Below, one piece after another: positions 1 through 39,313 of a DNA stretch of 39,313 bases. Made by a program: the position numbers and the translations under genes. The notes under the pieces were generated by a model that did not search any database, was not told the DNA's origin, and saw only the letters and a list, made by a program, of their open reading frames with translations. Numbering within the stretch: position 1 is the stretch's first letter; each line of letters starts with the position of its first letter. The DNA lies in the NCBI GenBank assembly GCA_029945625.1, contig JAQSCW010000023.1:1-39313 (forward strand). The letters are read 5' to 3'. This DNA comes from a bacterium. GTDB lineage: Bacteria; Bacteroidota; Bacteroidia; B-17B0; Aurantibacillaceae.

Positions 1-54
1 AGTGAGGGGTCAGTTTAGAGTGAAATGTAGGGGTCTGTTTGAGTGAAATTTCCA
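1..54. mobile_element. Probable terminus of an IS21-family-like insertion sequence (body left of window)
   Basis: Two imperfect direct repeats of about 21 bp lie at 5-26 and 29-49, sharing GGGGTC, GTTT and GAGTGAAAT. Read on the minus strand the segment starts with TG at position 54 and carries the repeated motif TTTCACTC..AAAC.GACCCCT. Multiple internal repeats behind a terminal TG are typical of IS21-family ends. No transposase is inside the window, so the family is inferred only from the end structure. It also coincides with the point where the neighbouring zinc-finger reading frame loses its motif pattern. Confidence 0.45.
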
Positions 55-208
55 AAATACCCATTCGAAACCCCTTCGCTTTACATTTTCCTGAACAGTA
101 TATTTTCGAAACGTAGATAGCATTAATAGGGCGTTGACAGATTATGCAGGGTTTGTGTTTTTCCTGTTCTTTCAACTCAGATATTTTTTCTTTCAGTGAT
201 TTTTCCAT
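1..208 (-). pseudogene. Small zinc-ribbon protein gene, apparently truncated by the IS-like end
   Basis: An ATG at 206-208 opens a frame that starts MEKSLKEKISELKEQEKH and carries four cysteines, C21, C24, C38 and C42 (CxxC-x13-CxxxC), the layout of a small zinc-binding ribbon. It begins 10 bp after the stop of the gene at 219-557, so it is the last visible member of the minus-strand operon of the integrated element. The frame stays open to the window edge, but the final 19 residues are encoded by the IS-like repeats at 1-54, so the native C-terminus is probably lost. The function is unknown; such small zinc proteins are common in mobile elements. It could also be an intact short gene ending outside the window. 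Confidence 0.45.
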
Positions 209-218
209 GATTCCAATA

Positions 219-557
219 TTAAAATGTTAGATTAAACCAAATGTAAAAACCTTCAAAGTCACTTGCGGCAAAGCGAAAGCCAATAGTAAGTTGACCTGAT
301 TCTTTGGTGTCGGTGGTGGTGTAAATAGTCACTTCGTTGCCGTTAATGGTGGTTGTAATTGTTCCCTTTTTGCTATTGTGGTCGTGCCCTTTAAGTCTGA
401 GAAACGCTGATATCGTTGTGTTAAGACTCTTTTGGGTCTTGTCGGAAAATGCAGGAACGGTAAAATACTGTGCGGGATATCGCGGGTACTTTCGTTTCTG
501 TTCACATAGATAAAGTTCCCGAAGCGCAATAATGGCGTGTGATTTTGTTGTTTTCAT
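219..557 (-). CDS. Hypothetical protein of the integrated element (112 aa)
   Basis: I do not recognise this family. The protein is basic at the N-terminus (MKTTKSHAIIALREL) and then rich in Thr/Ile beta-type sequence (GTITTTINGNEVTIYTTT), ending in an aromatic tail (FYIWFNLTF). There is no signal peptide or membrane segment. Its ATG at 555-557 abuts the stop codon of the upstream gene (TAA at 558-560), and the next gene starts 10 bp downstream, so it is translated within a tight operon. Tight packing on the same strand argues that it is a real gene. It may be an accessory or replication-region protein of the element, but nothing in the sequence shows a reaction or partner. Confidence 0.7.
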   Translation of the reverse strand: MKTTKSHAIIALRELYLCEQKRKYPRYPAQYFTVPAFSDKTQKSLNTTISAFLRLKGHDHNSKKGTITTTINGNEVTIYTTTDTKESGQLTIGFRFAASDFEGFYIWFNLTF

Positions 558-1358
558 TTATTGCAATTCCTTTCCATCGGCAATTAATTTGTCAAAATAA
601 AACTTCAAATAATGCTTTTTGAGTCGAAATTCAAAAGTGCCGTTAAGTCTCTGTAACTCTTGAGTAAAAAGACATTGCCCTTGTTTATACTTCTGAAAAT
701 GTTGCCTTTTCAATTCGGTTTGATATTCTTTTTTCGCTAATTCCAAAAGCATAATAGCGTCTGAATCATTTGGTATGAGTGTCTTCACTCTCTTTCCGTT
801 TCTAATGGCATCTGCCCCGAATAGTTCACAAACGATGTCGTAGATTGCGTGGGGACACGGTGGCAACTCTTTTGTGTTTTGATAGTGTTCTAAATTTGAT
901 ACGGCTATTTGCCTTTTTTCCTCAATCGTAAATTCCTTTTTTGTAGCTGCTGGCATCTCGAATGATAACATTTTCAATGCTTCCCTTCTTTTTTGGCAAT
1001 TCAAAAAGCCATTTAAAAATTGGTGGTATGTTACCGGAGTTAACCCAAAATAGTCGCCAAATTCTTTCCGTACACCCTCGTGGAATGCTTGCCGAATCTC
1101 GTCAATAGTCAAATGGCAAAATCTACCCTGCCTTAATTCAGCCACCAAGAAAGAGGTGTGGGCGATATATGTATCTGCATCTTGTTTACCAAGCGGCTGG
1201 GTGTGAGTGAATGCGGCAACCACAATGTCATAACAATGGCGTTTTAATTCCTGTTCAGGTACTTCCCAAATCTTTGGTGATTGCCGAAGCTGTAGATAGT
1301 TAACTGGGGCAGTTGGTTTTGGTTCGCTGTTAGATTGCGCTGCTAATTGTGTGGTCAT
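558..1358 (-). CDS. Hypothetical protein of the integrated element (266 aa)
   Basis: A soluble, mostly helical protein with no membrane segment. The N-terminal 20 residues are Pro/Gln/Thr-rich linker; the middle carries the compact block GVRKEFGDYFGLTPVTYHQF (about residues 96-115), and the C-terminal half is Lys/Gln-rich and probably helical or coiled. It starts 3 bp after the stop of the replication-organizer-like gene (1362-2162) and ends flush with the next start, so the two are co-transcribed. Partners directly downstream of replication organizers in small Bacteroidota prophages and plasmids are often helicase loaders or replication accessory proteins, but I see no Walker motif here, so that role stays a guess from position. 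The family is not recognised. Confidence 0.75.
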   Translation of the reverse strand: MTTQLAAQSNSEPKPTAPVNYLQLRQSPKIWEVPEQELKRHCYDIVVAAFTHTQPLGKQDADTYIAHTSFLVAELRQGRFCHLTIDEIRQAFHEGVRKEFGDYFGLTPVTYHQFLNGFLNCQKRREALKMLSFEMPAATKKEFTIEEKRQIAVSNLEHYQNTKELPPCPHAIYDIVCELFGADAIRNGKRVKTLIPNDSDAIMLLELAKKEYQTELKRQHFQKYKQGQCLFTQELQRLNGTFEFRLKKHYLKFYFDKLIADGKELQ

Positions 1359-1361
1359 TTT

Positions 1362-2162
1362 TTAAATTAGTTTTTTGCCTTCGTTTATTTCGTTTAAATG
1401 TCGCTGTGCAGCAGTCATGCCGCTTTTGTCTTTTGATTTTATTTTCGCCCATCGCTGAAAATGTAGACGCAACTCGTCTACGTTCGGGTACTCTGTTTTC
1501 ATTGTCACCCTAAAATCCAGAACAAGCGCGAAAATTTCCGATTCGTTTTTTTTCAGATTTTTAGACGCAAGTTGGATTTGACTTTTATCATCCAAAAATT
1601 CTTTAATTAAATTTTCAGAATTATTTTTTTCTTTAAATAAAGTTTCTTTGTTTAAAGGTTCTCTTGTTTCATTGTTTACTTGTTTTATTATACTATACTT
1701 GCTTTCGCTAGTGCTTTGTACTGTACTTTCACTTTGCTTTGTATTGTGCTTTATCAGTGCTTTATCTAGTGCTTTATCTAGTGCTTTATTAAATTTTGAT
1801 AGCTCAACTATGTTGGAAGTGTGTTGGTTTTTTGACTTTTTAATTAGGTTCAAGAACCCAAAATTGACTAAATCAGTTAAAGATTTTATATAAGTGTTGT
1901 AGCTGTGAATGCCAATCCCTTGCATGGCTACTGTCGTCGGCAGATTGAATTTATTAGCCCAACCAAGACGGTTGCACAATTCTACTGCCCAAAAATAGAG
2001 CGCAATGTGAACGGGTTTTATTTTGTCAGGATTCTCGAACGCGAAATCAAAGAAGGTGCGGGAGAGCGTGTAACTATTAAGTGTAACGCTAACATCCTTT
2101 TGCGTTATTGTTTTCGCTGCGGGACTATTGCTGGCCGTGGGAATTTGCGTAGATTTGTTCAT
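1362..2162 (-). CDS. Replication-organizer/DnaD-like winged-helix protein (266 aa)
   Basis: Residues about 30-125 resemble the N-terminal winged-helix domain of phage replisome organizers: FFDFAFENPDKIKPVHIALY, then FWAVELCNRLGWANKF, then a helix-turn-helix-like stretch around MQGIGIHSYNTYIKSLTDL ending in a basic wing (NLIKKSKNQH). The middle (about 125-185) is low-complexity and Lys/Ser-rich and includes the ALDK repeats encoded by a DNA tandem repeat. The C-terminus (about 205-266) ends LRLHFQRWAKIKSKDKSG, like the short tail motif seen in Bacteroidota replication proteins. Likely role: binding the element's origin and recruiting host replication proteins; this is inference from fold and operon position. 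It could instead be a transcriptional regulator. Confidence 0.6.
   Translation of the reverse strand: MNKSTQIPTASNSPAAKTITQKDVSVTLNSYTLSRTFFDFAFENPDKIKPVHIALYFWAVELCNRLGWANKFNLPTTVAMQGIGIHSYNTYIKSLTDLVNFGFLNLIKKSKNQHTSNIVELSKFNKALDKALDKALIKHNTKQSESTVQSTSESKYSIIKQVNNETREPLNKETLFKEKNNSENLIKEFLDDKSQIQLASKNLKKNESEIFALVLDFRVTMKTEYPNVDELRLHFQRWAKIKSKDKSGMTAAQRHLNEINEGKKLI
1746..1790. repeat. In-frame tandem repeat, unit about 12 bp (GTGCTTTATCTA), about 4 copies
   Basis: Copies start at 1746, 1757, 1769 and 1781. On the minus strand the 12-bp units read as ALDK in the linker of the replication-organizer-like protein, so copy-number changes of whole units keep the frame. The surrounding 1690-1745 stretch has degenerate relatives of the same unit (GTGCTTTGTA, GTACTTTCAC), which suggests an old expansion in the linker. 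Confidence 0.8.
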
Positions 2163-2187
2163 TGTTTTTATTATTTCTTTTTTTAAG

Positions 2188-2206
2188 AACCCGCGGCGTG
2201 CGGGTT
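2188..2206 (+). terminator. GC-rich hairpin with T-tract on the plus strand
   Basis: AACCCGC (2188-2194) pairs with GCGGGTT (2200-2206) around a 5-nt loop and is followed by TTTT on the plus strand, the form of an intrinsic terminator for plus-strand transcription. All neighbouring genes run on the minus strand, where the hairpin lies between the HTH gene and the replication-organizer gene and is followed by A-runs rather than T-runs. It may block antisense read-through or act as a leaky minus-strand terminator. Confidence 0.5.
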
Positions 2207-2213
2207 TTTTAAT

Positions 2214-2504
2214 TTAGGCCAATTCTACTTTGTGAAAAAGTTTGTTTAACTCAGCAGCATCGACGTAGCTACTACCGCCCAGCTTGTACAAATTAATTTC
2301 ACCTGCTCGTATATGAGCGTAAAATTTAGACTTACTCATTAACTTGTTTGCACCCATATATACAGATGTTGCCAGTCGTTTACTTTGCGGGGAGTCAACG
2401 ACCGTTGGTGTTAGCGGTGCTTTATTTAGGATTTTTTGGAGGCTGGTAGTAATGAGGTGCTCCAATTCTGACGGGGTGATTTGCGTGATGGTAACGGCTT
2501 GCAT
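2214..2504 (-). CDS. Excisionase-like helix-turn-helix protein (96 aa)
   Basis: The C-terminal half (about residues 57-92) has the pattern of the MerR/excisionase-type HTH domain: MSKSKFYAHIRAGEINLYKL followed by GGSSYVDAAELNKLF, that is, a recognition helix, a short wing giving the required signal, and a closing helix. The N-terminal half is a helical extension with a short linker. Proteins of this size and fold next to a tyrosine integrase usually serve as recombination directionality factors or as repressors of the element. It is the first gene after a 150-bp gap holding repeats and a -7-like box, so it probably begins its own transcript. A purely transcriptional role cannot be excluded. 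Confidence 0.75.
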   Translation of the reverse strand: MQAVTITQITPSELEHLITTSLQKILNKAPLTPTVVDSPQSKRLATSVYMGANKLMSKSKFYAHIRAGEINLYKLGGSSYVDAAELNKLFHKVELA

Positions 2505-2524
2505 AATGTAGTTGTTTTACACTG

Positions 2525-2586
2525 CAAAGCTATGCTGCGTTTAGTCTTAGTACGAATTTAGAAAGCGTACTTTTTGCGTACTTTTT
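2525..2586 (-). promoter_or_regulatory. Promoter/operator region of the excisionase-like gene
   Basis: On the minus strand a perfect TAnnTTTG box (TAGCTTTG, plus-strand 2525-2532) sits 20 nt before the start codon; the -33 position has TTC rather than TTG. Just upstream, GCGTACTTTTT occurs twice head-to-tail (2565-2575 and 2576-2586, 11-bp period), a plausible operator for the HTH protein encoded immediately downstream. Confidence 0.45.
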
Positions 2587-2655
2587 TTGAATCCCTCTAT
2601 TAGTAAGGGTTTATGGGGGTGTGCTGTTTGGTTTTGAAAAAGAAACAGTGCGTTT

Positions 2656-3342
2656 TCAGCCAACTATCATATATTTTGCTTGAATATAAGCAAGTACTTT
2701 TTTAGCTATTTCCTGTGGTATTTGGGGCAGAATCAGTTCTTTTAGCATAGTTATATTTTTAGTTGTCACCTTGTCTCCTAAACCTTTATAAACTCTTGTT
2801 GCAAAAACCAGGTTAAAATCAGTGCAAATATTTTTACAGTATTGTTCGTGCGATTCACCTTGTCGTGGGCGTATTTTACTATCATCTAAAATTCTACAAA
2901 ACGCTGCTACCACTGTGTGTGGTGGCTGCTTGCTATCAAATTTTCCAGCTTGTAGATATTTATAGAATCTATACCAAGCCTCGGCATACACATAGGAATG
3001 AATTTTATATTGAAGCACAAATCCAAAGTCGTTGTGCTGACCTACACCGTGTCCGCTTAAATAAACAGTTTGTATGTACTGCTGGATTTCAATCAAATTT
3101 TTTTCATGATAGCTTGGCACGTCTTTCGTTTCAAACGTTTGACCGTACCACGTTGTATACGATCCTATTCGTTTAAAGCTGCAATCAAACAAAATGCCGT
3201 CAATGTTTTTTAGTTCCTGTTTCAGAAACAAATCACTTTTGACTGATTTTTTATATTGAACATTAAAGTCTTGTTTGCGCCGCTCAAACTCTGCGAGAAC
3301 CTGTGTTTCAAATAGTTCTTTATTGTTTATTTTCTTTGCCAT
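2656..3342 (-). CDS. Hypothetical protein co-transcribed with the integrase (228 aa)
   Basis: I do not recognise this protein. It is soluble, Lys-rich and aromatic-rich, without signal peptide or membrane segment. Notable segments are a central YLSGHGVGQHNDFGFVLQYK (about 94-113), a WYRFYKYLQAG stretch, and a C-terminal half with a helix-rich region ending QAKYMIVG. Its start is 3 bp after the integrase stop, so the two are one transcript and probably translationally coupled. Position between integrase and excisionase-like gene suggests a role in the life cycle of the element (mobilisation, control or cargo). No catalytic motif is visible to choose among these. Confidence 0.7.
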   Translation of the reverse strand: MAKKINNKELFETQVLAEFERRKQDFNVQYKKSVKSDLFLKQELKNIDGILFDCSFKRIGSYTTWYGQTFETKDVPSYHEKNLIEIQQYIQTVYLSGHGVGQHNDFGFVLQYKIHSYVYAEAWYRFYKYLQAGKFDSKQPPHTVVAAFCRILDDSKIRPRQGESHEQYCKNICTDFNLVFATRVYKGLGDKVTTKNITMLKELILPQIPQEIAKKVLAYIQAKYMIVG

Positions 3343-3345
3343 TTG

Positions 3346-4629
3346 CTACTTTTTTTTAGTATTCATAAAATCTTTGAACTCATTTTGTACGTCTGCATCA
3401 TCCACTTTCACATATTGAGCAAATTGTTCGTAGGACTGGTGACCGCTCACTTTCATAATTAATTCAGCTTTCAAACCTTCTGCCAATGCAAGCGTGCAGA
3501 ACGTGCGGCGACCCGTGTGGCTGCTGATTAAGTCATAACGAAACTCTAAATGTTTGATTTTGTTTTTTCCTACAAGCCTAATAAATGAGTGCTGTTGTGT
3601 GAATCCTGCGAGCTTGCAAAGGTCTTTCAAGTATTCATTAAATTTTTGATTTGTGATTATTGGCAAACCTTCGGGGTACTTTTTGAAGATGTTTTTTAAG
3701 TGCTTTTTCAGTTGTGGGTGCATTGGTATAGTCACTTGTTCGTTTGTTTTTTGTTGATAGATTGTGATTGATGTGTCACTTATATTATTTTTATCTATCA
3801 GTTTGGGAATGTCGCTGAAACGCTGACCTGTGAAGATTTCGAGTGCAAACAAATCACGCACTCTTTCTAAGCGTGTATTGTTTGTCAAGTCTAAATTTAA
3901 CAGCGTTTCGACTTCATGCAGCTTCAACGCTATCTTAAAAGGTGTTTGCAACTCGTCGAGATATTTAAACTCATTCACTTTTATTGCAGGCGTTATCATT
4001 TCCTTTCGATTAACGAAGTGCAAAAACTGTTTGAACTTTTTTAGGTTCTTGTTGATTGAATTGTTTGAGAATTTTTTAATAGCAACAAAGTACTTGTCCC
4101 GCCAATCGTTCCAGAACGTTTCATTGATTTCATTTAGCTGTATGTTCTCTTTAAACGCTGTCAAGTGAGCGTATAGAGCGTTAAAGTGTTGACGTGTTGC
4201 TACGCCCCATACACTCTGTGTGCCGCTTAGAAAGAGTAGCCAAGCACCATCAAATGTTATTGTTTGGGTTTCAATGAGACCCGCGCGGCTGTAGTACTCG
4301 TCTCTTACATTGTCGAGTGTGAACGATTCGTTTTTGCCCGATAACTCAGTGTGAATTTTTATAAGTGTGTCTCTAATGTTATGCAGCTGGTTTCGGTACT
4401 CAATTTCAAAGGGGGTGTGTCGTCGAACTAAGTCTTTGCCGCCTTTGCGCTCCCGAAAATGGGTATATGACGTTAAGAATGATTCACCTGATGGGAACCG
4501 CAATCTTTCAGACTTGCTTTTTTTCTTTGTACTGATGCTGACATATAAGCTGGACTGTGTTTTTGCTTTAGGGGAACTTAAATAGAAGTTCACATTCAAC
4601 CCGTTTTTTTTAATTGTTAGTTTTGCCAT
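3346..4629 (-). CDS. Tyrosine recombinase/phage-type integrase
   Basis: Catalyses site-specific recombination between the element and a chromosomal tRNA gene. With the ATG at 4627-4629 as start (427 aa; an in-frame TTG 18 bp upstream is less likely) the full catalytic set is visible: R270 in TGQRFSD, K294 in the beta-hairpin, H371 and R374 in HTGRRTF, H397 in SGHQS, and the nucleophile Y406 in FAQYVKV. The N-terminus (MAKLTIKKNGLNVNFYL) is the beta-rich arm-binding domain usual in Bacteroidota integrases, followed by a SAM-like core-binding domain (about 120-215). The gene ends the element on its right side; candidate arm sites and the att site lie within 230 bp of its start. All catalytic residues are present, so it should be active. 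Confidence 0.95.
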   Translation of the reverse strand: MAKLTIKKNGLNVNFYLSSPKAKTQSSLYVSISTKKKSKSERLRFPSGESFLTSYTHFRERKGGKDLVRRHTPFEIEYRNQLHNIRDTLIKIHTELSGKNESFTLDNVRDEYYSRAGLIETQTITFDGAWLLFLSGTQSVWGVATRQHFNALYAHLTAFKENIQLNEINETFWNDWRDKYFVAIKKFSNNSINKNLKKFKQFLHFVNRKEMITPAIKVNEFKYLDELQTPFKIALKLHEVETLLNLDLTNNTRLERVRDLFALEIFTGQRFSDIPKLIDKNNISDTSITIYQQKTNEQVTIPMHPQLKKHLKNIFKKYPEGLPIITNQKFNEYLKDLCKLAGFTQQHSFIRLVGKNKIKHLEFRYDLISSHTGRRTFCTLALAEGLKAELIMKVSGHQSYEQFAQYVKVDDADVQNEFKDFMNTKKK

Positions 4630-4710
4630 AGTTGTAATTTTTGTCAAGGTTCAAATCCAAATAAAACTGAACCCAAAAATTTAGACTTGAGTTCAAGTTC
4701 TTTTTTACTT

Positions 4711-4766
4711 ATGACTAAAATTATGACTAAAAATACATACTTTATAGTACTTTATAGCACTTTATA
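4711..4766. promoter_or_regulatory. Candidate integrase arm-binding direct repeats
   Basis: Between the integrase start and the att site there are two sets of direct repeats: ATGACTAAAA at 4711-4720 and 4723-4732, and three copies of ACTTTATA at 4739, 4749 and 4759 with an exact 10-bp period. Short direct repeats flanking the core site are the usual layout of arm-type sites for lambda-like integrases. The 10-bp spacing places them on one helix face. Confidence 0.5.
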
Positions 4767-4835
4767 AACAATATTTTAACAAGTTGTTTTTAAATTACAC
4801 TGAAAATCAGTACTATATAGTGCGTTAAAGTTTTA

Positions 4836-4857
4836 GGTTCGAATCCCCCCCTGACCG
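4836..4857 (+). other. Orphan tRNA 3' end: right attachment site of the element
   Basis: The segment has the T-loop TTCGAAT (4838-4844), a C-rich T-stem 3' strand (4845-4849), a 7-nt acceptor 3' strand CCTGACC (4850-4856) and G at the discriminator position (4857). Upstream there is no matching tRNA body: the bases 5' of the T-loop do not pair with the C-run. This is what integration into a tRNA 3' half leaves on the far side. The G discriminator fits tRNA-Ser among others; the isotype cannot be fixed from the fragment. CCA is not encoded. Confidence 0.75.
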
Positions 4858-4868
4858 CAGATAAATGC

Positions 4869-4901
4869 AAAAAGGTTTGAGCGAAAGCTCAAACCTTTTT
4901 T
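4869..4901 (+). terminator. Intrinsic terminator of the original tRNA
   Basis: A perfect 14-bp stem (4869-4882 with 4887-4900) closed by a GAAA tetraloop and followed by T-residues, starting 12 bp after the tRNA fragment. It belonged to the tRNA transcript before integration separated it from the gene. Confidence 0.85.
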
Positions 4902-4911
4902 GTTTCCATTG

Positions 4912-5220
4912 GAGCGTCAAAAGCTTGCTTTTGTAAGCGCAGATGGAAACAAAAAAGTATTCTGCGGAGCAGAATATTTTTGCATTGTGACTCTGGGCCA
5001 ACGTGGGGATCAGCGAGCGGAGCGAGCTAATCCCAATCATTAAAAAGAGCGTCAAAAGCTTGCTTTTGTAAGCGCAGATGGAAACAAAAAAGTATTCTGC
5101 GGAGCAGAATATTTTTGCATTGTGACTCTGGGCCAACGTGGGGATCAGGGAGCGGAGCGAGCTAATCCCAATCACTAAAAAGAGCGCCTAAAACTTACTT
5201 TTGAAAGCGCAGATGGAAAC
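4912..5220. repeat. 135-bp tandem duplication rich in inverted repeats
   Basis: Two near-identical 135-bp copies (4912-5046 and 5047-5181) and a partial third (5182-5220). Differences between the two full copies are few, for example C/G at the AGCGAGCGG segment and T/C before the terminal A-run. Each copy holds CAAAAGC-TT-GCTTTTG (4918-4933) and TATTCTGC-GGA-GCAGAATA (4958-4976) flanked by A- and T-runs, which makes a bidirectional terminator-like hairpin. TGTTTCCAT (4901-4909) pairs with ATGGAAACA (4943-4951) around the first hairpin. No believable protein is encoded. Confidence 0.85.
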
Positions 5221-5257
5221 AATCACCCTCCACTTTTCCACCATCTCCAAAAAAAAC

Positions 5258-5291
5258 AAAAGCCCGTAAATCTTTTGATCTACGGGCTTTT
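5258..5291 (-). terminator. Terminator of the Omp28-like gene
   Basis: AAAAGCCCGTA (5258-5268) pairs with TACGGGCTTTT (5281-5291); the inner GATC/GATT extends the stem with one wobble pair. On the minus strand it lies 22 bp after the stop codon of the T9SS cargo gene and is followed by a T-run. Confidence 0.85.
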
Positions 5292-5312
5292 AATAGTACT
5301 AGTGAAGTTGAC

Positions 5313-7286
5313 TTATTTACAAAGCGTAATCCTTGTCACAGCTCTTACATTATCGCCGGTGATGTTTAATGAATAAATCCCACTTGAAAACGAACTGAGA
5401 TCAACCAAGGTTTGATTATTACCTGCATTTAACTGCACGTCTTTTTCAAACACCACTTGACCCAATGAATTTAAAACGCTGAGTTTGGCTACTTGTGTGA
5501 TTGGGCTGGTGATAACCACATTGCTAATGCCACTGCTCGGGTTTGGATACACATTCACATGACCGCCCACAGCTGAATTGTTTTTTATTCCGTCAGGAAT
5601 GCTGCTGGAAGCCAAGTTAATATTGTCTAAATAAAGGTTGTTTCCATTCCGATTGGTGGTCACAAATTTCACAAGAACGCTTGGCTTGTTAAATCCGGGC
5701 AAATTAAAGTTCACCGTGGTCCAGTCATTGGTGCCGGTGGTTAAAAATTCAGCGGGGTCAGGAGTTTGATTTATTGCCAGAGCGTTTCCTTGTGCACTCC
5801 ACACGGTTTGCCAGGTTGACCCGCAATTGCTGGAGGCAAGTACTTCTAGTTTATCGTTGCTACTTGTTGTACGAAGTTTATATGCCACGTCAAACGACAT
5901 TTGCGGTTGTCCCACACCCGTTAAATCAATAGGTGGTAAAATAAGCTCATCTTTATCGCCAAGTACCGTATTCTTATAAAAGTCGTATTTCATACTGTTA
6001 CCTGAACCTATGTTGTAAGACTCAACACCGCTGGCATAAGACCAGGTGGAAGCACCTCCATTAAGATTGTTTACATACCATGCAGCGTAAGGCCAGCCAC
6101 CCGCTGAAAAGCCTTCCGCAATTGGAGTAGCTTGATAATTATAAACCCCATAATAAGTACCGGAAGCACCGTTGTTACTCATGTTATTGTCGGTACTGTT
6201 TAATCCTGAAATGGTATAGGAAAATGTATGCAGACCCGATGTAGTTGCTGAAGTAAATGGGTCGAGTTGAACAAAACCACTGAAACCGGGTTCTATGTTC
6301 CCCGTCCATTGTGTAGGAGTTTTTGCCACCCCGTCAATATAAGGTGTAATGGTTGCTGCAGTAATGGCCGACTGTCCGTCGTTCTTCATGGGTACAGTTG
6401 GAGCCATTGTATTGGCCACGGAGCATAAAAAGGGTGGATTTACCGAAGATGCTACGGCATCAAAACCTAATTGAGGCATACTCGTGCGGCATACCTGCTC
6501 CACTTTTTGGGTCGCATCATTTTGTATAAAGCCCACAAATTCGATCTGAAGATTTGAATTGATATAAGAAGGAAACACACAATTCATCGAAAAAGTCATG
6601 ATCTGACCCTGCGTCCAGGTTTGCGGAAGTGCTGTACCGGCTTGAAGGGTAGGGTAGGACTTACGTGCCGGATCCTCAAAATTCTTTTCACCATTAGTTC
6701 CCGGTTGTACACTAAAATTAATGAGTCTTTCTACCAGAACATTACGAAACACGAGGTTTCCGGTTGTTGAATAAGGTGCGGTAGCCTGTATAGTTACATT
6801 TACCACAGCAGCAGTAGACAGGGCGGTAATCACATCGCGCTTCATTATAATATTAAATGAGGAAGCTTTGCTTACTGCATTTGAGATTACCGTATTGTTT
6901 AAGTTGGCAGGATGTCCCGAAGAGGCTCCAAATACAGTGGCCTCCTGGCCGTCCATCTTACTTGATGGGGCAGAATTAATAGCCGGTAAGTACCCGTAAC
7001 CTCCACTGGCGATTGATTTCCAACGCCAGTCAATCTCCGTTTTGTCAGTTTGGTATAGTGACCAGGTATTGCTGGGTGCCGAGGGAATTGGCACTTGCCA
7101 TTTGATGGCTATAATGCGAGTTGCATTATTAGAAGCCAATAAAAGCGTGTTTAAGCCCGGGTTTGTGGATGCGCAAGGCGGACACGTTTCGCCTGTAAAC
7201 TCCTCATAAAGAGTTACGCGTGGCGACTGGGCCTGAAGACTCAGCGCAGTGAGAGCAATCAGGGAAGAAGTAAAAATTTTTTTCAT
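5313..7286 (-). CDS. Omp28-related, thioredoxin-like secreted protein with T9SS sorting domain (657 aa)
   Basis: A cell-surface or secreted protein exported by the type IX system. The start is the ATG at 7284-7286, giving the signal peptide MKKIFTSSLIALTALSLQAQ. Residues about 21-290 match the Omp28-related fold, with EEFTGETCPPCASTNPG holding a thioredoxin-type CPPC (C35, C38). A beta-rich middle follows, then a choice-of-anchor-J-like/MAM-like beta domain (about 395-570; AWYVNNLN..., DKDELILPPIDLTG, LYLDNINL), and the type A T9SS C-terminal domain (about 580-657: VNVYPNPSSG, LNSLGQVVFEKDV, SGIYSLNITG). The family has been reported as outer-membrane-associated and redox-like; the CPPC suggests thiol exchange but activity is inferred. 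Monocistronic, with its own promoter and terminator. Confidence 0.9.
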   Translation of the reverse strand: MKKIFTSSLIALTALSLQAQSPRVTLYEEFTGETCPPCASTNPGLNTLLLASNNATRIIAIKWQVPIPSAPSNTWSLYQTDKTEIDWRWKSIASGGYGYLPAINSAPSSKMDGQEATVFGASSGHPANLNNTVISNAVSKASSFNIIMKRDVITALSTAAVVNVTIQATAPYSTTGNLVFRNVLVERLINFSVQPGTNGEKNFEDPARKSYPTLQAGTALPQTWTQGQIMTFSMNCVFPSYINSNLQIEFVGFIQNDATQKVEQVCRTSMPQLGFDAVASSVNPPFLCSVANTMAPTVPMKNDGQSAITAATITPYIDGVAKTPTQWTGNIEPGFSGFVQLDPFTSATTSGLHTFSYTISGLNSTDNNMSNNGASGTYYGVYNYQATPIAEGFSAGGWPYAAWYVNNLNGGASTWSYASGVESYNIGSGNSMKYDFYKNTVLGDKDELILPPIDLTGVGQPQMSFDVAYKLRTTSSNDKLEVLASSNCGSTWQTVWSAQGNALAINQTPDPAEFLTTGTNDWTTVNFNLPGFNKPSVLVKFVTTNRNGNNLYLDNINLASSSIPDGIKNNSAVGGHVNVYPNPSSGISNVVITSPITQVAKLSVLNSLGQVVFEKDVQLNAGNNQTLVDLSSFSSGIYSLNITGDNVRAVTRITLCK

Positions 7287-7311
7287 CCGAAATGTTTTAG
7301 TTGGTGTACAA

Positions 7312-7343
7312 CAAACATAGTGAATATTACTGAAAAACACCAA
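7312..7343 (-). promoter_or_regulatory. Promoter of the Omp28-like gene
   Basis: On the minus strand a perfect TAnnTTTG box (TATGTTTG, 7312-7319) with TTG 21 bp upstream (7341-7343), 25 bp before the ATG. This matches the Bacteroidota sigma-A pattern. Confidence 0.65.
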
Positions 7344-7863
7344 CCCTATAATTTTGTGTCATTTCGGGTGCTGAAATAAGGTGTTTTACCACTTTGGACA
7401 CGATACCTGTTTGCGGTATTTTCCAACATAATTGGAATTCAAAATTTCTCCGAAAAAAAATTCTTCTAAAGATGCGACCAAATTTTTCTAAATATTTTTT
7501 TGACATTAATGATCTTTCCAAGAAAAAATTCTCACCAGATTTTTTTTGGAAAATAAATTAAGATAAACTTCCAATTAAATTCTGTTAACAATTAAGAGAC
7601 ATAAGGAAGAAACAAAAAAGAAATAAACACAGCGTCAAATATTGAAGGTCTTCACAGTTAGGATGTTGCGTCGGGAGATTTGTCCCTAAAGGCCTTCAAG
7701 CGAGCTACTCTCAATCGATGATTAATTTTTTATGGAATACCAAGTTATTTTTTTTTAACAACATGACCTTTCTCAGTTTTGGCGTTTTTTCGCACAAAAG
7801 ATACTGTCGCTTAGAAATAGACCTCCTACATTCGCGGAAATTTTTAGAACTAAATCATAAAAT
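7344..7863. other. Intergenic region between divergent surface-protein genes
   Basis: AT-rich, with long T-runs around 7540 and 7750. No convincing gene or strong hairpin. A TACATTCG segment about 30 bp before the plus-strand gene at 7864 sits where a -7 box would be, but no TTG is spaced correctly, so I do not claim a promoter. Confidence 0.5.
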
Positions 7864-10800
7864 ATGAAATCAAAACTGTTACTAATTTGTTCATTTTTCC
7901 TTCTAATAGGTTCAGTAAACAAAGCATTTGCCCAAGTGCCCTCCTCTAATTTTAGTTTAAGTGCAAGCGCGGCTTGCCTCGAAACTTCTATCCTCATCAC
8001 CGACCTCTCTACGGAATCTCCATCAGCCTGGTCTTACAGTTTAAACGGAGTACCATATTCTACTCTGCAAAATGTAAGTGTTTCCTTTTCGGTGGCAGGT
8101 ACTTATACCATTTCAATGGAAGCGACCAACGGCACTGGCGTCGGCTCTATAATGAGCGCTACCGTTTTGGCATTGCCTTTGCCAATTCTCAGTGTTAGCG
8201 GAGCAACACAGGTTTGTTTGGGTGCTTCCGTTTCCTTTACTGCAAGTGGAGCCGACACCTATACATGGGACGCAGGTGTAAATACAGATTATTTCACTAC
8301 TACCCCACTTACCAATACCATTTACATCGCTGAAGGTTCAACTACTTTAACCGGTTGTACAAACTCCATCTCCGTAAGCGTGGTGGTGAATAGTTTACCT
8401 GCAATTGGTGTAAATAGTGGTGCTATTTGCCAAGGGACCCCTTTCACCTTGATTCCAAGCGGTGGCATATCTTATACGTATTCAGCTGGTACTGATACGG
8501 TGACTCCTTTTTCAACTTCCAGTTACACTGTCATTGGTGGAGATATAAACGGCTGTGTTAATACTGCTGTTTCGGAAGTTACCGTGTTTACCTTACCAAT
8601 TGTAAGCGTGAATAGCGGCAGCATTTGTATGGGTAGTCCTTTTGTTTTGTTGCCTTCGGGCGCACTTAGCTATACTTATTCTTCAGGTACCAACACCGTG
8701 ATGCCAATCGTTTCTAATTCTTCTTTCACCGTTACGGGAGAAGATGCCAATGGTTGTATCAATACCGCTGTATCAACCGTGACTGCTTTTTTCTTACCGG
8801 TGGTGAGTGTAAATAGCGGATCAATTTGTGAAGGCGATAGTTTTGTAATGATTCCTTCCGGCGCTTTCAGTTATACATTTTCAAATGGGTCGGCAACTGT
8901 TAGTCCATTAACAAGCAGTTCTTTTACCATTAGCGGCGAAAGCGTTGAAGGGTGTCTTTCAGCCAATTCAGCAGTATCTGACCTTACCGTAAATTTGGTA
9001 CCGGTTATTTCTGTAAATAGCGCCTCAATTTGTTCTGGTACATCATTTACTATGATCCCATCCGGGGCATCTACCTATATATTCTCAAATGGTTCATCTG
9101 TTGTGAGCCCACTCACCAACGCTTCCTATTCAGTTACAGGAACAAGTGCCGAAGGATGTTTATCTTCTAATATTGCCGTGTCTGATGTTACCGTAGTTGC
9201 TTCACCCGTTGTGAGTGTGAATAGCGGAACACTTTGCGCTGGTACTACTTTTGTAATGGCTCCTTCAGGTGCGGTTACGTATACATTTTCAAATGGAACA
9301 GCAACTGTGTCTCCCCTCGTAACAACTTCTTATTCGGTGCTAGGAACAAATAGCGAAGGTTGTGTATCGATTCTGAATGCAGTTTCTACCATCAGCGTGG
9401 ACGCGATTCCTTTAGTGAGCGTGAACAGCGGATCCATTTGCACAGGTTCAAATTTTGTAATGATCCCTTCGGGAGCAGCTACCTATAGTTTTTCTAATGG
9501 ATCAGCTACAGTTACTCCCTTAGCGAATGCATCGTATTCAGTAAGCGGTGAAAGTGCCATGGGTTGTTTGTCTTCAAATGTCGCAGTGTCCAATGTTACG
9601 GTGAATCTAGTTCCGGTGGTTAGCGTGAACAGCGCTTCAATTTGCTCAGGTACATCATTTACCATGGTTCCTACAGGAGCTTCCACATACACATACTCCG
9701 GCGGTTCGGCTGTGGTGAGTCCAACTGTCACCACTTCTTATACGGTAAGCGGCACAAGCGCCGAAGGTTGTTTGTCTTCAAACACCGCGGTTTCTGATCT
9801 AACAGTTTCATTATCGCCACTCGTGAGTGTAAATAGTGGTACAATTTGCGCAGGTAATTCATTTGTTATGAATCCCTCTGGAGCTTTATCCTACACGTAT
9901 TCAAATGGTTCTCAAACAGTATCGCCTACTACAAACACATCTTACACCGTAACAGGCTCAAATGCCGATGGTTGCATTTCAATTAACACTGCAGTTTCAA
10001 CAGTTACTGTTCGTGCAATTCCGGTGCTGAGTGTAAACAGCGGTTCAATTTGTGCAGGTACATCTTTTGTTATGGCTCCTTCTGGTGCTTCTACGTATAC
10101 CTATTCAAACGGATCGGCTACTGTAAACCCTTTAACCAATTCCTCGTACTCTGTTACAGGAACAAGTATTTATGGTTGTGTGTCTGCCAACGCGGCTGTT
10201 TCTACCCTCACTGTAAATGCAGTCCCGGTGTTAAGTACAAATAGTGGTACCATTTGTTCCGGAAATATTTTTGTAATGAATCCAACAGGGGCAATTACGT
10301 ATACGATTTCGGGCGGTACTGCAACAGTAAATCCTGTTTCAAGTTCGTCATATACCATTACAGGTACTAGTCCTGAGGGATGTATTTCACCGGTTGCCGC
10401 AATTTCTACAGTGACCGTTTATGCACTTCCTCTTGTAGCTGTGTCAGGTCCTTCAGCTATTTGCAGTGGAGCAACGTCAATACTTACAGTAAATGGGGCT
10501 ACTTCCTACTTATGGAACAACAGTTCAACGACGAACACCATTAGTGTGACACCGGCTTCCTCAACAACATACAGTGTGGTTGGTACGGATGTAAACGGTT
10601 GCGTTAATTCAGCGGCATATGTTCTCATGGTCAACATCACTCCTACCATTTCAGTGAATAGCGGATCAATGTGCCAGGGTACTTCCTTTATCATGTTTCC
10701 AACAGGTGCTTCCAGCTATACGTTCTCAAGTGGCTCTCCAATTGTAGCGCCATCTGTAACAAGTTCCTATACAGTAACAGGTTCAAGTGCGGCCGGATGC

Positions 10801-11520
10801 GTTGCAGCTTTCGCAGTGGTATCAACCGTAACGGTATATGCAGCGCCTGTAATTACAGCTAACTCCGGTGCCATCTGCATTGGGTCGGTGTTTACCATTA
10901 CACCTGGCGGTGCTTCCACTTATACTATTTCTGGTGGATCGTCGCAAGTGTCTCCCACCATCTCTACAAGTTATACCGTAATTGGAACAAGTAACAGGGG
11001 CTGTGTGGCACAAAACGGTGTGTTTTCAAATGTAGCCGTTAACGCGCTCCCTTCTGTTTTCGCAATCATTTCTTCATCGGCAATTTGTGCCGGCGAAAAT
11101 GCAGTGATCAAAGCAGCCGGAGCTAATTCTTATGTTTGGAACACCGGCGCAATTACTTCCAGTATTGTAATGAATCCTGTCACTACCACTACTTACACGG
11201 TAACTGGTACCGATACAAAGGGGTGTTCAAATTCAGCATCAGTTGTACAAAAAGTGAATTCTTGCACAGGACTTGTTAATCAAACCGGCAACGATCAAAA
11301 CATCATGATGTACCCCAATCCAACGAAGGGTGAATTTACCATCGAAACCTCACAGGCAACAGCTATCACCGTGTTGAATGCCATGGGTCAGGTGGTCTTG
11401 AAACAACAATTATCCGAAGGTAAAAACCCAATCAATTTTGATGCACAAATCGATGGCGTTTATTTTGTTCACTTTCTAGTAGATGGGCAAAACAAAACTC
11501 TTAAGGTAATCAAGAACTAA
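7864..11520 (+). CDS. Giant repetitive T9SS cargo, about 15 Ig/PKD-like modules (1218 aa)
   Basis: A predicted extended surface adhesin-like protein. Signal peptide MKSKLLLICSFFLLIGSVNKAFAQ, then a PKD-like first domain (to about 110), then some 15 tandem beta-modules. Twelve follow the pattern VSVNSGSIC...PSGA.TYT.S.G...VSP...SYTV.G....GC.S; three are variants near the ends. Each module has two cysteines (IC and GC) spaced to form one disulfide. From 8797 the modules are exactly 68 residues. The C-terminus (about 1140-1218) is a type A T9SS domain (MMYPNPTKGEF, LNAMGQVVLKQQL, DGVYFVHFLVDG). Long rows of such modules usually form stalks for adhesion or matrix building; no enzyme domain is seen. 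The gene is followed by a strong terminator and a relic permease. Confidence 0.92.
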   Translation: MKSKLLLICSFFLLIGSVNKAFAQVPSSNFSLSASAACLETSILITDLSTESPSAWSYSLNGVPYSTLQNVSVSFSVAGTYTISMEATNGTGVGSIMSATVLALPLPILSVSGATQVCLGASVSFTASGADTYTWDAGVNTDYFTTTPLTNTIYIAEGSTTLTGCTNSISVSVVVNSLPAIGVNSGAICQGTPFTLIPSGGISYTYSAGTDTVTPFSTSSYTVIGGDINGCVNTAVSEVTVFTLPIVSVNSGSICMGSPFVLLPSGALSYTYSSGTNTVMPIVSNSSFTVTGEDANGCINTAVSTVTAFFLPVVSVNSGSICEGDSFVMIPSGAFSYTFSNGSATVSPLTSSSFTISGESVEGCLSANSAVSDLTVNLVPVISVNSASICSGTSFTMIPSGASTYIFSNGSSVVSPLTNASYSVTGTSAEGCLSSNIAVSDVTVVASPVVSVNSGTLCAGTTFVMAPSGAVTYTFSNGTATVSPLVTTSYSVLGTNSEGCVSILNAVSTISVDAIPLVSVNSGSICTGSNFVMIPSGAATYSFSNGSATVTPLANASYSVSGESAMGCLSSNVAVSNVTVNLVPVVSVNSASICSGTSFTMVPTGASTYTYSGGSAVVSPTVTTSYTVSGTSAEGCLSSNTAVSDLTVSLSPLVSVNSGTICAGNSFVMNPSGALSYTYSNGSQTVSPTTNTSYTVTGSNADGCISINTAVSTVTVRAIPVLSVNSGSICAGTSFVMAPSGASTYTYSNGSATVNPLTNSSYSVTGTSIYGCVSANAAVSTLTVNAVPVLSTNSGTICSGNIFVMNPTGAITYTISGGTATVNPVSSSSYTITGTSPEGCISPVAAISTVTVYALPLVAVSGPSAICSGATSILTVNGATSYLWNNSSTTNTISVTPASSTTYSVVGTDVNGCVNSAAYVLMVNITPTISVNSGSMCQGTSFIMFPTGASSYTFSSGSPIVAPSVTSSYTVTGSSAAGCVAAFAVVSTVTVYAAPVITANSGAICIGSVFTITPGGASTYTISGGSSQVSPTISTSYTVIGTSNRGCVAQNGVFSNVAVNALPSVFAIISSSAICAGENAVIKAAGANSYVWNTGAITSSIVMNPVTTTTYTVTGTDTKGCSNSASVVQKVNSCTGLVNQTGNDQNIMMYPNPTKGEFTIETSQATAITVLNAMGQVVLKQQLSEGKNPINFDAQIDGVYFVHFLVDGQNKTLKVIKN
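8797..10428 (+). repeat. Eight in-register 204-bp coding modules with a 612-bp higher-order repeat
   Basis: Module starts fall at 8797, 9001, 9205, 9409, 9613, 9817, 10021 and 10225, each exactly 204 bp apart; the next module starts at 10429. The protein text shows that modules 1-2-3 of this block resemble modules 4-5-6 pairwise: the pairs share VTVNLV-type ends, VNSASICSGTSFTM, and AVST.(S/T)V.AI ends respectively. So a three-module block of 612 bp was duplicated as a unit (8797-9408 and 9409-10020). Confidence 0.85.
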
Positions 11521-11535
11521 TTTTCTTTCATACGT

Positions 11536-11574
11536 AAAAGCCCTCTTTTTAGAAATAGAAAGAGGGTTTTTTTA
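11536..11574 (+). terminator. Terminator of the 1218-aa surface protein gene
   Basis: CCCTCTTT at 11541 pairs with AAAGAGGG ending at 11566, followed by a run of seven T, 20 bp after the stop codon. Confidence 0.85.
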
Positions 11575-11627
11575 TAGTTTCAGGCCTTATTAAAAGTAGT
11601 CAAATAGCTCTATCAGCGTTTCTTTTT

Positions 11628-11845
11628 TGCGACCATCTTGCCTATCACGGGATTTCAACTTTCTTTGCATCGTGTTTATCTGGGGCTTTTCACCTATTCC
11701 GGGTCGCAATATTGCCGCCAATGCCAAGCAGATCGTATGGTTCAAAATCCCAATGGCAAATTGCCGCATCAAACAGCAACAAAAAGAAAATTTACTGTAT
11801 GGTACGAGCTTCCACAACTTTCGTATGTTGTAGGAGTTTTATTCC
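11628..11845 (+). pseudogene. Decayed fragment of a second DMT permease gene
   Basis: This stretch is a relic copy of the 5' part of the permease at 15099-15995. The 58 bases at 11668-11725 match 15140-15197 with about six differences, and translate as IVFIWGFSPIPGRNIAANA against IVFIWGFSPILGRYITANA. The match continues weakly to about 11845 (a TATG-TTGTAGGAGT segment against TATGCGGTGTAGGACT) and includes leader sequence (TTGCGACCATCTTG at 11627-11640 against TTGCAACCATCTTG). The part coding for the first residues is deleted, and the frame ends early. It lies between a T9SS surface gene and its neighbour in the same order as the intact pair downstream. Confidence 0.8.
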
Positions 11846-12027
11846 GGAATTACTTTATAGATTTAAAAGTTAATTATAAAACTCGAAGCCTTCGAACGGA
11901 ATTCGGCTTATTTGCTGTAGGGCTGAAAATTTTTGGGAAAACCCCTTAAATTTTAACATTTCAGATTTATTTATATTAAATTCAATAATTTAGTACATTC
12001 ACAACGTCCAACCTTAAAAAAACTCTC

Positions 12028-14778
12028 ATGAAAAAAAACTACTCTTATTATAAAATGTTGTCTTCAAAGGACAAAGCAAAAAAGTTTCTTTATTTATTAA
12101 TATGGTCTGTTGCTGTTTTACCTTTCGCGCTCTTTTCGCAGCAGACCTATACCTTTACTAACGCCAGCAATACAGGTTCTGTTGGTCCTTCACAAACACA
12201 GCTTAACACTGCTTATTTATCGACTAACTTGAACGGAAGTGTGACGATGATGGGAAATGGTGTTCAGTCATGGACAGTTCCGGTAACCGGTGGATATGGG
12301 ATCAGAGCTATTGGTGCATCAGGCGGGATAACCACTGCGGGCTGCACCACCGGCGGTGGATTAGGAGCTAACATGTATGGCGAATACACCTTAACGGCAG
12401 GATCAGTACTTCGCATATTAGTTGGCCAAATGGGTTCTCCTTCATCTATGAGTCAGGATGGCGGCGGCGGGGGCGGTTCTTATGTAGCATCCAGCGCCAG
12501 TGTTGCGATGGTTGTGGCAGGCGGTGGCGGTGGAGCTACAAGTAATCTTGGTGGGTGTTCGGGTTCTCAGCGAGTTGGCCTAAATGCGTCAATTACCGGA
12601 ACGGCAACAAATGGCGCAAACGGCGCGGGCGCCGGGGGAATTAACGGAGGTGGAGGCACAGGAACCGGCGGTGGCGGTGGCGGTGGCTTTTCCACAAATG
12701 GCACAGGAGGCTCTAACGTAGCACAAGCATTTATGAATGGGGGCCTTGGTGGGAACTATAATACTGCCGGTCCCGGCGGATATGGAGGAGGTGGTAGCGG
12801 ATACTGGGAAGGTGGTAACGGTGGCGGCGGTGGCGGCTATTCAGGAGGAGGAACCAATAGCGGCTCTCCTTATTCAGGAGGCGGCGGCGGCGGCTCATTT
12901 AATTCGGGAACCAGTCAGGTAAATGCGGTGAATACTTCAACAGGTCACGGAAGGGTAATTATTTCTGAACTCTGCAGTATTAAAATTATTGCTTCGGGCA
13001 GTAATAGCCTTAATCCTTCAATTTGCAGCGGGAATAGCCTTACTCTGACAACAACTGCCGTGAGCAATTACACTTGGAGCACGGGCAATTCCAGCACAAC
13101 TTCCATTGTGGTGAGTCCAACAGCAACTACTACGTATTCTATTGTCGGCACAAGTTCTCTGAGTTGCCAGGCACAAGCTTTTATCACAGTTCTTGTTGGT
13201 GCCGGCTTACCGGTTCTTTCTATTGCGAACCCAAGCAACAATATTTGCCTCGGCCGCACAGTATCACTTACCGCTACAGGGGCAGTGACTTACACATGGA
13301 CTAATCCCGGGGTTGTAAATGGGCAGACCTTTACTCCGACTTCAACACAAATCTATACCGTGCAAGGGCAGAACGGCTGCGGAATTACCACTGCTGTTAC
13401 CGCTATCACAGTGGCGGCTTTGCCGGTTTCTACACTGGCATCGCCTTCATTGGTGTGTATGGGGTATCCTTCAACTTTAACAGCAGTGTCTTCTGTAGGT
13501 GGTTATACCTGGCAACCCGTCGCCCTTTACGGATCAACAATAGTAGTAGCGCCAATGGCTAATACCATTTATACTGTAACAGCAAGTGATGGTACCTGTT
13601 CGGGAACTCAAACGCTTGCCATTACAACAAAAATCACGCCAACGATCACTGCTTCCACAAGTAATTCGTCAATCTGTCAGGGTCAATCCGCAGTGTTAAC
13701 AGCCAATGGCGGTTCTACCTACAATTGGATGCCGGGTAACTTATCCGGCACTACCATAACCGTTACCCCTTTAGTATCTACACTTTATTCGGTGGACGGA
13801 ACAAACGGTGTGGGATGTACAGCCTCGTCTAATCAAGTGATTTTGGTGACAGGCAGTCCTACTATTAACATCATTGCTAATAAAACAACGGTCTGCGTGG
13901 GCGATCCGGTTAATTTGTTTGCCAGCGGAGCTTCTACATATTCGTGGACTAACGGTCCAAATACGTCCGGTTACACGGTTAATCCAACGAGCTCTTCGGT
14001 GTACACAGTAAGTGGAAATCAAGGGGCCAATGTGTGTGTGGGTAGCAAAACAATTTCGATAGCTGTCATTATTTCGAATGTAACTGTTTCTACGAATACA
14101 TCAGTTTGTCCGGGAGGGACCGCTACCTTAACCGCAAGCGGTGCTACTAGCTATACTTGGAACGGGGTACCTATGGCAGGGAATGGTAGTTTCCCTGTAT
14201 CACCTACCAGTGTTACCATATATACTTGTGTAGCAAATACGACTTCAGGATCGGTGAATTGCCCAACTACAAAAACGGTTCAGGTAGCTATCTTCCCGAA
14301 CCCGACGATTACCGTGGTAGCTACAAAATCTCTCATTTGTAAAGCTCAGTCGAATACACTTACCGCTTCGGGAGCTGTGAGTTATTCATGGGGAGCTGCG
14401 GGTACCGGCTCCTCTATTGTGGTGAAGCCAAATTCAACTACTATTTACCAGGTAAACGGAATCGACGCAAATGGATGTCAGGGAACGCAGTTGATCTCGG
14501 TAGTGGTGAACGCTTGTTTGGGAATTGCCGGACAGAATAGCGCAAATCAAAACGTGCTTATTTATCCAAACCCAAGTGCCGGTGAACTTACTATTTTATC
14601 CGATTCGGATATCTCGCTCAAGATCAGCAATGAACTTGGTCAGGAGATGAAGCGGTTAGAACTCTCTTCTCAAAATGGATATAAAGTATCTCTCACCGAT
14701 TTGGCATCGGGTATTTACCTTATTTCGGGACAAAATGAGAATGGACAGGTAAATCAGAAAGTGATTATTACAAAATAA
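12028..14778 (+). CDS. Glycine-rich (ALK-type) plus Ig-like T9SS cargo protein (916 aa)
   Basis: A secreted surface protein. The N-terminus has a long basic region (MKKNYSYYKMLSSKDKAKKF) followed by a hydrophobic signal core ending LFSQQ. Residues about 80-310 form a glycine-rich domain (GGGGGG runs, MVVAGGGGGA, GHGRVIISEL) closely like the glycine-rich module of ALK/LTK receptors that also occurs in bacterial surface proteins. Six or seven Ig-like modules follow (about 315-830), each with a C...W...TYTV pattern, related to but not as uniform as those of the gene at 7864. The type A T9SS domain closes the protein (LIYPNPSAGELTI, ISNELGQEM, SGIYLISGQ). No enzymatic motif is seen. The gene has its own terminator; with the following permease it mirrors the 7864/relic-permease pair. 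Confidence 0.9.
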   Translation: MKKNYSYYKMLSSKDKAKKFLYLLIWSVAVLPFALFSQQTYTFTNASNTGSVGPSQTQLNTAYLSTNLNGSVTMMGNGVQSWTVPVTGGYGIRAIGASGGITTAGCTTGGGLGANMYGEYTLTAGSVLRILVGQMGSPSSMSQDGGGGGGSYVASSASVAMVVAGGGGGATSNLGGCSGSQRVGLNASITGTATNGANGAGAGGINGGGGTGTGGGGGGGFSTNGTGGSNVAQAFMNGGLGGNYNTAGPGGYGGGGSGYWEGGNGGGGGGYSGGGTNSGSPYSGGGGGGSFNSGTSQVNAVNTSTGHGRVIISELCSIKIIASGSNSLNPSICSGNSLTLTTTAVSNYTWSTGNSSTTSIVVSPTATTTYSIVGTSSLSCQAQAFITVLVGAGLPVLSIANPSNNICLGRTVSLTATGAVTYTWTNPGVVNGQTFTPTSTQIYTVQGQNGCGITTAVTAITVAALPVSTLASPSLVCMGYPSTLTAVSSVGGYTWQPVALYGSTIVVAPMANTIYTVTASDGTCSGTQTLAITTKITPTITASTSNSSICQGQSAVLTANGGSTYNWMPGNLSGTTITVTPLVSTLYSVDGTNGVGCTASSNQVILVTGSPTINIIANKTTVCVGDPVNLFASGASTYSWTNGPNTSGYTVNPTSSSVYTVSGNQGANVCVGSKTISIAVIISNVTVSTNTSVCPGGTATLTASGATSYTWNGVPMAGNGSFPVSPTSVTIYTCVANTTSGSVNCPTTKTVQVAIFPNPTITVVATKSLICKAQSNTLTASGAVSYSWGAAGTGSSIVVKPNSTTIYQVNGIDANGCQGTQLISVVVNACLGIAGQNSANQNVLIYPNPSAGELTILSDSDISLKISNELGQEMKRLELSSQNGYKVSLTDLASGIYLISGQNENGQVNQKVIITK

Positions 14779-14818
14779 ATAGTATCACTCGAACGGATCC
14801 GACGTCGCTTTTTATAGG

Positions 14819-14878
14819 CCGCAGTTAAGCAGGATTCCCTGAATTTTGGGACCTACTTAATTGCGGTTTATTATTTTA
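14819..14878 (+). terminator. Long hairpin terminator of the glycine-rich protein gene
   Basis: CCGCAGTTAAGCAGG (14819-14833) pairs with CCTACTTAATTGCGG (14852-14866) with two mismatches or wobbles; a second small stem (TCCC/GGGA) sits inside the loop. A T-rich tail follows. The rest of the gap up to 15098 holds no gene that I can support. Confidence 0.8.
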
Positions 14879-15098
14879 GTCATGGCCCTTACACCAAATC
14901 CTTACATCCCCGCCCAAACGGAGGGTCAGGGCCGTCAGTTGAGGTTTTCAAAGACGGTTTAGGGTTACAGCCACCTACAAAGATTGGCGTATATTCTATT
15001 TTATTTTGGTATTGGCGGAAATCTGATTCGTTTTTTTTTACTTGCAACCATCTTGTTCAGCAAATGCAATCAGTTAACTTTACGTTTTTCTAATCTAA

Positions 15099-15995
15099 AT
15101 GTTCAAAAAAGTAAATACGCACTTTTTATTACTTCACATCATCGTGTTTATCTGGGGTTTTTCACCTATTCTGGGTCGCTATATCACCGCCAATGCCTGG
15201 CAACTGGTATGGTTCCGAATCCTTCTCACTATTGCTGCCATGTATGTCTACTTGATCGTAACCAAACATGAGTTTAGAATTCCGATGCATTATTTTTGGA
15301 AATTATGCGGTGTAGGACTCATAATTATGGTTCACTGGCTGGCATTTTATGGTGCAATCAAAGTGTCTAATGTGAGTGTGACCATGGTGGCATTTAGCAC
15401 CGGCACCCTCTTCAGTTCAATTATTGAACCTCTGCTTTACAGGCGAAGGGTACGCCTTTACGAGGTCATTATTGGGCTGGTTATTATTGCCGCAATTGCC
15501 TTGATCTTCTCCATCGAAACCCAGTATTGGCTGGGTATTTGTTTGGGAATTGCCGCGGCATTCACATCATCCTTATTTGGCGTGTTTAATGGATTGCTCG
15601 CGCCTCATCTCAAACCGGGAATCATCAGCTTTTATGAATTATCAGCTGCATTTGTGGGACTTACTATTTTTATTGCACTCAAAAACGATTTTAATTCCTC
15701 TTTTTTTCATCTCGACCATGCTTCCATCATTGGTCTGCTATTGCTTAGCCTGGTGTGTACGGTGTTTCCTTTTATCACCTCTGTCAATCTCGCCAAACAC
15801 ATCAGCCCTTACACCATCGTTCTCACAGTGAATCTCGAAACAGTATATGGCATTGTGTGGGCCATCTTATTTTTTAATGAAAATAGAGAACTAAATCCTG
15901 AGTTCTATTTGGGCGTGCTGATTATTTTGTTTGCCATCTTCCTGAACTCCTATCTTCGGAAGATAAGTGACAGAAGGAGGGAAAAAGTTTCATAA
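15099..15995 (+). CDS. DMT-superfamily (EamA) permease, 298 aa
   Basis: An inner-membrane drug/metabolite transporter-type exporter. The protein has about ten hydrophobic segments arranged as two EamA repeats. The first repeat starts at IIVFIWGFSPILGRYITANA, with the typical GF.P...R motif, and has WFRILL for the second helix; the second repeat starts near YWLGICLGIAAAFTSSLFGV. The length is typical of the family. Substrate cannot be read from the sequence; relatives export amino acids, metabolites or drugs. The GT9 gene begins 13 bp downstream, so the two are probably one operon. A decayed copy of its 5' end lies at 11628-11845. A short C-terminal basic tail (RKISDRRREK) is cytoplasmic by the positive-inside rule. 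Confidence 0.92.
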   Translation: MFKKVNTHFLLLHIIVFIWGFSPILGRYITANAWQLVWFRILLTIAAMYVYLIVTKHEFRIPMHYFWKLCGVGLIIMVHWLAFYGAIKVSNVSVTMVAFSTGTLFSSIIEPLLYRRRVRLYEVIIGLVIIAAIALIFSIETQYWLGICLGIAAAFTSSLFGVFNGLLAPHLKPGIISFYELSAAFVGLTIFIALKNDFNSSFFHLDHASIIGLLLLSLVCTVFPFITSVNLAKHISPYTIVLTVNLETVYGIVWAILFFNENRELNPEFYLGVLIILFAIFLNSYLRKISDRRREKVS

Positions 15996-16008
15996 ATTTA
16001 AGATCGAT

Positions 16009-16983
16009 ATGAAAAAGATTCTCATCCTACGTTTTAGTTCTATTGGCGATGTCGTTCTTACCACGCCCGTGATCCGCTGCATCAAACAGCAGTTACCCGG
16101 TGTGGAAGTGAGTTTCGTTACGAAAGAGAGTTTTAGGACGGTAGTGGCATCTAATCCATACATTGATAAATTATATACCTTTAAGAAGGAAGTATCTGAA
16201 TTGTTTGACGTGTTGGCTTCCGAAAAATACGATTGCCTGATCGATCTTCACAAAAATCTCCGAAGTCTCCGCTTAAAGAGACATCTAAAAACAAAAAATT
16301 ATTCCTTCGATAAAATTAACTTTCAAAAATTTCTGGCTGTAAATTTTAAAGCCTTGAATTCGCTTCCCAAAAAACACATTGTGCAAAGATACCTCGAAAC
16401 GGTTGCTCCTCTTGGGGTGAAGGATGATGGTAAGGGTCTGGATTATTTTATTGAGAGTTCGGAAGAAATAAACGCGTCACTGGATTACTTTAAGACCAAT
16501 CAACCGGTTAAATTTCTTGCCCTCGTACTAGGTGGATCCTATGTTACAAAAAAGATTCCTCTTTCTAAACTTAAGGAAATCTGTTACCAATCTTCCTTGC
16601 CCATCATCTTGCTGGGAGGGAAAGAAGATAAAGTTATTGCCGATGAACTTCAAAAGGAGTTTCCTTCTCTTTATAATACCTGTGGCTCCTTATCCATAAA
16701 CCAAAGCGCATCCCTGGTTAAACAATGTGAATGGATCATTACTTCCGATACTGGCATGATGCACATTGCCTCTGCTTTTCAAAAGAAAATAATTTCAGTT
16801 TGGGGCAACACGATTCCCGAATTCGGAATGAGCCCCTATCTGCCTTTGCTCGAAAACAAAATACTGGAATTGAAAGATTTAAAATGCCGTCCATGCTCAA
16901 AATTGGGATTCAGTAATTGCCCGGCAGGTCATTTTAACTGCATGCAGAAGATCGATTTTTCTTTTGTGTCGGAGCTGCAATAA
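16009..16983 (+). CDS. Glycosyltransferase family 9 (heptosyltransferase-like), 324 aa
   Basis: Predicted to transfer a heptose or similar sugar from a nucleotide donor onto an envelope lipid/glycan at the cytoplasmic face. The start is the ATG at 16009 (MKKILILRFSSIGDVVLTTP), which carries the GT9 N-terminal GD motif; an in-frame upstream start would overlap the permease gene. The C-terminal Rossmann domain shows ILLGGKEDK and the donor-site motif ITSDTGMMHIASAF, and ends with a Cys-rich region (CRPCSKLGFSNCPAGHFNC) with four cysteines seen in a subset of the family. It follows the DMT permease by 13 bp. Many Bacteroidota use GT9 proteins for lipopolysaccharide core synthesis; the precise acceptor is unknown. 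Confidence 0.92.
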   Translation: MKKILILRFSSIGDVVLTTPVIRCIKQQLPGVEVSFVTKESFRTVVASNPYIDKLYTFKKEVSELFDVLASEKYDCLIDLHKNLRSLRLKRHLKTKNYSFDKINFQKFLAVNFKALNSLPKKHIVQRYLETVAPLGVKDDGKGLDYFIESSEEINASLDYFKTNQPVKFLALVLGGSYVTKKIPLSKLKEICYQSSLPIILLGGKEDKVIADELQKEFPSLYNTCGSLSINQSASLVKQCEWIITSDTGMMHIASAFQKKIISVWGNTIPEFGMSPYLPLLENKILELKDLKCRPCSKLGFSNCPAGHFNCMQKIDFSFVSELQ

Positions 16984-17080
16984 TCGCTGAATAAGAAAGA
17001 TCAATCGGAATTGTTGGGAAATTATATATTATTTATTTCTTGGATTTTTTTATAAATGGAAATAAATTGGTTGCTGCGTG

Positions 17081-17195
17081 AGCGATTGTAGTGGAAAGCC
17101 CACAGCCACGCCTGTCTCTTTGCGTGGCGAGGACTTGCAACGGAAAGCGCGACCCCGCCAAACGGAATAAAAAAAGAATAGCGGGGGCAGGCCCA
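17081..17195. other. Intergenic two-hairpin module of unknown function
   Basis: Two related half-modules stand head-to-tail. Each has a leader of the form GA.TTG.A..GGAAAGC (17084-17097 and 17132-17147), then a hairpin: CCACGC (17106-17111) with GCGTGG (17122-17127), and CCCCGC (17153-17158) with GCGGGG (17181-17186). The block is much richer in GC than its flanks and lies between two convergent genes, ending near GGCAGGCCC. Similar-looking blocks are, in my memory, frequent between Bacteroidota genes, but I cannot name a family. Rest of 16984-17312: no gene seen, and no ordinary terminator for the subtilase gene. Confidence 0.55.
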
Positions 17196-17312
17196 AATCA
17201 GAAAAACCAGAAATTGTTTTTGGTAGGTTTTTCGCTTCAGGGGACAGGCTCAAAAACTTTCTCCCCGGCTTTTCCGCTTGACCCAATAAGAAATCGTCAA
17301 ACAAATGATTAC

Positions 17313-20300
17313 TTATTCTAAGATGAGTTTCCGGTAGGTCTTCGAAGTAGCCACTTCTACCTCTATCAAGTAAACTCCTTTTGCAAATGGACTGAGATCT
17401 AATTTACACGAACCCGTTATTACTTGTTTTTCAAATAACACCTGACCTAAATAATCGTACAGTCTCAACTCAAATGTTTGTTCTTTCATGTCCACGCTTA
17501 CTTCATTTTTCGCAGGGTTAGGATAAACCACTAATCCCGATGCGCCTGTCAAGGTCTGAATGCCGGTGAACGAATCAATACAAATTTTTGTGGCAGTAGT
17601 GCATCCGTTCTGATCAGTTATGTTAAGGGTATAACAACCTGCAGGTATTCCACTCAAGGTGGCGGTAACGGATCCACCGGGCGACCATGAATACGTATAG
17701 GGTGAGGTACCCCCATTTACCGAAACCACAATCTGCCCGTCAGCACAGGAAGGGCAAGTGGCGTTTGAACTACTGGTAATAACGGTTTGCAAAACTTGCG
17801 GTTGACTGAGGGTAAAGGTTTGTGAAGATTTACAGTTAGCCGATCCCGTGGTGATAAGTGTATAAGCGCCTGCACATAAATTGGAACAGGGTAACACCGT
17901 GCAATTGCCACTGCTCATGCTGTAAGTAAACGGACCAACTCCGATGGTGTTCACCACCGAAACAGAACCATTGCAAACATTGGCACACAGTGCATTTGCG
18001 GTCATTAAAGCTGTTTGTGGAAGAGGAACTACACTCACGGTTGCCACTGTGTTAGCACCGCATCCATTTGTGAGCCCGTTTACAGAATAGGTACTGGTGG
18101 ATGCCGGCGTCACCACTATGGAAGAAGTGTTAGCGCCGGTACTCCATGAATACGTAGTGGCTCCGACTGCACTTAATGTCGACGATGCTCCGCTGCAAAC
18201 CAGCGCGGGATTCGAAGTTACCGTTACTACAACTGTTGATGAGGTCACCGTAACACTTGTGGTGCCGGGCGTGGCGCAAGTTCCGTTTTTGCCGGTTACC
18301 GTGTAAAAAGTTGTAATGGTGGGTGACACCACCACGCTTGACGCTGTTCCAATTGCCACCGTTCCATTGAACCACAAATAGGAGTTGGCACCGGATGCGG
18401 AAACTGTTGCCGTATTACCACTGCAAATAGTGGAGGTGCTTACTACTAAAGTAGGGTAAGAAAAAACCAGAAGTGATTGGGTCACCGAGGTGGAAGAGGT
18501 TCCGTTGATGCCGGAAATAGTATAACTATAAGTGCCCGGTGACGTATAAGAAACAATGGGAGCAACCAGACTAGAAGTGCCCGGAGAACCTCCCGGAAAA
18601 TTCCATGTAAAACTTGAGGCTCCACTAATTGTTGCAAATGAATAATTGGTTGGACCCACACATACCGACGTGGGTTGATTAATTGAAACGGAAGGACTGG
18701 GAAAAACTAAATTAATATTGTCGAGGTAAATGGGTTGACCATAATGTCCCCGGTTAATAAAACTAAACATCACATTTCCTTGCCCGGCCGTAAGAGATGA
18801 GATGTTGATGGTGTCGCGCCGCCATTGCGTTGCCGAAGGAACAAACTGACTGCTCGCATCGGGAGCAGTAGCTAGTACTGTACCTCCTTTTAAATAAATA
18901 CTCGTCCATGTACTGCCACAATTCGTCGATAATTTTACTTCCAAACTATCCGAAAAATAAGCATCATAACGCGCGTACGCCACATCAAAACGTAAACGTG
19001 CAACGGCTACGTTACTAAAATCAAATTTAGGACTTCTCATTTCGTCGCGTTCGCCGGGTGCATTCAACACATAATTATCGAACATGGCACAGGCTGTACT
19101 GGTACCGAATCCTCCCACACCCGTATTCCTGGTCCAATAAATATTATCGTTTTGAATATTGTTCGGAGTCCAGTTTGGCGGTAAGAACGCGACAGACTGA
19201 AATCCTTCCGTAAATGGCAATCCAATTGGACCTGCTACTGTTACGTAAGAGAGTTTGGTGATGGCGTTACTGCCATTTGCATTTGAAACCGCGAGTGATA
19301 CTGAATAGGTGCCAGGTGTGGTCCATTGCACTCCCGGGTTCATGAGTGTGGAGGTGGCAGGGGAACCGCCCTGAAAAACCCAATTCCAAGTGGTGGGAAC
19401 ATATAGAGAGCTATCGTTAAAAGAAACGATGGTATTTGGACAGGTGTTTTTTGGAAACGAATAAAAGTTTGCCACAGGCGGCAGTGCCGAAAAAGTAGAA
19501 GCGCAGACCATGGCCTGATAAGCTTCTATGCGTCCCGCACCAAGTTGATTGCCCGTTACGTAACCCGAATTTGCTAAAAGTGTGTAGATGTTAACGGCTG
19601 TTGTGGAAATGCAATTTAATACATTGTTCCGTGTCATGTTCGGACTCTTTGATAACATCAGTCCGGCAAGACCTGCCACCATAGGAGTTGCCATAGAGGT
19701 GCCGGAGAAAGGTTGATAGGCAGCAACTGTGCCGGTATAAGGAATAGTACTCATGATATTATCCCCCGGAGCGGCAATATCTACCCAAGTACCAAAACTT
19801 GATAACGTATTTTTTCCGTCCAGTGGATCAACGGCTGCAACACAGTATACGTTAGTATAAGCCCCCGGATAATTGGGCGCGCTGTTGCTATTGTTACCGG
19901 CAGAGGCTATTACAATACAACCTCTGTTCCAGGCATAATCGATTACCGATTGTTCGGTTAGGCTGCTGGACGAATTCCCCCACGAACAGGAAATGATACG
20001 CGCCTTCGCTTTTACGGCATACAAAATGCCTTCAAAACCATTGGCTACAATAGAGGTTGAACCATTGTCGGTTTGACATTTAACGGGAATCAGCTTAAGG
20101 TTCCATCCAATAGACGCCACCCCAATTCCATTATTGGTGCGCCCGGCGGCAATTCCTGCAACGTGCGTGCCATGCAGCATAGAGGGATTGGTAGGATTCG
20201 CGTTACCGTCCCAATCCGTTACATCAAAACCATTCACATCGTCTACATAGCCATTTCCATCATCGTCAATAGTGTTGGCGGGTATTTCAGCGGTGTTGGT

Positions 20301-20837
20301 ATAGGTATTTTGAATCAAATCTGCATGTGTCCACATAACGGCAACGTCAACAATGGCAACTGTAATGTTTGAATTTCCATTAAAGATATCCCAAGCATTC
20401 TGAGCATTTATCTGCGTGAGATGAATGGAGGCCGAGGTGATGGCAAAGTCGTTGGGCGTAGTGGCATCCGTTTTCATGAGCGGCACTTTCTCTGCATACG
20501 CAACGCCTGCAATTTTTTGCAAATCGTCCATCAACGCATTCACTCCCCCTATTTTATTGAACTCCAGTTTCAGAATCCGGGGAAGAACTGCGTCATCATC
20601 GGCTTGAGAAAATGGCCGACAAACCTTGGTGATGCCATAATTAGCTGCCAATGCTGAAATTCCCTTGATTTTTGAAATGGGAATGTTACGTGGATTTTCC
20701 CTCAGCAATTCCTTCAACAGCGCGTTGTCAACTTTTACATAAAGTCTGCCATCTAAATAATTAGGATAAATCGTTTGAGCAACGAAATTCGAACTCAGTA
20801 AAAAAAAGTAGAAAAAGAAGGAAATACAGGCTTTCAT
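17313..20837 (-). CDS. Subtilisin-like (S8) serine protease with SprB-type repeats and T9SS domain (1174 aa)
   Basis: A secreted protease displayed through T9SS. The start is the ATG at 20835-20837, giving signal peptide MKACISFFFYFFLLSSNFVAQ; a TTG-started longer form is less likely. After a propeptide-like region (about 25-125) the S8 domain shows D164 (TVAIVDVAV), H222 (LHGTHVAGIA), the oxyanion Asn in ASAGNN (about 315) and S381 (FSGTSMATPMVAG). A PKD domain follows (about 465-550), then a MAM/choice-of-anchor-J-like domain (about 555-725), a second PKD domain, two Ig-like modules, two SprB-like repeats (about 960-1090, NGG-SPYTYSWSPGG type), and the type A T9SS domain (VVYPNPAKNEVSV). 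The residue after-next to the catalytic Asp is Ala, where the family has Gly. Catalysis is still likely. Confidence 0.93.
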   Translation of the reverse strand: MKACISFFFYFFLLSSNFVAQTIYPNYLDGRLYVKVDNALLKELLRENPRNIPISKIKGISALAANYGITKVCRPFSQADDDAVLPRILKLEFNKIGGVNALMDDLQKIAGVAYAEKVPLMKTDATTPNDFAITSASIHLTQINAQNAWDIFNGNSNITVAIVDVAVMWTHADLIQNTYTNTAEIPANTIDDDGNGYVDDVNGFDVTDWDGNANPTNPSMLHGTHVAGIAAGRTNNGIGVASIGWNLKLIPVKCQTDNGSTSIVANGFEGILYAVKAKARIISCSWGNSSSSLTEQSVIDYAWNRGCIVIASAGNNSNSAPNYPGAYTNVYCVAAVDPLDGKNTLSSFGTWVDIAAPGDNIMSTIPYTGTVAAYQPFSGTSMATPMVAGLAGLMLSKSPNMTRNNVLNCISTTAVNIYTLLANSGYVTGNQLGAGRIEAYQAMVCASTFSALPPVANFYSFPKNTCPNTIVSFNDSSLYVPTTWNWVFQGGSPATSTLMNPGVQWTTPGTYSVSLAVSNANGSNAITKLSYVTVAGPIGLPFTEGFQSVAFLPPNWTPNNIQNDNIYWTRNTGVGGFGTSTACAMFDNYVLNAPGERDEMRSPKFDFSNVAVARLRFDVAYARYDAYFSDSLEVKLSTNCGSTWTSIYLKGGTVLATAPDASSQFVPSATQWRRDTINISSLTAGQGNVMFSFINRGHYGQPIYLDNINLVFPSPSVSINQPTSVCVGPTNYSFATISGASSFTWNFPGGSPGTSSLVAPIVSYTSPGTYSYTISGINGTSSTSVTQSLLVFSYPTLVVSTSTICSGNTATVSASGANSYLWFNGTVAIGTASSVVVSPTITTFYTVTGKNGTCATPGTTSVTVTSSTVVVTVTSNPALVCSGASSTLSAVGATTYSWSTGANTSSIVVTPASTSTYSVNGLTNGCGANTVATVSVVPLPQTALMTANALCANVCNGSVSVVNTIGVGPFTYSMSSGNCTVLPCSNLCAGAYTLITTGSANCKSSQTFTLSQPQVLQTVITSSSNATCPSCADGQIVVSVNGGTSPYTYSWSPGGSVTATLSGIPAGCYTLNITDQNGCTTATKICIDSFTGIQTLTGASGLVVYPNPAKNEVSVDMKEQTFELRLYDYLGQVLFEKQVITGSCKLDLSPFAKGVYLIEVEVATSKTYRKLILE

Positions 20838-20860
20838 GTTGACAATACTATGTAGTGTGA

Positions 20861-20891
20861 TAAATTTACTCAATTAAGGCCAAATGCCCAA
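20861..20891 (-). promoter_or_regulatory. Promoter of the subtilase gene
   Basis: On the minus strand TTG (20889-20891), a 20-bp spacer and TAAATTTA (20861-20868), 23 bp before the ATG. Confidence 0.55.
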
Positions 20892-21027
20892 AATTTTGCA
20901 CTCACCCATACCCTCCGTTTACTCAGTGCCAGCCTCTGCCTTTGACGTTTTATTTTAACACATAACAACAAATCTGCTTATAAAGTTTTTATATTTATGC
21001 CACACTAACAAATGCACTTAAGCATCC

Positions 21028-21966
21028 ATGAGACTGGCCGTTATTGATTGCGGAACAAATACGTTTAATCTGCTCATCCTTGATGTGACGGCCGACAAAA
21101 AACACCAACATGTATTTAGTACCCGTATTCCGGTTCGATTGGGGGGCTCTTCTACCACCAGCGGAGTGATCTCAGACGCCGCCTTTCAAAGAGGCATCGA
21201 CGCTATTGGTAACTTTCACGAAGAGATTCAGCATCACCGGGTCAATCATACGGTGGCTATTGCCACTTCGGCCATTCGCGAAGCAACCAACGGCTTGGCT
21301 TTTGTGCGAAAAGTGGCAGAGCTATATACGATCTCTGTGGAGGTGATAGAAGGGAACCGTGAAGCGGAGCTCATTTATTATGGCGTAAGAGAAGCAGTTA
21401 CCATGAGCGAAGAAGTTTCGCTGATCATGGACATTGGAGGGGGAAGCACAGAATTCATTCTTGCTAATTCACAACAGGTGTTCTGGAAACAAAGTTTTAA
21501 GATTGGTGTGGCCCGATTGCTTCAACTATTCGCACCTTCTGATCCCATTACCGTTGAGCAGAAAAACGCCATTGAACGTTATTTGAATGAAGCCCTGGAA
21601 CCGCTGTATAAAGCAGTTATAAAATTCAAACCGCATGAACTGATAGGATCTTCGGGGGCCTTTGAATCTATTGTTGAAATGATCCACGGCGAATTGGGTG
21701 GGGAAGCTCTTACCGCCGAAAAATCAGAATACGTTGTGCGTTTGCTGGATAATCATGCCATCTCCCATCTGGCCATCAACTCCACCCTCGAACAACGAAA
21801 AAAAATAAAGGGCTTGGTTCCTATGCGATTTGATATGATTGTTATATCTTGTTTAACCGTGAATCTTATTCTCACTTCATTCGGCCTCAATAAACTCAGA
21901 GTCTCCACTTTTTCAGTAAAGGAAGGGGCACTCTTGGATTATTTGTTGCATCAAAAAAAAATCTAA
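21028..21966 (+). CDS. Exopolyphosphatase / pppGpp phosphohydrolase family protein (Ppx/GppA), 312 aa
   Basis: Hydrolyses terminal phosphate from polyphosphate and/or pppGpp in the cytoplasm. The protein begins with the ASKHA phosphate-1 motif (MRLAVIDCGTNTFNLLILDV), carries the characteristic SAIREATNG segment (about 93-101) and the phosphate-2 motif DIGGGSTEF (about 135-143), plus the later GSSGAFESI. At 312 residues it is the short form with only the two-lobed Ppx-GppA domain and no HD domain. The start is the ATG at 21028. The NtrC-like regulator begins 10 bp after its stop, so the two form an operon that may tie phosphate or stringent-response state to transcription. Which of the two substrates it prefers cannot be told by eye. 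Confidence 0.93.
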   Translation: MRLAVIDCGTNTFNLLILDVTADKKHQHVFSTRIPVRLGGSSTTSGVISDAAFQRGIDAIGNFHEEIQHHRVNHTVAIATSAIREATNGLAFVRKVAELYTISVEVIEGNREAELIYYGVREAVTMSEEVSLIMDIGGGSTEFILANSQQVFWKQSFKIGVARLLQLFAPSDPITVEQKNAIERYLNEALEPLYKAVIKFKPHELIGSSGAFESIVEMIHGELGGEALTAEKSEYVVRLLDNHAISHLAINSTLEQRKKIKGLVPMRFDMIVISCLTVNLILTSFGLNKLRVSTFSVKEGALLDYLLHQKKI

Positions 21967-21976
21967 AAATAAAAGG

Positions 21977-23128
21977 ATGGCAAAAATACTGGTGATAGAC
22001 GATGAAAAAGCGATCCGGCGGTCCATTAAAGAGATTCTCGAGTTTGAAAAACACAGTGTGGAAGAAGCAGAGGATGGGCAAATGGGATTGAACATGGCAC
22101 TTAGAAATAATTACGATATTATTTTAAGCGACATCAAAATGCCCAAACTAGATGGCATTGAACTGTTGCAGAAACTGAACGAGAGTGAGGTCACCGCTGC
22201 AATCATCATGATGAGCGGTCACGGCACCATCGAAACTGCTGTTGACGCGGTAAAAAGTGGCGCTTACGATTATCTGGCTAAACCCATTGATCTCAACCGC
22301 CTCCTCGTTTCGGTGAGAAATGCACTGGAAAAAACAGAGCTGGTGACCGAAACAAAAATTTTGAAAAAGAAGATCACCAAAAGCGTCGACATGATTGGGA
22401 ATTCCCCGGCCATTCAGGCCATCAAAGATCTTATTGAGAAGGTGGCCCCTACCGACGCTAAGGTATTAATTACCGGCAGCAACGGAAGTGGAAAAGAATT
22501 GGTGGCGCGTTGGCTGCATGAAAAAAGCAACCGGGCCAACGGACCTCTTATAGAAGTGAATTGCGCTGCCATTCCTTCCGAATTGATCGAAAGTGAGTTG
22601 TTTGGCCACGAGAAAGGCTCATTTACGAGTGCTGTAGCCACCCGAAAAGGCAAGTTTGAAATGGCCGAGGGAGGAACTTTATTTTTGGATGAGATCGGAG
22701 ATATGAGTTTAAGTGCCCAGGCAAAGGTACTTAGAGCCTTGCAGGAAAATAAGATTACAAGGGTAGGAGGGGATAAGGAAATTAAAGTGAATGTGCGAGT
22801 AATCGCCGCAACAAATAAAGATCTTGAAAAAGAAATTGAAAAAGAGGCCTTTCGACGTGACCTTTTTCATCGCTTAAACGTTATTCCCATTCATGTCCCT
22901 TCTCTCGATGCGCGTAAAGAAGATATTCCCGTTCTTTCTCACCATTTCCTCGAACTCATTTGCGGCGAAATGGGAATCTCAAAAAAAGTGATGAGCGCCG
23001 ATGCTCTCAAAGCTCTTCAGTCCCGCTCATGGCAGGGCAATATCAGGGAATTTAGAAATGTGATAGAACGACTAATCATTTTGGGAGGAAAAGAAATTTC
23101 GGCGGAAGACGTGAAACAATTTAGTTAG
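21977..23128 (+). CDS. NtrC-family response regulator lacking a C-terminal HTH (383 aa)
   Basis: A cytoplasmic two-component regulator. The receiver domain (1-120) has the acidic pair in VIDDEKAI, the phosphoacceptor D52 (LSDIKMPKLDG), T/S at MMSGHG and K102 (AKPIDL). The AAA+ domain (about 140-370) has the Walker A GSNGSGKE (167-174), the loop GSFTSA (214-219) in place of the GAFTGA that contacts sigma-54, Walker B LFLDEIG, and a sensor region with FRRDLFHRLNV. The protein ends just after the AAA+ lid (WQGNIREFRNVIERL...) with no Fis-type helix-turn-helix; the stop is followed directly by a clean terminator, so this is not an obvious frameshift. It is co-transcribed with ppx. No cognate kinase is adjacent. 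Confidence 0.93.
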   Translation: MAKILVIDDEKAIRRSIKEILEFEKHSVEEAEDGQMGLNMALRNNYDIILSDIKMPKLDGIELLQKLNESEVTAAIIMMSGHGTIETAVDAVKSGAYDYLAKPIDLNRLLVSVRNALEKTELVTETKILKKKITKSVDMIGNSPAIQAIKDLIEKVAPTDAKVLITGSNGSGKELVARWLHEKSNRANGPLIEVNCAAIPSELIESELFGHEKGSFTSAVATRKGKFEMAEGGTLFLDEIGDMSLSAQAKVLRALQENKITRVGGDKEIKVNVRVIAATNKDLEKEIEKEAFRRDLFHRLNVIPIHVPSLDARKEDIPVLSHHFLELICGEMGISKKVMSADALKALQSRSWQGNIREFRNVIERLIILGGKEISAEDVKQFS

Positions 23129-23150
23129 ATTCAGCACTTCTTTCCAATAA

Positions 23151-23190
23151 AAAACCCCTTCTGTTTTTTCGGAAGGGGTTCACTATTTTT
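23151..23190. terminator. Bidirectional terminator between convergent genes
   Basis: AACCCCTTC (23153-23161) pairs with GAAGGGGTT (23172-23180). The stem has A-residues on the left and a T-run about 6 bp to the right, so it can serve the NtrC-like gene on the plus strand and the PorE-like gene on the minus strand. Confidence 0.85.
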
Positions 23191-23200
23191 TTCAAGCAAG

Positions 23201-25441
23201 TTAATTGATGGCTTTTCCCAAAAAGTCAACCATAATCAAATCTTCCAGCGTATAACGCTTTCCATCTACAAAAGCCACAATCCAGGCATCAGTTTGCCCT
23301 TTTGCAATACACTTCCTGCGCTGTTGCTCTGCATCTTTTAGTGTCTTAAATTGTTTTTGTGTGAAACGGGTGATGCCATCCGGATAGTCAGCTGAACTAA
23401 TTGCGCCAAGAGATTGCAGGGCGCCTGTTTTGAAGTTTTCCGGTTTCCTATAGGCGCCAACCTGTACTGAAAAAACAAGATCATTCGAACAATAATTGCC
23501 CATGAGGTCCATCAAGGCACTGTATGCTTTCACATCGTTTAACGACCTTCCTTTTAAGTCATTTAAACTCGGTAAATTTCCGTTGCAGGGTCCGCCGCTC
23601 TCAGCCTTGGCAATGGCTCCTTCTTTATCTTTTGGTTTCGTTTTGGCGGGTTTTTCTTTTGGACTCACTTTAGCAATAACAACCGGCTCCACTACTTTTT
23701 CAGGTTCTGTTTTTTGTGTCACCACAGCCGTTGTTTCAGGTTCTTTGCCTGCTCCTGTTACATTCGGATTCTCTGCACTTTGTTGAGCAATATCGGGCTG
23801 TTTAGCGGCAGCTAGCACTGTAGCGGGGGTTACTGTTACGTCTGCAGCTCCTGTATACAAATAAAAATCTTTTGTTTTTTCCATATAACTGCCCAAATTT
23901 TCAACGTCAAAGTCTTCTTCCACGGTGTTAAAGCCGGGTGAACTTACTTTAACTCTGTATACTCCGCCCGGACTCAACGCCATCAGGTATTTTCCTGTTT
24001 CCTTGTTTGAAAAATAAGGCGGAAGCGCTTCTTGTTTTGCCAATTTAGTAAACTCTATCTTAGCTTCAATCGGCTTCTCGTCACCCAGCACGGTGCCTTT
24101 CAACAGGGCCACTACTGGTTTTTCACCCAATATTCCCGGCGTTACCTGATAAATGTCCTGCTCCCCCAGACTTCCTTTTACCGAACGTGTACTGCTGAAA
24201 TAGCCTTTGTCTCCTTTAGAATTGATCACATAATACCGATCATCCTCCACAGTGTTTAAAGGTATTCCCATGCTTTTTGGCATCGTCCATTCATTTCCTT
24301 CTTTTATGGAAAACATAATATCATAGCCACCTATACTCTGATGTCCTTTTGAACTAAAAAACAACGTAATCCCATCGGGATGAATAAAGGGCGCGTCATC
24401 GTCGTAAATAGTATTAATATTGGGACCCAGATTCACCGCCGGACCCCAGTCGCCGTCGGTAAACTCGCTTACATAAATATCTTTACCCCCTAAACCTGTG
24501 GGGCGCTCACTGGCAAAATACAGGAACTTACCATCGGCCGAAATAGAGCAGGATCCTTCCCAATACTCAGGACTATTCACGTTGGCATTGAGAGGTTTTG
24601 CGGGTCCATATTGGCCTCCAATCAATCTGCTCTCCATAATATCACCTTCATTGTTATTTGTACTCAAAAAGGTGTACAGCGATTGACCGTCGGGAGAAAT
24701 AGCAATAGCGGCATCATTTCCTTTGGTATTTAATGCCGTTAGTGGCTCCGGGGCCAGCCATTTGAGGCTTGTAGCATCTTTTTTGCTGATAAAAATATCG
24801 GAAGTATAAACACCATTTACGTCACTTTTTAAGGTAGGGTCCATTTTTCCTCCCATACTTTTTTTACCCACATACGTAAAGATCATTTGTGATTCATCGG
24901 CCGTGATAATAGGAACGCCCTCGGTTTCGTTAGTATTTATAGGGCCACCAATATTATCAATATCAGCTATCACTTTATTGGCAACTAGAAGTTTTCCATT
25001 TTCACAATTCATAATCAGCAGCTTTACTTCTCCAACCATGTCTCTCTCTTCTCTGCGGGGACTCTTAGATAGCGTGTCCACCAGTGGCTCGAGGATAGCG
25101 AGGGCTTCGTCGAATTTGTAGTTCTTATGATAAGCCATGCCGAGATAGGATTCCGCTTCTAGCGATTTCAGCTTAACTTTAAGATCTTTAAATAGTTCAA
25201 TGGCCCGTGCATTTTTTTCGGGGTAATTAAGAGCGCAGATCCCCAGCTTAAATTCATAGTCATTTTCTTTCGGATAGCGGCTGAATAACTTATCAAAGTC
25301 GGCATACGCGCTCACATAATCGTGTTTGTTTAAATTGGCATACGCCTGATCTTCAAGCACGCTTTTCGATTGCGAACGCAGAGTTCCTGCAAAGCATAGC
25401 GCAATGACTGCGAGTAGGGGATAGGATTTATTCATATTCAT
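23201..25441 (-). CDS. PorE-like TPR / beta-propeller / carboxypeptidase-regulatory protein ending in SPOR (746 aa)
   Basis: A periplasmic or outer-membrane-associated scaffold. Signal peptide MNMNKSYPLLAVIALCFAGTLRSQ. TPR repeats span about 25-150 (AYANLNKHDYVSAYADFDKL). A PD40/WD40-like propeller spans about 170-455, with repeated blocks such as AISPDGQSLY, SISADGKFLYFASERP and GGKDIYVSEF. A carboxypeptidase-regulatory-like domain follows (about 460-545), then a Pro/Lys/Glu-rich linker (about 555-625) and a SPOR-like domain (about 655-746, FSVQVGAYRKPENF). PorE of T9SS has the same order but ends in an OmpA-like domain; here SPOR would bind peptidoglycan instead. That suggests anchoring of an envelope machine, by inference only. 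Divergent from nothing; followed by a bidirectional terminator. Confidence 0.85.
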   Translation of the reverse strand: MNMNKSYPLLAVIALCFAGTLRSQSKSVLEDQAYANLNKHDYVSAYADFDKLFSRYPKENDYEFKLGICALNYPEKNARAIELFKDLKVKLKSLEAESYLGMAYHKNYKFDEALAILEPLVDTLSKSPRREERDMVGEVKLLIMNCENGKLLVANKVIADIDNIGGPINTNETEGVPIITADESQMIFTYVGKKSMGGKMDPTLKSDVNGVYTSDIFISKKDATSLKWLAPEPLTALNTKGNDAAIAISPDGQSLYTFLSTNNNEGDIMESRLIGGQYGPAKPLNANVNSPEYWEGSCSISADGKFLYFASERPTGLGGKDIYVSEFTDGDWGPAVNLGPNINTIYDDDAPFIHPDGITLFFSSKGHQSIGGYDIMFSIKEGNEWTMPKSMGIPLNTVEDDRYYVINSKGDKGYFSSTRSVKGSLGEQDIYQVTPGILGEKPVVALLKGTVLGDEKPIEAKIEFTKLAKQEALPPYFSNKETGKYLMALSPGGVYRVKVSSPGFNTVEEDFDVENLGSYMEKTKDFYLYTGAADVTVTPATVLAAAKQPDIAQQSAENPNVTGAGKEPETTAVVTQKTEPEKVVEPVVIAKVSPKEKPAKTKPKDKEGAIAKAESGGPCNGNLPSLNDLKGRSLNDVKAYSALMDLMGNYCSNDLVFSVQVGAYRKPENFKTGALQSLGAISSADYPDGITRFTQKQFKTLKDAEQQRRKCIAKGQTDAWIVAFVDGKRYTLEDLIMVDFLGKAIN

Positions 25442-25563
25442 GTGAAATTAATTATGCCTAAAATTTGCAAATTAATCGCCTCTAAGAGTGGGCCAAACCA
25501 TAAACTTATTAATAGTCAGATGTTTAATAACACGTTTTCGCGTCATTTCGGGGCAAATTGCAC

Positions 25564-26166
25564 CTACCACGAACAATTGCAGGGTGGGCTGAACTCGATC
25601 TTTGTATCGGGCAGCATGGCTTGAATGGCCTCTTGATTTGCTGCAGGGATCAATATATTCCTTAGGTCCATCCATACCAGGTTTTTGAGTTTTGACATGG
25701 ATTCCGGAAAGTATTCAAGTTCATTGCTCCAGAGATCGGCCACTTCCAAATTCTCGAGATCGCCAAAACTATAGGGCAAAACCCCTAGGCTGTTCTGGTT
25801 CACATTCAAATGACGAAGATTCTTAAGTCCGCCAATGTTTCTTGGCAGGGTTTCCAGTCCGGTTCTGCTTACAATCAAATATTGTAGTTGCGTGAGCACA
25901 ACAATGGAGTCGGGCAGTGTTTTAATGTCATTACGGCTCAAATCGAGGTACTGAAGATTTTTAAAAAGCAACACCTCTTTTGGAAATTCCTTTAACTTCT
26001 TTTTTCGTAAATTCAATTTGATGACCTCATCGGGATTTTGAAGCGCTTCCGATAAATCAAAATAGGTTGGATACAGAGCCAAAGTTACCGAATCCATCAA
26101 GGCCGGTTGAGCCGAGATCCATTGCCAATTTAACAAGATCACTACGATGATAATTTGTCTAACCAT
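25564..26166 (-). CDS. Secreted leucine-rich-repeat protein translationally coupled to ribF (200 aa)
   Basis: Start at the ATG 26164-26166, which overlaps the ribF stop by one base (TAATG), a signature of translational coupling; a longer form starting inside ribF is less likely. Signal peptide MVRQIIIVVILLNWQWISAQ. Residues about 40-180 hold five or six leucine-rich repeats of about 23 residues (LQYLDLSRNDIKTLPDSIVV, LRHLNVNQNSLGVLPYSF, LEVADLWSNELEYFPESM), the type found in Ras-suppressor-like and bacterial LRR proteins. The short C-terminus ends with a Cys pair (PPCNCSW). It probably mediates protein contact at the cell surface or in the periplasm. Why it is coupled to flavin synthesis is not clear from the sequence. 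Confidence 0.88.
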   Translation of the reverse strand: MVRQIIIVVILLNWQWISAQPALMDSVTLALYPTYFDLSEALQNPDEVIKLNLRKKKLKEFPKEVLLFKNLQYLDLSRNDIKTLPDSIVVLTQLQYLIVSRTGLETLPRNIGGLKNLRHLNVNQNSLGVLPYSFGDLENLEVADLWSNELEYFPESMSKLKNLVWMDLRNILIPAANQEAIQAMLPDTKIEFSPPCNCSW

Positions 26167-27101
26167 TAACTTGCGTCGATTAATTGCATACACGCCTCTT
26201 TGTCACGTACTAATTCGGCTTTTAATTCAGTTAAATTAGCGAATTTCTTTTCATCACGTAAACGTTTAAGAAATTTTAGCTTTACTATTTTAGAATAAAT
26301 ATCGGCATTAAAATCAAAAATATGAACTTCAATCTTAAGGCTTTCGTCTGCATCGGTGGTGGGGTTGAACCCAATATTAAGCATGCCAAAATAATGTTTC
26401 CCTTCTGTTTCAATTCCTACAAAATAGACCCCCTTGCGCGGAATAATCTTTTCCACCCCTTCGGGTTTTAAATTTGCGGTTGCAAATCCCAGAGTTCTTC
26501 CCAATTGTTTCCCCTTCACTACTTTTGCGTTGAGGTAGAAATGGTGACCCAAAAATTCAGAAGCCTTTTCAAGATTCCCCTCTTCAAGGGCTTTACGGAT
26601 CTTACTACTACTAATGGCAATTTGATCTAAATCGAGAGCACTTATTTCTTCGATGGCAAAATCAAAAACTGGTGCAAACTTTCTGAGTACTTCAATATTA
26701 CCGCTCCGGTTTTTCCCAAATTTATGATCATAACCAATGATGAGCAGTTTGGTTTGGAGTTGTTTCACCAATATTTCTTCAACATATTGCTGCGCCTCAA
26801 GTTCCGAGAATCTCTTGGTAAAAGGGTATACCACTGTAACATCAACACCGTAGCGCTCCAATAACTCCAGCTTTTCATCCACCAACGTAATAAGTTTGAG
26901 GTCCTTTTGCTCGGGAAACAGCACCTTTCGGGGATGCGGATCAAATGTGAGCACCACTGTTTTTAAGCCCGTACTTTGTTTGAGTTCCTTAAGTCGGCTC
27001 AATATTTTTTGGTGTCCCAAATGCACCCCGTCAAACGTACCAATGGTAACAATGCTGGGCGATTCAATTCTGAAATGTTCGGTATTCTGGATAACTAGCA
27101 C
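26166..27101 (-). CDS. ribF: Bifunctional riboflavin kinase / FAD synthetase
   Basis: Converts riboflavin to FMN and FMN to FAD. The N-terminal FAD-synthetase (nucleotidyltransferase) domain shows GTFDGVHLGHQKIL (22-35), FDPHPRKVLFP and the SSSKIRKAL motif (about 165-173). The C-terminal flavokinase domain shows GRTLGFATANL with the PTAN-like metal/nucleotide loop, then PRKGVYFV and MLNIGFNPT, ending with a helix typical of the family. The 311-aa length is normal. The start codon is GTG (27099-27101): an in-frame stop lies 4 codons upstream and no ATG fits. A promoter-like box ends only 4 bp before the GTG. The LRR gene is coupled through a one-base overlap. Confidence 0.96.
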   Translation of the reverse strand: MLVIQNTEHFRIESPSIVTIGTFDGVHLGHQKILSRLKELKQSTGLKTVVLTFDPHPRKVLFPEQKDLKLITLVDEKLELLERYGVDVTVVYPFTKRFSELEAQQYVEEILVKQLQTKLLIIGYDHKFGKNRSGNIEVLRKFAPVFDFAIEEISALDLDQIAISSSKIRKALEEGNLEKASEFLGHHFYLNAKVVKGKQLGRTLGFATANLKPEGVEKIIPRKGVYFVGIETEGKHYFGMLNIGFNPTTDADESLKIEVHIFDFNADIYSKIVKLKFLKRLRDEKKFANLTELKAELVRDKEACMQLIDAS

Positions 27102-27105
27102 CTCG

Positions 27106-27135
27106 TAAAATTACAGTAAATCCTTCACATGCCAA
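27106..27135 (-). promoter_or_regulatory. Possible ribF promoter immediately before the GTG
   Basis: On the minus strand TTG (27133-27135), 19-bp spacer, TAATTTTA (27106-27113), then four bases to the GTG. If used, the mRNA would have almost no leader. Confidence 0.35.
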
Positions 27136-27214
27136 GGTCTTGATGGAGAAACCGATTTTATAAATAGAAAGAATTTTAAACACGACCATTTCAAGCCCGG
27201 TTTCAATAATAAAA

Positions 27215-27228
27215 GGGACTTCGGTCCC
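27215..27228 (-). terminator. Tetraloop hairpin with T-rich tail on the minus strand
   Basis: GGGAC (27215-27219) and GTCCC (27224-27228) flank a four-base loop, TTCG on the plus strand, which is an unusually stable tetraloop as RNA. On the minus strand the stem is followed by TTTTATTATT, which resembles a terminator or attenuator about 110 bp before ribF. On the plus strand it lies upstream of the atpD promoter. Confidence 0.4.
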
Positions 27229-27317
27229 AATTGCCTGTTTCGGGAAATAGTCGCTCCCATACGCGCCAGTTGGGTTCTTGTTTTTATGTTAAAAACCCCT
27301 TAATAAAAAACGCGTTT

Positions 27318-27351
27318 TTGTTTAAAAATTAAGATTAAAACTCTACATTTG
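27318..27351 (+). promoter_or_regulatory. Promoter of atpD-atpC
   Basis: TTG (27318-27320), 23-bp spacer, TACATTTG (27344-27351), a perfect TAnnTTTG box, 36 bp before the atpD start. Confidence 0.65.
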
Positions 27352-27360
27352 CGCTCGTAA

Positions 27361-28902
<1,542 letters not shown>

Positions 28903-28960
28903 TTTGAATTTAGTGGTGACAGCAAAAGTAATCCTCTAAATTTTAAAGCAATAATAGAAC

Positions 28961-29197
28961 ATGAAATTAGAAATCATCACACCCGATAAAAAATTGTTCG
29001 AAGGCGAAGTTAAATTCGCTTCGTTTCCGGGTTCTGAAGGGAGTTTTGGAGTATTAGACAACCACGCACCTTTAATCGCTACCTTGAAGGCGGGAAAAGT
29101 GGAACTCACCGAATTGGACAATACGCGCCAAGAATTTATGGTGAAAAGCGGCGTGGTCGAAGTACGAAATAACAAAGTAACTGTACTCGCCGAATAA
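28961..29197 (+). CDS. atpC: F1F0 ATP synthase subunit epsilon (short form, 78 aa)
   Basis: Central-stalk subunit that couples rotation to beta. The N-terminal beta-sandwich is complete: MKLEIITPDKKLFEGEVKFA, FPGSEGSFGVLDNHAPLIA and VEVRNNKVTVLAE. The C-terminal helical hairpin, present in the longer epsilon of enterobacteria and used there for self-inhibition, is absent; the frame stops naturally and a strong terminator follows. Short epsilons are common in Bacteroidota, so this is not truncation. Confidence 0.95.
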   Translation: MKLEIITPDKKLFEGEVKFASFPGSEGSFGVLDNHAPLIATLKAGKVELTELDNTRQEFMVKSGVVEVRNNKVTVLAE

Positions 29198-29217
29198 CCT
29201 ATTTTCGACAAACACAC

Positions 29218-29249
29218 AAAAATCCCGGTCCAAATAACCGGGATTTTTT
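29218..29249 (+). terminator. Terminator of atpD-atpC
   Basis: AAAAATCCCGGT pairs with ACCGGGATTTTT around a 7-base loop, 20 bp after the atpC stop. Confidence 0.9.
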
Positions 29250-29637
29250 ATTTCTACAAACAATTAGACGAACGGCTTACATTAAAAGCTAACTCGTGTC
29301 TTAGTTACGACGAACCGCGCAAATAAGAACATGAATCAAAATTTGTGATCTTATTTTGCCGCTTTAGATAAACCTTTGTTTTATTTCGACCAATCGTGTT
29401 TATTTACTCCTCAACTGCCCTATTTTAATACCGCGAGGGGGGTCAGTTGCCCACGAGCAACCTTAATTCCTTTTTTTCGTACAAACAATTAGCTGAATGA
29501 GTCACTTTAGCAGATGACCGCACTCTTCCCATAGATAGCGGTGCTAAAATGAGCACTTAAGCCCCTGAAAAACCTACAGTGTTATTTTTTTGTGAGTGTA
29601 TCTTTATCGCTGTTACTAACAACTAGATCCTTTGAAT
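29250..29637. other. Intergenic region upstream of a T9SS cargo gene
   Basis: No gene and no strong structure seen. A TATCTTTA segment (29599-29606) lies 31 bp before the next ATG where a -7 box would be, without a properly spaced TTG. Confidence 0.5.
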
Positions 29638-31416
29638 ATGAAAAAACAATTACTTCTCCTAGTCGCTATCCTCTCACTGTCGAGCGCATCAAAGGGCCAA
29701 TTTCAGTATTTTTACAACTGGTCAACCATGTCCCCAAGTTACCGATTGTCTAATGGTATTTCCACCAGCTACACCACCGGCTTTGTTTGGTTTGGATACG
29801 AATCTGCTTTGCAGCCGGGCATGTATCCCTGGTCTTTGGTGGCACAAAATTTTGTGATCTCGGGCGCAACGGCCAATCTTCAATGGATGTCGTACAAAGT
29901 GTATCAAAGTGATTACGCTACGTGTACCGGCACTCTGAGTCAAGTGATGAACGGGTATGGCGTTACGGGAATTGAAAGCGTTTCAAACAGTAACACACGT
30001 TTTGCGGTTGCCGGCGCTTACGATAAAGGATGTTATTTTGCGGCCATTTCACCTCTTGGAATGCCAACGGCTTCCCGATTGTACCGATTTCCGCCGGCTT
30101 CTTCGTTGGGCCTTCCTGCCGCCACAAAACCACTTATTGTTGAGGATGTGATGACGGGCGATTATTTTATTGTGGGTGGGGTAAACGGCGAATTATATGC
30201 ACTGAGAGTTGATTTTAACGGGAATATAATTTGGTCGAGTTATTACAAACATACTGCAAATTTATTTCCCAAAGACATAGTTGTTAGTCCCTTTGGCGAC
30301 GGCAAACTCATCATTGTTGGAAATATGGAAAGCACCCCCGGAAATACCGATGGTTTATATATGGAACTGAATGGCAATAATGGAACTGTGATGCAGATGA
30401 AAAATTTGGGAGACCCCCTGATGCCCGATGAATTTACGAGTGTCGTTGCTGCTTCGGCAGCGCCGGGGGGCAATGTGCCGGGTTTTGTAATGGCAGGATC
30501 AACTCAAAAACCGGGAGGAACCATCGACCCCTGGATTGTGAGATTGGATATGGCAAGCAACACCGTTTGGTCAACCCGACTCAAACCAAACTCTGGCACC
30601 AATTCCGGTTTTGTTGACATCCTTGAACGTCAAAATACTTATAATGCCTATGAATTTTATGGCGTAATTCGTTCAAACGCAGGAATGGTGGTTCTTAAAC
30701 TGGATGCTTCCGGACAACCCTTTCCTATCACCACAACGGTAGTTAGTAATGAGTTTGTTTTTAATCTGGCTTCCACCAATCCTACTATCCCTGCCGTACC
30801 TGCCAGCATAAGTATGGTGAATGGTTCTATTGGCAATCCTCAGGTGGGCATTCAGGTTTACGGAAACGTGTCCAATGTTCCCGGTTGGAATAGTTCACTC
30901 ATGTTTTCGGCCTACTTCAATGGTGAAAATTGCGCCCGTACTCTATTGGTGCAAGATCCATCCGAACAAGGCCCCCTTGAAAATGAAATAGAGTCGGTGT
31001 ACCAATACGGTGGCATGAACGCCTGTACTAATTTTACCGTATTTCCCATTTATCAGGGTTTTGCGATCAACTATCCCTGCAGTGGCCTTATAGCTGCCGG
31101 TAATAACGAACGTCAGAGTGGTTACACCGATATTCACAAAATCGAAAGCGCGCAAAGTACACTTCATGTATACCCTAATCCGGTTTACAATAAACTTACG
31201 GTGAACTATACCGCACTTGAAAATGATCCGATAATCATTAAAGTAACCAATCTTTTAGGACAACAAATTGTTGCCCTCAATCTCATCGCTCAAACATCGG
31301 GCGATCACAGCAGCGAGATTGATCTCTCAACGCTCCCTATTGAAAGCGGCGTGTACTTTGTATCTGCCATCGTAAACGGTGAAAGTCACGAACAAAAGAT
31401 CGTGTATTCAAAATAA
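29638..31416 (+). CDS. T9SS-sorted secreted protein, propeller-like, function unknown (592 aa)
   Basis: The start is the ATG at 29638 (a TTG two codons upstream is ignored), giving signal peptide MKKQLLLLVAILSLSSASKG. Residues about 50-450 look like a beta-propeller of the delta-60/SBBP type: recurring blocks combine a Gly/Ala-rich strand with a D/W turn, e.g. YFIVGGVNGELYALRVDFNG, KLIIVGNMES and DPWIVRLDMASNTVWSTRL. About four cysteines in the later third may form disulfides (ENCARTL, MNACTNF, NYPCSGL). A type A T9SS C-terminal domain ends it (LHVYPNPVYNKLTV, VTNLLGQQIV, SGVYFVSAIVNG). No enzymatic motif was recognised. It is monocistronic, between terminators. Confidence 0.88.
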   Translation: MKKQLLLLVAILSLSSASKGQFQYFYNWSTMSPSYRLSNGISTSYTTGFVWFGYESALQPGMYPWSLVAQNFVISGATANLQWMSYKVYQSDYATCTGTLSQVMNGYGVTGIESVSNSNTRFAVAGAYDKGCYFAAISPLGMPTASRLYRFPPASSLGLPAATKPLIVEDVMTGDYFIVGGVNGELYALRVDFNGNIIWSSYYKHTANLFPKDIVVSPFGDGKLIIVGNMESTPGNTDGLYMELNGNNGTVMQMKNLGDPLMPDEFTSVVAASAAPGGNVPGFVMAGSTQKPGGTIDPWIVRLDMASNTVWSTRLKPNSGTNSGFVDILERQNTYNAYEFYGVIRSNAGMVVLKLDASGQPFPITTTVVSNEFVFNLASTNPTIPAVPASISMVNGSIGNPQVGIQVYGNVSNVPGWNSSLMFSAYFNGENCARTLLVQDPSEQGPLENEIESVYQYGGMNACTNFTVFPIYQGFAINYPCSGLIAAGNNERQSGYTDIHKIESAQSTLHVYPNPVYNKLTVNYTALENDPIIIKVTNLLGQQIVALNLIAQTSGDHSSEIDLSTLPIESGVYFVSAIVNGESHEQKIVYSK

Positions 31417-31437
31417 CTGTTGCATCAAAATAATATA

Positions 31438-31463
31438 GGCCATCCTCCGGGATGGCCTTTTTT
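31438..31463 (+). terminator. Terminator of the propeller-like T9SS cargo gene
   Basis: GGCCATCC (31438-31445) and GGATGGCC (31450-31457) form a perfect 8-bp stem with a TCCG loop and a T6 tail. Confidence 0.9.
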
Positions 31464-31498
31464 ATGCTGTAAAAGTGCAACAGATTCTCTCCATTAAT

Positions 31499-31529
31499 TT
31501 GGTGGAACTCCAATTCATTAATACATTTA
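31499..31529 (+). promoter_or_regulatory. Promoter of the histidine kinase gene
   Basis: TTG (31499-31501), 20-bp spacer, TACATTTA (31522-31529), 27 bp before the ATG. Confidence 0.6.
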
Positions 31530-31556
31530 AAGAAATTTCCTTGTTTGACTCGTAAA

Positions 31557-32600
31557 ATGAATATTTCCACGCGCATTTTTGTACTCGGTGTTTTAAATGC
31601 CCTAATCTGTCTGATCTGTTTTCTTTTGCTCGATTATTTCGGAGCATTTTCTATAGATCCCGACTATTTGTTTCTTTCCACCTTTGCCTGTTTCGTTACC
31701 GGCTTTCTCATTTTATATTATTTCTATTTTGTAGATGTGACCCACAGTATCAATGCGCTTGAAGAAAAAATCCGCTCGCGTTTTCTTACTAACGAAATTC
31801 CCCGTAAACAAAATCAGCTGGAGGAGTTGGACGGAATAAGTTCTTTGGAGGAACGGGTCGACTTTCTTATTGAAACGCGTGAAAAAGAGGTGGCCCAGTT
31901 TGAAAACCTCGATAGTTACCGAAAAGAATATCTGGGAAATGTTTCCCATGAATTAAAAACACCTGTATTTAATATTCAGGGGTACATCGACACCCTGCTT
32001 AATGGCGGCCTCGAGGATAACACCATTAATCTCGATTACCTTAAACGTGCGGAAAAAAGTATTGACCGCCTCATTAATATTATTGATGATCTGGAAACTA
32101 TTACCCAGCTCGAAAGCGGAGGCCTTGATCTGGACATGGATGATTTTGACATGGCCATCTTGTGCAAAGAGATCTATTCCTCACTCGAATTGCTCGCTGC
32201 GAAAAGAAATATCAAACTTGAACTTGCACGAAAATACGATAAACCAATATTGGTGCACGCCGATAAGTTCAGGATCCGGCAAGTTCTTGTAAATTTGATA
32301 ACCAACAGCATTAAATACGGCAAGGATAACGGTAGCACGATTGTAGAATTAAATTATTTGAACGATGATTTGGTAATTGACATTAGTGATAATGGTGATG
32401 GCATTGATGAAAAACACTTGCCCCGGATCTTTGAACGATTTTACCGCATCGACAAAGGCAGAAGCCGCGAACAGGGAGGCACAGGTTTGGGCCTGGCCAT
32501 TGTGAAACACATTATTGAAGCCCACGGTAAGTCAATAAAGGTGGATAGCCGGCAGGGAAAAGGCACGAAATTTACTTTTTCATTAAGCGCCGCAGATTAA
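31557..32600 (+). CDS. Membrane sensor histidine kinase, PhoR-like (347 aa)
   Basis: Inner-membrane two-component sensor. The start is the ATG at 31557. Two transmembrane helices (about 8-26 and 37-58) enclose only a very short periplasmic loop, so the signal is probably sensed in or near the membrane. A coiled linker (about 65-120) leads to the HisKA domain with the phosphoacceptor H131 in GNVSHELKTPVF. The HATPase domain has the N-box (VLVNLITNSIKYG), the G1 box (ISDNGDGIDEKHL), the F-box (IFERFYRID) and the G2 box (GGTGLGLAIVKHI). All catalytic elements are present. No response regulator is adjacent; the NtrC-like regulator 8.5 kb away also lacks a partner, but nothing links the two. Confidence 0.94.
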   Translation: MNISTRIFVLGVLNALICLICFLLLDYFGAFSIDPDYLFLSTFACFVTGFLILYYFYFVDVTHSINALEEKIRSRFLTNEIPRKQNQLEELDGISSLEERVDFLIETREKEVAQFENLDSYRKEYLGNVSHELKTPVFNIQGYIDTLLNGGLEDNTINLDYLKRAEKSIDRLINIIDDLETITQLESGGLDLDMDDFDMAILCKEIYSSLELLAAKRNIKLELARKYDKPILVHADKFRIRQVLVNLITNSIKYGKDNGSTIVELNYLNDDLVIDISDNGDGIDEKHLPRIFERFYRIDKGRSREQGGTGLGLAIVKHIIEAHGKSIKVDSRQGKGTKFTFSLSAAD

Positions 32601-32682
32601 ATTTGCTGTGCAATGCAGGCCGCTGTTATGACTTCAGCATGGCGAGAAATGCCAAAAAATAGCCAATTTTAGAAACTTTTAA

Positions 32683-32713
32683 TTGCTAAACTTGCCGCTT
32701 TTTAGTAAAATTG
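32683..32713 (+). promoter_or_regulatory. Promoter of the small acidic protein gene
   Basis: TTG (32683-32685), 20-bp spacer, TAAAATTG (32706-32713, one mismatch to TAnnTTTG), 17 bp before the ATG. Confidence 0.5.
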
Positions 32714-32730
32714 CAAAAACTTTATCGATA

Positions 32731-33075
32731 ATGGCCGAAATTCATATTACAGACATAGAATATATTGAAATTAACTCTCAAAGTGACCTCGATTTTAAAT
32801 ATAAACCGGAAGTCCCAAAACTAAAATTAGTAGGAACTATCTTGTTGTCGGAAAGCGAAGAGGAAGAAGAAGGCGTTCTGTTTTTGACCCAAAAGCAACT
32901 TAATCAAGTGTTGGCAGGGAAGGACGTGGATCTGAAACTTCAAGACGATCGTTGGCTCTTAGGCAAACCATTAACAAAAGAGCAAATTAAAAAAGTAGGA
33001 CTGGTGGATGTGGATGCCGAATACATGGGAACCGCCGGGGACATCAAATGTTTTGAGGCCGTAAAAGTTTCGTAA
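32731..33075 (+). CDS. Small acidic hypothetical protein (114 aa)
   Basis: Start at the ATG 32731 (MAEIHITDIEYIEINSQS); a TTG start 48 bp upstream is unlikely because it overlaps the promoter-like sequence. The protein is acidic and soluble, with an acidic patch (SESEEEEEGVLFL) in the middle and alternating beta-type segments. No signal peptide or membrane segment. I do not recognise the family. Its own promoter and healthy codon pattern support a real gene. Neighbours are the kinase upstream, same strand, and a convergent surface-protein gene, which give no clue to function. Confidence 0.75.
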   Translation: MAEIHITDIEYIEINSQSDLDFKYKPEVPKLKLVGTILLSESEEEEEGVLFLTQKQLNQVLAGKDVDLKLQDDRWLLGKPLTKEQIKKVGLVDVDAEYMGTAGDIKCFEAVKVS

Positions 33076-33138
33076 CGCTCTCATATTTCTGCCAAACAAA
33101 AGGGCGGTAAATTGTAATCTTCTCTTATTTATTCTCAT

Positions 33139-33837
33139 TTACCACACAGCAGGACCGTAAATTTTGCTGAGTTCGTGATTTGGTAACACTTCATAAAACA
33201 ACTGATCCAACAGAAAAATCAACGTAAACGCATAAGAAGGAGAACTTAAATGTACGTACGACCGCGTGCTGTTTTGAAGGGCAAAGCGGTAACAAAAATT
33301 GGCGCCTCCACCTAACCACTTTGTAATCTTATACTGAACCGAAATGCCCGGTTCGTAGAGAAACACAAAACTTTTGGGGGCATGGTGCCCCATCGAATAG
33401 CCGACTTCTGAGTTGAACCAGGAGGCTCCGGTACCCGTTTGAATAGGCACGCTTAGTTGCCAGTGTTTGGTTTTGTGAAACACAAAATCAGCATAAAAAC
33501 ACAAGTAGAGCAGTTTGTAATATTCTGTAACCGCCTCGTTAGCGTCGTTCACAAAATTACGCGCCACCGGCTCATAGCCCAACCAGTTTAAGCCATGCGT
33601 GTAGTCTGTCTTTAACCAGTCTACTCCGGCACCAAGTTTGAGCTTTCTTTTGAACACCAAGCCCACGCGCACTCCCGAAACTTTTGTTAATTGATGATCA
33701 ATAAAACTTACTTTTGATTCAAGCCGCGCATCGATACTGTATTTGTTTTGCATAAAATAGCTTAACGAATCTAGTAACTGCGATTTTACCCCTAAGCCGT
33801 AAACCAACAAACAAGCTATGTACCAAAATTTTTTCAA
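33139..33837 (-). CDS. Predicted outer-membrane beta-barrel protein (232 aa), TTG start
   Basis: Signal peptide MKKFWYIACLLVYGLGVKSQ, followed by alternating hydrophobic/aromatic strands typical of a small outer-membrane barrel (VRVGLVFKRKLKLGAGVDWL, LLYLCFYADFVFH, WLGGGANFCYRFAL, YAFTLIFLLDQLF). The start codon must be TTG (33835-33837): the in-frame stop lies five codons upstream and no ATG or GTG fits. Function unknown; similar small barrels in Bacteroidota are annotated only as hypothetical or outer-membrane protein. It is divergent from recG, with 90 bp between the starts. Confidence 0.75.
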   Translation of the reverse strand: MKKFWYIACLLVYGLGVKSQLLDSLSYFMQNKYSIDARLESKVSFIDHQLTKVSGVRVGLVFKRKLKLGAGVDWLKTDYTHGLNWLGYEPVARNFVNDANEAVTEYYKLLYLCFYADFVFHKTKHWQLSVPIQTGTGASWFNSEVGYSMGHHAPKSFVFLYEPGISVQYKITKWLGGGANFCYRFALQNSTRSYVHLSSPSYAFTLIFLLDQLFYEVLPNHELSKIYGPAVW

Positions 33838-33927
33838 ACTAAACCAAATTTACATTTATAAACATTCTGATCTTTTTTCTCTTTCTCAATTGTTTCAACA
33901 ATCAACATGTAGTAATTTTAAGACCCA

Positions 33928-36024
33928 ATGCTAGACCGGCCCATTGAATATTTAAAAGGGATTGGCCCTCAACGCGCCGAAGTACTTAAAAAAGAACTTG
34001 GCATCTTTTTTTTTGGCGACCTGCTTACCCATTACCCCTTCAGGTATGTTGACCGCACCAAATTTCATGCCATTCGCGAAATTTCGGAAGAACTGCCACA
34101 TGTACAATTACGGGGTGTGATTGAACGACTCGAACTGGTAGGCACTAAAAACGCAAAACGTTTGATAGTTCTTTTTAAAGATAATACTGGCATGGTGGAG
34201 CTGGTATGGTTCAAAGGGTACAACTGGATGGCCCAGCAATTAAAAATGGGAACCGACTACATTGTGTTTGGAAAAGCCACTCTTTTTAATGGACGGTACA
34301 ACATTGCTCATCCCGAAATAACTGCCGCAACACCCGAAGTGATTAGCCAGCAGTCTGCTTTGCAGTCGGTGTACAATTCCACGGAGAAGATGAAATTGCG
34401 CGGCCTCGATAGTGAGGGAATCCGCAAAGCACAACGCCATTTATTGTCTCAATTGCACGCTCAAAACATTCCCGAAACGCAGAGTAACGCGGTGATGGAA
34501 GAGCAGCAACTCATGTCTCGTTTTACTGCCTTTCAAAAAATTCACTTTCCTGAAACACCCGATGAACTCAGGAGAGCAGAGGTTCGTTTAAAATTTGATG
34601 AGCTGTTTTATATTCAGTTAAGATTGTTAAAACTGAATAAAACAAGAGCACATACGGTGCAGGGTTTTGTGTTTTCAAAAGTAGGGGATCACTTCAACGA
34701 TTTTTTTAAACGGTATTTGCCTTTTGAACTTACAGGCGCGCAAAAACGCGTGCTGAAAGAAATTCGGTTAGATGCGGGGAGTGGCCGGCAAATGAACCGC
34801 TTACTGCAGGGAGATGTTGGCAGCGGCAAAACATTAGTGGCATTAATGAGTATGTTGCTGGCACTTGACAATGGTTTTCAGGCTTGCCTCATGGCTCCCA
34901 CCGAAATTCTGGCTCAACAGCATTTTGCTACATTTAGCGAATTGTTGGGTAAACTGCCGCTGAAAATGGCATTGCTCACCGGCTCCAGTAAATCCAAAGC
35001 CCGAAAACAAATTCATACCGAATTAATGAGTGGGGAGATCAACATTCTCATTGGCACACATGCGCTGATAGAAGACATCGTTCAATTCAAGAATTTGGGT
35101 TTAGTAGTCATTGACGAACAGCATCGCTTTGGGGTGGCGCAGCGAGCAAAACTCCGCGATAAAAATTCCTGTCCCCCGCACACGCTCATCATGACCGCAA
35201 CTCCTATTCCACGCACCCTTGCCATGACACTATACGGGGACCTTGATACAAGCGTCATTGATGAACTTCCGCCCGGCCGCAAGGCCATTAAGACCGAACA
35301 TTTTAAAGAAAGTCAGCGGCTCAGAGTCTACGGTTTTATGAAGGAGCAAATTGAAAGGGGAAGGCAAATCTACGTGGTATACCCTTTGATTGAAGAAAGT
35401 GAAAAGATGGACTACCAAAATCTGCAACAAGGCTACGATCATTTGTTGACGGAATTTCCGCAGCCACGCTACCAAATTAGCATTGTTCACGGAAGACTGA
35501 CTAACGAACAAAAAGAGGCGGAAATGCAACGCTTCATTAAAGGAGAAACCCAGATAATGGTTGCTACGACTGTGATTGAAGTAGGGGTGAATATTCCCAA
35601 TGCCAGCGTGATGGTGATTGAAAGCGCCGAGCGCTTTGGACTCTCACAATTGCACCAGCTCAGAGGTAGGGTGGGCAGGGGTGCTGAACAAAGTTACTGC
35701 GTGCTCATGACCGGCTATAAATTAGGACCCGACAGTCGTTTACGTATGGATACCATGGTGCGCACCAACGATGGTTTCGAGATAAGTGAAGTGGATCTAA
35801 AGCTCAGGGGTCCAGGCGATATTGAGGGTACACAGCAGAGTGGTATTATGGATCTGAAACTCGCCAACCTGGCACAAGATGGAAAGATTCTTCAAATAGC
35901 CAGACAAGTGGCGCAGGGTGTTTTGGACGAAGACATGAATCTGGAACTCGAAAAGAACCGGGTATACAAGATCGAGTTAGAACGGCAACTTCACAACCGA
36001 CAAAACTGGAGCAAGATTGGATAA
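33928..36024 (+). CDS. recG: ATP-dependent DNA helicase RecG
   Basis: Branch-migration helicase that reverses stalled forks and processes Holliday junctions. The 698-aa product has the N-terminal wedge (OB-fold) domain, starting LDRPIEYLKGIGPQRAEVLK, then helicase motif I GDVGSGKT (about 295-302), motif Ia APTEILAQQH, motif II DEQH (about 396-399), motif III TATPIPRTLA, motif V TTVIEVGVNIPNA and motif VI HQLRGRVGRG. The closing TRG region (DGFEISEVDLKLRGPGDIEG) is the family signature for fork movement. All motifs are intact and the length is normal. The start is the ATG at 33928. It is followed by an 840-bp non-coding region. Confidence 0.98.
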   Translation: MLDRPIEYLKGIGPQRAEVLKKELGIFFFGDLLTHYPFRYVDRTKFHAIREISEELPHVQLRGVIERLELVGTKNAKRLIVLFKDNTGMVELVWFKGYNWMAQQLKMGTDYIVFGKATLFNGRYNIAHPEITAATPEVISQQSALQSVYNSTEKMKLRGLDSEGIRKAQRHLLSQLHAQNIPETQSNAVMEEQQLMSRFTAFQKIHFPETPDELRRAEVRLKFDELFYIQLRLLKLNKTRAHTVQGFVFSKVGDHFNDFFKRYLPFELTGAQKRVLKEIRLDAGSGRQMNRLLQGDVGSGKTLVALMSMLLALDNGFQACLMAPTEILAQQHFATFSELLGKLPLKMALLTGSSKSKARKQIHTELMSGEINILIGTHALIEDIVQFKNLGLVVIDEQHRFGVAQRAKLRDKNSCPPHTLIMTATPIPRTLAMTLYGDLDTSVIDELPPGRKAIKTEHFKESQRLRVYGFMKEQIERGRQIYVVYPLIEESEKMDYQNLQQGYDHLLTEFPQPRYQISIVHGRLTNEQKEAEMQRFIKGETQIMVATTVIEVGVNIPNASVMVIESAERFGLSQLHQLRGRVGRGAEQSYCVLMTGYKLGPDSRLRMDTMVRTNDGFEISEVDLKLRGPGDIEGTQQSGIMDLKLANLAQDGKILQIARQVAQGVLDEDMNLELEKNRVYKIELERQLHNRQNWSKIG

Positions 36025-36100
36025 ATCCTTGTGCTAAGCCCTTTCAAATACGACTTTATGGTATCTTTTAAAAATACCTAGGGACAGATACTTACGCCAT

Positions 36101-36173
36101 TCTTAACTTCTAACTTCTAACTTTTAATTCTTAATTCTTAATTCTTAATTCTTAATTCTTAATTCTTAATTCA
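36101..36173. repeat. Tandem 7-bp repeat TTAATTC, about 8 copies
   Basis: After a degenerate lead (CTTCTAA units, 36101-36125), TTAATTC or its phase TAATTCT repeats without interruption to about 36173. Short AT-rich tandem arrays of this kind change length by replication slippage. Confidence 0.85.
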
Positions 36174-36190
36174 TTTCCCCTCCGTCTGCC

Positions 36191-36297
36191 ATGCGTATGC
36201 TAAGCGTATGCTAAGCGTACTCTAAGCGTACTCTAAGCGTACTCTAAGCGTACACTAAGCGTACACTAAGCGTGCATAGTGCGTGCTTAGTGCGTAG
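36191..36297. repeat. Tandem 11-bp repeat TAAGCGTACTC, seven exact-length units plus degenerate ends
   Basis: Units start at 36201, 36212, 36223, 36234, 36245, 36256 and 36267. All keep the core AAGCGT; the last three bases drift (TGC, CTC, CTC, CTC, CAC, CAC, then GCAT). Degenerate units extend to 36191 and 36297. The 11-bp period is close to one helical turn, so the GCGTA cores lie on one DNA face. The period is not a multiple of three and no protein is encoded. Confidence 0.9.
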
Positions 36298-36298
36298 T

Positions 36299-36340
36299 TT
36301 TCTCGTGTAACATACGAGAAAGTGCGTAAAACGACGCACT
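36299..36340. other. Two adjacent perfect hairpins at the end of the 11-bp array
   Basis: TTCTCGTGT (36300-36308) pairs with ATACGAGAA (36312-36320), one G-T wobble and a 3-base loop; immediately after, AGTGCGT (36321-36327) pairs with ACGCACT (36334-36340). The AGTGCGT of the second stem repeats the last degenerate units of the array (AGTGCGT at 36278 and 36289), so it may have arisen from it. Confidence 0.8.
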
Positions 36341-36456
36341 ATGAATTCCTACCCCGACTTAAACCCTTTTAGCCTTTTGAGCCAAATCCGAGAAAAATCC
36401 CCCAAATTTAGCCCCAAATTATTTTTGATTTAACTTTCGTGGATGCGAGAAATTAC

Positions 36457-36519
36457 TATATTTGCTAGGATAAAAATGGGTCTTCGTCGAAAATTAACCT
36501 TTTTTTAGTTAATTTTTTT
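36457..36519 (+). promoter_or_regulatory. Promoter box, 10-codon micro-ORF and terminator-like hairpin
   Basis: TATATTTG (36457-36464) is a perfect -7 box, without a well-placed TTG. An ATG at 36476 opens MGLRRKLTFF and stops at 36506-36508. AAAATTAAC (36490-36498) pairs with GTTAATTTT (36508-36516), followed by T-residues; the stem begins within the micro-ORF and includes its stop codon. The layout fits a tiny transcript or an attenuator, about 350 bp ahead of the giant fibre gene. The rest of 36520-36867 has no gene that I can support apart from the folded segment at 36692-36765. Confidence 0.4.
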
Positions 36520-36691
36520 AACAGCTTCTTGTTATCAAGCGCTGCTAAATGAGCTCCGGCTCCAACAAAACGCCTGTTTTACTCGAATGTTGAACATAAC
36601 GTAGTCTATGGCATATATCTATTTAGTAGTACTTCTTTTAGTAGCATTTGGTGCACGCATCAAGCCGTTTCCACTCCGGAAACCCTGTTTT

Positions 36692-36765
36692 TCGAATCAA
36701 CTGAATTCGATAAACATAGTTGGACACTACTCTGACACACGTTTGCTTGAACGTGTGGAACTATG
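36692..36765. other. Nested inverted repeats in the leader of the fibre gene
   Basis: TCGAAT and ATTCGA form a stem at about 36692-36710. Next, CATAGTT (36715-36721) pairs with AACTATG (36759-36765), enclosing a perfect 8-bp hairpin CACACGTT (36736-36743) / AACGTGTG (36750-36757). Three stems within 75 bp, about 100 bp before the start codon, suggest a folded leader RNA or protein-binding dyads. Confidence 0.5.
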
Positions 36766-36867
36766 TCTTACAACAAAAAAGGTAATTCACAAGTTCATCC
36801 ATTGTACCCCAAAAAATAGATACTTACAAACATCTTAAATTAGAATTTGCATCAAAAAAATCCTATC

Positions 36868-39313
36868 ATGAAAAGAATCCTGATTATCACTCTCCAACTG
36901 CTGACTTTGGGCGTATTCGCTCAAGCTCCCCAATTGATCAACTACCAAGGTGTTGCCCGAAATGCCTCAGGCGTTCCCATAAGTAACAGAACGCTCGGAA
37001 TAAAGTTCGAGATCTTTCAGGGAAGCAGTGTTACTGCTGTATTTACCGAAACCAATGTGGTGGTGACCAATAATTTGGGGTTGTTTACCACGCAAATTGG
37101 TAAAGTTAACACAGCCGGTATTGGAAATATAGATTTTGGTGCAGGGGCGTTATCTTTGAAAATAGGGGTGGATAGCACTGGTGGATCAAATTTTGTGAAC
37201 ATGGGCACCCAAAGTTTGGTAAGTGTGCCATTTTCAATGTATGCCGCTTCGGTTCCGGCTTCCTATACCAATAATATTTTAACTATTGGAAAAAGCACCT
37301 TTACCTTAAACACCGGCAATCAGGCTATTTACACATCGAGTACCGGTATTTCTATTATTTCAAGTTCGATCATTACAAATACGTTGCCCGATCAAACGGT
37401 GACCATTGTTCCCGGAAATTCGAATGTGAATGTCACAGGTACATACCCTAATTTCACTATCGCTGCAACGCCAACCCTGGGAATTACCGGAAACAGTTTG
37501 ACAATTAGTGGTGGCAATACTGTTGCACTTCCTGCTTCCTCCAACGCAAGTTTGGTAGGATCGGGTGCGGCCAATGTGACCACTTTAAGTTCTAATTCAT
37601 TCAGTGTGAATGTACCTCCCACCAATATCGCGTCAGCTGGCGCTGCAACGGTATCGGGTACTTATCCTAACTATACTGTGAGTGCACCGGCAGCCACACC
37701 AAACACAACTTTAACGGGAGCCGGTTCGGCAACAGTATCGGGAACTTTCCCGAACTATACCGTGAATACCCCTGCTGCTACACCAAGTACAAACTTGTCG
37801 GGAACCGGTGCTGCCACTGTAACCGGAACTTTCCCGAACTATACGGTGAGTGCCCCCGCAGCAACACCTTCAACAAATCTGCAATCCGGAGGTTCTGCCA
37901 CTGTAACCGGAACTTTCCCGAACTATACGGTGAGTGCCCCCGCAGCAACACCTTCAACAAATCTGCAATCCGGAGGTTCTGCCACAGTGACCGGAACGTT
38001 TCCGAATTACACAGTGAGTGCCCCTGCAGCAACACCTTCAACAAATCTGCAATCCGGAGGTTCTGTCACAGTTACCGGAACGTTTCCGAATTACACAGTG
38101 AGCGCGCCTGCAGCAACACCTTCAACAAATCTGCAATCCGGAGGTTCTGCGACAGTGACGGGAACTTTTCCAACTTACACAGTGAGCGCGCCTGCAGCCA
38201 CAGCATCCACAAATCTACAAGCGGGTGGTTCTGCCACGGTGTCGGGAGCATTTCCAAATTATACGGTGAGTGCGCCTGCGGCAACAGCATCTACAAATCT
38301 GCAAGCCGGTGGCTCTGCTTCTGTAACAGGAACGTTCCCGAATTATACAGTGAGTGCACCTGCAGCTACGCCAAGCACCGGACTTACTCAAAGTACGAAT
38401 GTGATCGTAAGCGGTGCTTTTCCTAATTACACCATTGCTTCTACACCAACCCTGTCATTAATAGGAAATAATTTGGGGATCAGTGGTGGTAATACACTCG
38501 CGATTCCTTCCAATACCATTGTGGCACTTACCACAACAATTCAGACAGGCGGAGCAGCAATACTTACCACGTTCGGAGCAAATGACTATAGTATCCACGT
38601 GCCTAATTCAACATTGACTTTAAATGGCGACAACCTTAGCGTAAATGGAGGGAATACCGTTACAATCGCGCCGACCTTAAGTGTTACCGGAAATGTTTTA
38701 AGTGTAGGACCGACTTCAAATACCGTGACCTTACCTAGCGGTCCCACGCTAGTAGGAGCAGGAGCTGCCACGGTTACTGGTGGTCCAAATTATACCGTAA
38801 ATGCACCCGCCGCTACTCCTAGCACAAACATTACAGGAGCCGGCTCTGCAACAGTAACAGGAACCTTTCCAAACTACACAGTGAGTGCCCCTGCGGCTGC
38901 AGCTCAAGTGGCTCAAACCATTACTCCACAAGGAGCAGTAACAGTAACAAATGGTGTAAACAGCTTCACCGTAAATGCACCGGCGCAAGTGGCTCAAACC
39001 ATTACCCCACAAGGTGCAGTAACAGTAACAACCGGAATAAATAGTTTTACAATTGGTTCTGCAGCAGCAGTTGCCCAAACATTAGTACCACAAGGTGCAG
39101 TAACAGTAACAAATGGTGTAAACAGCTTCACTGTAAGTGCACCTGCACAAGTGACTCAAACCATTACACCTCAGGGTGCAGTAACAGTAACTACCGGAAT
39201 AAATAGTTTTACCATTGGAGCACCTGCGGCAACTGCTCAAACAATCACGCCACAAGGCATTGTCACAGTGACTACCGGAGTAAATAGTTTCACCGTTGGG
39301 GCACCTGCACAAA
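36868..39313 (+). CDS. Giant repetitive fibre-like surface protein (partial, more than 815 aa)
   Basis: The frame starts at the ATG at 36868 and is open to the window edge, so the C-terminus is missing. Signal peptide MKRILIITLQLLTLGVFAQ. The conserved N-terminal domain (about 20-130: PQLINYQGVARNASGVPISN, IKFEIFQGS, NLGLFTTQIGK, SVPFSMYAASVP) is the one found at the start of Bacteroidota tail-fibre-like or 'cell wall anchor' proteins. After it come beta modules of the type L.ITGN.L.ISGGNTV.LP, then eight 28-residue repeats (GSATVTGTFPNYTVSAPA), a mixed section, and at least four 27-residue repeats (AQTITPQGAVTVTNGVNSFT). Such sequences suggest a long beta fibre on the surface; homologues often end in an intramolecular chaperone or a T9SS domain, unseen here. 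Confidence 0.88.
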   Translation, partial: MKRILIITLQLLTLGVFAQAPQLINYQGVARNASGVPISNRTLGIKFEIFQGSSVTAVFTETNVVVTNNLGLFTTQIGKVNTAGIGNIDFGAGALSLKIGVDSTGGSNFVNMGTQSLVSVPFSMYAASVPASYTNNILTIGKSTFTLNTGNQAIYTSSTGISIISSSIITNTLPDQTVTIVPGNSNVNVTGTYPNFTIAATPTLGITGNSLTISGGNTVALPASSNASLVGSGAANVTTLSSNSFSVNVPPTNIASAGAATVSGTYPNYTVSAPAATPNTTLTGAGSATVSGTFPNYTVNTPAATPSTNLSGTGAATVTGTFPNYTVSAPAATPSTNLQSGGSATVTGTFPNYTVSAPAATPSTNLQSGGSATVTGTFPNYTVSAPAATPSTNLQSGGSVTVTGTFPNYTVSAPAATPSTNLQSGGSATVTGTFPTYTVSAPAATASTNLQAGGSATVSGAFPNYTVSAPAATASTNLQAGGSASVTGTFPNYTVSAPAATPSTGLTQSTNVIVSGAFPNYTIASTPTLSLIGNNLGISGGNTLAIPSNTIVALTTTIQTGGAAILTTFGANDYSIHVPNSTLTLNGDNLSVNGGNTVTIAPTLSVTGNVLSVGPTSNTVTLPSGPTLVGAGAATVTGGPNYTVNAPAATPSTNITGAGSATVTGTFPNYTVSAPAAAAQVAQTITPQGAVTVTNGVNSFTVNAPAQVAQTITPQGAVTVTTGINSFTIGSAAAVAQTLVPQGAVTVTNGVNSFTVSAPAQVTQTITPQGAVTVTTGINSFTIGAPAATAQTITPQGIVTVTTGVNSFTVGAPAQ
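37693..38364 (+). repeat. Eight in-frame 84-bp tandem repeats
   Basis: Repeat starts lie at 37693, 37777, 37861, 37945, 38029, 38113, 38197 and 38281, each exactly 84 bp (28 codons) apart. Units from 37861 to 38112 are almost identical at the DNA level, which points to recent expansion. A further unit-like copy (GSATVTGTFPNYTVSAPA) reappears near 38840. Confidence 0.92.
38911..39313 (+). repeat. In-frame 81-bp tandem repeats, about five copies, cut by the window end
   Basis: Starts at 38911, 38992, 39073, 39154 and 39235, exactly 81 bp (27 codons) apart. Copies alternate between VTNGVNSFTV and VTTGINSFTI versions, so the true repeating block may be 162 bp. Confidence 0.9.

Follow-up and report, generated by a model that had tools for sequence, protein, structure and literature searches.

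Iterons can be embedded in a phage replication-initiator gene, as in lambda, whose origin lies within the O gene. ParR-type plasmid centromeres carry 11-bp direct repeats, and REP/BIME elements are palindromes associated with a RAYT transposase. A further class, the long simple sequence repeats with units of 5-11 nt, was surveyed by Mrazek and colleagues in 2007 and is summarised in PMC4679880, which also describes intergenic heptamers, slippage being proposed as the origin of such repeats, as well as TAACTGA heptamer arrays in Beggiatoaceae, Cyanobacteria and some Bacteroidetes.

The locus that we compare with these systems is an array of 11-bp units in a 39,313-bp stretch of DNA (the window) from a member of the Aurantibacillaceae (Bacteroidota; contig JAQSCW010000023.1). 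We believe, with a probability of about 0.6, that it belongs to a lineage-specific, non-coding hairpin repeat with two copies in the genome, one arm of which was enlarged by local duplication, and that it probably has no specific role for the genes on either side, recG and a fibre-like gene. The features referred to below are:

33928..36024, + strand: recG, upstream neighbour (NCBIfam NF008165 and TIGR00643, both above cut-off)
36099..36172, + strand: heptanucleotide array ATTCTTA, 10.6 copies, directly before the 11-bp array (TRF, 82% matches)
36182..36192, + strand: degenerate first unit CCGTCTGCCAT, in array register, core CCGT at 36182 (unit table)
36193..36295, + strand: 11-bp array, ten GCGT cores, seven AAGCGT at 36202-36273 (TRF, motif counts, unit table)
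36264..36292, + strand: hairpin 1, built from the final units of the array; arms of 13 nt, 85% complementary; loop of 3 nt (inverted-repeat search; terminator-like match with a short T tract)
36288..36341, + strand: hairpin 2; outer 14-nt arms 36288-36301 and 36328-36341, 93% complementary; inner 10-pair stem 36299-36321, loop AAC (inverted repeat, fold, same block in the second copy)
36321..36340, + strand: alternative small hairpin AGTGCGT/ACGCACT, with the eleventh GCGT (36324) and the inverted core ACGC (36334) (positions, sequence)
36868..39313, + strand: repeat-rich fibre-like protein gene, downstream neighbour; window part of an ORF that ends at 39480, beyond the window (TRF, ORF; family matches below cut-off only)

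With the long simple sequence repeats, as PMC4679880 presents them, the locus shares a short unit (11 nt, with heptamers adjacent), head-to-tail direct copies, an intergenic position and a sporadic occurrence between species. However, it runs into hairpins, it is a two-copy element, and its core changes less than its spacers. The TAACTGA arrays of the same paper are likewise intergenic direct repeats of patchy species distribution, but they differ in unit length and sequence, and in Maribeggiatoa most of them stand directly before start codons, which the window array does not.

The likeness to the iterons of phage initiator genes consists in GCGT arrays of one-turn spacing, with a conserved core and a variable spacer, whereas the window array lies in non-coding DNA, with no initiator gene directly next to it. 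ParR centromeres resemble it in their 11-bp direct repeats and differ in that the window element has a hairpin cap and is flanked by recG and the fibre-like gene rather than by parM and parR. As with REP/BIME, we are dealing with an intergenic hairpin element beyond gene ends, but instead of many dispersed copies per genome we found only two, neither of them beside the genome's one Y1_Tnp match. A REP/RAYT pair was rejected here, as that sole match lies on contig 29 and the copies on contigs 23 and 8; the start of the hairpin was not found in the 3.2 kb around the match, allowing up to three mismatches.

Structure and setting of the array

Ten GCGT cores follow each other at exact 11-bp steps, the first starting at 36193 and the last at 36292 (array span 36193-36295), and the longer core AAGCGT starts, at the same exact steps, at 36202, 36213, 36224, 36235, 36246, 36257 and 36268. 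TRF reports a period of 11 with 6.7 copies and 95% matches. A first-pass annotation of this DNA had described seven exact 11-bp units with an AAGCGT core running into two hairpins, and as a description of array and hairpins it was accurate. The number and the spacing are as it said, but the units are not identical, since the full ones come in three variants (GCGTATGCTAA twice, GCGTACTCTAA three times and GCGTACACTAA twice). These seven clean units form three uninterrupted blocks of 2, 3 and 2, and such blocking is seen in 6 of 210 orders (p = 0.029). Between adjacent units we counted one change in the core against 17 in the spacers, a count in which the last spacer is already hairpin sequence and in which block duplication makes the units non-independent.

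The spacing is well beyond chance: GCGT-N7-GCGT occurs ten times in the window, nine of them within the array, where 0.78 would be expected, and ten was reached in none of 100 dinucleotide shuffles. In the whole genome, GCGT-N7-GCGT-N7-GCGT occurs eight times, all within the window array, and its reversed control does not occur. An eleventh GCGT stands at 36324, 32 bp after the last array core, and the inverted core ACGC follows 10 bp further, at 36334. The array is thus an intergenic direct tandem repeat of a 5-11 nt unit beyond chance, as are the long simple sequence repeats, and it also has the conserved core and the regular spacing near one helical turn of replication iterons.

The longest gap in the window between stop-to-stop open frames of at least 110 codons, 822 bp in length, holds the array, which agrees with its earlier placement in the longest gene-free stretch; no open frame of at least 110 codons lies between recG and the fibre-like gene. 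After the recG stop at 36024 come the heptamer array, the 11-bp array and the two hairpins, and the next start is at 36868. The NCBIfam matches also bear out recG as the neighbour. In contrast, the downstream gene had been called a giant surface-fibre gene, but it is not giant: the ORF (36868-39480) encodes 870 aa. Its sole fibre-family match scores 20.9 bits against a curated cut-off of 60. Tandem repeats of 81 and 84 bp were found by TRF within this gene (window 37645-39312). Two proteins encoded in the window have type IX secretion tails, as would suit a member of the Bacteroidota.

Hairpins and folding

Both hairpins are present after the array as had been claimed, but they overlap in part: bases 36288-36292 are common to the two, so that they cannot both form fully at once. 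RNA folding gave z values of -5.2 on the plus strand and -4.2 on the minus strand, with none of 200 shuffles equally good on either strand; these values overstate the structure, since shuffling breaks up the repeat too. As to a MITE, which would have terminal inverted repeats and a target-site duplication, the window copy has a perfect 10-bp inverted pair (36275-36284 and 36334-36343), which by reading is imperfect in the second copy described below.

Lying beyond the recG stop, the element might act at the RNA level, as a 3′ structure by which the transcript of recG is terminated or stabilised, and its folding as well as two terminator-like matches at 36264-36296 would fit such a role. We nevertheless regard this as very unlikely. 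The T tract after the stems is short and not a good one, terminator-like matches number 3 in the region against 0.8 in shuffles, and no Rfam family covers the element, the sole match in the region being outside it and below the gathering score. Moreover, the inner stem shows, by eye from the alignment, two breaking changes against one pair-compatible change between the two copies, and the second copy adjoins a tRNA-Gln gene to which it stands in the opposite direction.

A second copy in the genome

A DNA search of the same genome revealed a second copy of the element on contig 8 (G000:C8:830-913), 85% identical over the matched part; a third match was weak (E 3.7). The two copies have the same hairpin and differ at 13 of 84 aligned columns. 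Where the window copy has seven AAGCGT, the contig 8 copy has two TAAGCGT units, and its GCGT-like cores (one of them CCGT) follow at steps of 11, 11, 11, 10 and 10 bp, then 32 and 10 bp. The last two steps, in the hairpin part, are common to both copies. None of the 24 core positions (GCGT/ACGC) differ between the copies as against 13 of the 60 other positions (one-sided Fisher p = 0.008), in a test whose cores we chose once the sequences had been inspected, and whose alignment may have been anchored by those cores. Conservation of the cores and of the 32-bp and 10-bp steps would not be predicted by pure neutrality, and we consider it suggestive, not decisive. Because the inner stem is less well kept than the cores, any constraint looks more like that on a DNA site than on an RNA structure.

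On one side of the contig 8 copy there is the tRNA-Gln gene, on the minus strand, with the copy beyond its 3′ end, and then a TMEM260-like gene (PF11028); on the other side, 155-bp repeats (L002 1-561) extend up to the contig end. The full-length flanks of the two copies show no clear homology, mononucleotide shuffles scoring as well in 248 of 300 cases on the left and 71 of 300 on the right. A single brief stretch of similarity between the copies occurs in the first 150 bp to the right of the element (equalled by 6 of 300 shuffles), and the duplication may therefore have reached a little past the element itself.

The first-pass annotation had also proposed that drift in copy number could tune expression, and the unit number indeed differs between the two genomic copies. 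An operator array acting on the fibre-like gene by such changes, in the manner of phase variation, would suit a downstream gene that is repeat-rich and weakly fibre-like. However, some 570 bp separate the end of the array from the start codon of that gene, and on the readable side of the second copy tRNA-Gln comes first, which makes this explanation highly improbable.

Distribution in relatives and databases

A covariance model trained on both copies recovered these two, and no third, in their own genome and found none in the 39 other genomes of the genus, nor, with stricter filters than in the genus search, in the 86 other genomes of the order. A DNA search at E ≤ 0.01 likewise found no element in 59 of 59 other genomes. 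The recG end was found in 37 of the 40 genus genomes (78% identical in the closest congener), and we read 30 loci downstream of recG, 29 of them outside the own genome. The array is absent from all 29, without any GCGT-N7 pair on the recG strand; one locus (L294) has a single such pair on the opposite strand, and two (L280 and L297) are truncated. Period-7 arrays are found downstream of recG in three of these 29 congeners (L292, L297 and L300). It had been suggested earlier that lack of conservation in any relative, together with no linked protein binding or transcript change, would mark the locus as neutral slippage DNA. Between the species searched the element was indeed found in none, whereas within the genome it recurs as the contig 8 copy.

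The spacing, too, is peculiar to this genome within its genus, as 41 TAAGCGT pairs were found in the 40 genus genomes and the 11-bp spacing occurs only in the seven of the own genome. In the class, covered by 395 genomes, runs of four GCGT with 11-bp spacing are found in three genomes (the own genome, G273 and G351) against seven for the reversed control, and AAGCGT triples with free spacing in 11 against 32. Since these class-wide counts do not exceed the reversed controls, 11-bp arrays are not typical of the class as a whole. Two consecutive 11-bp AAGCGT steps, among the matches listed for the 395 genomes, occur in the own genome only. Within that genome, AAGCGT-N5-AAGCG with one mismatch gave 53 matches versus 76 for the control, with exact matches confined to the two known loci. 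Degenerate pairs of AAGCGT with this spacing are therefore no commoner than the control, which argues against a wide code in the genome. A literature search, limited in library and terms, returned no description of this element.

GCGT arrays in viral contigs and in other genomes

Five GCGT at 11-bp spacing occur in viral contigs at no fewer than 120 loci, and 106 of the 120 listed are in open frames of at least 100 codons. We compared these arrays with two controls, the comparison being limited to the matches listed in each set. At least 94 distinct GCGT arrays were listed, 49 of which have diverse spacers; 45 of the 49 are in ORFs of at least 150 aa, and in these 45 the ORF is on the strand opposite to GCGT in 43 cases and the array follows a Y..YQ motif in 25. 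The 10-bp control (at least 103 arrays listed) gave 29 diverse arrays, 23 in ORFs of at least 150 aa, 17 on the opposite strand and none with Y..YQ, and another core at 11 bp (at least 102 listed) gave 30, 17, 15 and seven, respectively; the Y..YQ motif had been chosen after viewing the first (GCGT 11-bp) set. Five viral array ORFs were picked by hand for PHROGs, and four of them match DnaD-like loader or replication initiation families (L079, L072, L127 and L100), the fifth (L068) matching families of unknown function only.

Several of the viral loci (L017, L026, L035, L079, L082 and others) have degenerate 11-bp GCGT arrays within ORFs, usually on the opposite strand, and are possible origin iterons. 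A different arrangement was seen in L054 (8071-8290; also L183), where about 20 copies of CTAAGCGTGCT-type units, which agree with the window unit at 10 of 11 bases, lie outside the listed ORFs on a 175-kb contig of the viral collection that has other tandem repeats.

These arrays bear on the earlier proposal of cooperative protein binding to an iteron-like array. The window element could be a protein-binding iteron array, possibly the relic of a phage or plasmid origin or of a partition site, with an initiator-like protein contacting GCGT once per turn and the hairpin serving as part of the origin. In favour of it are the invariant GCGT cores and one-turn steps, seen in both copies, and the viral GCGT-N7 arrays in ORFs, with Y..YQ more frequent among the arrays listed than in the controls, and the family matches of four of the five picked ORFs. 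Against it, the gap beyond recG has no open frame of the size given above, no initiator gene contains the array or is its immediate neighbour, and the readable side of the contig 8 copy, with its tRNA-Gln and TMEM260-like genes, has no initiator or regulator either. Moreover, neither 72,556 plasmid records nor 50,697 phage records matched the DNA of the element, the two exact hairpin patterns had no match in the viral contigs, and identical neighbouring units point to recent duplication. What stands of the proposal is the one-turn array with its invariant core, and not an immediate initiator or regulator neighbour; given the degenerate 11-bp GCGT arrays in some phage initiator-like genes, "iteron-like" is a fair analogy, while an actual iteron site seems to us rather unlikely.

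In genome contigs, three TAAGCGT at 11 bp were found in 36 stretches, 13 of them from records named Bacteroidota (eight from one Bacteroidales MAG, one from another, three from Winogradskyella vidalii and one from Crocinitomix). The remaining 23 belong to other groups and include many 3-copy repeats that resemble plain short duplications. The two Bacteroidales MAGs have nine (L357-L365) and five (L366-L370) dispersed loci with 11-bp TAAGCGT arrays, mostly inverted, with TAAGCGT meeting ACGCTTA. The search pattern itself selected these 14 loci, none of which overlaps an open frame of at least 80 codons, and five of the nine in the first MAG lie between convergent frames. They show that such families exist, and not that they are kin to the window element. 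Some of the MAG arrays come, by reading, after terminator-like hairpins.

A broader proposal, by analogy, is that one GCGT per helical turn forms a binding code that recurs: phage initiator genes would use it and, independently of them, so would dispersed intergenic elements of bacteria, namely those of this genome and of the two Bacteroidales MAGs. An initiator-like protein would then read the window array as an iteron site of the chromosome, be it an origin (domesticated or relic) or a site concerned with the nucleoid or with topology. We find this quite unlikely. If the cores were truly selected, they would suggest an unrecognised DNA-binding system with sites that a simple GCGT-N7 search can find, and phage origin iterons would be linked to intergenic repeats.

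Pairs of AAGCGT in genome G424 number 30 versus 26 for the reversed control, a slight excess whose striking side is that 28 of the 30 have the 11-bp spacing, and four further genomes gave 8 against 16, 23 against 1, 11 against 7 and 6 against 6. G351, a genome of the same class, has five loci (L134, L136, L138, L140 and L142) with 11-bp TGTGCGT-type units, most of them, by reading, with an inverted half of the ACGCACAGCAAACGCACA type. A REP/RAYT assignment was dropped for both G424 and G351, neither of which has a Y1_Tnp match.

Origin of the array

The hairpin repeat that we favour would be an element of about 100-165 bp, in which an arm of 11-bp GCGT units leads into a hairpin. We infer that local tandem duplication, either through replication slippage or through unequal exchange, lengthened the arm of the window copy from some two AAGCGT units to seven, and that the direct repeats and the hairpin may have helped this growth. 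The three-block order of the units and the two versus seven units of the copies are what local tandem duplication leaves. The element would sit in permissive intergenic DNA past the 3′ end of recG, beside a heptamer array that is broadly alike in kind. Tandem repeats of this kind are found elsewhere in the genome, as a census of 367 kb outside the window (about 9% non-coding by a crude proxy, with places counted by hand) gave 17 other non-coding tandem-repeat places, among them three heptamer arrays and a further 11-mer.

The surroundings of the two copies differ, with recG and the fibre-like gene next to one and, on its readable side, tRNA-Gln and the TMEM260-like gene next to the other, and the element probably has no specific role for either recG or the fibre-like gene. 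An ordinary meaning of the array is thus the best reading of the present evidence. If it is ordinary, it would illustrate clearly the way in which a conspicuous periodic arm can develop on a small hairpin repeat, and would caution against taking helical spacing alone as a sign of protein binding.

Other repeats and genes in the window

TRF found two further direct repeats at the other end of the window. One, at 4912-5222, has a 135-bp unit in 2.3 copies with 96% matches. The other, at 1710-1787, consists of direct repeats of about 12 bp (TGCTTTATCTAG type) and lies in an ORF of 266 aa on the minus strand (1362-2162) for which Pfam, PHROGs and NCBIfam gave no match. This ORF is near a tyrosine recombinase gene (3346-4647) and, with its embedded repeats, recalls initiator genes with embedded iterons. 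The recombinase gene, of the Phage_integrase family, adjoins several ORFs without a Pfam match, and the region 219-4647 on the minus strand may be a mobile element.
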